Assembly (NCBI GenBank): GCA_947623935.1
Contig: CANQIE010000007.1
Coordinates: 1-41,562, forward strand
Reading direction: 5' to 3'
From: an uncultured Bacilli bacterium
GTDB lineage: Bacteria; Bacillota_I; Bacilli_A; RF39; UBA660
DNA length: 41,562 nt
The position numbers were made by a program, and so were the translations under genes. Below the pieces are notes generated by a model. The model saw only the letters and a list, made by a program, of their open reading frames with translations. It searched no databases and had not been told where the DNA came from. Positions 1-41,562 of the stretch are shown here, in pieces; position 1 is the stretch's first letter, and each line of letters starts with the position of its first letter.

Positions 1-159
1 GGCTAATTTATTTAAATATATTAAAAATATATCTAAATCTATTTAATTTTATCTATTGACTTTTACCAGATGTTCTTATTATTTATACTTTCCATTATAG
101 TTTATTTTTATTATAAAAACACAAAAGTTAACTAAAAAGAAACTATCTATTCTATTTTT

Positions 160-187
160 ATTATAAAACTACCCCCCCCCACGTCAA
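160..187 (-). promoter_or_regulatory. Promoter with G9 homopolymer in its spacer
   Basis: On the minus strand TTGACG (182-187) and TATAAT (160-165) are separated by 16 nt, and nine of those are a G run (172-180). An A-rich stretch lies just upstream of the -35. A homopolymer in the -35/-10 spacer is the classic arrangement for promoter phase variation by slipped-strand mispairing. One added G would give the optimal 17-nt spacer. The target gene is outside the window. Confidence 0.55.
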
Positions 188-295
188 CTTTTTGTTTACT
201 TTTTTTTCACAAAAAAAGCTTATAATATCTCGTCTCTTTGCTTATAAAAAGATTTCCTTTACCGTGTATTTTTCTCTATATTTAACGATCAAAAG

Positions 296-331
296 AAAAA
301 AGATATACATAAAATGGTGAATATCTCTTTT
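296..331 (-). terminator. Probable terminator of the 158-aa gene
   Basis: On the minus strand a stem AGATAT/ATATCT (321-326 with 301-306), extended by A-rich/T-rich arms with one mismatch, runs into a T-rich tract immediately after the stop of the gene at 333-809. It is a weak, AT-only stem. Confidence 0.4.
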
Positions 332-332
332 A

Positions 333-809
333 TTAATAATGATAATTTTTTTGTTCCTTTATTTTATCTATGTAAAGATCAATTACCGAAGGAACATCTC
401 CTTCATTATTGCGCAATGTCTTAGAATCGAAAATTCCTTGATCATAAACAATATCGTAATCAATACGAATATCTTGATAATCTTTTAAAACTTTTTTAAG
501 TCCTAAGAAGGCCTCTTGCTGTTTTGAAGTTATTTCTTCGGGCATCATAAATGTACCCCTTTTTATTTTATTGGAAGTATCTAAGAAAACAATATCCCCT
601 AATCGTGTGAACACATAGGCTGCTGTTTGAATAGGATGAGTATATTTTAATTGTTGAAGATTGGGATCATCTTTATAATGGTCTTTTAAAAAACCAATTA
701 ACGTTACAATGTGTTGCTCCTCTTCTTCTGTGGTAAGAAATGTACATTTGCCTTCTAAATCTTTTCCATCCATTGGATTTTTTCCATGAACAATAATCAT
801 CTTTAGCAT
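333..809 (-). CDS. Hypothetical protein (158 aa)
   Basis: Unrecognised soluble protein of 158 residues, mixed helix and strand, without a signal peptide, membrane segment or catalytic motif that I can name. The start ATG at 809 follows an AGGAAG ribosome site that overlaps the end of the upstream 141-aa gene (its stop is at 815-817), so the two are translationally close and probably co-transcribed. The N-terminus (MIIVHGKNP) resembles the first beta strand of a small alpha/beta fold, but this is not enough for a family call. Confidence 0.6.
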   Translation of the reverse strand: MLKMIIVHGKNPMDGKDLEGKCTFLTTEEEEQHIVTLIGFLKDHYKDDPNLQQLKYTHPIQTAAYVFTRLGDIVFLDTSNKIKRGTFMMPEEITSKQQEAFLGLKKVLKDYQDIRIDYDIVYDQGIFDSKTLRNNEGDVPSVIDLYIDKIKEQKNYHY

Positions 810-814
810 AGCAC

Positions 815-1240
815 TTACTTCCTAACCAATGTCTTATTATTAGATGTGATAATGCTTCTTTCTTTTAAAGCGTTATATAGGGCCTTAATAGAGTCGCTTT
901 CATACCCATATTCCCAAATAAATCTTTTTTCACTAAGACTACGCTCTTTATTGTAAATAGCATAGCCTTCGTTATCTACATGTGCTATGATAAGTGGTTT
1001 TGCTCCATTTTGAGGAGTTTCTAGAATAACCTGTTCTTTTCCAAAAGCACTTCCTAAATAATCTACAATATAAGTAGTTCCAAAATCTTTCTTTAAAGTT
1101 TCTTTATGCTCTTCTAAATATCTAGTAAGTTCTTCCAAAGTATCAAAAAAAGCCGTATTGAGAATACCACTATAGCCATAAAGTCTTTTTATAGATGGTG
1201 GATTATTTAAAATAGCTTCTTTTGTAATATGCTTATTCAT
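815..1240 (-). CDS. Hypothetical protein (141 aa)
   Basis: Unrecognised cytoplasmic protein. I place the start at ATG 1240 (MNKHITKEAI), 5-6 nt after GTAGGTGATG. The longer frame beginning at 1288 would read through the terminator hairpin at 1271-1295 and lacks a ribosome site. The protein is charged, with no membrane segment; one region reads KPLIIAHVDNEGYAIYN. It lies 5 nt upstream of the 158-aa gene and probably shares its transcript. No function can be assigned. Confidence 0.6.
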   Translation of the reverse strand: MNKHITKEAILNNPPSIKRLYGYSGILNTAFFDTLEELTRYLEEHKETLKKDFGTTYIVDYLGSAFGKEQVILETPQNGAKPLIIAHVDNEGYAIYNKERSLSEKRFIWEYGYESDSIKALYNALKERSIITSNNKTLVRK

Positions 1241-1270
1241 AAATACATCACCTACTTTTATTATAAACGA

Positions 1271-1295
1271 AAAAATCATGTTCGTCATGATTTTT
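1271..1295 (-). terminator. Terminator after the 91-aa gene
   Basis: A perfect 10-bp inverted repeat, AAAAATCATG (1271-1280) and CATGATTTTT (1286-1295) around a 5-nt loop, sits directly after the stop of the minus-strand gene at 1296. The T-tract makes it a convincing intrinsic terminator. It also separates that gene from the next pair. Confidence 0.75.
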
Positions 1296-1571
1296 CTAAA
1301 GATTCTTTGTGCGCAAGGAATCTAACTTTAAAATAGAACGGCGATAGATTTCTTGTTCAATACTAGACATGTATTTCTTTTGCGATTGAAACATCTTTTT
1401 TAATAGGCTAGAAGCTTCGTTAATTTGTCCACAAGAAGCATGGGAAAGATCTTTTTCTAAGGCATGATATTTCTCTTGATATTCAATAGATCCTGTTTCC
1501 ATAATCCATTCTAGTTGAGCCATTTGCATAATTTTTCGTTTTAATAGTTCTCCCCATTCCTCTTTATACAC
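1296..1571 (-). CDS. Small helical hypothetical protein (91 aa)
   Basis: A 91-residue, strongly charged protein that should be almost wholly alpha-helical and may form a coiled coil. It has no membrane segment. The start is GTG at 1571, preceded by AGGAAGG. Terminators on both sides (1271-1295 and 1637-1658) suggest it is a single-gene transcript. No family recognised. Confidence 0.55.
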   Translation of the reverse strand: MYKEEWGELLKRKIMQMAQLEWIMETGSIEYQEKYHALEKDLSHASCGQINEASSLLKKMFQSQKKYMSSIEQEIYRRSILKLDSLRTKNL

Positions 1572-1636
1572 ATCTATCCTTCCTTTCTATTTTCTCTAGA
1601 ATAGCATGAAAGTTTGTCTTAATTTGTCGAAAAAAA

Positions 1637-1658
1637 AGAATTCTCTTAAAAGAATTCT
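1637..1658 (-). terminator. Terminator of the amidase gene
   Basis: Minus-strand hairpin AGAATTC (8-nt loop) GAATTCT followed by an uninterrupted run of eight T. It begins at the stop codon of the amidase gene (1657). Confidence 0.7.
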
Positions 1659-2826
1659 AAACAGGAATATAGGTCTTTCCCAAATACTCTACATACGTTT
1701 TAATTTTATCTTCACTCAATTTCTTCCAGTTATCTTTTTTATAGTACCAGTCGTAATCCAAACTATTACTTAAATAGCTTCCTTCATATAGAGGATTTTT
1801 AACATGATAAAGACTATATGGAATACGAATGACCGCATAATAATCATTAAATTTATAGACTTCGTCTTCTTCTTTAGAGAAAATACCACCTTCTTCACTT
1901 CGAGCATAGAAACGCAAATGGTTTTCTCTTACGACATAATCCTCTTCCCATAACGAAGCGACCTTTTTCTCATTCGAAATATCCACATTTTCCCCTGGAA
2001 CAATGATTTCCCAGCCCGAATAACTTTTGACTACACTGCTGTTGTGGTGATTGCTATAAGATACTCTAGATACGACCCCATAGTACCCCATCGCATAGGC
2101 TCTTCTTCTTACATTAGACCAAGATTCATCGCCCATCATAATGCCATAACTATTATCTTCACGAATTAGTTTCACCTTTAAGCCATGTTCCTCATAACGC
2201 TTCTTTTCATAAAGAGCCTGTTCTAGATTCAACTTTTCTTCATCCATTTCTTTATTGTAAGAACCCGCATCTTCTCCACCATGTCCGGGATCAATTAAAA
2301 TATCGTATTCATACGCAAAATCTTCAATATCTAGTTTAACACGATCATTAGAGTAATCAATCGTTACTAGTTTATCTTTAATATGAGCTCTAGCTATTTT
2401 TTCTAATAAAGGTCTCGTATCCGTTAGTTTTTCTTCTTTACCGGAATTTATTTTTAATTCGTAACTTCCATTTTCAAGATCTCCTAATAGAATGGTTCCT
2501 TCATACGTCTTAGCCCCTTTGGAAACACCTTCAAAACTTTTACATTCTTCTAAAGGAATAGAGCATATCTTTAATTCAAAAGTACCATTGTTAGAAGCCA
2601 TCGTACCATTAATAAAGATTCCTTCATCTGTCCACTCCATCGTATTCACAAAATTCGTGGTAGGACTTAAATCTTCCTCCCATTCAGGCATGATAACAGC
2701 AGGTACCTCTTCTTCTTTACCACTAAAACTAAAAGATTTCACCACAAAATAAACAATTCCTATAAAAAGAACTGCTACTAAAATAATACGAAACCAATTT
2801 AGTTTTCTTTTTCGTCTTTTGGCCAT
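1657..2826 (-). CDS. Membrane-anchored N-acetylmuramoyl-L-alanine amidase (Amidase_3)
   Basis: Cleaves the amide bond between MurNAc and L-Ala in peptidoglycan. A basic N-terminus and one membrane segment (about residues 12-30) would hold it on the outside of the cell. Residues 40-165 form a spacer domain I cannot name. The C-terminal catalytic domain carries the Amidase_3 zinc site: DPGHGG (His182), the Glu of DEEKLNL (about 197) and His260/261 in YSNHHNSS, followed by the usual Glu before a final S-N motif (YEGSYLSN). Start ATG at 2826 after AGGAGAGGG; an extended -10 (TGCTATACT) lies upstream. It has its own terminator. Cell-wall turnover or daughter-cell separation is inferred. Confidence 0.88.
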   Translation of the reverse strand: MAKRRKRKLNWFRIILVAVLFIGIVYFVVKSFSFSGKEEEVPAVIMPEWEEDLSPTTNFVNTMEWTDEGIFINGTMASNNGTFELKICSIPLEECKSFEGVSKGAKTYEGTILLGDLENGSYELKINSGKEEKLTDTRPLLEKIARAHIKDKLVTIDYSNDRVKLDIEDFAYEYDILIDPGHGGEDAGSYNKEMDEEKLNLEQALYEKKRYEEHGLKVKLIREDNSYGIMMGDESWSNVRRRAYAMGYYGVVSRVSYSNHHNSSVVKSYSGWEIIVPGENVDISNEKKVASLWEEDYVVRENHLRFYARSEEGGIFSKEEDEVYKFNDYYAVIRIPYSLYHVKNPLYEGSYLSNSLDYDWYYKKDNWKKLSEDKIKTYVEYLGKTYIPV

Positions 2827-2931
2827 ACCCTCTCCTATTTTCTATTACTAGTATAGCACAAAATTATTTTTACAAATATTTTTTCTTCTGAAATCCTTTC
2901 ATATAGAGGTGTCCGTATTCTAAAAAAATCA

Positions 2932-2937
2932 TATAAT
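2932..2937 (+). promoter_or_regulatory. -10 box of the ABC importer operon
   Basis: TATAAT at 2932-2937, 29 nt before the TTG start of the binding-protein gene. No good -35 is visible 16-18 nt upstream (GTGTCC region), which could mean activator dependence. I saw no TPP or other riboswitch signature in the short leader. Confidence 0.45.
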
Positions 2938-2966
2938 ACACTGGAACTAAAAAGGAGGAATTAGTT

Positions 2967-3593
2967 TTGAAAAAAGTTATAACGGGCTTAGTAGTTCTTT
3001 TTTTAATGATTGTTTTAGCATCTTTGTTCTTTCTTGATTTAAACAAAAAACAAGATAATAATTTAGAAAAAGTACGTTTAGCCGAAGTAGCCCATACCAT
3101 TTTCTATGCACCGCAATATGCGGCTTTAAGTCAAGGTTTCTTCGAAGACGAAGGACTTGATATTGAACTTACCTTAGCATCAGGCGCCGATAAAGTAACA
3201 GCAGCCGTATTATCAGGAGACGTTGATATTGGTTTTTGTGGAAGTGAAGCAACGATTTATGTCTATAATGGAGGAGAAAAAGATTATCTTAAAACATTTG
3301 CTCAACTTACCCAAAGAGATGGTACTTTCTTAGTATCTAGAGAAAAAATAGATAACTTTACTTTAGAGGATTTAAAAGGAAAAACCATTATTGGTGGTAG
3401 ACAAGGTGGAATGCCAGAAATGACCTTTGAATGGGCACTCCGTCAAAATGGAATTGATCCAAAAAGCGATGTCGATATCGATACTTCTGTAGCTTTTGCT
3501 GCCATGAGTGGAGCCTTTATTGGAGGTCAAGGAGACTTTGTTACTTTGTTCGAACCTAATGCAAGAAAAAGAAGTCGCTTTAGGAAAAAATAA
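2967..3593 (+). pseudogene. ABC importer substrate-binding protein, 5' part, split by element
   Basis: First 197 codons (to 3557) of an SsuA/ThiY/NMT1-type periplasmic-binding protein; the last 11 residues before the stop at 3591-3593 are encoded by element DNA. TTG start after AGGAGG. The N-terminus is a membrane anchor without a lipobox Cys. The family's opening lobe is clear: HTIFYAPQYAALSQGFFEDE, then GADKVTAAVLSGDVDIGF and GKTIIGG. The reading frame breaks in the conserved Phe-Glu-Pro motif at 3549-3557. It continues at 13502 as Thr-Ala, giving a reconstructed protein of 329 residues, normal for the family. The ligand (sulfonate, thiamine precursor, riboflavin or other) cannot be told. 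As it stands the product lacks the whole second half and is probably non-functional until the element excises. Confidence 0.9.
3552..3564 (+). repeat. attL of the integrative element
   Basis: Core GAACCTA (3552-3558) followed by the element half-site TAATGCAA (3557-3564). To the left lies host coding sequence ending in Phe-Glu-Pro. Confidence 0.8.
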
Positions 3594-3597
3594 TAAG

Positions 3598-5307
3598 TTA
3601 TTGCCCATAATAACATTTTACAAGATAGGTAACTTTATATCTTTTGGTTCCTTTGGTGTCATAGCCTCTTTTAAATTCATAAGTATGTTCTAAAATAGGT
3701 TCTTGATTATCTTTATTTTCATCCCCTTTATAAGACAAAAAGACTTTTAACTCCATCCTTTTTTTATCATTATCCATATGGGATACTATCATGCGATCTA
3801 GAAATAAACTGATAAATTTATCGAAAATAGTTTTAGATTGAACTTTTTGCTTTAAGATATTAACAAGACCCCTAGTTAAATTCCCATTCTTTTTTAACTC
3901 TTCTTGTTCTTTTTTTAATCGCCTTAAATCTTTTTCAAGTCGTCTTATTTTTTCATTAAATTGATTATTTCTTTCACAAAATTCTAAATTAGAAATACTT
4001 CCTTGTAAACTGAGTTCCAGTAATTTATCTTTTTTAGCTTTTACCTGATTTATTTCTCTCTCTATTTCTTGTATTCCGTCATCAATTTCTGTATCTTCTT
4101 CTAAAGGTCGATAGTAATTCATGAGTATTCGTGCTACTTCATTCACATCGATGTGGAATTTTGATATTAAATCGTTAAAAATAACATCTAATTCACTTTC
4201 TCTAATGTTAGGCGAATCACAAAAAGATTTTCCTTTTCTTAAATAAAGAGAACAAACCCAAGTAATATCTTTTTTGTTTTTTCTAAAAACTCTTCGATGA
4301 AAAACAGTATGATGTGTTGCACAATAGATTTTAGCACTGTACAAGTAACGGTTTTGGTAAATATGTTTATTCTCTCTCCGAAGCATAAAGTCTTTTTTTC
4401 TTTCCATTAAACGATGGTTAGCTCTATTCCACAAAACATCTTCCACAATTGGAGGAATTCTTTTTTTATCTTCGTACATAATCCAATCATCTTTAGTAAA
4501 ATGTTTTATTTTCTTCGTCATATAATCAATAGTTTCACTTTTTTTTGCACAATAATATCCTTTGTATTTAGGATTTTCAATCATTCTAGAAATGGTAGAA
4601 ATGCACCACTTTTTATTTTGTCCTGTTCTTATCCCTTCCCTATTTAAAATCTTTGAAATTTGCGAAAGAGATAATTTCTCTATGGCATAAAGCTCAAAGA
4701 TTTTTCTAACCACTTTAGCTTCTTCATCTATAATATAGAGAGTATTTGTATTTTTATCTTTTTTATAACCATACAAGAGGTCATTTCCTAAAATTTCACC
4801 TCGTTCGATAGCTCTATTCATACCAAACTTAACCCGCTCCGACAAACGTCTTACTTCATCCTGCGCCATGGAAGCCATAATCGTAAGTCTTAGTTCTGAA
4901 TCGGGCATAGCGGTATTAATGTTATCGTTTACAAATAGGACCGCAACCCCATAAGATAATAATTCTCTTGTATATCTGATACTATCAAGCGTATTTCTTG
5001 AAAATCTTGAAATTTCTTTCGTCACAATCAAATCAAATTTACCACGTCTTGCATCTTCAATCATTTTCATAAAATGATCTCTTTTAATATCGCTTGTTCC
5101 GGTTATACCATCATCTACATACCCGGGTACATAGATCCAATTAGGATTTTCTTTGATATATTGTTCAAAGTGCTCCACCTGGTTTTGCAGTGACTTTTTC
5201 TGTTCTAAGTGATCTGTAGATACTCTTGCATAATCGGTGACTCTAAGTTTGATACTAGTAAGAGGTATCCCTTTGTTTAACTCATTTCGAATGGTATATA
5301 AATCCAA
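3598..5307 (-). CDS. Large serine recombinase (integrase/excisionase of the element)
   Basis: Site-specific DNA recombinase of 569 residues, normal for large serine integrases. N-terminal resolvase catalytic domain with the nucleophile Ser30 in YARVSTD, followed by the conserved GKFDLIVTKEISRFSRN and MASMAQDEVRRLSERV segments. Then a recombinase domain, a Cys/His zinc ribbon (about residues 330-370) and a long coiled coil (about 430-500), the part that controls integration versus excision in this family. TTG start at 5307, 8 nt after AGAGGAG, which directly follows the stop of the 57-aa ORF, so the two are coupled. It ends 40 nt from attL, the usual place for an integrase. Confident call; the coiled coil and zinc domain exclude a simple resolvase. 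Confidence 0.95.
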   Translation of the reverse strand: MDLYTIRNELNKGIPLTSIKLRVTDYARVSTDHLEQKKSLQNQVEHFEQYIKENPNWIYVPGYVDDGITGTSDIKRDHFMKMIEDARRGKFDLIVTKEISRFSRNTLDSIRYTRELLSYGVAVLFVNDNINTAMPDSELRLTIMASMAQDEVRRLSERVKFGMNRAIERGEILGNDLLYGYKKDKNTNTLYIIDEEAKVVRKIFELYAIEKLSLSQISKILNREGIRTGQNKKWCISTISRMIENPKYKGYYCAKKSETIDYMTKKIKHFTKDDWIMYEDKKRIPPIVEDVLWNRANHRLMERKKDFMLRRENKHIYQNRYLYSAKIYCATHHTVFHRRVFRKNKKDITWVCSLYLRKGKSFCDSPNIRESELDVIFNDLISKFHIDVNEVARILMNYYRPLEEDTEIDDGIQEIEREINQVKAKKDKLLELSLQGSISNLEFCERNNQFNEKIRRLEKDLRRLKKEQEELKKNGNLTRGLVNILKQKVQSKTIFDKFISLFLDRMIVSHMDNDKKRMELKVFLSYKGDENKDNQEPILEHTYEFKRGYDTKGTKRYKVTYLVKCYYGQ

Positions 5308-5322
5308 TTTTTTTGCTCCTCT

Positions 5323-5496
5323 CTAAGAATGACTTTTCACTTCTTTTAATAGAGCTTCTTCTGTACATTTAAACATTTTATAAGATATTTTATTTTCGTC
5401 AAACAATTCTCTATTTAAAGAAAGAGCAGCATTTAAAATGATTTCCCTATTTTTCGTTTTAATTTCAAAATTTCTAATAAAATCATTCTTACCCAT
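5323..5496 (-). CDS. 57-aa ORF coupled to the recombinase
   Basis: A short gene starting at ATG 5496 (MGKNDFIRNFEIKTKNREII) behind GAGGG and ending at TAG 5323-5325, 15 nt before the recombinase start. The recombinase ribosome site abuts its stop codon. It is charged, helical, with no membrane segment. Its position makes a role in recombination (for example a directionality factor) or in timing recombinase synthesis plausible, but this is inference from placement only; no homology is recognised. Confidence 0.6.
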   Translation of the reverse strand: MGKNDFIRNFEIKTKNREIILNAALSLNRELFDENKISYKMFKCTEEALLKEVKSHS

Positions 5497-5553
5497 GAAG
5501 CATCCCTCTATTTCATGTTATGAAAAGAGAAATAAAAGAATGCTTATCACAAA

Positions 5554-5581
5554 AAAAGAAGCCTGTTTAAAGGTTTCTTTT
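5554..5581 (-). terminator. Terminator of the giant surface protein gene
   Basis: Minus-strand stem AAAAGAAACC / GGCTTCTTTT with one internal mismatch and an 8-nt loop, followed by T residues, right after the stop at 5586. Between it and 5496 lies the start region of the 57-aa ORF. Confidence 0.6.
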
Positions 5582-5585
5582 ATTT

Positions 5586-8500
5586 TTACAAGATAATAAT
5601 GACTAAGGCCACGATAGCTAAGATACCAATAACGATATACTTCATAATTTCTGAATCAAAGATAGAACTTTGATTACTATTAGATGAATTAGAAGTTTCA
5701 TTAAATGTAGTCTCTTCTTTTTCTTCGTCTTTATTTTCTTCCTTGTTTTCTTCTACTTCAGAATCCTTTTCTTCATTTATCTCTTCCTTATTAGAAGTAT
5801 TTGGTTTTTCTTCAGTACTTGGTTTCGTAGAAGCACTAGGTTTTGAAGTACTAGGATTGGTAGTAGAAGGTTTTGGTGTTGTAGTTGGTTTTACCGTTTC
5901 ACTAGGAGTTGGCTTTGGCATTTCGCTTGGTGCTGGTTCCGGTGTCTCACTAGGCGTTGGTGTTGGTTCTTCACTAGGAGTTGGATCTGGTGTTTCGCTT
6001 GGCGTTGGTTTCGGAGTCTCACTAGGAGTAGGTTCCGGTGTTTCGCTTGGCGTAGGAACTGGTTCTTCTTTGATCTTTGTAGCATCTTCATATAAGTTAA
6101 TCATAGCCGCAGAGGCATAAGAACCGGAAGTTTCTTTTCCTACTAGTTTGATATATTGAGCTTCAACGCCTTCTTCAAAGACAATCTCTTTCGCATTCTT
6201 TGTCATATCCCAAACAACATCGGTGGCAACTTCTGTCCAGGTCTCTCCATCCATACTGGTAAGAACAACTGCTTTGGTAATTTTACCATTGTTGGCATCT
6301 TGTCTTGGAACATATTGTAATTTGGTTAAAGTAATCGGTTTATCTACTTTAATCGTAATATATTTATCTTTATCAGAGCCATCCCATTTGGTATGCCATA
6401 TCGTATTAAGGTTTCCATCGATAGCATGGCTTACTTCATTTTGATGTCCTGGTTCATCGGTTGAAAAATCTTCCACAGTAAGTCTTGAAACCGGTACATA
6501 TCTTTGTGTTTTATCAACCGTATCTTCCGTATATTTTAAAGTAACCGCTTCACTTGCAAGTTTTGTTCCAGTATATCCGATACGAACCTCAACGGTTTTA
6601 TCTCCAGTTAAATCAGGAGCACTCTTTTTAAATGAAGTCCAGTTTTCTTCTCCATCAAGTCTCCACTCCATGGTATCAGTTGCACCAATTACTTTGTTTT
6701 CTAAATCGTTATTGTAAACCGTTGGTGCTACATTGGATTTCGTAATATCGATGTCATAAATCGCTTCCATGGCTCCTACAATACGCACTAAGATATCGGT
6801 TTCAACATTGATAATTCTAAGCTCTTTATCACTTAACTGTTTCTTCATTTCGTTGACTCTTTGCCAGTTTTGTCCACCATCTAGACTATATTCCCAAACA
6901 ACTCCGTTTCCTTCGTAACGTTCATCTAAAACAATTTGTCCTGCGTTTTCTCCGTCGAACGAGAACGAAGCAATTTCGGTATCATTTTTCTGTAATAAGT
7001 AATTCGCTACTTGTTGAGTAGGTCTAGCTTGCAATACATCTTGATCCGTCGCTTTAGAAGCAAGGGTTAAAGCATTATTTAATAAGTTCAAGTAAATGGC
7101 ATGATCGGCACCCGATAAACGTTTTTCAATCAAACGCATCAAATCGTGCATTGGAAGTGGATAATAGGTTAAAGTTGTAGTAATTCGTTTAGCTAAGTTT
7201 AAGAAATCCGTACTGGTTGAATTATCATCACCTAGATAGGTATTAACAAGTCCTAACCAAGCATCGAAGTTGATGTTTTGTACTTTTAAGGCATCTTCAT
7301 AGATTTGTTTTAACTTGGTACTATTATTTTTATAAGCTCCTGCCTTCATGATAATCTTTTCTGACGCTACATAGTTGTTATAATCATTCAAAGCAGCTTG
7401 AGCTAGTAATACATAACTACCTGGGAAATCTCCTACGTAAGAACCGGTTCCCCAACCATTCGGCATACGAACACTTAATTTTTCGGTCTTACCGGTTTGT
7501 CCCCATCCAGAAACATCGTTATATAGAGTCCAAATTTTGTTACCTTGACTATCTAAATTCATATAGATATAAGCAGCATGTCCTGGTTGAGATACTACAC
7601 TAGATGGTACTCCATAGGTACCTATAATATTAGATCCCGTCTTGGAAATAGCTCCACAAACTCCACCTTCTTCAAATACAATCCATAATTTTGGACGGTT
7701 TTTAATACCATATTGAATTTGGTAAGTTTTACCATTGGCATCCGTATAGGTATTTAAGAAGTGATATGGATTTGGACTTAATTCTTTACGAACTGTGTTA
7801 TTCCATTTTTCTCTTTGCGCTAAATCGTAGTATTGATCTTTATTGTAATCGTATCCAAAACGATACGTTAAGAACTTATACGGGTCTGTACTATTATTAA
7901 GAGTAGCAAATTCATTTAACCATAAAATCTCTTCATCATCGATGATGTTATTCATGACGAAGCGCATTTCTTCGACGGAAATATGTTCAAAGATTTCATT
8001 TCTTAATAATCCTTCATCGTGTAATTTTTTATAAATCGCGTAACGGTTAATAGCATTCGATCCATTGGTATCGTTTACATCTTCTGGAGCTCCTGTTACC
8101 CATAATCCAACATTCGCTGAATGGGTTAAGGATAGGCTAATCATCATTTTTAAATAAAGATCTCCATATTTAGGATCATCTAAATCCGCTTTATACTTCT
8201 CGTATAATTCATTTAAGATATTAATAGAAGTACCATAACTTCCGTCTGGTGTTCCTCCTAATAAGTATTCTTCCAAAATTTTCTGATCGTTCATTAACCA
8301 AGAAATGGTATCATGATATTCATTACTATAAGCAAGATAAGCTTGTAAAACATCATAACCTACGTTGTTAACAAAGGTTCTTTTTAATAAGGTATGTTCG
8401 CAAGTTTCTCCCTTACTTTCACATTCTCTAATAAGATTATCATAATAAGAAACAGGTTGTACTAAATCATCTTTCGTTGTTTTTTCTTGATAATCTTCTT

Positions 8501-9116
8501 TAATTAATTTAGCATTGGCATAAACGGCATCATCATACCAGTGACTATACCAACTATTACCATTTTCATATGCATAAAGTCTTAAATAGTTAGCATCACA
8601 AATATCCACTTTAGCAAATATCGCGTCATCCCAACCTTTTAAAGTTCCTGTTTTAAATTCTTCTTTCCATTCTTTACCATCTTGTGAGGTATAAATTTTA
8701 AAACTAACTCCACCATTGTAATAGGTTTCCGTTCTAGTAGCATCAACTCCAAGATAAGCTGTAAAGAAGTCATAATCTAAATCACTTACATCATAAACTA
8801 GATTTGAAGTAGCCCATGCAGAAATACCTTTAATAAAGGTTGTTCTTTCTCCATCAATATTAACGGATATAAGTTTACTATCGTTATTTTTATCTAGGCG
8901 AACATAATACCCATTTTTTACATAGGATTCATCTAGATATTTAACATCTGATAAATAAACCATCTCTTCCGTATTGTAAGATAAATAAGAAGTAGATAGT
9001 ACTGTGTTAGAATATGCTTTTGCTTCACTTACGATGAATAAAGTGATCGTTCCCATGACAAAAAGAACGAACGATAATATCATTCCAGTAAATTTACAAG
9101 ACTTTTTATTTTTCAT
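5586..9116 (-). CDS. Giant surface protein: NPCBM, transglutaminase-like, discoidin domains, wall-spanning repeats
   Basis: 1176 residues. Signal peptide 1-34 (after EAKA). Residues about 50-205 read as an NPCBM carbohydrate-binding module. Residues about 220-700 are a largely helical region with a transglutaminase/papain-like core: Cys487 in GGVCGAISKTG, His513 in QPGHAAYIYMN and Asn533/Asp534 in LYNDVSGWG. Beta-sandwich segments follow (about 710-865), then a discoidin/F5-8C module (about 870-1010), TPSETPEP-type repeats (about 1021-1075), an acidic stretch and a C-terminal membrane segment (1157-1176) with no LPXTG and no charged tail after it. Likely a surface enzyme that binds and cuts or crosslinks glycoproteins; the activity is inferred from fold and triad. 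Start after GAGGGGGAACAGGTT. Element cargo. Confidence 0.85.
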   Translation of the reverse strand: MKNKKSCKFTGMILSFVLFVMGTITLFIVSEAKAYSNTVLSTSYLSYNTEEMVYLSDVKYLDESYVKNGYYVRLDKNNDSKLISVNIDGERTTFIKGISAWATSNLVYDVSDLDYDFFTAYLGVDATRTETYYNGGVSFKIYTSQDGKEWKEEFKTGTLKGWDDAIFAKVDICDANYLRLYAYENGNSWYSHWYDDAVYANAKLIKEDYQEKTTKDDLVQPVSYYDNLIRECESKGETCEHTLLKRTFVNNVGYDVLQAYLAYSNEYHDTISWLMNDQKILEEYLLGGTPDGSYGTSINILNELYEKYKADLDDPKYGDLYLKMMISLSLTHSANVGLWVTGAPEDVNDTNGSNAINRYAIYKKLHDEGLLRNEIFEHISVEEMRFVMNNIIDDEEILWLNEFATLNNSTDPYKFLTYRFGYDYNKDQYYDLAQREKWNNTVRKELSPNPYHFLNTYTDANGKTYQIQYGIKNRPKLWIVFEEGGVCGAISKTGSNIIGTYGVPSSVVSQPGHAAYIYMNLDSQGNKIWTLYNDVSGWGQTGKTEKLSVRMPNGWGTGSYVGDFPGSYVLLAQAALNDYNNYVASEKIIMKAGAYKNNSTKLKQIYEDALKVQNINFDAWLGLVNTYLGDDNSTSTDFLNLAKRITTTLTYYPLPMHDLMRLIEKRLSGADHAIYLNLLNNALTLASKATDQDVLQARPTQQVANYLLQKNDTEIASFSFDGENAGQIVLDERYEGNGVVWEYSLDGGQNWQRVNEMKKQLSDKELRIINVETDILVRIVGAMEAIYDIDITKSNVAPTVYNNDLENKVIGATDTMEWRLDGEENWTSFKKSAPDLTGDKTVEVRIGYTGTKLASEAVTLKYTEDTVDKTQRYVPVSRLTVEDFSTDEPGHQNEVSHAIDGNLNTIWHTKWDGSDKDKYITIKVDKPITLTKLQYVPRQDANNGKITKAVVLTSMDGETWTEVATDVVWDMTKNAKEIVFEEGVEAQYIKLVGKETSGSYASAAMINLYEDATKIKEEPVPTPSETPEPTPSETPKPTPSETPDPTPSEEPTPTPSETPEPAPSEMPKPTPSETVKPTTTPKPSTTNPSTSKPSASTKPSTEEKPNTSNKEEINEEKDSEVEENKEENKDEEKEETTFNETSNSSNSNQSSIFDSEIMKYIVIGILAIVALVIIIL
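5891..6060 (-). repeat. In-gene tandem repeat encoding Thr-Pro-Ser-Glu linkers
   Basis: Roughly eight to nine imperfect copies of an 18-24-bp unit coding for TPSETPEP-like octapeptides and shorter variants. They form an extended Pro-rich stalk between the discoidin domain and the membrane anchor. Such tracts commonly vary in copy number between strains. Confidence 0.75.
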
Positions 9117-9262
9117 AACCTGTTCCCCCTCATATTTATTGCCTATATTTTACCACAAAATAAGGAAAAAGTAAAGTTTTTCTTCTTTAACGATATAGAT
9201 AGTTCAATAATAAATAAGTATCTATTTTATTATACTCAATAGCATGTTTTGATTGCAAAGAA
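9117..9262 (-). promoter_or_regulatory. Promoter region of the giant surface protein
   Basis: On the minus strand TTGCAA and TATAAT are separated by 18 nt within about 9223-9257, roughly 110 nt upstream of the start codon. The leader between is AT-rich with no recognised riboswitch. The preceding GntR gene has its own terminator, so this gene is transcribed alone. Confidence 0.45.
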
Positions 9263-9289
9263 AAAAAGTTGAATCATGTTCAACTTTTT
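9263..9289 (-). terminator. Terminator of the GntR gene
   Basis: Perfect 11-bp inverted repeat AAAAAGTTGAA / TTCAACTTTTT with a 5-nt loop (9274-9278). On the minus strand the T-run follows the stem directly. Confidence 0.8.
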
Positions 9290-9300
9290 ACACTCCTATA

Positions 9301-9684
9301 TTATCTGACTTTTTCTTTTTTAAAAGGCTTTAATATTTCTTCTATTTTCTCATAAGATACACCTAATAATTCAAGTCTTTGTGCGCTTTCCTCAAATATA
9401 AGTAATTCTTTCCTAATTTCCTCTTTCAAAGCAATTTCATAAATATTAGAAATAATCATTCCTTTAGTAGAATTTGCTTGTACAAAACCACGGTATCGCA
9501 AATTATCATACGCCTTCTTCACTGTACTAATACTTACTTTAAGTCTTTTAGCAAGGACTCTAATCGAAGGCAAAATTTCCCCTTTTCTTAAATCTCCTTT
9601 GATGATTTCTTTAATAATTTCATCTACAATTTGTAAATATACCGGTGTTTTCGAACTATAATCAATTTCTATATTGTACTTCAT
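9301..9684 (-). CDS. YtrA-type GntR regulator, no adjacent ABC partner
   Basis: 127-residue transcription repressor of the short YtrA branch of GntR: an N-terminal winged helix-turn-helix (PVYLQIVDEIIKEIIKGDLR, GEILPSIRVLAKRLKVSIST, VKKAYDNLRYRGFV) and a short helical dimerisation tail. I choose ATG 9684 because AGGAGAG precedes it; the longer frame to 9756 has no ribosome site. YtrA proteins normally head an ABC-transporter operon as at 36089-36463; here terminators on both sides (9263-9289, 9761-9786) isolate it, so it may control the surface protein gene or other element genes. Target unknown. Confidence 0.85.
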   Translation of the reverse strand: MKYNIEIDYSSKTPVYLQIVDEIIKEIIKGDLRKGEILPSIRVLAKRLKVSISTVKKAYDNLRYRGFVQANSTKGMIISNIYEIALKEEIRKELLIFEESAQRLELLGVSYEKIEEILKPFKKEKVR

Positions 9685-9760
9685 AGATCTCTCCTTTCTA
9701 AATTTAGGCAAATCAAACCCGTATATATAGTCGTTCGAAAACACCAAAAAAGTCAAAAAA

Positions 9761-9786
9761 AAAGAAACTTTTTTGGAAGTTTCTTT
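9761..9786 (-). terminator. Terminator of the sigma/protease operon
   Basis: Perfect 10-bp inverted repeat AAAGAAACTT / AAGTTTCTTT, loop of 6 nt, followed on the minus strand by a long T-run. It ends the transcript that contains the 234-aa exported protein. Confidence 0.8.
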
Positions 9787-9795
9787 ACTTTATTC

Positions 9796-10500
9796 TTATT
9801 CTGTAGCTTGTCCTAATTTAGAAAAATCTACTACTTCAGAAATAGGAACCCATTTATTTGTAACATTATCTTTTACCTTTAAAGTTTGAACACTTTGGGT
9901 AGAGTTAAGTAATGCATCAGGTTCTTGTACTTCTCTTGTTCCATATTGGAAAGCACCAATCATATAAGTATCATCTTGTTTAGACATAAATACTAAATAC
10001 GTTGCTCCTTCTTCAATGGTAATATCTCCTTCAACTCTAGCATCTACTACTGTATTGGTATGATCCATACCACTTTCTTTAGCCATGTTAATTAATTTTT
10101 CAGGATCGTCTACTCCCTTAATCCATTCACTCCATGGCATTTGTCCACCAGTTCTCTTAAAAGTAATTTCTTTTTCGGTAATATTTCCCTTTAAAGTTTT
10201 TAATACTTCAAGTGTTCCTTTAGAGTATACCATAGATGGATCATTAGTACCTTCTACAACATTACTTACTTTGTCGATTGATTTTACTTTAACTAAAGCA
10301 ATGTAATCATATAAGTTATTAACTACATTCATATCAGAAATATCGGTTCCCATATCTAAATGATATCCTACACCGAATACATTATCTCGTGGACTAGCAA
10401 CTTTACTGTAGTCTAATTCTGTATTATTTACTTTTGCACTAATTACAAAGACTGCCACAATAACCAACAAAAAGCTTACTGGATATAATATTTTCTTCAT
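9796..10500 (-). CDS. Exported protein of unknown function (234 aa)
   Basis: Hydrophobic N-terminus (about residues 5-22) acts as a signal peptide or anchor without a lipobox Cys. The mature part is rich in beta strand, with the segments YIALVKVKSI, KGTLEVLKTLKG, KEITFKRTGGQ and EEGATYLVFMSKQDD. That pattern (affects-transport, rises, paid-out strands) fits a small secreted beta-sandwich or barrel, but I do not recognise the family. It lies 11 nt after the matrixin-like protease in the sigma-factor operon and is the last gene before the terminator, so it could be a protease substrate, inhibitor or partner. Function unassigned. Confidence 0.6.
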   Translation of the reverse strand: MKKILYPVSFLLVIVAVFVISAKVNNTELDYSKVASPRDNVFGVGYHLDMGTDISDMNVVNNLYDYIALVKVKSIDKVSNVVEGTNDPSMVYSKGTLEVLKTLKGNITEKEITFKRTGGQMPWSEWIKGVDDPEKLINMAKESGMDHTNTVVDARVEGDITIEEGATYLVFMSKQDDTYMIGAFQYGTREVQEPDALLNSTQSVQTLKVKDNVTNKWVPISEVVDFSKLGQATE

Positions 10501-10511
10501 ATGCTCTCCTC

Positions 10512-11111
10512 CTAATATAACCTATATAAGGCATCTGTATCACAAGGTTGAACTGTTTGAACAGTTCTATACCAACTTTGTCCCATGATACTTTCTTTGT
10601 TATAAGAAACAGCATCATCGACATGAGCAAGTCCAAAAGCATGACCCATTTCATGTGCAATCGTACCTTGTACTTCAGTAGCATTTCGATTATGATTAGT
10701 ATCATCATTGATATGTATGCGAGTAAAAGCATAAGTTTGGTCTTCCGGATAAACTAAATTTCCTGAATTATTAAAGTATTCAGTTAATCCAAGTACTTTC
10801 ACATTTTCATTGCTTGTAAAAAAAGAATTAGGTTTGGTATAAATATCAAGCATCGTTCCTGCATTTGATGATGCTGCAACCATATTAACAGGGCTTGTCC
10901 ATCCAGGATTTTCCCAGTTATGTTCGGCATTGATAATTAAATATTCATAAAATCCAGTTCCACTACTATAATCAATCCAATAAGAAACACGAGATATTCC
11001 TTTTGCATAACCATATCCGTAAACAGGAACAGTAGCCGCTTGAATAGTTTTAGGCATTAATAAAAGTATTGTAAAAATGACCATAGTAAAAAGTTTTTTT
11101 TCTTTTTTCAT
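10512..11111 (-). CDS. Secreted matrixin-like zinc metalloprotease
   Basis: 199 residues with a signal peptide (about 1-25, cleaved after IQA). The zinc motif HEMGHAFGLAH (153-163) has the three His and catalytic Glu of metzincins, and Met176 in ESIMGQ is the Met-turn, placing it in the M10 matrixin type. No prodomain with a cysteine switch is visible, and there is no C-terminal anchor, so it should be released as a compact active enzyme. It follows the sigma/anti-sigma pair by 64 nt and precedes the exported 234-aa protein by 11 nt. Extracellular proteolysis, perhaps of host matrix or of the neighbouring secreted proteins, is inferred. Confidence 0.9.
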   Translation of the reverse strand: MKKEKKLFTMVIFTILLLMPKTIQAATVPVYGYGYAKGISRVSYWIDYSSGTGFYEYLIINAEHNWENPGWTSPVNMVAASSNAGTMLDIYTKPNSFFTSNENVKVLGLTEYFNNSGNLVYPEDQTYAFTRIHINDDTNHNRNATEVQGTIAHEMGHAFGLAHVDDAVSYNKESIMGQSWYRTVQTVQPCDTDALYRLY

Positions 11112-11175
11112 ATTTTTCCTTCGTTTAAATACTACAAAATACTTTTTATCACCTCAATCCATATGATACAAAAAA

Positions 11176-11943
11176 TCACTGATTTAATATTCTTTGTACA
11201 ACCTCTTTTACTACATCGATAGATGAAGTATCTACTGCAACATCGAATTTTAAATTGTTTTTTTCAAATGTTACAAAAAAATATTCATTTAATTTAAGAA
11301 TTTTTACTTTTTGTTTATTTATAAAACTGCTTTCAGATATATCAAGTTCATTTACAAGCTCATTATCATATTTAAAGCGAATATAGTTTGGATTGAATTC
11401 GTTTAAACAAATATCAATAATGATATGCTTTCGCTCATTTTCAATTTGATTATAAGTTAAAACAAATTCAATAATTTGATCAGCCTGATAACTTCCATAA
11501 ACTTCTGAATCAACAAAAGATAAATCTTCAAAATGAAAAGCATTATATTTGGTAAATACAGTATTATCTATATTGGGATGTTCACGAGCATTATCACTCC
11601 ATACAATATCAATTTTATTTGCTTTAGTATCTGAAAAATCATTAACCACAATCTTATCTTCTACTTCTGTTTGAGTAGTATTTCCGTCTCCTTCAAATTC
11701 GATAGGTCCACTAGGATTCTGATTGATTAAAACAATAGAAACTACTACAATTAAAATCACCGCCAAAGAGGAAGCTGTTACTTTGAAATAAAGATTTCGT
11801 TTATATTTTCTTCTCTCTTCTTCTAGATCATGCGTCTTTTTATACTCATCAAACTTTTGCATGATGGCCTGATAATTTTTTTCTTTATTAAACTCTTGAT
11901 CAAAAAGCTCGGATATTCGTTCATTCTTAGGCATGCACTCCAT
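11176..11943 (-). CDS. Membrane anti-sigma factor (probable)
   Basis: 255 residues; the likely start is ATG 11934 (MPKNERISEL) or the ORF start at 11943 (MECMPK). A charged cytoplasmic segment (about 60 residues) is followed by one membrane span (about residues 53-74) and an extracellular domain of some 180 residues. That topology and the overlap with the 3' end of the ECF sigma gene are typical of anti-sigma factors. No zinc-binding ZAS motif is seen, so it belongs to another class. The outside domain is a candidate sensor, possibly cut by or responding to the downstream protease; that is inference. Confidence 0.7.
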   Translation of the reverse strand: MECMPKNERISELFDQEFNKEKNYQAIMQKFDEYKKTHDLEEERRKYKRNLYFKVTASSLAVILIVVVSIVLINQNPSGPIEFEGDGNTTQTEVEDKIVVNDFSDTKANKIDIVWSDNAREHPNIDNTVFTKYNAFHFEDLSFVDSEVYGSYQADQIIEFVLTYNQIENERKHIIIDICLNEFNPNYIRFKYDNELVNELDISESSFINKQKVKILKLNEYFFVTFEKNNLKFDVAVDTSSIDVVKEVVQRILNQ

Positions 11944-12463
11944 CCTCCTTTTTATATTCAGATCTTATTTTATCTAGAATTTTCTTATATCTATATTTTA
12001 CCGTTGACTCTTTCATCTTTAATTCTTTGGCTATTTCTCTAAAAGTTAATCCTTGATAAAAATATAAATAAAAGATTCTAACTCCTATTCTATCTTCCTT
12101 ATTGATATCTTGTAAAATCTTTTTAATAGAAATATGTTCTATAATTTCATCTTCCAGCTCTTCATCTCCTGGAATCAAATTAGTATAGTCATATTCTTGT
12201 CCATCTTTCTCAAAAGTTAATGGAACATTCCTCTCCTTATCTTTATATACTTTACGATAATAATCACTAATTTTCCTGTTTGCTATACCGCGAACATAAC
12301 TGCGCGCATTTAAAATTACTTTCCCTTTACTAAGATCTACTAACAAAGAAAGATATATTTCTTGTACAATATCATTTACATCTTCTATATTCGGAAGTCG
12401 GAACAAGATGTATTTGACAATATACGAATACGTTTCCGAATATAGTTTATCAAAATTATTCAT
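11927..12463 (-). CDS. ECF-type sigma factor
   Basis: 178 residues with region 2 (LYSETYSYIVKYILF, then DVNDIVQEIYLSLL and ARSYVRGIANRKISDYYRK) and region 4 (RIFYLYFYQGLTFREIAKEL followed by KESTVKYRYKKILDKIR). These are the two halves of an extracytoplasmic-function sigma factor that directs RNA polymerase to its own set of promoters. ATG 12463 follows GAGGAGG. The gene overlaps the probable anti-sigma gene by about 17 nt and leads the operon with protease and exported protein. Autoregulation is expected but I could not identify the promoter class. Confidence 0.92.
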   Translation of the reverse strand: MNNFDKLYSETYSYIVKYILFRLPNIEDVNDIVQEIYLSLLVDLSKGKVILNARSYVRGIANRKISDYYRKVYKDKERNVPLTFEKDGQEYDYTNLIPGDEELEDEIIEHISIKKILQDINKEDRIGVRIFYLYFYQGLTFREIAKELKMKESTVKYRYKKILDKIRSEYKKEDGVHA

Positions 12464-12511
12464 GGCTGCCTCCTCGTATTTTCTAAAAATAACAAAATTT
12501 TTAAAAAAAAC

Positions 12512-12538
12512 GCTAGAAGAGATTTAGTCTTTACTAGC
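12512..12538 (-). terminator. Probable terminator of the 220-aa gene
   Basis: Minus-strand stem GCTAG / CTAGC (12534-12538 with 12512-12516) with inner AGA/TCT pairing, then a G and a run of eight T. The rest of the 12464-12700 gap is AT-rich and holds no ORF with a ribosome site. Confidence 0.5.
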
Positions 12539-12700
12539 ACTAATTTTAAATCCACTAACAATTTTGAGGGAAAACTACTTCTACTGTTTTTATGACTTCT
12601 TATACGTTTTTACCTCTTTGCTTACATTTTAACAAAGATAAAAATAGATGGAAATAATTTTTTATAAACTATGTTTCACAATATTTTGCATGGAATAGAA

Positions 12701-13363
12701 CTAATCATTCAAGATACTTTGGATGAATTTTTCTTTTCTTTGATAGTTCTCAATCAAGGTATCAAAATGGATATCTAAAGTATCTTGTACTAAATTAGAA
12801 ATCTCTTCTTTCGTCTTTGATTTAGACATATCCTCTATCATTTCTTGATAAGGTTGGAATAAATAGATAATGCTATACTGATCGTAATTTGCAAAGATAA
12901 GTTTTTTCATGAAATCTAAAAGTAAACCCAGATCACTTAAATTATCTAAATTCATTTTATCACAAATTTTTAAAGATGTAAAAAAAGATTTATATTTTGG
13001 AAAAAGAAAAGTTATATTTTGATACATAGGAGATACAAATACTTTTTCGATGTTTGTTTTGTAAAAAGAAAAGGCCTCTTTATCACTCCAAGACTTCTTA
13101 GATAATAAAAAAGATAAATCCGCTTCTTTTAATAAAAGATTTAAGAAAAAGGGCTTAGAAGGCAAAGGTGCAAAAGTATTTTCAAAAGAACTATAGAGTT
13201 CACTTAATAAGTTCACAAATTGTTGATAAGATGATTCGGTATCATCTAATTTCATTATCACTTTATCTAACGTTTCTTCTTCCAATAATTGGTAAAGAGC
13301 ACCTCTGTTATTTTTGGTGGAAACCACCTCATATAGTTTCTTTTTTTTATCTTTAATACTCAT
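12701..13363 (-). CDS. Hypothetical helical protein (220 aa) at the attR end
   Basis: Unrecognised, predicted almost entirely alpha-helical, cytoplasmic, with no signal or membrane segment. I place the start at ATG 13363 (MSIKDKKKK), behind GGTGAGG; the longer frame to 13405 would begin inside the promoter. Its promoter (TATAAT at 13408-13413 on the minus strand, with an extended TGN) carries a small dyad just downstream. As the only gene between the sigma operon and attR with its own promoter and terminator it may regulate or stabilise the element; this is speculation. Confidence 0.6.
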   Translation of the reverse strand: MSIKDKKKKLYEVVSTKNNRGALYQLLEEETLDKVIMKLDDTESSYQQFVNLLSELYSSFENTFAPLPSKPFFLNLLLKEADLSFLLSKKSWSDKEAFSFYKTNIEKVFVSPMYQNITFLFPKYKSFFTSLKICDKMNLDNLSDLGLLLDFMKKLIFANYDQYSIIYLFQPYQEMIEDMSKSKTKEEISNLVQDTLDIHFDTLIENYQRKEKFIQSILND

Positions 13364-13391
13364 ACACTTTCCCTCACCTATATGTGTTCGT

Positions 13392-13413
13392 TTGTATTGA
13401 TACAAGCATTATA
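13392..13413 (-). promoter_or_regulatory. Promoter and dyad of the 220-aa gene
   Basis: TATAAT (minus strand, 13408-13413) with extended -10 TGT. The perfect dyad TTGTAT-TG-ATACAA (13392-13405) covers the expected transcription start, where a bound repressor would block initiation. The half-site TTGTAT also begins the half-sites of the YtrA-type operator at 36475-36506. Confidence 0.5.
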
Positions 13414-13484
13414 ACATACTTATCCCTAAAATGCATGATTATTCACTATTTTATCGAAAAAGAAAAATTAGAGACTTCCTTTTG

Positions 13485-13502
13485 TTGCATTAAGAGAACC
13501 TA
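13485..13502 (+). repeat. attR of the integrative element
   Basis: Element half-site TTGCATTA (13485-13492), then AGA and the core GAACCTA (13496-13502); host coding sequence resumes in frame with Thr-Ala. Confidence 0.8.
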
Positions 13503-13900
13503 CTGCTCTACAAGTAGAACAACAAGGTTTTGGTCATGTAGTTTCATCGATTGGTAAATTAGGAGGCGTTGTCCCATACACATCTTATAGTGCACGTATC
13601 AGTTACATTGAAGCACATAAAGATGTCATTGAAAAATTTGAACGTGCGATTCAAAAAGGATTAGATTACGTTCATAGTCATAGCGATGAAGAAGTAGCAA
13701 CGGTAATCTTAGATTATTTCCCAGATACTTCTAAAGATGACTTAACGGACGCTGTTCGTCGTTATAGAGAAGCCGATAGTTGGCCAACGACCACTACCTT
13801 TACCAAAGAATCTTTTGACCACTTACAAGATATCATGATAGCATCAAATGAATTGAAAGAAAAAGTTCCTTTTGAAGAATTAATGTATCAAGTAAAATAA
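13496..13900 (+). pseudogene. ABC importer substrate-binding protein, 3' part
   Basis: From 13502 this encodes the last 132 residues of the binding protein begun at 2967, in the same frame after joining at GAACCTA. It includes the family segment GHVVSSIGKLGG and a helical C-terminus ending MYQVK. The frame is intact but has no start codon with a ribosome site; an upstream in-frame stop lies at 13469-13471. The stop (TAA 13898-13900) overlaps the ATG of the ATPase gene, showing that the three genes form one translationally coupled operon. The lack of decay in this fragment suggests a recent or reversible insertion. Confidence 0.9.
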
Positions 13901-14649
13901 TGAAACCGATTTTATCTATTCAACATTTGAAGAAAAACTATCATGATAAAAACGATGAAATTACAGCGATTGAAGATATTACTTTTGAAGTAAACGATAA
14001 AGAGTTTGTGGCGATTGTTGGTCCTTCAGGATGTGGTAAATCCACACTTTTATCAATTCTAACAGGACTCGATAAGGAATCTAGTGGTACTATCCAATTT
14101 GAAAAAGAAAACTTAAAAATTGGTTACATGCTTCAAAAAGACTCTCTTTTTCCATGGCGTACCATCTTAGAAAACTGTTATCTAGGTCTTGAAATCAATC
14201 ATAATTTAAACGATGAAACCAAGGAAAGAGTATTAAATTTACTAAAGACCTATGGCTTAGGAGACTTTATCAACAAGTATCCAAATAGTCTATCAGGAGG
14301 TATGCGTCAAAGAGTTGCTTTAATTAGAACTCTTGCAACAGATCCTGATATCTTACTTTTAGATGAAGCTTTTTCAGCTCTCGATTATCAGACACGCCTT
14401 GCTTTATCGGATGATGTATACCGAATTATTAAAAAAGAAGGAAAAACCGCCATTATGGTTACCCACGATTTAGGAGAAGCAATTTCGATGGCTGATCGTA
14501 TTATCGTCTTATCCAAACGTCCATCCAAGGTAAAAAAGGAATACATTATTGAAATGAAAGATAAAAAGAACCCTATTCATAATCGTAAATGCCCTGAGTT
14601 TAGCATTTATTATGACGAGATATGGAGGGATTTAGATGTCCACCTATAG
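13900..14649 (+). CDS. ABC importer ATPase (SsuB/TauB type)
   Basis: 249-residue nucleotide-binding subunit of an importer for a small organic anion or vitamin precursor. Walker A GPSGCGKST, Q-loop LQKDSLFPW, signature LSGGMRQRV, Walker B ILLLDEAFSALD and the switch His in VTHDLGEA are all intact, and the LFPW after the Q-loop is typical of the nitrate/sulfonate/taurine/thiamine-precursor branch. Start ATG overlaps the stop of the split binding protein; the 3' end overlaps the permease start by 14 nt. With the upstream gene interrupted by the element, its promoter is now 10 kb away, so expression must depend on element-derived transcription or on excision. Confidence 0.95.
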   Translation: MKPILSIQHLKKNYHDKNDEITAIEDITFEVNDKEFVAIVGPSGCGKSTLLSILTGLDKESSGTIQFEKENLKIGYMLQKDSLFPWRTILENCYLGLEINHNLNDETKERVLNLLKTYGLGDFINKYPNSLSGGMRQRVALIRTLATDPDILLLDEAFSALDYQTRLALSDDVYRIIKKEGKTAIMVTHDLGEAISMADRIIVLSKRPSKVKKEYIIEMKDKKNPIHNRKCPEFSIYYDEIWRDLDVHL

Positions 14650-15424
14650 TGAAGAACACCAACACTTCTTAAAGAAGTTAAAAAGAAGAAAAAGAAGCGT
14701 TGTACTAACACAAATCCTAATTATTGTTTTATTTCTTGTAATATGGCAACTACTTGCTTCTTTCAAACTCATTAACACGTTTACTTTCTCTTCTCCTTGG
14801 GATGTGATTAAAACGACCATTCATCTTTTTGAAACCAATCAGTTATGGAATCATATTGGAATCACTGTTTATGAGACATTATTAAGTTTTCTAATTGCCG
14901 GTATTATAGGTCTTGTTTTTGCAACACTTCTTTGGTGGTTCCCATTTCTTGCCGATGTTTTCGATCCTTATTTAACCGTACTTAATTCGCTCCCCAAAGT
15001 AGCACTAGGTCCTCTTATCATTATTTGGGTAGGAGCTAGTATGCATTCCATCATTTTTATGGCACTTATGATTTCAGCCATTATTACTATTATCAACATT
15101 TATAATGGATTTGTAAGCATCGATAAAGATTATATAAAACTTTTAAAAAGTTTCCATGCTTCTAAAAAGCAAATCTTCTTTGAACTCATTTTACCTGGTA
15201 ATAGAGGAAACATCATTAATGCCTTAAAAATCAATATCAGTATGTCTTTAATCGGAGTCATCATGGGAGAACTACTAGTTTCTAAAGAAGGACTTGGTTA
15301 CTTAATTATGTATGGTTCTCAAGTATTTAATATCAACTTAGTTATCACCTCTGTTGTTATCCTTGGAATCGTATCTTATCTCATGTACTATGTAATTAAT
15401 TGGATTGAAAAAAAGTCTTCCTAA
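14636..15424 (+). CDS. ABC importer permease (SsuC/TauC type)
   Basis: 262-residue integral membrane subunit with about six helices and the coupling-helix EAA motif near ELILPGNRGNIINALKINI. It forms the channel with the ATPase of the previous gene and receives substrate from the binding protein split at 2967/13900. It overlaps the ATPase gene and is followed by a strong terminator. Substrate not determinable; sulfonate, riboflavin and pyrimidine-precursor importers all look alike at this level. Confidence 0.93.
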   Translation: MSTYSEEHQHFLKKLKRRKRSVVLTQILIIVLFLVIWQLLASFKLINTFTFSSPWDVIKTTIHLFETNQLWNHIGITVYETLLSFLIAGIIGLVFATLLWWFPFLADVFDPYLTVLNSLPKVALGPLIIIWVGASMHSIIFMALMISAIITIINIYNGFVSIDKDYIKLLKSFHASKKQIFFELILPGNRGNIINALKINISMSLIGVIMGELLVSKEGLGYLIMYGSQVFNINLVITSVVILGIVSYLMYYVINWIEKKSS

Positions 15425-15454
15425 TGAATTAATCAAAAAAGTAGTCCTTTTTTT

Positions 15455-15489
15455 GAACTATTTCTGTTTTGGAAATAGTTCATTTTTTT
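15455..15489 (+). terminator. Terminator of the importer operon
   Basis: Perfect 10-bp stem GAACTATTTC (15455-15464) / GAAATAGTTC (15472-15481), 7-nt loop, followed by A and eight T. Confidence 0.85.
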
Positions 15490-15535
15490 TGCCTCTTTTC
15501 CTTCTTTCATGTAAAAGACTTGTATGCTATCAAAT

Positions 15536-16396
15536 TTATCTTTTATTTTCCAATTTTTCTTTTTCATCTATATATTGATAGTTCAATTTGTTTTGACTAT
15601 TAACAACTGATTCTCCAAGTAGATTTTCAATTTCATCTCTTGTGTTTTTAGCAACTTGTCCACCAGCATGAGCAACCTTTATATTTTCTTTTAATCCTTT
15701 AGGTTTTGTTTTCTTTGCTAATCTTTTGGTTACTTCTTCACTTATATCAGTTAGAGATACTTCTAAACTATCCATGTTATCTCTAAGCGATTCTTTACGA
15801 AGACCTTTGTACTCTTTATATTCTTTATCAGTCATTCCAGACCAAGTTTTATATATTTCATTAGTTAATATAGCAAATTCTTTATTTTCGGTAATCCCAT
15901 TTTCCATCCATACATCAGTAAGTTCTTTTCTATCTTGGATGCCTTGCATTCTTTTAGTAATCCATTTTTCTTCATAACCTTTGGCTCTATATAAATCTAT
16001 AGATCTTTCTGCAGCTAGTGAAGGATCAAATACTTCATCAATTCTTTCTCTACCAAGTTTTGCTAGCCATTGTTTTATAGGTTCAGCATTCTTACTCGGA
16101 ATTGATTCTATTATTCTAAACATACTTTCAATATCACAAACATCAGTCACACGGTATTTACCATCATTTGCTTTCAATTTCAACTGTCTAGTAATACTAG
16201 ACGTTTCAAAATTTTCTTCTTTTAGTAGTTTATTTTTCAACCAATTCCAATATTTTCTAGGTTCTTTACTATCTGCTAAGATACCAACGATATCTACAAC
16301 ACTAATATAATATTTTTCATTCTCCTTATCCCAAACTGTTCTAATTGTTTCATTATTAAATATTTTATTTACTAAATGCATTTTTTCTTGATTCAT
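15536..16396 (-). CDS. Bro-N domain protein, DinD-like C-terminus (copy 1)
   Basis: 286 residues. The N-terminal third matches the Bro-N fold of phage antirepressors (IRTVWDKENEKYYISVVDIV, then RKYWNWLKNKL and later LRIIES-like segments). The C-terminal half (FAILTNEIYKTWSGM, YKEYKGLRKESLRDNMDSLE, then an AHAGGQVAKNTRDEIENLLG stretch) resembles the layout of E. coli DinD, a LexA-controlled protein known to inhibit RecA. A close paralogue of the same length is at 30184-31044. ATG 16396 follows GGAGGG. It may act on DNA or repressors during stress; no phage genes adjoin it. Confidence 0.78.
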   Translation of the reverse strand: MNQEKMHLVNKIFNNETIRTVWDKENEKYYISVVDIVGILADSKEPRKYWNWLKNKLLKEENFETSSITRQLKLKANDGKYRVTDVCDIESMFRIIESIPSKNAEPIKQWLAKLGRERIDEVFDPSLAAERSIDLYRAKGYEEKWITKRMQGIQDRKELTDVWMENGITENKEFAILTNEIYKTWSGMTDKEYKEYKGLRKESLRDNMDSLEVSLTDISEEVTKRLAKKTKPKGLKENIKVAHAGGQVAKNTRDEIENLLGESVVNSQNKLNYQYIDEKEKLENKR

Positions 16397-16457
16397 AAAT
16401 ACCCTCCATATATATCATTCGTGAAAAGTTTCTAATTGTCTTAAAAAATGCAAAAAT

Positions 16458-16484
16458 TTTTACTGGTAATATTTGACAGTAAAA
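16458..16484. promoter_or_regulatory. Dyad upstream of Bro-N copy 1
   Basis: Perfect 8-bp inverted repeat TTTTACTG (16458-16465) / CAGTAAAA (16477-16484) with an 11-nt spacer, 62 nt upstream of the Bro-N gene. Centre-to-centre half-site spacing is about 19 bp. A promoter-like TTGATA lies just beside it. Candidate operator for this gene. Confidence 0.45.
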
Positions 16485-16504
16485 TTTTATCAAATTTAAC
16501 ACAT

Positions 16505-16537
16505 CAAAAAAGAGCAAACTATATGAATAATTTGCTC
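16505..16537 (-). terminator. Terminator of the first redox operon
   Basis: Stem GAGCAAA (16512-16518) / TTTGCTC (16531-16537) followed on the minus strand by TTTTTT. It ends the operon that runs from 20742 to 16558. Confidence 0.75.
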
Positions 16538-16557
16538 ATAAGAACAACAATTCTTTT

Positions 16558-16983
16558 CTAATCTAGTTTATTGTATTCCTCGTCAGTTACTTCTTCTAAC
16601 CAAACGTTCTCCGTTTCTTCACCTGGTACTTCTACAGCGATATGACTAAACCAAGAATCAGGTCTTGCTCCGTGCCAATGTTTTACATTTGCAGGGATTA
16701 CGACAATATCACCTGGAGATAGTTTTTGTACTTCTTTTCCTTCTTCCTCGTAATATCCATATCCCGCTGTGCAAATTAAAACTTGTCCTCCACCTGATTT
16801 AGATTTATGAATATGCCAATTATTTCTGCATCCTGGTTCAAATGTTACATTCATAAAACCTATACCATTATCTGTTTTAGCTAACATATTAATATAACTT
16901 TGTCCACTAAAATATTCAGCAAAAGCATCATTTGGTTGTCCTAATCCAAAAATATTTACTTTATCAAATTCTTCTTTATTCAT
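16558..16983 (-). CDS. Cupin-domain protein
   Basis: 141-residue single-domain cupin. Motif 1 contains WHIHKSKSGGGQVLICTAGY (two metal-binding His, then the Gln) and motif 2 contains PANVKHWHGARPD with the third His. Such small cupins bind a metal ion and occur beside flavodoxins, aldo/keto reductases and carboxymuconolactone-decarboxylase-like proteins; the reaction is seldom known. Start ATG 16983 behind a GGGAGG site. It is the last gene of the TetR-linked minus-strand operon, 72 nt after the cytochrome-like gene, and precedes the terminator at 16505-16537. Confidence 0.9.
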   Translation of the reverse strand: MNKEEFDKVNIFGLGQPNDAFAEYFSGQSYINMLAKTDNGIGFMNVTFEPGCRNNWHIHKSKSGGGQVLICTAGYGYYEEEGKEVQKLSPGDIVVIPANVKHWHGARPDSWFSHIAVEVPGEETENVWLEEVTDEEYNKLD

Positions 16984-17055
16984 AAAATTACCTCCCTTCT
17001 TTTAAAATACTAAGTTAATAATTTGTCCAATTATTAAAGAACTAATACTCCTTTT

Positions 17056-17580
17056 TTACATAATACTTTGCCATACATAACTATTAGAAAGTGTATAAAT
17101 TAGATATAAAGTAAAAGTCGCTGTGATAACTATATATGCAATGTATATAACCCCTTTAATTGTTTCATTTTTTGTGAATTTATTTATTATGGTTTTTAGA
17201 TGAAACCCTAAATGTATTAACATCATCACAATAGCAAATCTTCCAAATACATGGTGTAAAAGCATAAGATAAAGATTGCCATTGGTATTAAAATCAAATA
17301 TTTGATTACTTATTAAAATTCCAAAAAGAATAGCTCCTAAATAACTAATAAAAGTTAAAATATCAACAATGTATAAAATCTTTACATTATTTTTAGTTTT
17401 GGTTATATTTTTAGTAACATTTGCTATCCATTTTCTATTAAGTATCAAATGTAGAATAACAAGAATACATATAGTTATACCAAGTATCTCATGTAATAAA
17501 TGTCCTGTTATATTAGTGCTTATTAACAATATCGTAGTTATGAATAGCAATATGTCTAAAAAAAGTCTAATTTTTTTCAT
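17056..17580 (-). CDS. DUF4405-type membrane cytochrome-b-like protein
   Basis: 174 residues with four to five membrane helices and several His at helix ends (GHLLHEILG, LHLIL, LHHVFGRF, HLGFHL) placed as in four-helix cytochrome b proteins, so two haem b groups are likely bound. DUF4405 members are thought to pass electrons across the membrane. I use ATG 17580; the frame may also start at TTG 17583. It overlaps the end of the exported flavodoxin gene by 14 nt, so the two are probably made together and may be electron-transfer partners. The link is inferred from the overlap. Confidence 0.8.
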   Translation of the reverse strand: MKKIRLFLDILLFITTILLISTNITGHLLHEILGITICILVILHLILNRKWIANVTKNITKTKNNVKILYIVDILTFISYLGAILFGILISNQIFDFNTNGNLYLMLLHHVFGRFAIVMMLIHLGFHLKTIINKFTKNETIKGVIYIAYIVITATFTLYLIYTLSNSYVWQSIM

Positions 17581-18208
17581 CAAGTCCTAAACCCTTTAGC
17601 CATTCTTTTACTGTATCAGTTTGATCTTTACTCATATCTCCCCCACGAATAGGAAGTCCGTCTAATACAGTCGCATTAGGTTCAAATTCTTTAATTGTTT
17701 CATAAGTTCCACCATCGAAAGAACCTTCATGTGTATTAAATGGAATAATTGTTTTTCCACTAAAATCATAAATATCAAAGAAAGTGTACATCATCATTGG
17801 TAGAGTGTACCACCACATTGGGTAACCGACAAATATATAATCATAATCATCAAGATTAATGTTTAAGTCTTTAAATTCAGGTCGCTCATTATTATCTCTT
17901 TCTTCTTTTGTATAATCAAATAATTCTTGACCTGTTGGATATGGTTTAACTGGTTCTATTCTTCTAATATCTCCACCAACTTGTTCATAAATTTCTTGAG
18001 CTAATTTTTGAGTATTTCCTGTTTCAGAGAAATAAACAACTAAAACTCTATCACTATCTAAAGTTGTTTTTCCAACACCACCATCTTTATTTTCGATACT
18101 ACTATCTAATCCAACACTTCGACTTCTTCCAAATAGCATAAATCCACCAATGACTAAAACAACTACAATAAGGGCTGCTATAATTATTGTCATAACTTTT
18201 TTATTCAT
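17567..18208 (-). CDS. Membrane-anchored extracytoplasmic flavodoxin
   Basis: 213 residues: basic N-terminus and a single membrane segment (about 6-26), a short linker and then a flavodoxin domain that binds FMN through the phosphate loop SETGNTQ (about residues 60-66). The segment GYPMWWYT is the mark of this flavodoxin branch. With N-terminus inside, the flavin domain would face outside the cell, unusual for a cofactor normally handled in the cytosol. There is no lipobox Cys. Start ATG 18208 after GGGAGG. It lies between the PPOX-like gene and the DUF4405 gene, suggesting a trans-membrane electron route. Confidence 0.85.
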   Translation of the reverse strand: MNKKVMTIIIAALIVVVLVIGGFMLFGRSRSVGLDSSIENKDGGVGKTTLDSDRVLVVYFSETGNTQKLAQEIYEQVGGDIRRIEPVKPYPTGQELFDYTKEERDNNERPEFKDLNINLDDYDYIFVGYPMWWYTLPMMMYTFFDIYDFSGKTIIPFNTHEGSFDGGTYETIKEFEPNATVLDGLPIRGGDMSKDQTDTVKEWLKGLGLDEKN

Positions 18209-18226
18209 TAAATTTACCTCCCATTT

Positions 18227-18625
18227 TTAAAACTCTATTGTTCTGGGTTCTTCTGTAAATGATGATATTGTTGCTGTACCTTTTTCAAAGTATAAAACCT
18301 CTGTATTATCATCATTTTCATCATACATACCTCGTAAATTTGGGAAACTATCTAGCATACTTTTTTTAGCTATAACTCGATCATCTCTTTTAAGAACGCC
18401 AGTTACTCTAATCCATTTACTTCCATCTTGTGATAGTCCACATATTTCAACTTTAGGATTACTCTCAATTTGTTTTGAAACATTTTTTGATTTTCCTGTT
18501 TGAATATATAATTTATCTTCAAATAGGTTTATTGTTCCAAAAGCTCTTACTCTTGGTTGATCACCTTCACAAGTGGCTAAAAAGTATGTACCACATTCTT
18601 TTAAAAATTCATATATCTCTTTCAT
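18227..18625 (-). CDS. PPOX-family FMN-binding split-barrel protein
   Basis: 132 residues of the pyridoxamine-5'-phosphate-oxidase-like fold: opening helix EIYEFLKECGTYFLATCEG, the strand pair LYIQTGKSKNVSKQI, and KWIRVTGV. These small proteins bind FMN or F420 as dimers and reduce varied small molecules; PLP synthesis is unlikely because the catalytic C-terminal motif of PdxH is absent. The ATG at 18625 overlaps the stop of the SDR gene (TAATG), so the two are coupled. Member of the TetR-linked redox operon. Confidence 0.85.
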   Translation of the reverse strand: MKEIYEFLKECGTYFLATCEGDQPRVRAFGTINLFEDKLYIQTGKSKNVSKQIESNPKVEICGLSQDGSKWIRVTGVLKRDDRVIAKKSMLDSFPNLRGMYDENDDNTEVLYFEKGTATISSFTEEPRTIEF

Positions 18626-19374
18626 TATGCTGCTCCTTGACCTCCATCTACGGCAATAATTGCACCATTGATATAACTTGCATCTTCACTTGCTAGGAAT
18701 GTGGCAACAGAAGCAATTTCATGAGGTCGACCAAATCTACCACAAGGAATAGTTGATTCAATGTTTTCTCTATGTTTTTTAGCTTCTTCAGGAGATAAAT
18801 CAGTTACATTCCAAATATTGGTATCAATCGCACCAGGAGCAATAGCACAAACTCTAACTCCCTCATTAGCAAGTTCCAAAGCCCAACATCTCGTAAAGTT
18901 TTCAACTGCTGCCTTTGCACCTGTGTACATAGAAAGATTGGCTGATCTATGAGTTGCTCCCACAGTAGATAAGTTAATAATTAAACCTTTTGCCTCTCTA
19001 ATTAGTGGTAGAGATTCAATCGTTAAATTGACTAATGCTCTAACATCTAAATCAAATGCTTTATCATAATCAGCAATCGTCATATCTTTTAAAAATTGAA
19101 CAGGACACCATCCAGCATTGTTTACTAATATATCAAGACGTCCAAAATTCGTTTTTACAAAATTAACTAATTCTTTTACTTTATCATCTTTAGTAATATC
19201 TCCAACTACATAAGAAATATTGCTATTCATACTTGATGTTTCTTTTAAAGCATCTTCGCTTCTTCCAATAATTACAACTTTTGCTCCTTCTTTAGCATAA
19301 TCAAGAGCAATCGATGCACCTATACCTGAGCCACCACCTGTAACAATGGCAACTTTTCCATCTAATTTTCCCAT
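18625..19374 (-). CDS. Short-chain dehydrogenase/reductase (SDR)
   Basis: 249 residues, the normal classical SDR length. NAD(P) motif VTGGGSGIG, NNAG motif, catalytic Ser in INLSTVGA, and the Tyr-x-x-x-Lys pair in YTGAKAA are all in place; the C-terminal DGGQGAA is typical. Cytoplasmic oxidoreductase for a secondary alcohol or ketone, substrate unknown. ATG 19374 behind AGGAAGGAG; an upstream frame to 19395 lacks a ribosome site and would overlap the reductase gene. It lies 13 nt after the aldo/keto reductase gene and is coupled to the next gene. Confidence 0.92.
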   Translation of the reverse strand: MGKLDGKVAIVTGGGSGIGASIALDYAKEGAKVVIIGRSEDALKETSSMNSNISYVVGDITKDDKVKELVNFVKTNFGRLDILVNNAGWCPVQFLKDMTIADYDKAFDLDVRALVNLTIESLPLIREAKGLIINLSTVGATHRSANLSMYTGAKAAVENFTRCWALELANEGVRVCAIAPGAIDTNIWNVTDLSPEEAKKHRENIESTIPCGRFGRPHEIASVATFLASEDASYINGAIIAVDGGQGAA

Positions 19375-19387
19375 AAATTTCTCCTTC

Positions 19388-20230
19388 CTATACATCTAAT
19401 TCTTTTTTTAATTCCATTGAAGCATACATCTTTAGTAATTCTGGTTTTGGTTCATAATATCTTTTATTTTTATCAAGTGCGTTAATTTCATTCATTTCAT
19501 CATTTGTAAGTTCAAAATCAAATATATTGGCATTATCCTTAATATGTTCAGGATTTCTACTTCCAGGAATAATGATATGTCCACTTTGAATATGCCATCT
19601 TAAAATGATTTGAGCATTGCTTTTATTATATTTTTCAGCAAGTCTAGTAAATACTTCTTCCTCCCCTAGTGATTTATCACCATGTCCAAGTGGATACCAC
19701 GCTTGAATTTTAATATCATTTTTAGCAAGTTCTTCTTTTAATTCTTTTTGTCCAAAATAGGGATGAGCTTCTACTTGAATAACTGCTGGTTTTATTTCAC
19801 ACATTTCAAGGATTTCTTTTAAAGGTTCACCTTCAAAATTAGAAAGTCCAATCGCTTTAACTTTGCCATCACGAACTGCTTGTTCCATCATTTTATAGGC
19901 ACCTTTATAATCAGCACAAGGTTGATGCAATAGTAACAAGTCTATATAATCTGTATCCAATCTTTCTAGGGTTTCCTCTATTGCATTTGGATTACTGTAA
20001 ACAGTAGGCCATAATTTTGTTTCTAAAAATATTTCATTTCTTGGTACTCCTGATTTCTTTATTCCTCTACCAACTGCTCTTTCATTCATATAGCCATTTG
20101 CTGTATCAATAAGTCTATATCCACATTTTATAGCATTATAAACTGCTTCCTCAGCATCAGCTGGACTCATCATAAATGTTCCAAGCCCAATAGTAGGCAT
20201 TTCTACACCATTATTTAAAGTAATATTCAT
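19388..20230 (-). CDS. Aldo/keto reductase (first operon)
   Basis: 280-residue NADPH-dependent carbonyl reductase of the AKR5-like bacterial group (2,5-diketo-gluconate reductase type). The catalytic tetrad is visible: Asp in RLIDTANGY, Tyr in the same segment, Lys in LETKLWP and His in LLLLHQP; NADP contacts include SNFEG and IIPGSRNPEHI. Start ATG 20230 follows GGGAGAG. A second, clearly different reductase of the same family is at 23161-24051 in the companion operon. Substrates are small aldehydes or ketones, unidentified. Confidence 0.92.
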   Translation of the reverse strand: MNITLNNGVEMPTIGLGTFMMSPADAEEAVYNAIKCGYRLIDTANGYMNERAVGRGIKKSGVPRNEIFLETKLWPTVYSNPNAIEETLERLDTDYIDLLLLHQPCADYKGAYKMMEQAVRDGKVKAIGLSNFEGEPLKEILEMCEIKPAVIQVEAHPYFGQKELKEELAKNDIKIQAWYPLGHGDKSLGEEEVFTRLAEKYNKSNAQIILRWHIQSGHIIIPGSRNPEHIKDNANIFDFELTNDEMNEINALDKNKRYYEPKPELLKMYASMELKKELDV

Positions 20231-20250
20231 AATTCATCTCTCCCTTTCTA

Positions 20251-20742
20251 TTACATTATTTTTAAGGCATCTAGCCATTCTTTAATATTTCCTAATTGAT
20301 CGTAATTTTTGATATTTTCACCACGAATAGGAAGTCCAATTAGAACTTTTGAATCTGGTAATGCTTCTTGAAGTTCTTTATAAGTTCCACCATCACCAGA
20401 ACCTTCATGGGTATTAAATGGAATAATTGTTTTTCCTTTTAAATCCACATTTTCTATAAATGTTCTAATAATTTGTGGGTAAGTGTACCACCACATTGGA
20501 TAACCAATAAAAATGTAATCATATTTTGATACATCAGGTAGTTCTTTTATTTCAGGTCTAGCATCTTCATCTCTTTCCTTTTTTGCAAGGGACGCTAATT
20601 CATTATAATGAGCAGGATCTTTGTCGTAACTGGCTTTAGGTACAAGCTCAAATAAATCACCATTTGTAAGTTCTTGTATATCTTTTGCAAATTTTTCCGT
20701 TGTACCATAAGTTCCAAAATAAGTAATAAGTATTCTTGACAT
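20251..20742 (-). CDS. Cytoplasmic flavodoxin (first operon)
   Basis: 163 residues without signal peptide. FMN phosphate loop in YFGTYGTTEKF, the isoalloxazine-contact loop GYPMWWYT, and FNTHEGSGDGG near the C-terminal third. One-electron carrier in the cytosol. I start at ATG 20742 (MSRILITYFG), preceded by AGGAGGG. It is the first gene of the minus-strand operon, directly behind the divergent TetR promoter region, and resembles the exported copy at 17567 in the GGTYETIKEF-type segment. Confidence 0.9.
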   Translation of the reverse strand: MSRILITYFGTYGTTEKFAKDIQELTNGDLFELVPKASYDKDPAHYNELASLAKKERDEDARPEIKELPDVSKYDYIFIGYPMWWYTYPQIIRTFIENVDLKGKTIIPFNTHEGSGDGGTYKELQEALPDSKVLIGLPIRGENIKNYDQLGNIKEWLDALKIM

Positions 20743-20774
20743 AATTATTTCCCTCCTAAAATTATGCACACATG

Positions 20775-20803
20775 TTGCGCAAGTTTTACATTTTCATTAT
20801 AAT
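20775..20803 (+). promoter_or_regulatory. Promoter of the TetR gene
   Basis: TTGCGC (20775-20780) and TATAAT (20798-20803) with a 17-nt spacer, on the plus strand. The start of transcription would be near 20810, placing the dyad at 20843-20858 inside the untranslated leader, compatible with autorepression. Confidence 0.5.
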
Positions 20804-20829
20804 TATATATGTAAGGAATTAACACCACA
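20802..20829 (-). promoter_or_regulatory. Promoter of the first redox operon
   Basis: On the minus strand TATAAT (20802-20807) lies 16 nt from TGTGGT (20824-20829), a poor -35. The same pair, with 17-nt spacing, is found in front of the second operon at 26398-26426. Confidence 0.5.
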
Positions 20830-20842
20830 CTTTAATTTTTAA

Positions 20843-20858
20843 TGAGAAATAATTCTCA
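20843..20858. promoter_or_regulatory. Probable TetR operator 1
   Basis: TGAGAAATAATTCTCA, an inverted repeat TGAGAA/TTCTCA around 4 nt, between the divergent TetR gene and the first redox operon. It lies 14 bp upstream of the -35-like TGTGGT of the operon. The core GAGAAATAATTCTC recurs exactly at 26440-26453. Confidence 0.65.
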
Positions 20859-20892
20859 ATTTTAAAAATATGTGTATTAAAGGAGGGAAGAT

Positions 20893-21471
20893 ATGGCAAA
20901 TACTGATTTAAGAGTACAAAGAACAAAAAAGATTCTAAAAGATACTTTTAATGAAATGATTGTAACGACCGATTTTGAAAAAATAACGATCAAAGATTTA
21001 TGCGATAAAGCTATGATTAACCGTAGAACCTTCTACTTACATTATTCTTCTATTGAAGATATACTTGAGGATTTTATTTCTGACTACACCCATGAGTATT
21101 ATGATTTAATTAAAGATTTTGACACGATTGAAGAAGTGGATGAATTAGTTAGAATGTATTTTACTTATTCCGAACAAAAGGGAATGATGTTTGAGCGAAT
21201 CAATACGAGTCCTAATTTTGAATATATAAGACTTCGTATGATTCAAAAAGTGGAAGATTATGCTAATAATGATAATAATTTCCACATGCTTAAAAAGTTC
21301 GATAAAGTTTCGCAAAATCTAATTCATTCATTTATAAATTGGGCTTGTGTTGGCTTGTACCGAGAATGGGTTAAAAATGGTAGAAATTTACCTATGGATG
21401 AAGCTATTAAGTTATCTGCTAATTTAATTAAAAATGGATTAAAAGCCACAGTAAAAGAGAATCGTAAGTGA
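20893..21471 (+). CDS. TetR-family regulator of the redox/esterase cluster
   Basis: 192 residues. N-terminal DNA-binding helices with KITIKDLCDKAMINRRTFYL followed by HYSSIEDIL, a typical TetR helix-turn-helix; the C-terminal ligand domain resembles the Firmicutes TetR_C type found in DhaS. DhaS is known to activate, so repression should not be assumed. ATG 20893 after AGGAGGG. It is divergent from the first operon and convergent with the second; both operons carry its probable operator. The ligand is unknown but is presumably the compound handled by the neighbouring hydrolases and reductases. Confidence 0.92.
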   Translation: MANTDLRVQRTKKILKDTFNEMIVTTDFEKITIKDLCDKAMINRRTFYLHYSSIEDILEDFISDYTHEYYDLIKDFDTIEEVDELVRMYFTYSEQKGMMFERINTSPNFEYIRLRMIQKVEDYANNDNNFHMLKKFDKVSQNLIHSFINWACVGLYREWVKNGRNLPMDEAIKLSANLIKNGLKATVKENRK

Positions 21472-21478
21472 TTCTCTT
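21455..21478. terminator. Terminator between TetR and the second operon
   Basis: Perfect 9-bp stem AAGAGAATC / GATTCTCTT with a 6-nt loop, overlapping the TetR stop codon (21469-21471). It is followed by an AT-rich stretch rather than a clean T-run; in both orientations it lies at the end of a transcript. Confidence 0.55.
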
Positions 21479-21480
21479 AT

Positions 21481-22461
21481 TTATTTAAAAAACATAGGAA
21501 GTCCATTATACATATCAATATCAGTTGCGTTCATATCGTGATAAGCACCATCTATTTGATAATAGACAAAAGTGTCTTTAAATACATCTCTTTTTAACAT
21601 TTCAACCATTTGATTGTTTACTTGATCGTATCTTGCATCATTTGTACCAAGTCCTGCATATATGAAATAATCTTTATCGGTTGATGCTACAACTTTTTCT
21701 ACTTCATCAACAGTTTCTTTCGGCGAGTATAATCCACCAAAAGTTTCTACATACCAAGCATCTCCAGACATTGGTAAGAAATATTTAATGTAATCTAAAT
21801 CGTGTTTAAACATCCACCAAGTTGTTACTCCACCTAAACTAAATCCTGCAAATGCTCTGTGTTCTCTTGAGGCAACTAAATCTTCTTTAGAGATACTTTT
21901 GGCATAAGTTTTATAATGAGATTCAACATAAGGCATTAAAGCTTCTTCAAAGTCTAAATGGAAAGGTTCGAGTTCTAGAACACTTCTTCCCCAATCTTGT
22001 CCTTTGTTTTCAGCATCAAATGTGGCAGCCACAACAATTAAAGGTTCAATGTCTTTATTTTCTATCATGTTATCCATAATATTTACAATATTACTATATT
22101 CAAAGAAATCTCCTGCATGACCTCCCCAGCCGTGCATTAAATATAAAATGTTATATTCCTTATCACTTTTTTCATCATATCCATAAGGAAGATAGATAAT
22201 AGCAGTTTTAGTAATATCATCTCCAGTTGTATAGTCTTTAGTATCATAATGAATTGTTTCTAATTTTCCCTGATGATTAGACTTTATTTTATAATTTGTT
22301 GGAATATCCTTTGCCCAACCTGTTCTTTCTGTATTCATGTTATTACCACCAGTACTTTCATTTTGTTTACTATTATCTTTATTAAATATTACAAAACCTA
22401 TTAAAACTATTGCAACTAATAATATAATTACAATAATTAGAGTAACGATCTTTTTCTTCAT
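21481..22461 (-). CDS. Membrane-anchored esterase, esterase-D/feruloyl-esterase-like
   Basis: 326 residues. Membrane segment about 4-24, a Ser/Asn-rich linker, then an alpha/beta-hydrolase domain of the putative esterase family (as in feruloyl esterases and enterochelin esterase). Oxyanion loop LMHGWGGHAGD, nucleophile elbow GFSLGG and the terminal His in GAYHDM are present, so it should be active outside the cell. The ATG at 22461 follows GGGAG; an upstream TTG is less likely. Last gene of the second operon, 17 nt after the exported flavodoxin gene. Confidence 0.85.
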   Translation of the reverse strand: MKKKIVTLIIVIILLVAIVLIGFVIFNKDNSKQNESTGGNNMNTERTGWAKDIPTNYKIKSNHQGKLETIHYDTKDYTTGDDITKTAIIYLPYGYDEKSDKEYNILYLMHGWGGHAGDFFEYSNIVNIMDNMIENKDIEPLIVVAATFDAENKGQDWGRSVLELEPFHLDFEEALMPYVESHYKTYAKSISKEDLVASREHRAFAGFSLGGVTTWWMFKHDLDYIKYFLPMSGDAWYVETFGGLYSPKETVDEVEKVVASTDKDYFIYAGLGTNDARYDQVNNQMVEMLKRDVFKDTFVYYQIDGAYHDMNATDIDMYNGLPMFFK

Positions 22462-22478
22462 ATATACTCCCAATTTTG

Positions 22479-23150
22479 TTATTTTATACTATCAGTAAAT
22501 GATTTTATATCACTATCACTTGCACTTGATGAGAAACGGTGTCCATCCCTCCAATTACCACCATTAGCATATCCTTCCAGTATTCTTGCACTTTCGCCTA
22601 AACCACTTGAAGAAGAAGTACAGAATGGAATAACTGTTTTTCCTGTGAAATCATTGTTTTTAACAAAGTTATCAATAGACCATGCTGCAATACCCCACCA
22701 AATTGGATAACCAATTAAGACTGTATCATAATCTTCCCAATTAGGAACATCTGTTGTAACAAGCTCAATATTTCTTAAAGATTCATCATCATGTTCTTTG
22801 GTAACTCTAGAATTAGGATCAGTCCAATCTAGGTCTTCAGTTGTATATACATCTTTTGGTATTACTTCAAAGATGTCAGCATCTAAATTTTCTGCAATTT
22901 GTTTAGCCACAGCTTCCGTATGATTTTGAGCAGAGTAATAAACAACTAATACTTTACTACCAACTGTTGCCTCATTATTACTTTCTTCGTTCTCATTTTC
23001 ATTTTCGTTATTATTTGATGTTTCATTAGAAGTAGAATTATTATTTGTATTTTCATTATTATTTCTATCATTTAGGGCATATAGAGTTACAGCTCCTATA
23101 ACACATACTAGAATTACTGCAATTATAATACCAATTACTTTTTTATTCAT
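22479..23150 (-). CDS. Membrane-anchored extracytoplasmic flavodoxin (second operon)
   Basis: 223 residues: membrane segment (about 5-26), a low-complexity Asn/Glu/Ser linker (about 30-60), then a flavodoxin domain with FMN loop YYSAQNHTEAV and GYPIWWGIAAW. The long polar linker fits a domain held away from the outer membrane face. ATG 23150 after AGAGGTG; the longer frame to 23189 overlaps the reductase gene and has no better site. Sequence differs enough from the copy at 17567 that duplication is not recent. Confidence 0.85.
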   Translation of the reverse strand: MNKKVIGIIIAVILVCVIGAVTLYALNDRNNNENTNNNSTSNETSNNNENENENEESNNEATVGSKVLVVYYSAQNHTEAVAKQIAENLDADIFEVIPKDVYTTEDLDWTDPNSRVTKEHDDESLRNIELVTTDVPNWEDYDTVLIGYPIWWGIAAWSIDNFVKNNDFTGKTVIPFCTSSSSGLGESARILEGYANGGNWRDGHRFSSSASDSDIKSFTDSIK

Positions 23151-23160
23151 TTTTTCACCT

Positions 23161-24051
23161 CTACCAATTCTTTTTCTCTTTACTTGCATCTTGTTGTTCT
23201 CTACGAGTTTTTACCATATTATCAAACCATTCAACCATATTAGGATCTTGATGATTGAAGAATAGGGAATCATCTTTATTAAGCTCCTTAATCTTATTCA
23301 TATCATCTTCTGATAATTCAAAATCAAATACTTCAAAATTTTGTTGTATTCTTTCATAATGAGTTGATTTACAAGCAATAATAACACCTCTTTGAATTAA
23401 CCAACGCAAGATAACTTGAGCAGCACTTTTGTTATATTTCTTACCGATTTCTACTAATGTAACATTCTCGAACATATTGTTTCTTCCTTCACCAAATGGA
23501 GCCCATGCCATAATCTTTGTTCCGTATTTTTCGGCAACTTCTTGATCTTTAAATCTAGCATTCATTGGATTTGTTTCTATTTGATTTACAGCAGGAACAA
23601 CTTTTCTTTCAAATAAACACATATCAGCAAGTCTATCTGGATAAAAATTTGATACTCCGATAGCCTTTATTTTACCATTTTCATATAGTTCTTCTAAAGC
23701 ACGATACGCCCCATAATAATCAGCAAAAGGTTGATGTAGTAAAACTAAATCTATGTAGTCTGTTCCTAGTTTCTTTAATGATTCTTCTACTGACTTTTTA
23801 CATTTTTCATAACCATAATTATCTATCCATATTTTTGTTGTGATAAATAATTCTTCTCTTGGGATACCACATTCACGGATTGCATCTCCAACTTCTTTTT
23901 CGTTAAAATAACTTTGAGCTGTATCAATACCTCTATATCCAATTTTAATAGCATTTAATACTGCTTCTTTTGTTTCAGCTTGTGGTATTTGATATACTCC
24001 AAAATTTAAGATAGGCATTTTTACGCCATTGTTTAATCGAGCATATTCCAT
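23161..24051 (-). CDS. Aldo/keto reductase (second operon)
   Basis: 296 residues with the AKR tetrad: Asp and Tyr in GIDTAQSYFNE, Lys in ITTKIW, His in LVLLHQP, plus SNFYPDRL and the NADP-binding loop IIACKSTHYERI. Same family as the enzyme at 19388 with an extended basic C-terminus (KTRREQQDASKEKKNW). ATG 24051 after AGGAGG. It sits 1 nt after the flavodoxin gene. Cytoplasmic carbonyl reductase with unidentified substrate. Confidence 0.92.
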   Translation of the reverse strand: MEYARLNNGVKMPILNFGVYQIPQAETKEAVLNAIKIGYRGIDTAQSYFNEKEVGDAIRECGIPREELFITTKIWIDNYGYEKCKKSVEESLKKLGTDYIDLVLLHQPFADYYGAYRALEELYENGKIKAIGVSNFYPDRLADMCLFERKVVPAVNQIETNPMNARFKDQEVAEKYGTKIMAWAPFGEGRNNMFENVTLVEIGKKYNKSAAQVILRWLIQRGVIIACKSTHYERIQQNFEVFDFELSEDDMNKIKELNKDDSLFFNHQDPNMVEWFDNMVKTRREQQDASKEKKNW

Positions 24052-24052
24052 T

Positions 24053-24544
24053 TTATCTTTCCTCCTTAACTCTCTTAATCCATTCTTCTATTTCTTTATT
24101 ACTCGTTATTAGTTTATTTTCTGTATGATCTGTACTAAACTTTATGCTTAATTCTTTTTCCACATTTCCTTTCGTTAATTCTTTTATTTCCTTAAATGTA
24201 GAACCAAGCCATCCAGCATTTGTTGCAAAAGGATATATTGTTTTGCCACTTAAATCATACTTTGTAAGAAATGTCCTAATTGGTGGAGTAATTGTGTACC
24301 ACCAAACTGGAGTTCCTAAAATGATTTTGTCATAATCGTCTAAATTGATGTTAATATCTTCTATTTCAGGTGTTTTTTTACTTTGTAGATTATCTTCAGT
24401 TTCATCTACGACCGTCCCGTAATCATCAGAGTAAGGTACTTTAGGTGTAATTTTTAAAATATCACAATTTAGTTCATCCTTAATTTTTTCAGCAATCATT
24501 TTTGTATGATTACCATATCCATAATAAATAACGATTGTTTTCAT
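24053..24544 (-). CDS. Cytoplasmic flavodoxin (second operon)
   Basis: 163 residues, no signal. FMN loop YYGYGNHTKMI and the aromatic contact GTPVWWYTITPP. ATG 24544 overlaps the stop of the lipoprotein gene (TAATG) behind GGGAGGAG. Fourth flavodoxin of the cluster; each operon thus has one soluble and one anchored copy. Confidence 0.9.
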   Translation of the reverse strand: MKTIVIYYGYGNHTKMIAEKIKDELNCDILKITPKVPYSDDYGTVVDETEDNLQSKKTPEIEDININLDDYDKIILGTPVWWYTITPPIRTFLTKYDLSGKTIYPFATNAGWLGSTFKEIKELTKGNVEKELSIKFSTDHTENKLITSNKEIEEWIKRVKEER

Positions 24545-25506
24545 TACATATTCTCCTCCCAAAACTTTATTGCATTATTTATCCAACCTTCAGCGTTCGT
24601 TCCTTCCCCAAGTCCAAAGCCATGAGGAAGTCCTTCAAATATTTCTATTTCAGCATTTGTACCACTTTCTTTAATTTTGTTAATTCTTTGTTGCATAACA
24701 CGATAATCAGCAATTCCATCACTTGTTCCAACACAATTATAAGTCGGTGGTTCATTACCTGTTACTTCAGATAGTCCTGTGTACTGCATTATGACAGCAC
24801 TAGGGCGAGGATATTCTTTCTCTACAAAATATCCAGTTCCATAATTTCCTAACCATGCAGCCATTCTTGCACCAGCACTTCCTCCCCAAACAGAGTAGTC
24901 ATTTACATCTACTTGTAATTCACGACTATGTTCATGAATAAAGGCGACTGCTCTTGCTAAATCTTCCATTGCTGTATTCTCTCCTGGTCTATAAATAAGA
25001 GCAAAAGCATTATAACCATTCTTTGAAAGTTCTAAAGCGTTGGGAAAACTATCATGCATTGCTCCAACATACATAAATCCACCACCAGCGTTTACAATAG
25101 CAAATTTAGCATTTGGATTACCTCTAAAGAAGAATAAACCTGTATTTTCTTTTGTCTTATCTTCCTTTTTTTCTTCATAGTCATAGATGTCATAAAATAT
25201 TTGATTACCAGAATCAACTTGGTCTTTCATATAATTAACTATTTCCACAGTTTTATCTGGATTAATATAGTTATACCAAATATAAATATCTCCAACATCT
25301 TCAAGTGTCATACTTTTATCTATCGTTCTATCCACAGGGAAGATTAAATCACCAAATCCTTTAAAGGAATTGTTATTTATAACATCATAAACTAGAGTAT
25401 CCTTTGTAAAAGATTTCAAATCGTTACCACCTTCCTTTATAGTATTTACTTTAGTGCATCCTGTTATTAAAAATAGGGTTAATATTATTATACCAATCTT
25501 TTTCAT
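24544..25506 (-). CDS. Lipoprotein alpha/beta-hydrolase (HSL/acetylesterase-like)
   Basis: 320 residues. Lipobox LITGC gives a lipidated Cys at about residue 19, so the enzyme sits on the outer face of the membrane. Hydrolase features: oxyanion segment VNAGGGFMY, nucleophile elbow GGSAGA and the His in LPHGFGLG, as in hormone-sensitive-lipase-like and xylan acetyl esterases. Catalytic Asp is probably in the region GTSDGIADYR. ATG 25506 overlaps the stop of the preceding gene. The likely role is removing acetyl or other short ester groups from an imported or surface substrate. Confidence 0.85.
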   Translation of the reverse strand: MKKIGIIILTLFLITGCTKVNTIKEGGNDLKSFTKDTLVYDVINNNSFKGFGDLIFPVDRTIDKSMTLEDVGDIYIWYNYINPDKTVEIVNYMKDQVDSGNQIFYDIYDYEEKKEDKTKENTGLFFFRGNPNAKFAIVNAGGGFMYVGAMHDSFPNALELSKNGYNAFALIYRPGENTAMEDLARAVAFIHEHSRELQVDVNDYSVWGGSAGARMAAWLGNYGTGYFVEKEYPRPSAVIMQYTGLSEVTGNEPPTYNCVGTSDGIADYRVMQQRINKIKESGTNAEIEIFEGLPHGFGLGEGTNAEGWINNAIKFWEENM

Positions 25507-26366
25507 TATTCTATCTCCAATAACCATTTCATAATAGATTCTTCATGAGCTGCTAAACCTCCACCGCCATGTTCATCAGAGATTCCGTGAGAAGTAAAAT
25601 ATTCGTGATTTCGTACATCTAAAATTAAAGTCTTATCAATATCTTCTTTCGATAATCCTTTTTGCTCATATCTTTTATAAAGCTCATTGTAAGTTTCTTT
25701 AAAACTACTTGATCCATAGTAAGAATCACTTTCACCGATAAAGAAATAAACTTGAGTATTACTATTTACTAATTTTTCATAGCCACCATCCCACCTCGAT
25801 GAAACAAGTAATGCTCTTGTATATAGTTCAGGTTTCATATCAAGGACAAGAGATAATGTTTCTCCACCACCAGAATAACCATTTATATAAGTATTACTAA
25901 TACTATAGTTTTCTTGATAATATTCTGTAAGGAGGGTAGTATCTTCGGCAGATTGTTTTCCCCAATCATCTAATTGAGGAGCAAGTATTATCATATTAGG
26001 ATTTAATTCTTTGGCTGTATAGGCAAAATCTTCATATCTTAAATTAAGTCCTACACCTTGAAAGTATAATCCTTCATAACCAGGTAAAGTTATATATAAA
26101 GGTACTTCTTCTAAACTATCAATATTAGAGGGAATATATGCACTATAATGAATATCTCTATTACTAGGTGAGTGATATACTAAATCAATTTGAAAGTCAT
26201 TCTCATTCTTATTTGTCATTTCAATATATCCACCTTCTGTATTAGAATTATTTTCATTCGTTTTTTGATTTGTATCTTGTTCTTTGTTTTTTATCACAAC
26301 AATAGTACCTATAACTAAAACAATTATTACTATTAAAAATAAAGATATAATTATTTTTTTCTTCAT
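25506..26366 (-). CDS. Membrane-anchored alpha/beta-hydrolase, first gene of the second operon
   Basis: 286 residues: one membrane segment (about 5-25), a polar linker, then a hydrolase domain. The nucleophile elbow is GYSGGGE; PGYEG and a C-terminal His-rich loop (SDEHGGGGLAAHEES) complete the likely active site. Poly-Gly around the His is unusual. Family is a prolyl-oligopeptidase/esterase-like fold; esterase versus peptidase cannot be decided. ATG 26366, 7 nt after GAGGTG. It is transcribed from the promoter with operator 2. Confidence 0.8.
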   Translation of the reverse strand: MKKKIIISLFLIVIIVLVIGTIVVIKNKEQDTNQKTNENNSNTEGGYIEMTNKNENDFQIDLVYHSPSNRDIHYSAYIPSNIDSLEEVPLYITLPGYEGLYFQGVGLNLRYEDFAYTAKELNPNMIILAPQLDDWGKQSAEDTTLLTEYYQENYSISNTYINGYSGGGETLSLVLDMKPELYTRALLVSSRWDGGYEKLVNSNTQVYFFIGESDSYYGSSSFKETYNELYKRYEQKGLSKEDIDKTLILDVRNHEYFTSHGISDEHGGGGLAAHEESIMKWLLEIE

Positions 26367-26397
26367 GAGTAACACCTCATTTCAACAATGTCATTTT

Positions 26398-26426
26398 ATT
26401 ATATAAAAAAGTATAAATACACCACA
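26398..26426 (-). promoter_or_regulatory. Promoter of the second redox/esterase operon
   Basis: Minus-strand TATAAT (26398-26403) and TGTGGT (26421-26426) with a 17-nt spacer, the same poor -35 as at the first operon. Confidence 0.5.
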
Positions 26427-26439
26427 TCAAAAAAAATAC

Positions 26440-26453
26440 GAGAAATAATTCTC
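26440..26453. promoter_or_regulatory. Probable TetR operator 2
   Basis: GAGAAATAATTCTC, identical over 14 bp to the core of operator 1, followed as there by a TTTTAAAA-like tract, 13 bp upstream of TGTGGT. Located at the head of the six-gene operon 26366-21481. Confidence 0.65.
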
Positions 26454-26563
26454 ATATTTTTAAAATTGTGAATTTTATATAATCATACAAATAGTAATTT
26501 GTTGCTTATTTCTTCTTTATTAATTTTTTTTCATTTTCTTTTTCTTGATTATACTAAAGTGAT

Positions 26564-28417
26564 TTATTCAAGTTCAAAAGCACCTGTATAAAGCTCATAG
26601 TATTTTCCTTTTTCCTTCATCAAATCTTCGTGATTTCCACGTTCAATGATTCTTCCATTTTCTAATACCATAATCGCTTTAGCATTACGAATGGTGGATA
26701 ATCGATGTGCAATGACAAATACTGTTCTTCCCTCCATTAATTTATCCATTCCTTCTTGAACATCTTTTTCTGTGCGTGTATCAATGCTTGAAGTCGCTTC
26801 ATCCAAGATCATAACAGGGGGATTACTTACTGCACATCGTGCTATGGCTAGTAATTGGCGTTGTCCTTGAGATAAATTATCTCCATTATCTGTAATGATA
26901 GTATTATAACCATTTGGTAATTTCTCTATAAATTTATCAGCATTGGCAAGTTTTGCTGCTTCAATACATTCTTCATCACTGGCATTTGCTCTTCCATACC
27001 GTAAATTTTCCATAATAGTCCCCGTAAATAAATTAACATCTTGTAACACCATACCAAGTGATTTTCTCAAATCATTCTTATTGATATCTTTAATATTAAT
27101 GCCATCGTAAAGAATCGTCCCCTCTTCGATATCATAAAAACGATTAATTAAATTAGCAATTGTTGTTTTTCCCGCACCAGTTGCTCCCACAAAAGCAATT
27201 TTTTGACCTGGTTTTGCATATAAACTAATATTATTTAATACTTTTTTCCCTTTTACATAAGAAAAATCAACGGAATTAAATCGAATGTCTCCTTTTAATT
27301 CGATTAAGTTCTTACTTTTTGGATTTTTCCATGCCCAAATACCCGTATAAGTGGCTGCTTCTTTTAAAGTTCCATCTTCTTTGCGCAAAGCATTTACTAA
27401 CGTTATCTTTCCATCATTTTTTTCACTATTTTCATCAATTAATTCAAAAATTCTATTCGCACCCGCTAAAGCTAATGCAATGGAATTATATTGTTGTGAT
27501 AATTGATTAATATGCATGGTAAATCCTCTTGTTAATAATAGGAAAGAGGCAATGGCTCCCACAGATAAAGTGTTTGTTTTAATGGCAAGGAATCCTCCTA
27601 AAATAGCAATGGCTACATACACTAAATAGCCGATGTTTCCCATGATGGGCATAATGATATTAGCATAGGTATTCGCATTCGTTGTATTTTCACATAATTC
27701 TTCATTTAATTCATCAAATTTTTTCTTTGATTCTTCTTCATGCGTAAATACTTGAATTACTTTTTGACCATCGATCATTTCCTCTATATAAGCATTGACT
27801 TTGGCTACTGTCTTTTGCCTTGCAATAAAATAAGCTGAAGATTTCTTACCAATATGTCTTGCTATAATTAACATAATACTAACACCAAAAACAATCATCA
27901 AAGTTAAATATACATTTAAGGTTAACATAGAAATAAAAGATGCTAAGATTAATACGCCATTCGATACACAGTTGGGAATACTTTGAGAAATCATTTCTCT
28001 TAAAGCATCGGTATCATTAATATAATAACTCATAATATCCCCATGATTATTATCATCAAAATAACGAATAGGTAATGTTTCCATGTGTTCAAACATATCA
28101 TCACGAATTTGTTTTAATACACCCTGACTTACATTAACGGTTAATCTGGAATATAACCATGTTGTAAAAACTCCAATGATATAAATCACAGCCATAAATC
28201 CAATGGCTTGAAATAAAGAAGTATAGATAGGATTTTCGACACCAATTAAGGGAGTAATATAGTCATCTATTAATGTCTGTAAAAACAATTGACCATATAC
28301 ATGACAAATAGAACTAATAATAATTGCTAAAATAATAACCACTAACTGTTTTTTAAATCTTGAAAGAATATATTTTAGCAAACGTAAAAGGGTGTGCTTT
28401 TTGCCTCTTTTACTCAT
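26564..28417 (-). CDS. Heterodimeric ABC exporter, subunit with consensus ATPase site
   Basis: 617 residues: six-helix exporter domain (about 1-330) and nucleotide-binding domain. Walker A GATGAGKTT, Walker B MILDEATSSID with catalytic Glu and switch His in IAHRLST are normal, but the signature is LSQGQ instead of LSGGQ. This matches the subunit that supplies the catalytic Walker motifs in asymmetrical multidrug exporters such as BmrCD and LmrCD. Start ATG 28417 overlaps the partner's stop by 8 nt. The export substrate is not known; drug or lipid export is usual. Confidence 0.93.
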   Translation of the reverse strand: MSKRGKKHTLLRLLKYILSRFKKQLVVIILAIIISSICHVYGQLFLQTLIDDYITPLIGVENPIYTSLFQAIGFMAVIYIIGVFTTWLYSRLTVNVSQGVLKQIRDDMFEHMETLPIRYFDDNNHGDIMSYYINDTDALREMISQSIPNCVSNGVLILASFISMLTLNVYLTLMIVFGVSIMLIIARHIGKKSSAYFIARQKTVAKVNAYIEEMIDGQKVIQVFTHEEESKKKFDELNEELCENTTNANTYANIIMPIMGNIGYLVYVAIAILGGFLAIKTNTLSVGAIASFLLLTRGFTMHINQLSQQYNSIALALAGANRIFELIDENSEKNDGKITLVNALRKEDGTLKEAATYTGIWAWKNPKSKNLIELKGDIRFNSVDFSYVKGKKVLNNISLYAKPGQKIAFVGATGAGKTTIANLINRFYDIEEGTILYDGINIKDINKNDLRKSLGMVLQDVNLFTGTIMENLRYGRANASDEECIEAAKLANADKFIEKLPNGYNTIITDNGDNLSQGQRQLLAIARCAVSNPPVMILDEATSSIDTRTEKDVQEGMDKLMEGRTVFVIAHRLSTIRNAKAIMVLENGRIIERGNHEDLMKEKGKYYELYTGAFELE

Positions 28418-30137
28418 CAGAATCACTTCCTTTTACTTGAGAGTAGTAAACTTCTTGATAAATTTTGTTATGTTTTAATAAGTTTTTGGGTGTATCAAAA
28501 GCGGATACTTTTCCGTTATCTAAAACAATAACACGATCACAATCTTCGACACTGGAAATTCTTTGAGCAATAATGATTTTGGTTACCTCTGGAATGTATT
28601 CACGAAACGATTTACGAATCATGGCATCGGTTTTGGTATCTACAGCACTCGTTGAATCATCCAAAATAATAATTTTGGGACTTTTTAGTAATGCTCTTGC
28701 AATACATAGTCTTTGCTTTTGACCACCACTAACATTGGTTCCACCTTGATCAATATAAGTATCATATCCATCTTTTAGTTTTGAAATAAATTCATTACAA
28801 CACGAAATTTCGCATACTTGTTTTATCTCTTCTAGCGTTGCATCCTTTTTTCCCCATTGTAAGTTTTCTTTTATCGTTCCACTAAATAATACATTTTTTT
28901 GAAGAACAACAGCAACGGAATCACGAAGAACATTGATATCATAATCACGCACATCTTTCCCTGCCACTTTAATACTTCCAGAAGTCACATCATAAAGCCT
29001 TGGAATTAAATTAACTAAAGTACTTTTACTAGACCCAATTCCACCAATAATACCAATCATTTCTCCAGATTGAATCGTTAAATGAATATCTTTTAATACC
29101 GGTTTATCTTTTACATAAGAAAAACTCATATGATTAAACGCTATTTCACCATTTTCTACTTTTTTAATAGGCCTTTTTACGTTTTGAATGGTTGGTTTTT
29201 CTTCTAATACTTCTATGATACGTTCCATTGAGGGGATTGAAATAATACAGGTTACATAAACCATAGATAACATCATTAAGCTATTTAAAATTTGTGCTGC
29301 ATAAGTGATAACTCCAGTTAATTCTCCTGTACTAAGTGCACCTTGAACAATAAATCTAGAACCTAAATAAGAAATAAGAATAATAGAAGAATAAATGCAT
29401 AAACGCATAATTGGCGTATTGAGTGCTACTAATTTTTCGGCTTTCATAAAATATTGATAAATTTTATTAGAAATACTTTTAAACTTTGAGATTTCTGTAT
29501 CTTCTTGTACATACGATTTTACAACACGAATGCCTCGTACATTTTCTTGTACTCTATTATTTAAATCATCATAAGTATGAAAAACCCGCTCAAATAAGGG
29601 ATGCGCTTTATTGGCAATATAGAATAATAGAAATCCTAAAATAGGCGCAATAATTAAAAATATAAGCGCTAATTTAGCATGAATAGTAAATACCATCAAT
29701 AAAGAAAATAAAAACATCATAGGAGCACGAATGGCAATTCGAATTAACATTTGATACGTCATTTGTACATTATTTACATCTGTAGTAAGACGCGTAACTA
29801 AACTAGAAGAAGAGAATTTTTCAATATTTTCAAAAGAATATTCTTGTATTTTATAATACATATCGTGTCTTAAGTTTTTAGCAAATCCGGAAGAGGAAAT
29901 CGCTGCAAATTTTCCAGAGAACCATCCAAATAGTAAAGAAAAAAGGGCCACCAAAACTAAAATTCCACCAATCAAAAATACAACATTAAGATTTTGTTGA
30001 TTAATTCCATCATCAATAATTTTAGTCATTAAAATGGGAATTAAAACATCTAATATGACTTCTAATGAAATAAAAACAACAGTTAAAATACTGGATAATT
30101 TATATTCACGAACCGATTTTAATATCTTTTTTATCAT
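28410..30137 (-). CDS. Heterodimeric ABC exporter, subunit with degenerate ATPase site
   Basis: 575 residues, six-helix exporter domain plus nucleotide-binding domain. The signature VSGGQ is intact, but Walker A reads GGIGSSKST, the catalytic Glu is replaced by Asp (ILDDSTSAVD) and the switch His by Gln (IAQRISS). These changes mark the degenerate site of heterodimeric type IV exporters, complementing the LSQGQ in the partner. ATG 30137 after AAAAGGAG; a TATAAT about 40 nt upstream may give the pair its own promoter downstream of Bro-N copy 2. Confidence 0.93.
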   Translation of the reverse strand: MIKKILKSVREYKLSSILTVVFISLEVILDVLIPILMTKIIDDGINQQNLNVVFLIGGILVLVALFSLLFGWFSGKFAAISSSGFAKNLRHDMYYKIQEYSFENIEKFSSSSLVTRLTTDVNNVQMTYQMLIRIAIRAPMMFLFSLLMVFTIHAKLALIFLIIAPILGFLLFYIANKAHPLFERVFHTYDDLNNRVQENVRGIRVVKSYVQEDTEISKFKSISNKIYQYFMKAEKLVALNTPIMRLCIYSSIILISYLGSRFIVQGALSTGELTGVITYAAQILNSLMMLSMVYVTCIISIPSMERIIEVLEEKPTIQNVKRPIKKVENGEIAFNHMSFSYVKDKPVLKDIHLTIQSGEMIGIIGGIGSSKSTLVNLIPRLYDVTSGSIKVAGKDVRDYDINVLRDSVAVVLQKNVLFSGTIKENLQWGKKDATLEEIKQVCEISCCNEFISKLKDGYDTYIDQGGTNVSGGQKQRLCIARALLKSPKIIILDDSTSAVDTKTDAMIRKSFREYIPEVTKIIIAQRISSVEDCDRVIVLDNGKVSAFDTPKNLLKHNKIYQEVYYSQVKGSDSDE

Positions 30138-30183
30138 AAAAAAAACTCCTTTTAAAAAGTATTTACTCGCCTTAACTATTATA

Positions 30184-31044
30184 TCATTTTTTAGATTTTA
30201 ATCTATATTTTTCTTCTAAATATGAATAGGGAAGATTATTTTGATCACTAATGACGGACTTACCCAGTTTTTCCTCTAGGTTCTCTTTCGCTACTTTAGA
30301 AACATTGCCACCCATTCTAGCTATTTTTTTATTCTGCTCTAATCCATAAGGTTTATGCTCTTTAGCAAGTTCACGAGTTGCAATTTCTCCTAGATTAACA
30401 AGAACTACTTCTACATCCGTCATATGATCTCTTAATGATTCTTTTCTAAGTCCTTTATAAGCTTTATATTCATTTGCTTTCATACCAGACCATTCTTGAT
30501 ATATCTCATTAGTAAGTATCCCATATTCATAATCTTCTGAAATACCTCCCTCTTTCCAGATATCCGTTAGTTTATTTCTATCGAGTATGCCTTTTAATCT
30601 AGTTTCAATCCACTGATTAGAATAGCCCCTTTTTCGGTAATAGTTAATGGCTCTTTTAATAGCAATCTCCGGATCAAATACTTCATCAATTCGTTCACTA
30701 CCTAAGCTAGCGAGCCATAATTTAAAAGGCTCCGCTTTAGGGCTAGGAACGGATTCAATTAATCTCAAAATTCCCTTTGTATCCAGAACATCTGTTAAAT
30801 AATTTTTTCCATCTTTTTGAGACTTTAATTTCAGTTGCACGATTTTTTCGTGCAACTCACTACCTTCATTTAATAATTTTCTTTTTAAGTCACTCCAATA
30901 GTTTCTGGGTATATTGGCATTTGTTAATGCACCAATAACATCTACTACACTAAAATAGTAATCTTCTTTTTCACTATCCCAGACACTTCTTATTTCCTTT
31001 CCTTCGAATAGATTTGATATTGTTTTTAATTTGTTTTGATTCAT
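30184..31044 (-). CDS. Bro-N domain protein, DinD-like C-terminus (copy 2)
   Basis: 286 residues, the same length as the paralogue at 15536 and alike throughout (about half the residues by eye): IRSVWDSEKEDYYFSVVDVI, RNYWSDLKRKLL, GSERIDEVFDPE, then EWSGMKANEYKAYKGLRKES. Start ATG 31044 behind GGGAGG; the longer frame to 31098 would cross the promoter. Its own promoter and a dyad lie just upstream. A role in DNA-damage or prophage control is possible from the family; nothing in the neighbourhood proves it. Confidence 0.78.
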   Translation of the reverse strand: MNQNKLKTISNLFEGKEIRSVWDSEKEDYYFSVVDVIGALTNANIPRNYWSDLKRKLLNEGSELHEKIVQLKLKSQKDGKNYLTDVLDTKGILRLIESVPSPKAEPFKLWLASLGSERIDEVFDPEIAIKRAINYYRKRGYSNQWIETRLKGILDRNKLTDIWKEGGISEDYEYGILTNEIYQEWSGMKANEYKAYKGLRKESLRDHMTDVEVVLVNLGEIATRELAKEHKPYGLEQNKKIARMGGNVSKVAKENLEEKLGKSVISDQNNLPYSYLEEKYRLKSKK

Positions 31045-31065
31045 ACAAAACCTCCCTTCAATTTC

Positions 31066-31095
31066 ATTATAAAATATGAAACAAACGTTTGACAA
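31066..31095 (-). promoter_or_regulatory. Promoter and dyad of Bro-N copy 2
   Basis: TTGTCA (31090-31095) and TATAAT (31066-31071) on the minus strand with an 18-nt spacer. The palindrome CAAACGTTTG (31082-31091) overlaps the -35, where a repressor would block polymerase. Confidence 0.55.
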
Positions 31096-31118
31096 CATCT
31101 TTTTTAAATAATTTTGCT

Positions 31119-31146
31119 AAAAAAAAGCAAACCTACTATAGTTCGC
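31119..31146 (-). terminator. Terminator of the MATE gene
   Basis: On the minus strand GCGAAC (8-nt loop) GTTTGC, with one G-U pair, followed by eight T. Confidence 0.7.
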
Positions 31147-31156
31147 TTCAAAAATT

Positions 31157-32539
31157 TTATGATTGTTTTTTTAGTTCACTTTTTAATAAAAAAATTCCTA
31201 AAATAAAAGATAAAACATCGGCAATGACGGCACTCCACAACATGACAACTACACTTTGACTTAATGATGCAATAATGATGATAGCAGGAACAAAGAATAA
31301 AACATCTCGAGCAAGTGCAAGAAGCGTGGATTTAAAACTCGATCCCATCGACTGTAATAAGATGGATAAAGATTTAACTAGGCAAGTTAAAATAATGCCA
31401 CCTAAGAAAATTCTCAAACAGTATTTTGCATATTCTAAGTATTCAAAAGAATTACCACTTCCAAAAATGTTGATAATCAATGTAGGGAAAAATTCAAAAA
31501 GAACAAAGGCTATACAGCCAATAATCAAATTGGTGATTAAAATGTACTTGATGGCATCTTTTACCCGGTCGATATTTCCCGCTCCCATATTGTAACCAAT
31601 GATAGGCATTCCACCTAGTGATACCCCAATCACAATCGATACCACAATACCAAATACTTTCATACAAATTCCAATCACAGCAAGCGGTGTTACAACACCA
31701 TAGGCTACCCCAGAACTAGCTAAAGTGGTATAGCCATATTTACCGACTAAATTATTAGCAACGGCAATAATTACAACGATAGCTAACTGGGTAATTAATG
31801 AAGCCAAACCAAGTGATAGAGACTGCTTACTTATTTCCTTATCCAACTTAATAGATTCTTTATTAATCTTAAATGATTTTGCTTTTCTCAAATACAAGAT
31901 ACTTGCAATAAAGGTGAGTACTTGACCAATAACAGTAGCAATGGCTGCACCTTTAACACTCATTTTGAAAACAAAGATAAAAATAGGATCTAAAATAATA
32001 TTCGAAATAGCACCAATTACCGTTGCAAACATGGCGTACTTTGGACTTCCGTCACTTCTTATCGAAGCATTTAATCCTTGACCAATAATATAAAAAGGAA
32101 GGCCATAACAAATAATTCTTAAATAATCTTTGGCATATTGATAACACTCCACTTCATTTGGATTACCTCCAAAGATACTTAATATTTGCCTACTAAAAAC
32201 AAGACCTAAAATCGTTAATACAATCGATATAAAGATAAGTAGTATCAAGCCATTACCAATCGCTTTGTTGGCCTTTTCTTCATCCTTGGCACCTTTGGCT
32301 AAATTGAATAAGGCTGCTGCTCCATCTCCTACTAACAAAGCAAAAGCAAGTGCTATTACGGTAAAGGGATAAACAATGTTAGTAGCTGCATTCCCAAAAG
32401 CACCTGCTTCACTCCACCCAATAAAGATTTGATCCACAATATTATAAAGTGCTGCAACAATCATACTGATAACACAGGGAATCGCAAATTTCTTAATTAA
32501 TTTGGAAACTTTTTCTTTTCCTAAATCCATTTTTTCCAT
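31157..32539 (-). CDS. MATE-family multidrug/Na+ antiporter
   Basis: 460 residues with about twelve membrane helices in two similar halves, as in NorM/DinF. The first helix carries the family segment FAIPCVISMIVAALYNIVDQ, and IFIGW and GDGAAALFNLAKG follow. It exports cationic drugs or metabolites against Na+ or H+. I start at ATG 32539 (MEKMDLGKEK), 7 nt after GGAGG; a longer frame from 32590 begins within the leader hairpin and is rejected. Expression probably depends on that hairpin. Confidence 0.92.
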   Translation of the reverse strand: MEKMDLGKEKVSKLIKKFAIPCVISMIVAALYNIVDQIFIGWSEAGAFGNAATNIVYPFTVIALAFALLVGDGAAALFNLAKGAKDEEKANKAIGNGLILLIFISIVLTILGLVFSRQILSIFGGNPNEVECYQYAKDYLRIICYGLPFYIIGQGLNASIRSDGSPKYAMFATVIGAISNIILDPIFIFVFKMSVKGAAIATVIGQVLTFIASILYLRKAKSFKINKESIKLDKEISKQSLSLGLASLITQLAIVVIIAVANNLVGKYGYTTLASSGVAYGVVTPLAVIGICMKVFGIVVSIVIGVSLGGMPIIGYNMGAGNIDRVKDAIKYILITNLIIGCIAFVLFEFFPTLIINIFGSGNSFEYLEYAKYCLRIFLGGIILTCLVKSLSILLQSMGSSFKSTLLALARDVLFFVPAIIIIASLSQSVVVMLWSAVIADVLSFILGIFLLKSELKKQS

Positions 32540-32569
32540 ATAAAATCCTCCTCTATTTTTAAGCACAAA

Positions 32570-32605
32570 AATACGTAAGTCCTTCTTCAATTGGACTTAC
32601 GCATT
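32570..32605 (-). promoter_or_regulatory. Leader hairpin (candidate attenuator) of the MATE gene
   Basis: A 13-bp stem with one G-U pair (AATGCGTAAGTCC / GGACTTACGTATT on the minus strand, 10-nt loop), running into TTT, between the promoter region and the ribosome site of the MATE gene 31 nt downstream. A nine-codon frame (MSSIMRKSN, about 32614 to 32588) enters the stem and stops in the loop, but its ribosome site is weak. Confidence 0.55.
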
Positions 32606-32709
32606 ATGCTACTCATTGATAAAATTGACTTGGATTTTTTGCTTAACGAAGTAATTGTAACACGTTTTTTCATTTTTCGTAAGCATTTTTTTATTTATTT
32701 AAACCAATA

Positions 32710-33261
32710 TTATTTAAGTTTAAATCCTTCTTTAAAAGCGTCTCCTACTCTTTCTTCTACTTTGTAATATCCGTGCGTATAAGGATCAAAAGCAATAGCA
32801 GACAATTTTGTAATATCTACATTTTCTCCGTCCATAACACTTTCATCAACACTGGTATTTACGACCTTTCCAAGAACACCACAATCGCCGTATTCTATAA
32901 ATTCACATTCCATACAAATAGGGAATTCATTGATAATAGGTGCATCAACGTTTTCAGATTTTGTTGCAGTTAACCCACTCTTTTCAAATTTATCTGGGGT
33001 ATTGTTTCCTGATACAACACCAAAATAATCCGCTTCGGTCACATGCTTGCTATCGGCAATACTAACGGTAAATGCTTTTCTTGCTTTAATGTTTTGAACC
33101 GTCTTATGTGTTTCCGTCAAGTTTAAAATGACTTGATCCCTTTCAAACATCGTTCCCCAAGCAGCATTCATAACATTCACAGTGCCATCCTCATTGTATG
33201 TTGCAATCATTAATACGGGCATAGGGAATATGCCTTCAGTTGTTTTAATATTTTTTCTCAT
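32710..33261 (-). CDS. Flavin reductase-like FMN-binding protein
   Basis: 183-residue split-barrel protein: MPVLMIATYNEDGTVNVMNA opens the FMN-binding fold, and LNLTETHKTVQNI and AFTVSIADSKHV match the family of flavin reductases and flavoredoxins. It uses NAD(P)H to reduce free or bound FMN. ATG 33261 behind GGAGG. It stands alone, between the MATE leader and the methyltransferase gene. It could supply reduced flavin to the flavodoxins of the redox cluster, but no operator dyad was seen here. Confidence 0.88.
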   Translation of the reverse strand: MRKNIKTTEGIFPMPVLMIATYNEDGTVNVMNAAWGTMFERDQVILNLTETHKTVQNIKARKAFTVSIADSKHVTEADYFGVVSGNNTPDKFEKSGLTATKSENVDAPIINEFPICMECEFIEYGDCGVLGKVVNTSVDESVMDGENVDITKLSAIAFDPYTHGYYKVEERVGDAFKEGFKLK

Positions 33262-33322
33262 ACTTTTTTTCCTCCTATTAGTTATTTTATCATAATTCAT
33301 ATAAAACAATGCTATTTATCTT

Positions 33323-34084
33323 TTATTTAATAGCGGTAATTCCATAATATCTTCTAATTAATAAAATTCCTCTATCGGTGGTATGTGACTTAATATATTG
33401 ATCTAATAATTCCATATCGATAGTTAATTCCAGATTGCTATTTTCTCTTTCTTCAGAAAAATCAAGCAAGATAGGGGTCTTTAACAATAAAGCTAGTAAA
33501 TCTCCTTTCGTCTTGTAATATTCTCTTACATGAATGGGAACTAGTTCAACATTTCTAAATCCAGCTTCTAGTATGTTTTCATAATCAATTACACTAATGG
33601 GTTTTACATCATTATAGGCTTGCCCTTTATGAAACAATTTCTTTAACTCCCAACAATCGAGTTTATCAACTCCTCTTAGGATTAACAGACCATCATCTTT
33701 TAAAGTATCATATATCCCGTTTGCATCAATACAAGTATGTCTTGCCACGACGATATCAAAATAGTTCTTTTCAGTAGTCATTTTTAAATTATCCATTTGT
33801 TTAAAAGTAATATTTTTTCGACCCGATTTCTTTAAATTATCGTTTGCCGTTTTAATCATTTCACTCGAAAAATCCGTTCCTATGATTTCTTTTACTTCTG
33901 GAAAATATTTGACTACTTTTTCTCCACCACCAGTACCTAAATCGAGTATTCTAAATTCTTTATGTGCATTTTTATTTAAAATCTCATACATATCCCAATT
34001 GGTTAAGGATTCTTTTTCGTATTTAATGTCACTAAAATCCCAATTTTTAACTTGATTATAAAAATCTAATTCATTTTTACTCAT
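33323..34084 (-). CDS. Class I SAM-dependent methyltransferase
   Basis: 253 residues with a Rossmann methyltransferase core: motif I ILDLGTGGGE, acidic end of strand 2 IIGTDFSSEMI, motif II QMDNLKM and DIVVARHTCID. The second half differs from common ubiquinone or tRNA enzymes, so target (small molecule, rRNA or protein) is open. ATG 34084 with an imperfect AAGGGA site, 12 nt away. Follows the 120-aa membrane protein gene by 29 nt. Confidence 0.85.
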   Translation of the reverse strand: MSKNELDFYNQVKNWDFSDIKYEKESLTNWDMYEILNKNAHKEFRILDLGTGGGEKVVKYFPEVKEIIGTDFSSEMIKTANDNLKKSGRKNITFKQMDNLKMTTEKNYFDIVVARHTCIDANGIYDTLKDDGLLILRGVDKLDCWELKKLFHKGQAYNDVKPISVIDYENILEAGFRNVELVPIHVREYYKTKGDLLALLLKTPILLDFSEERENSNLELTIDMELLDQYIKSHTTDRGILLIRRYYGITAIK

Positions 34085-34113
34085 TTGATTTCATTTCCCT
34101 TTTGTTTTAATAT

Positions 34114-34476
34114 TTAATAACTAATCATGATTTCTCGATACAAACCTTTATCGTAAACTTTATAGGAGTAGATAAATAAATCTCCTTTTTTATAGCCATA
34201 AGTATGGTTATATTCCATTTGCTCAAATGCACTTAAATAATTATCTATTTCCTTTTGCAAATCTCCTTTTGATCTCAAAGAATAAAAGATATCCGTAAAC
34301 ATACAGCATTCTTCTTTAAAATAGGAATATTTTGGTATAAAAATTTCTTGATTGTTCATCCCTATATAACTTGTATTAAAAAAAGTTTCATTTGTTGATA
34401 AAAGTATAAGTATCCAAGATATAAGGGCTATTACACTTGAAACTATTAATATTATAATTATTTTTTTCTTTTTCAT
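34114..34476 (-). CDS. Small membrane-anchored hypothetical protein (120 aa)
   Basis: One membrane helix (about residues 5-26) with a basic N-terminus, then an extracellular domain of some 90 residues containing the pair ECC and many Tyr. No lipobox. ATG 34476 after AAGGGA. Family not recognised. Confidence 0.6.
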   Translation of the reverse strand: MKKKKIIIILIVSSVIALISWILILLSTNETFFNTSYIGMNNQEIFIPKYSYFKEECCMFTDIFYSLRSKGDLQKEIDNYLSAFEQMEYNHTYGYKKGDLFIYSYKVYDKGLYREIMISY

Positions 34477-34596
34477 AGACTATTCCCTTCTATACCAATT
34501 GAAAATCTGTAAAAAAAAAATGAGCAACCAAATTCCTTGATATACTCAAATTATAACACGTTTATAAATGTAAGCAAAATAACTTAAAAACACTTT

Positions 34597-35229
34597 TTAA
34601 AATTCCTTTTTTAACTCTATTCGTAACGATATTCTATAAGAAGCATAAACCATCACGATTGAAAAGAGAATGAGGACAAGCACTATATAATTATTGATAA
34701 AGGATAAAACTCCACCGACAAAAGAAAAATCAATATAAGCAGCAAGTAAACTTACGGCAAGCACTACGCCAAAAACAATTAAGAAAATCCATATTCTTGC
34801 TTTCTCTACCCCAAACTTATAAATGACGGGATACATTACAGATAAAACAAGTAAGGTCCCAAAAAGAGTACCCAACATCGTTGATAAAATTTGTTCATAG
34901 TTGATTGTTTTGGTGTTCGCATAAGCAATGATAAAAGATAAAAGAAGAGTTACTAGAGAAACCACTAAAATCATTAAAAGAGTTGCAACATATTTGGCTT
35001 TTACACTATTTCTTCTACCATCCGGAAATGATACCAAGTAAGCATCCCACTTATTATAAGAATCATAAGTAAAAGTGGAAATCATAATCATAACACTTAT
35101 AAACGGAAGGAAAAAGGAAACATCCATTTCTCCAAAGAACCCCATTACCACATATAAAATCAAAAGAAGTCCTAACGTTTTAAAATTGCTTTTAATCATC
35201 GCTAAATCTTTTTTAATAAATCCTATCAT
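34597..35229 (-). CDS. ABC-2 type membrane subunit of the YtrA-type operon
   Basis: 210-residue integral membrane protein with about six helices (for example LGLLLILYVVMGFFG and FISVMIMISTFTYDSYNKWD), of the short ABC-2 permease type that pairs with YtrB-like ATPases. It starts at ATG 35229, overlapping the end of the ATPase gene by 4 nt. In Bacillus such operons respond to cell-wall antibiotics, so a protective or envelope role is likely; no substrate is known. Confidence 0.87.
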   Translation of the reverse strand: MIGFIKKDLAMIKSNFKTLGLLLILYVVMGFFGEMDVSFFLPFISVMIMISTFTYDSYNKWDAYLVSFPDGRRNSVKAKYVATLLMILVVSLVTLLLSFIIAYANTKTINYEQILSTMLGTLFGTLLVLSVMYPVIYKFGVEKARIWIFLIVFGVVLAVSLLAAYIDFSFVGGVLSFINNYIVLVLILFSIVMVYASYRISLRIELKKEF

Positions 35230-36086
35230 GCTTCTTCCCCCTTAATCATTAAAACCATTAAATCATCCAAGGTAATTTTATCAACTACCTCGATCGGATA
35301 CTTTTTCTTGAATTCTTTTCTATCTTCGACCAACACTTCATAAGCATATTTCGTTTTGCGATACCGGATATAGTCTTTTTTATGAATGGTTTTAAATTCC
35401 TTTTCCGTACATTTCGCAATGCCATAATGATCTAATAGTTCATCTTTAGTTTTCGATAAAAGAATACTTCCATTGTTGATAAAAGTGATGTAGTCCGCAA
35501 TATGTTCCAAATCGGTGGTAATGTGACTCGATAGTAAAATTGAACACTCTTCGTTTTCAATAAAGTTTTGAAAAAGGTCGATGACTTCAGCTCTTGCAAT
35601 CGGATCTAATCCCGCTGTTGGCTCATCTAAAAGTAAAAGTTTAGGATAATGTGATAAGGCCGTTGCAATTTCTAGTTTTTTACGCATTCCTTTTGAAAAC
35701 GTTTTAATTTGCTTGTTGGTAAGTAGAGCAAAATCTTTCAAATAAGCATAAAAACGTTTTTCATCCCAATTTTTATAACTGCTCTTCATAATGCTATTTA
35801 TATCGTAAGGTGTCAGTATTTCAGGAAAAAACATATCGTCTAAGACGACACCAATATTCTCCTTTATTCGACCGTCCTCTTTCCGATTATTTAAACCAAA
35901 AATTTCTATATCACCACTATAATTTTGAATTATGTTCAGTATTGCTTTGATAGTTGTCGTTTTTCCTGCTCCATTTTCTCCAATAAACCCCATAATCATA
36001 CCTTTAGGTAAAGTAAAGGATACATCCTTTAATGCAAAGTTATCGTATGTTTTACTAAGGTTCTTTACTTCTAAAATATTTTCCAT
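35226..36086 (-). CDS. ABC ATPase of the YtrA-type operon
   Basis: 286 residues with Walker A GENGAGKTT, Q-loop VVLDD, signature FSKGMRKKL, Walker B LLLLDEPTAGLD and switch His in LSSHITTDL, and an extra C-terminal domain of about 70 residues. The FSKGM signature and length match YtrB/BcrA-type drug-resistance ATPases. ATG 36086 is 3 nt from the end of the GntR gene. It works with the membrane subunit downstream. Confidence 0.92.
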   Translation of the reverse strand: MENILEVKNLSKTYDNFALKDVSFTLPKGMIMGFIGENGAGKTTTIKAILNIIQNYSGDIEIFGLNNRKEDGRIKENIGVVLDDMFFPEILTPYDINSIMKSSYKNWDEKRFYAYLKDFALLTNKQIKTFSKGMRKKLEIATALSHYPKLLLLDEPTAGLDPIARAEVIDLFQNFIENEECSILLSSHITTDLEHIADYITFINNGSILLSKTKDELLDHYGIAKCTEKEFKTIHKKDYIRYRKTKYAYEVLVEDRKEFKKKYPIEVVDKITLDDLMVLMIKGEEA

Positions 36087-36088
36087 TG

Positions 36089-36463
36089 TTATTCCTCCTC
36101 GTATAAAATCGTAACCATTTCATTAATCGTCCTTTTAGGAATTTGATTCTTTTTAGCTAAAGCGATTGCTTGATTTAAAAATCCTTCAATTTGATTTAAC
36201 TGTTCCTCTAGAATAAGTTCTTTATTAATAGTTGCTACATAGAATCCTTTCGAAGGAATGGTTTTAACATAACCTTCTTTGACTAACTCTTCATAAGCAT
36301 TCTTAGTCGTAATCACACTACAACGCAAATCTTTAGCTAAGGTTCTTATGGAAGGTAGTAGCTCATTTGCTTTTAATTCGTTGGCAATGATTTTCGCTTT
36401 GATTTGTTCTTTAATTTGTTCATATATAGGAACTCCACTTGAATTACTAATAATAATTTCCAT
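36089..36463 (-). CDS. GntR repressor, YtrA subfamily
   Basis: 124 residues: winged helix-turn-helix with PIYEQIKEQIKAKIIANEL, LLPSIRTLAKDLRCSVITTK, NAYEELVKEGYVKTIPSKG, then a short dimerisation tail. It is the first gene of a three-gene operon with an ABC ATPase and permease, the standard YtrA layout, and represses its own operon. Promoter and operator are visible immediately upstream. It is similar in layout to the orphan GntR inside the element (9301-9684). Confidence 0.93.
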   Translation of the reverse strand: MEIIISNSSGVPIYEQIKEQIKAKIIANELKANELLPSIRTLAKDLRCSVITTKNAYEELVKEGYVKTIPSKGFYVATINKELILEEQLNQIEGFLNQAIALAKKNQIPKRTINEMVTILYEEE

Positions 36464-36474
36464 AATTCACCTCT

Positions 36475-36515
36475 TTGTATATATTGATTATATACAGTAT
36501 ATACAATTATGTCAA
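36475..36515 (-). promoter_or_regulatory. Promoter and operator of the YtrA-type operon
   Basis: On the minus strand a consensus promoter: TTGACA (36510-36515), 17-nt spacer, TATAAT (36487-36492). Overlapping it is the inverted repeat TTGTATATA / TATATACAA (36475-36483 and 36498-36506, 14 nt between), spanning spacer to beyond the -10, as expected of a YtrA-type operator. A bound dimer would cover the -10. Confidence 0.75.
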
Positions 36516-36530
36516 CATAAATTTTTAATC

Positions 36531-36563
36531 AAAAAGATCAATCATTCAAAGATTGATCTTTTT
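36531..36563 (-). terminator. Terminator of the PepSY gene
   Basis: Perfect 13-bp inverted repeat AAAAAGATCAATC / GATTGATCTTTTT with 7-nt loop. It follows the stop of the PepSY gene (36571) and insulates the YtrA-type promoter. Confidence 0.85.
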
Positions 36564-36570
36564 TCTTTTA

Positions 36571-37002
36571 TTAATCTATTTCACTAAACGATTTTAATAT
36601 TTTGCCACTTACCGCATCGATATAGTACTCGTAATCAAGATATTGATAATCGAAATTTACTTCATAGACCGTAGCATTGTACTTTCTTTCTAATTCTACT
36701 TCTAAATCGTATACATCATTTCTTGTCAATTTGATATCTTTTAAAGCAATGTCAATGGCTTCATCTTTTGTAATATAATTATTTGTATTTTGATTGGTAT
36801 TGGTATTATTATTGAAATCATCGTTATCATAGTTGGTGTTAGGTGTATCAATATAACCATTATTATTAGAAGTATTCTCACCTCGTTCATAAAGATTTTC
36901 TACCTTCATAAATAAGAAGATGCATCCTATAGTTAAAAGTACGATAATTCCTATTAAAACAACAATGAGTAATTGACTGTTATTGTTATTATTCTTTGTC
37001 AT
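36571..37002 (-). CDS. Membrane-anchored PepSY-domain protein
   Basis: 143 residues: membrane helix (about 10-30), Asn/Thr-rich linker (about 40-75) and one PepSY domain (ITKDEAIDIALKDIKLTRND, then EVNFDYQYLDYEYYIDAVSG and KILKSF). PepSY domains are thought to inhibit or chaperone proteases outside the cell. ATG 37002 is preferred over 37009-37011, which is too close to AAAGG. Single-gene transcript with a strong terminator. Confidence 0.85.
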   Translation of the reverse strand: MTKNNNNNSQLLIVVLIGIIVLLTIGCIFLFMKVENLYERGENTSNNNGYIDTPNTNYDNDDFNNNTNTNQNTNNYITKDEAIDIALKDIKLTRNDVYDLEVELERKYNATVYEVNFDYQYLDYEYYIDAVSGKILKSFSEID

Positions 37003-37029
37003 GACAACCATCCTTTCTTTCTAATTATA

Positions 37030-37926
37030 TCACAAATGAACTTGTTTACCACTTGTACAATATCTATAAAAGTCTTCGGTGGATAAACCATATTTTGGTT
37101 TTTGATAACAATATAGAAATAAGTTCCCTTCTTGGTAAGCATCTAAATCCCCAATAAACTTTTCTTTGACATCTTGAATTAAATCTTCATATGAGGCATA
37201 TTCATGAATCCCTCTATATTTTTCCCAAGCATGTTCAAACCAATACACTTTATTCCCTTTTTCATAAACTAAAAAGGTATGAGTTGGAGATTGAGCATGA
37301 TCATCATAAACTAGAAAATAAGTAGTAAGCGGGAAAGCAGTATTTTTAAAATAATATCTTTCTAGTTCTACTTGGTCCCAACAAACACCGAGCTTACTTT
37401 GTATTACTTCCCCAGGTGATTGTAATTTATAAACACCCGCAAACAAATCCATATCTTCTAGATGTCTATCTCCTTTTTTATCCACCCATCCATAAGCAAT
37501 AGCATCCATCAAAGACGTAATAGCTTCTTCGTCATAATAATTCCAGAGTCCTAGTTGTCCTTTTGCCTTGATAGGTGCTTCTAAAGGTTCAATATGATCT
37601 AATATCCAAGCATAACGTCCTACTTTGTAATCACCGCATAGGTATTCTTGAGGATGATTCTTTTTAATATCTAAAACAAATTCTTCTGTCATGTAAATAC
37701 AATCTACTAATTCGCATTTCGCAATAATAGACCCAAAATGAAAGGAACAAGATCCAACCAATTGCATTAACTTTTTATGACACAAAACTTCTTTGGATAT
37801 TTTTGTTTTACTAGCATGAATATATAAACTTCCTCGATAATTGGTCTTAAAACTCCTTGTTTCAATTCGTTTTTTCCCATTTTTTATCAAAGAAGCATAT
37901 GGTTCTGTTAAACTCAATACCTTCAT
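37030..37926 (-). CDS. ASCH domain fused to a transglutaminase-like domain
   Basis: 298 residues. Residues about 1-130 are an ASCH domain (VLSLTEPYASLIKNGKKRIE, RGSLYIHASKTKIS, then GRYAWILDHIEPLE), an RNA- or nucleotide-binding fold that can carry hydrolase activity. Residues about 135-298 form a cysteine-protease/transglutaminase-like domain: Cys182 in GVCWDQVELE, His216 in SPTHTFLVYE and an acidic residue near 231 in WFEHAWEKYRG. No signal peptide, so cytoplasmic. ATG 37926 after GAGAGGG. The combination suggests a two-function enzyme; no substrate is known. Confidence 0.75.
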   Translation of the reverse strand: MKVLSLTEPYASLIKNGKKRIETRSFKTNYRGSLYIHASKTKISKEVLCHKKLMQLVGSCSFHFGSIIAKCELVDCIYMTEEFVLDIKKNHPQEYLCGDYKVGRYAWILDHIEPLEAPIKAKGQLGLWNYYDEEAITSLMDAIAYGWVDKKGDRHLEDMDLFAGVYKLQSPGEVIQSKLGVCWDQVELERYYFKNTAFPLTTYFLVYDDHAQSPTHTFLVYEKGNKVYWFEHAWEKYRGIHEYASYEDLIQDVKEKFIGDLDAYQEGNLFLYCYQKPKYGLSTEDFYRYCTSGKQVHL

Positions 37927-37970
37927 ACAATCCCTCTCATTTTCTAGTATGATTTTATTATAACACGATT

Positions 37971-40568
37971 TTATGGTTTCTTTTGTAATACTTTGAAAGT
38001 AGTATCTTTTTTAGTTAATACTTGCTCTTCTAGTGAAGATATCGTAGCCGCATATTCTTTTTTAGCCTTTTCATCTTGTACTAAAATACACGTGTCCAAG
38101 ACTTCTCCATCTTTCCAAACAAGATACCAATTATCCCCTAAAACAAGGGTATTTTCTTGAACTAATTTTAAAGGTATATATTCTTCTCCCTTAAAAAAGG
38201 CACTTACAGCTCGAATTCGATTTACTTTTTTCTCATCCCGTGAAGTCGGATTCAAAACAACTTCTACTTTATTCCTTTCACGTTCATAGACGGCCGGAAC
38301 ATCACAAAGATTTACTTCGTGAAAACGAACACTTCCTCTTTTCTTTTTAGAAGCCATACAGACAAGTTGATAATCTCCATAATCGGTCGTAAACCGTTTA
38401 TTAAAACGAGCATCTTTTAGATTCTTGGTGGTTCCTACAAAATCAAGCCAATCTTCACTTTTGGTATCCACTAAAGAATTGGTAATTTTAGCAAAAACAT
38501 CCCCTGCTACATTAGAATTCATATAAGCTAATGTATAACTTTTATTGACAAAAACAAAATCGATTTTTATCGCTTCCAAAGGATTGTTTTGAGAAATTGT
38601 TACGATATCGTTACAAGCTTTTTTGAAGGTCTCGATAATATCTTGTTGTTCATTTTGAGAGGAACCTCTATAGAGTCCATTTTTATCATAAATAGTTCTA
38701 AGTTGATTGATGAGAACACAGTTCCCATTTCGAAAGCCAGATGCTCTTGCAATAAAGTTTCCAAAATAATCACAAATCTTAATGATAAATCCATTTTTAT
38801 CCAAAATACAATAATGCATAAAATCATTGTCTGTTCCATCCGGTCTAAAACAAGAATCCGTATTAATTCCAGATAATAATGCCGTCTCATCTTGAGTATC
38901 GTAAAGTGCATAACTATAATTTCCATAATGACCCTTGATATAAGGAACAGTCGATTGGCTTCTTAACATTCCTTGACTAAAAAGCCTTTTGGCACGATCT
39001 ACTATTACTTTCTCATCTTTATTGGTAAAATCGGTATTAAGATACAATTTCTCAATCACGTCCTTTCCTAAAATAGCCATATCCTCCCTACTACAACAAC
39101 TACTAATTGCATTGATTAAAAGAACATCGCTAAAATGTTCCAATGAAAGATTACTGTCCTTGGCAAAGGTAGTGATTTGATACATATTATGAATTAATTT
39201 TTGATAGTTTCTAATATTATTCTCTTTATCCTCCCCACTAAAAAGATTGCTTTTAGAGACAAATAACATTATCCATAATAAACCATTATTTACAAATAAT
39301 TGTCTTGTGTTCTGATAAGCTTCTTCATCTACAAAACTCTGTTCTTGTAAAGGTGTAAGTGCATTTGTTTTGAACCTAAAAACTTCTAGAAAATCAGATA
39401 GATTAAACATGCTATAAACTTTTTGACTATCAAAAATATAGTACTCATCACTCATTGGAATTCGTTTCTTTACATAGTTGACGAAATCTAAAGGAATCGA
39501 TTCATCTACATCCAAAGTATGTGCTTTTAAAATAATTTCTTTACGTAGATTTCGAAAAACTCTTTCCCATTTTTCATAATTAAGATTGTCTTGAGATAAT
39601 AAGAGTTCATCATCTACTTTCATATCCACTTTATAGGTTTTATCTTTTTCATCAAACGTAATAAACGAACGATAATATTTCACTTCGTCTCCATCGTATG
39701 AAATATAACCACTATTTAAACGATTTGTTAATTTGATAGTCTTTTTATACGTTTTATAGGTGTCATAATAAGAAGGTTTTGTAACAATTTTACTTAAATC
39801 CGTTTCCTCCTGTAGGATAAAATAATCGATCATGGAAGAAAGAAGAGAACTAGAAACAGAGTCCTTTTCTTTATCAATAAGTTCTTGTAAAAAAGACATT
39901 AACGCTTCATCTTTTTCTTGATAAAGTGCTTTTAAATATTGTTTTTGCTTTTGATGTTTTATCTTTTTCTTTATATCTGGATGATCTAAATTTAGATTAA
40001 AGTAAGGTAAAATCCATTCTCGTGCTTTCATTCTTTTCTCTTTCTTATAAACCTCCTTACTCTTGGCAACATAAAGTGCTGATAACTTTGCAATCGTATT
40101 TTGATACAATTGGATAGATACAACTTTATTTGGATCATCTCCATGATAGATTACAAAATACTTTTTCATAGCATCCACTAAAAGTCTTCCTTTTTTTCCA
40201 AGTACAGATTGCATTTGATCTAAAAAAGAAAGATGTAAAAGAGCTTCATCAAAAACAGTATTGTTTTTTAACTCCGTACATATTTTACCAAATAGATTTT
40301 CATAATCATTGTGATGCTCACTTCGATATTTTTTATAATCATCTTCAATCGATACATCAAAAAGAGCATTAAACGTAGATAAAATAGGAGGCGTGATTAA
40401 AGCTTCATGATAAAGATTTATTAAACGAAGCCAATAATCTGGACTAGCAGTTGGATTTTGATAGACGTACTCAACAGCCTGTTTTAAATGAGATAAGTCA
40501 AGTAACCTGTCTAATGTAATATTTTTAATTTCTTCATCTATATTGTTTTGTTCTTCTCTATTGTTCAT
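37971..40568 (-). CDS. Large protein of unknown function (865 aa)
   Basis: Cytoplasmic, no signal or membrane segment, largely helical in residues 1-280. A conserved-looking block at about 560-625 (ALLSGINTDSCFRPDGTDND, HYCILDKNGFIIKICDYFGN, FIARASGFRNGNCVLINQLR) has a Cys/His pair and a G-N-rich strand pattern like a sensor or enzymatic core. I do not recognise a family. ATG 40568 follows AGAGGT and lies 21 nt after the peptidase gene, so the two are co-transcribed. Length and composition fit a conserved Bacilli protein rather than a phage tail. Confidence 0.75.
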   Translation of the reverse strand: MNNREEQNNIDEEIKNITLDRLLDLSHLKQAVEYVYQNPTASPDYWLRLINLYHEALITPPILSTFNALFDVSIEDDYKKYRSEHHNDYENLFGKICTELKNNTVFDEALLHLSFLDQMQSVLGKKGRLLVDAMKKYFVIYHGDDPNKVVSIQLYQNTIAKLSALYVAKSKEVYKKEKRMKAREWILPYFNLNLDHPDIKKKIKHQKQKQYLKALYQEKDEALMSFLQELIDKEKDSVSSSLLSSMIDYFILQEETDLSKIVTKPSYYDTYKTYKKTIKLTNRLNSGYISYDGDEVKYYRSFITFDEKDKTYKVDMKVDDELLLSQDNLNYEKWERVFRNLRKEIILKAHTLDVDESIPLDFVNYVKKRIPMSDEYYIFDSQKVYSMFNLSDFLEVFRFKTNALTPLQEQSFVDEEAYQNTRQLFVNNGLLWIMLFVSKSNLFSGEDKENNIRNYQKLIHNMYQITTFAKDSNLSLEHFSDVLLINAISSCCSREDMAILGKDVIEKLYLNTDFTNKDEKVIVDRAKRLFSQGMLRSQSTVPYIKGHYGNYSYALYDTQDETALLSGINTDSCFRPDGTDNDFMHYCILDKNGFIIKICDYFGNFIARASGFRNGNCVLINQLRTIYDKNGLYRGSSQNEQQDIIETFKKACNDIVTISQNNPLEAIKIDFVFVNKSYTLAYMNSNVAGDVFAKITNSLVDTKSEDWLDFVGTTKNLKDARFNKRFTTDYGDYQLVCMASKKKRGSVRFHEVNLCDVPAVYERERNKVEVVLNPTSRDEKKVNRIRAVSAFFKGEEYIPLKLVQENTLVLGDNWYLVWKDGEVLDTCILVQDEKAKKEYAATISSLEEQVLTKKDTTFKVLQKKP

Positions 40569-40589
40569 TTTTACTACCTCTTTACTACT

Positions 40590-41402
40590 TTATTTTATTT
40601 CTTTTTTCTTTTGATAAACATTTCCTTTAGTGGTGACATCCTTAGTTACGCCATAGATTTGATCTAGATATAAAGAATATGTATTATCTATTCCAGGCAA
40701 AGGATAAACTTCTTTTAAAGGAAATCGTTCCTGGTAATCGAAATAAGGCACATGTTCATAATCTTGAAGCATTTTTTCTACTCTTTCAATGTTATGCTCT
40801 AACTCATGAAAAATAACATATTCCCTTTTAGAATGTTCATGATAGTAACCACAACTTAAATTGACAGATGCAATATCCCAAATAGGACCTAGAATAGAAA
40901 TATCACTATAGGTCCCAAATTGCTTGTCAAAACCAAACTGTTTTATATAATCCATAAATTGTGTATTACCACAATCGTAAAAGACCATATCGTTACTTCC
41001 CATACGATCAAATTCAATAATGTACTTGACATTGGGCTTCGCTAATATATCGACGGCGCTTTGAGCACCTATTAAACCCATCTCTTCACCTTGCGTAAAT
41101 AAAACAGAAGGATTGTATTTTTTTAGTATTTTTAATAACGCATAAACTCCACATCGATCATCTGCTCCAATTCCACCAGTGAAGGAAAAAATCTTATCTT
41201 CCGATTTCTTATAATAAACTTCTCTAGGAGGATTTTCAAATACAGTATCCATATGCGCTACTAATAAAATAGGAATTGTTCCTTTAGCATAAATAAAATC
41301 TTTACGCCAATAAGGTTTTTTCTCCATCTTTTTTAATTCTTTATAAACTTCTTTTTTTAATTCTTGCTCTGAAAGTTTACAAAGATATGCTAGATACTTC
41401 AT
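40590..41402 (-). CDS. Zinc aminopeptidase-like hydrolase (M20/M28/M42 superfamily)
   Basis: 270 residues, shorter than most members. Metal site residues appear in order: His50 and Asp52 in LLVAHMDTV, Asp81 in GGIGADDRCG, Glu106/107 in TQGEEMG, Asp in IEFDRMG and a final His in GYYHEHSKREYV. Family enzymes cut N-terminal residues or deacylate amino acids with two zinc ions. No signal. ATG 41402 after GGAGGGG. Co-transcribed with the 865-aa gene downstream. Confidence 0.82.
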   Translation of the reverse strand: MKYLAYLCKLSEQELKKEVYKELKKMEKKPYWRKDFIYAKGTIPILLVAHMDTVFENPPREVYYKKSEDKIFSFTGGIGADDRCGVYALLKILKKYNPSVLFTQGEEMGLIGAQSAVDILAKPNVKYIIEFDRMGSNDMVFYDCGNTQFMDYIKQFGFDKQFGTYSDISILGPIWDIASVNLSCGYYHEHSKREYVIFHELEHNIERVEKMLQDYEHVPYFDYQERFPLKEVYPLPGIDNTYSLYLDQIYGVTKDVTTKGNVYQKKKEIK

Positions 41403-41562
41403 TACTACCCCTCCAATCTACTTCTTTAAAGTTGGCTCTTATTTTAGCATAAAAGAAGGATTTTTTCAAGTAAAACAAGCATTTCTGTAATCGTTTTGTG
41501 ATAATGTCATGTTAAATCATTTTTTTAAAATGTCAGTATTCGTATATAATAAACTCCTTGAG

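Follow-up and report, generated by a model that had tools for sequence, protein, structure and literature searches.

The window, by which we mean the whole stretch of 41,562 nt analysed here, has at its left end a promoter that is directed out of it. It belongs to the genome of an uncultured gut Bacilli species (G000), a 1.15-Mb draft in a 93% complete assembly, which was compared with that of a sister species (G002). One genome per species was used, and the data are assembled consensus only, without reads. On the minus strand the order of elements is AAAGTAAACAAAAAG-TTGACG-T-GGGGGGGGG-TAGTTT-TATAAT, with the core at positions 187–160. The parts of the locus are as follows.

188–206, minus strand: conserved AT-rich box upstream of the −35 (family consensus AAAAATTAACAAAAAG, window copy AAAAAAAAGTAAACAAAAA)
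160–187, minus strand: sigma-70-type core promoter, TTGACG-16 nt-TATAAT, pointing leftwards (from a motif scan and 38 copies in the same genome)
187–182, minus strand: −35 hexamer TTGACG, read from the window sequence
181, minus strand: T, the first spacer base, before the G tract
172–180, minus strand: G9 homopolymer within the −35/−10 spacer, a presumed slippage switch (length differs among paralogues; G8 at the sister-species locus)
171–166, minus strand: TAGTTT, the end of the spacer, 5′ of the −10
165–160, minus strand: −10 hexamer TATAAT, read from the window sequence
76–159, minus strand: long-form 5′ leader, common to about a dozen other copies
115–110 and 99–94, minus strand: two further TATAAT boxes in the leader
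1–75, minus strand: end of a repeated element (GAACATCTGGTAAAAGTCAATAG...), 3′ of the leader and reaching the contig edge (same end at the contig ends of C1, C13 and C31)

Every point of the original prediction that concerned the window sequence was correct: TTGACG, a 16-nt spacer containing G9, and TATAAT are present exactly at 160–187 on the minus strand, and the promoter is directed off the left edge. Matching 11 of 12 consensus bases, it is the best among nine promoter-like sites in window positions 1–2000, and its G9 is the sole run of seven or more G or C in the 41.5-kb window. The exact 28-mer, sought with up to three mismatches, occurs once in the window and in none of 100 shuffles, and the number of runs of at least nine G or nine C expected in a whole genome is 0.05–0.4 (first-order Markov model, estimated from the window). 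A chance promoter or a chance homopolymer is excluded by the shuffles, by this expectation and by the genome-wide scan for G8 described below. An invertible promoter was also ruled out, as suitable inverted repeats are absent from window positions 1–900, in which the only pairs are two AT-rich, chance-like ones. That the AT-rich box at 188–206 is an UP element or a regulator site is inferred only, and the extra TATAAT boxes in the long leader might start transcription independently.

Elsewhere in the window, a gene for an NMT1-type substrate-binding protein (2967–3593, plus strand) seems to be truncated where it meets the gene of a large serine recombinase (3598–5307, minus strand; domains Resolvase, Recombinase and zinc ribbon), as though 2967–5307 marked the start of an integrated element. 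Beyond it lies the gene for a putative surface protein of 1,176 residues (5586–9116, minus strand). Its carbohydrate-binding domains are of the NPCBM and F5/8 type C kinds, and close to the C-terminus it has a long repeat stalk rich in PTPSE.

The target gene of the window promoter is not visible, because the leader runs into the repeat at position 75 and the contig then ends. The stretch at window 74–110 is repeated in nine other contigs of the same genome (C15, C9, C47, C24, C3, C37, C14, C5 and C2), and the repeat end beyond it has been seen at four contig ends only, those of the window contig and of C1, C13 and C31. In three cases this repeat end comes after the leader of a poly-G promoter and in the fourth after another site with a TATAAT, each time immediately 3′ of the promoter. 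The repeat could be a mobile element with leaders as its targets, and at position 75 it may separate the window promoter from its gene.

Surface proteins had been named as typical for the gene to the left. This fits the sister species, in which the promoter at the syntenic site (contig C125) has G8 and a spacer of 15 nt, against G9 and 16 nt here, and precedes a gene beginning MKDRNKILFGFVMLLMVVGIIGFSYALFTTKVEKKGALNIVAG, a member of the surface-protein family described below; the window's own gene lies off the contig and could not be identified. Genome G003 lacks the cassette at the corresponding locus, where a pcrA-type helicase gene comes immediately after the flanking gene, so cassette-gene units have been inserted or lost as wholes. 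This pcrA-type gene was absent from the stretches examined in the attempt to identify the gene left of the window.

A dispersed cassette and the genes behind it

The core pattern with TTGACG alone occurs about 20 times in the 1.15-Mb genome, and 38 cassettes are obtained if the spacer and the sixth base of the −35 are allowed to vary; the sister species has at least 24. All cassettes of the window's genome have in common the upstream box, the −35, the G tract, TAGTTT/TATAAT and a purine-rich leader. The box is common to nearly all copies, and the DNA further upstream differs from copy to copy. A scan of the genome for tracts of at least eight G returned 43 distinct sites, 37 of which are cassettes (the 38th cassette has G6 only). 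Of the other six sites, that at C21:6426 is unrelated and five make up a further set of poly-G promoters. This second, smaller set, of the type TTGACT-G8/9-TTAACTTTATTATAAT, stands before five exported proteins of 270–290 residues (loci L175, L177, L026 and L078; contigs C1, twice, C2:23045, C36 and C39).

Several copies lie at contig ends, as would be seen if the cassette were an assembly or sequencing artefact. Repeats should produce contig ends anyway, however, and the cassette is found inside many contigs, in the separately assembled sister genome and in two further metagenome-assembled genomes (MAGs), which makes such an artefact barely credible and, for the array, refutes it. The named GTDB matches of the cassette are rabbit-gut MAGs labelled uncultured Bacilli bacterium (bins Lapin-032 and Lapin-019) and one Spirochaetaceae hit with G15, and a scan of IMG/VR found no further copies.

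Nearly always where the contig continues, the cassette is followed after 40–120 nt by a gene for a protein of 580–790 residues. These proteins have an N-terminal hydrophobic segment (for example MEEKRTKKELIAVCLLVLSLVLITVGTTFAFFQYSRQG) and fall into three subfamilies, the MKIKGRQ type of which has bacterial surface Ig-like domains. The family has a common C-terminal frame, SETxGWYGD...PWFxRGGxYxxGxxxGVFxFxxxxGxxxxxxSFRLVLAP, with highly variable positions within it. When family genes were found through this variable region instead, 26 of the 28 with a visible 5′ end proved to have a poly-G promoter; the pattern match gave 25, and L020 was added as the 26th, having been missed because its tract begins TGAGG. 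The two family genes without such a promoter are L164 (C4:20655) and L166, the second gene of C35. At L012 (C4:37185) the cassette stands before a 426-residue protein outside the family (MGFIKAFAGALGG...), which is not a target of the retroelement described below.

Nearly all cassette-linked genes, and the gene at the syntenic locus of the sister species, have features of exported proteins. These features of the cassette family agree with the expectation that surface proteins are the targets, display at the cell surface being inferred from sequence; a ligand-binding role is likewise inferred. A structure model of one family protein had a mean pLDDT of 46, and its C-terminal part was of low confidence and unusable. 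A profile search of solved structures returned no match, and for a C-type lectin/FGE-like fold in the part that carries the variable region there were only weak FGE-sulfatase matches below the cut-off. By eye only, the T(F/S)AFF-type N-terminus resembles that of SipW/TasA-type exported proteins; no NCBIfam or Pfam match to that export class was found.

The near-identity of the promoters could instead stem from whole gene units that were recently duplicated and subject to gene conversion, with the G9 tract carried along as a passenger without a regulatory role. The conserved block does extend from the box into the coding sequence, and units must move or exchange, given that syntenic loci can hold different subfamilies in the two species (L036/L085) and that the window locus is empty in G003. 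An unconstrained G9 should decay in AT-rich DNA, yet 37 of the 38 copies keep at least eight G. Unrelated genera also have the same design independently, and the smaller exported proteins of this genome use a separate poly-G promoter (C1, C2, C36 and C39). We therefore consider the passenger explanation quite improbable.

Tract length within the array and in other genera

The G tract ranges from G6 to G10 among the paralogous promoters of the window's genome and from G8 to G10 in the sister species. Spacers in the 38 cassettes are of 16 nt in 32 copies (84%), 17 nt in three, and 15, 14 and 10 nt in one each, the last through a deletion; in 24 cassettes of the sister species they are of 16 nt in 17, 15 nt in five, and 14 and 17 nt in one each. 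Changes in the length of the core are concentrated in the G tract, and the A5 run beside it is almost constant. As judged by the upstream flanks (83–95% identity), 14 promoters of one species have a syntenic counterpart in the other, and spacer length differs in three of these pairs, including that of the window promoter.

Poly-G spacer promoters with other flanks were detected in 21 of 290 genomes of the same family, and in 17 of 150 genera in a high-quality tally. In several such genomes they are multi-copy, with a modal spacer of 16 nt in five and of 18–20 nt in others. Tracts in other genera range from G7 to G12 and have unrelated flanks, and in other genomes most of the targets encode exported proteins and some are glycan genes. 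At L054, L197 and L202 the promoters precede ORFs that, named by eye, are glycosyltransferase-like, UDP-galactopyranose-mutase-like and nucleotidyltransferase-like. The same design is found in a Spirochaetaceae MAG, where the tract is G15 and the protein that follows is exported-looking and of 240 residues (L187:4245).

These data bear on whether the cassette is a coordinately regulated promoter, in which a regulator or sigma factor recognises the G tract and the AT-rich box as a fixed site and the length of the tract does not change. Conservation does extend to each of the upstream box, −35, G9 and −10, and a spacer of 16 nt is strongly modal in the genus and modal in several others; at 84%, its share might be more uniform than a freely switching set would give. 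A fixed site is, however, at odds with the variation in tract length among paralogues and between syntenic loci, and with the unrelated flanks and G7–G12 tracts of other genera. The G tract also sits in the spacer, where length rather than sequence should matter. A fixed regulatory site remains possible but is unlikely. The phase-variable promoter that had been proposed is, by comparison, well supported, because tract length varies among copies and the sister species has G8 at the syntenic locus; there are no read-level or expression data.

A diversity-generating retroelement and the proposed reading

In the sister species, a contig of 3.1 kb has a template repeat, a MutS_I-like ORF, Avd and a reverse transcriptase of 353 residues, with profile matches above the cut-off for RVT_1 and bAvd/DivGenRetAVD. 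The window's genome has a template-repeat region in C2 that is 92% identical to that of the sister species and is followed by unrelated genes. Ungapped alignment of variable regions with the template gave mismatches at 61% of adenines and 17–23% at other bases in the window's genome (figures from the better-conserved variable regions), and at 55% of adenines and 9–24% at other bases in the sister species. On this adenine bias, together with the machinery in the sister species, the C-termini of the family are assigned as variable regions of a diversity-generating retroelement (DGR). No reverse transcriptase (PF00078/RVT_1) was found in the 93% complete assembly, in which C18 has a remnant of the accessory ORF; either the lineage has lost its DGR, therefore, or an assembly gap hides it. 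Many of its variable regions have drifted.

We read these observations as a genome-wide array of phase-variable slippage promoters over a family of DGR-diversified surface proteins, and put the probability of this reading at about three in four. Slipped-strand mispairing in the G tract would shift the −35/−10 distance by single bases, so that G8, G9 and G10 would give spacers of 15, 16 and 17 nt. With 16 nt as the common state, a gain of one base would lead to the canonical 17 nt and a loss to a poor 15 nt, although the on-state in this organism is not known. Each locus would then move between weak, intermediate and strong transcription independently of the others, and from many diversified binding proteins the array would make a stochastic choice for display. 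About 40 large proteins would make up the switched set, each with a hydrophobic segment at the N-terminus, domains that are Ig-like or extended, and a C-terminal region predicted to be DGR-diversified at template adenines. That slippage causes the changes in length, and that spacing affects expression, are inferences, and switching in this organism has not been shown.

The cell probably varies its surface in two ways together, by switching on and off at random and by targeted hypermutation. A broader proposal, to which we lean by only a little, is of surface diversification in two layers, in which about 40 independent slippage switches choose among about 40 retroelement-diversified binding proteins in a genome of 1.15 Mb, and in which this family of uncultured gut Bacilli has taken up poly-G spacer promoters on repeated occasions. 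If the switching is real, it would join a combinatorial choice of display to targeted hypermutation, and would be relevant to the ways in which reduced, uncultured Bacilli of the gut deal with phages, hosts or changing glycans.

Relation to known systems

The best-known poly-G spacer promoters are those of pathogens, at one locus each, and a DGR usually serves one target or a few. At Neisseria meningitidis porA, a homopolymeric G tract (9–11) lies in the −35/−10 spacer, as here, and the target is a surface protein, as is inferred here; surface expression is high with 11 G, about twofold lower with 10 G and about 13-fold lower with 9 G (PMC3639595). A graded response to spacing like that of porA is expected here, where the effect was not measured, and porA is one locus, whereas the present array comprises about 38 paralogous loci in an unrelated low-GC Gram-positive lineage (PMC3639595). 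Treponema pallidum has several poly-G tracts in or near the promoters of surface genes (tp0126 and tpr), and that of tp0126, which works best at a spacer of 17 nt, lies between the −35 and −10 as in the cassette (PMC7864442). The T. pallidum tracts vary in position and context from gene to gene, in contrast to the single dispersed cassette described here (PMC7864442).

The Vlp system of Mycoplasma hyorhinis resembles the present one in having a surface family with a homopolymeric promoter tract for each gene in a small, low-GC genome (PMC10502178). Its tract is of A, in the promoter of every vlp gene, rather than of G inside the spacer, and its products are size-variable lipoproteins rather than DGR-diversified proteins, which are present here in far larger copy number (PMC10502178). 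The DGR of Treponema denticola is similar in that one template repeat serves several scattered targets with adenine-biased variable regions and in that targets without a reverse transcriptase are left over; it has two to seven targets, against tens here, and, as far as the source was consulted, no poly-G promoter array is described for them (PMC4891356).

A literature search for DGRs together with phase variation, which did not cover subscription papers, returned no paper with this combination. The parts are already known, and the combination of a poly-G promoter array with a DGR-diversified family looks new: a commensal gut lineage whose genome is very small here has both poly-G promoters and DGR targets in large numbers, and has them together.
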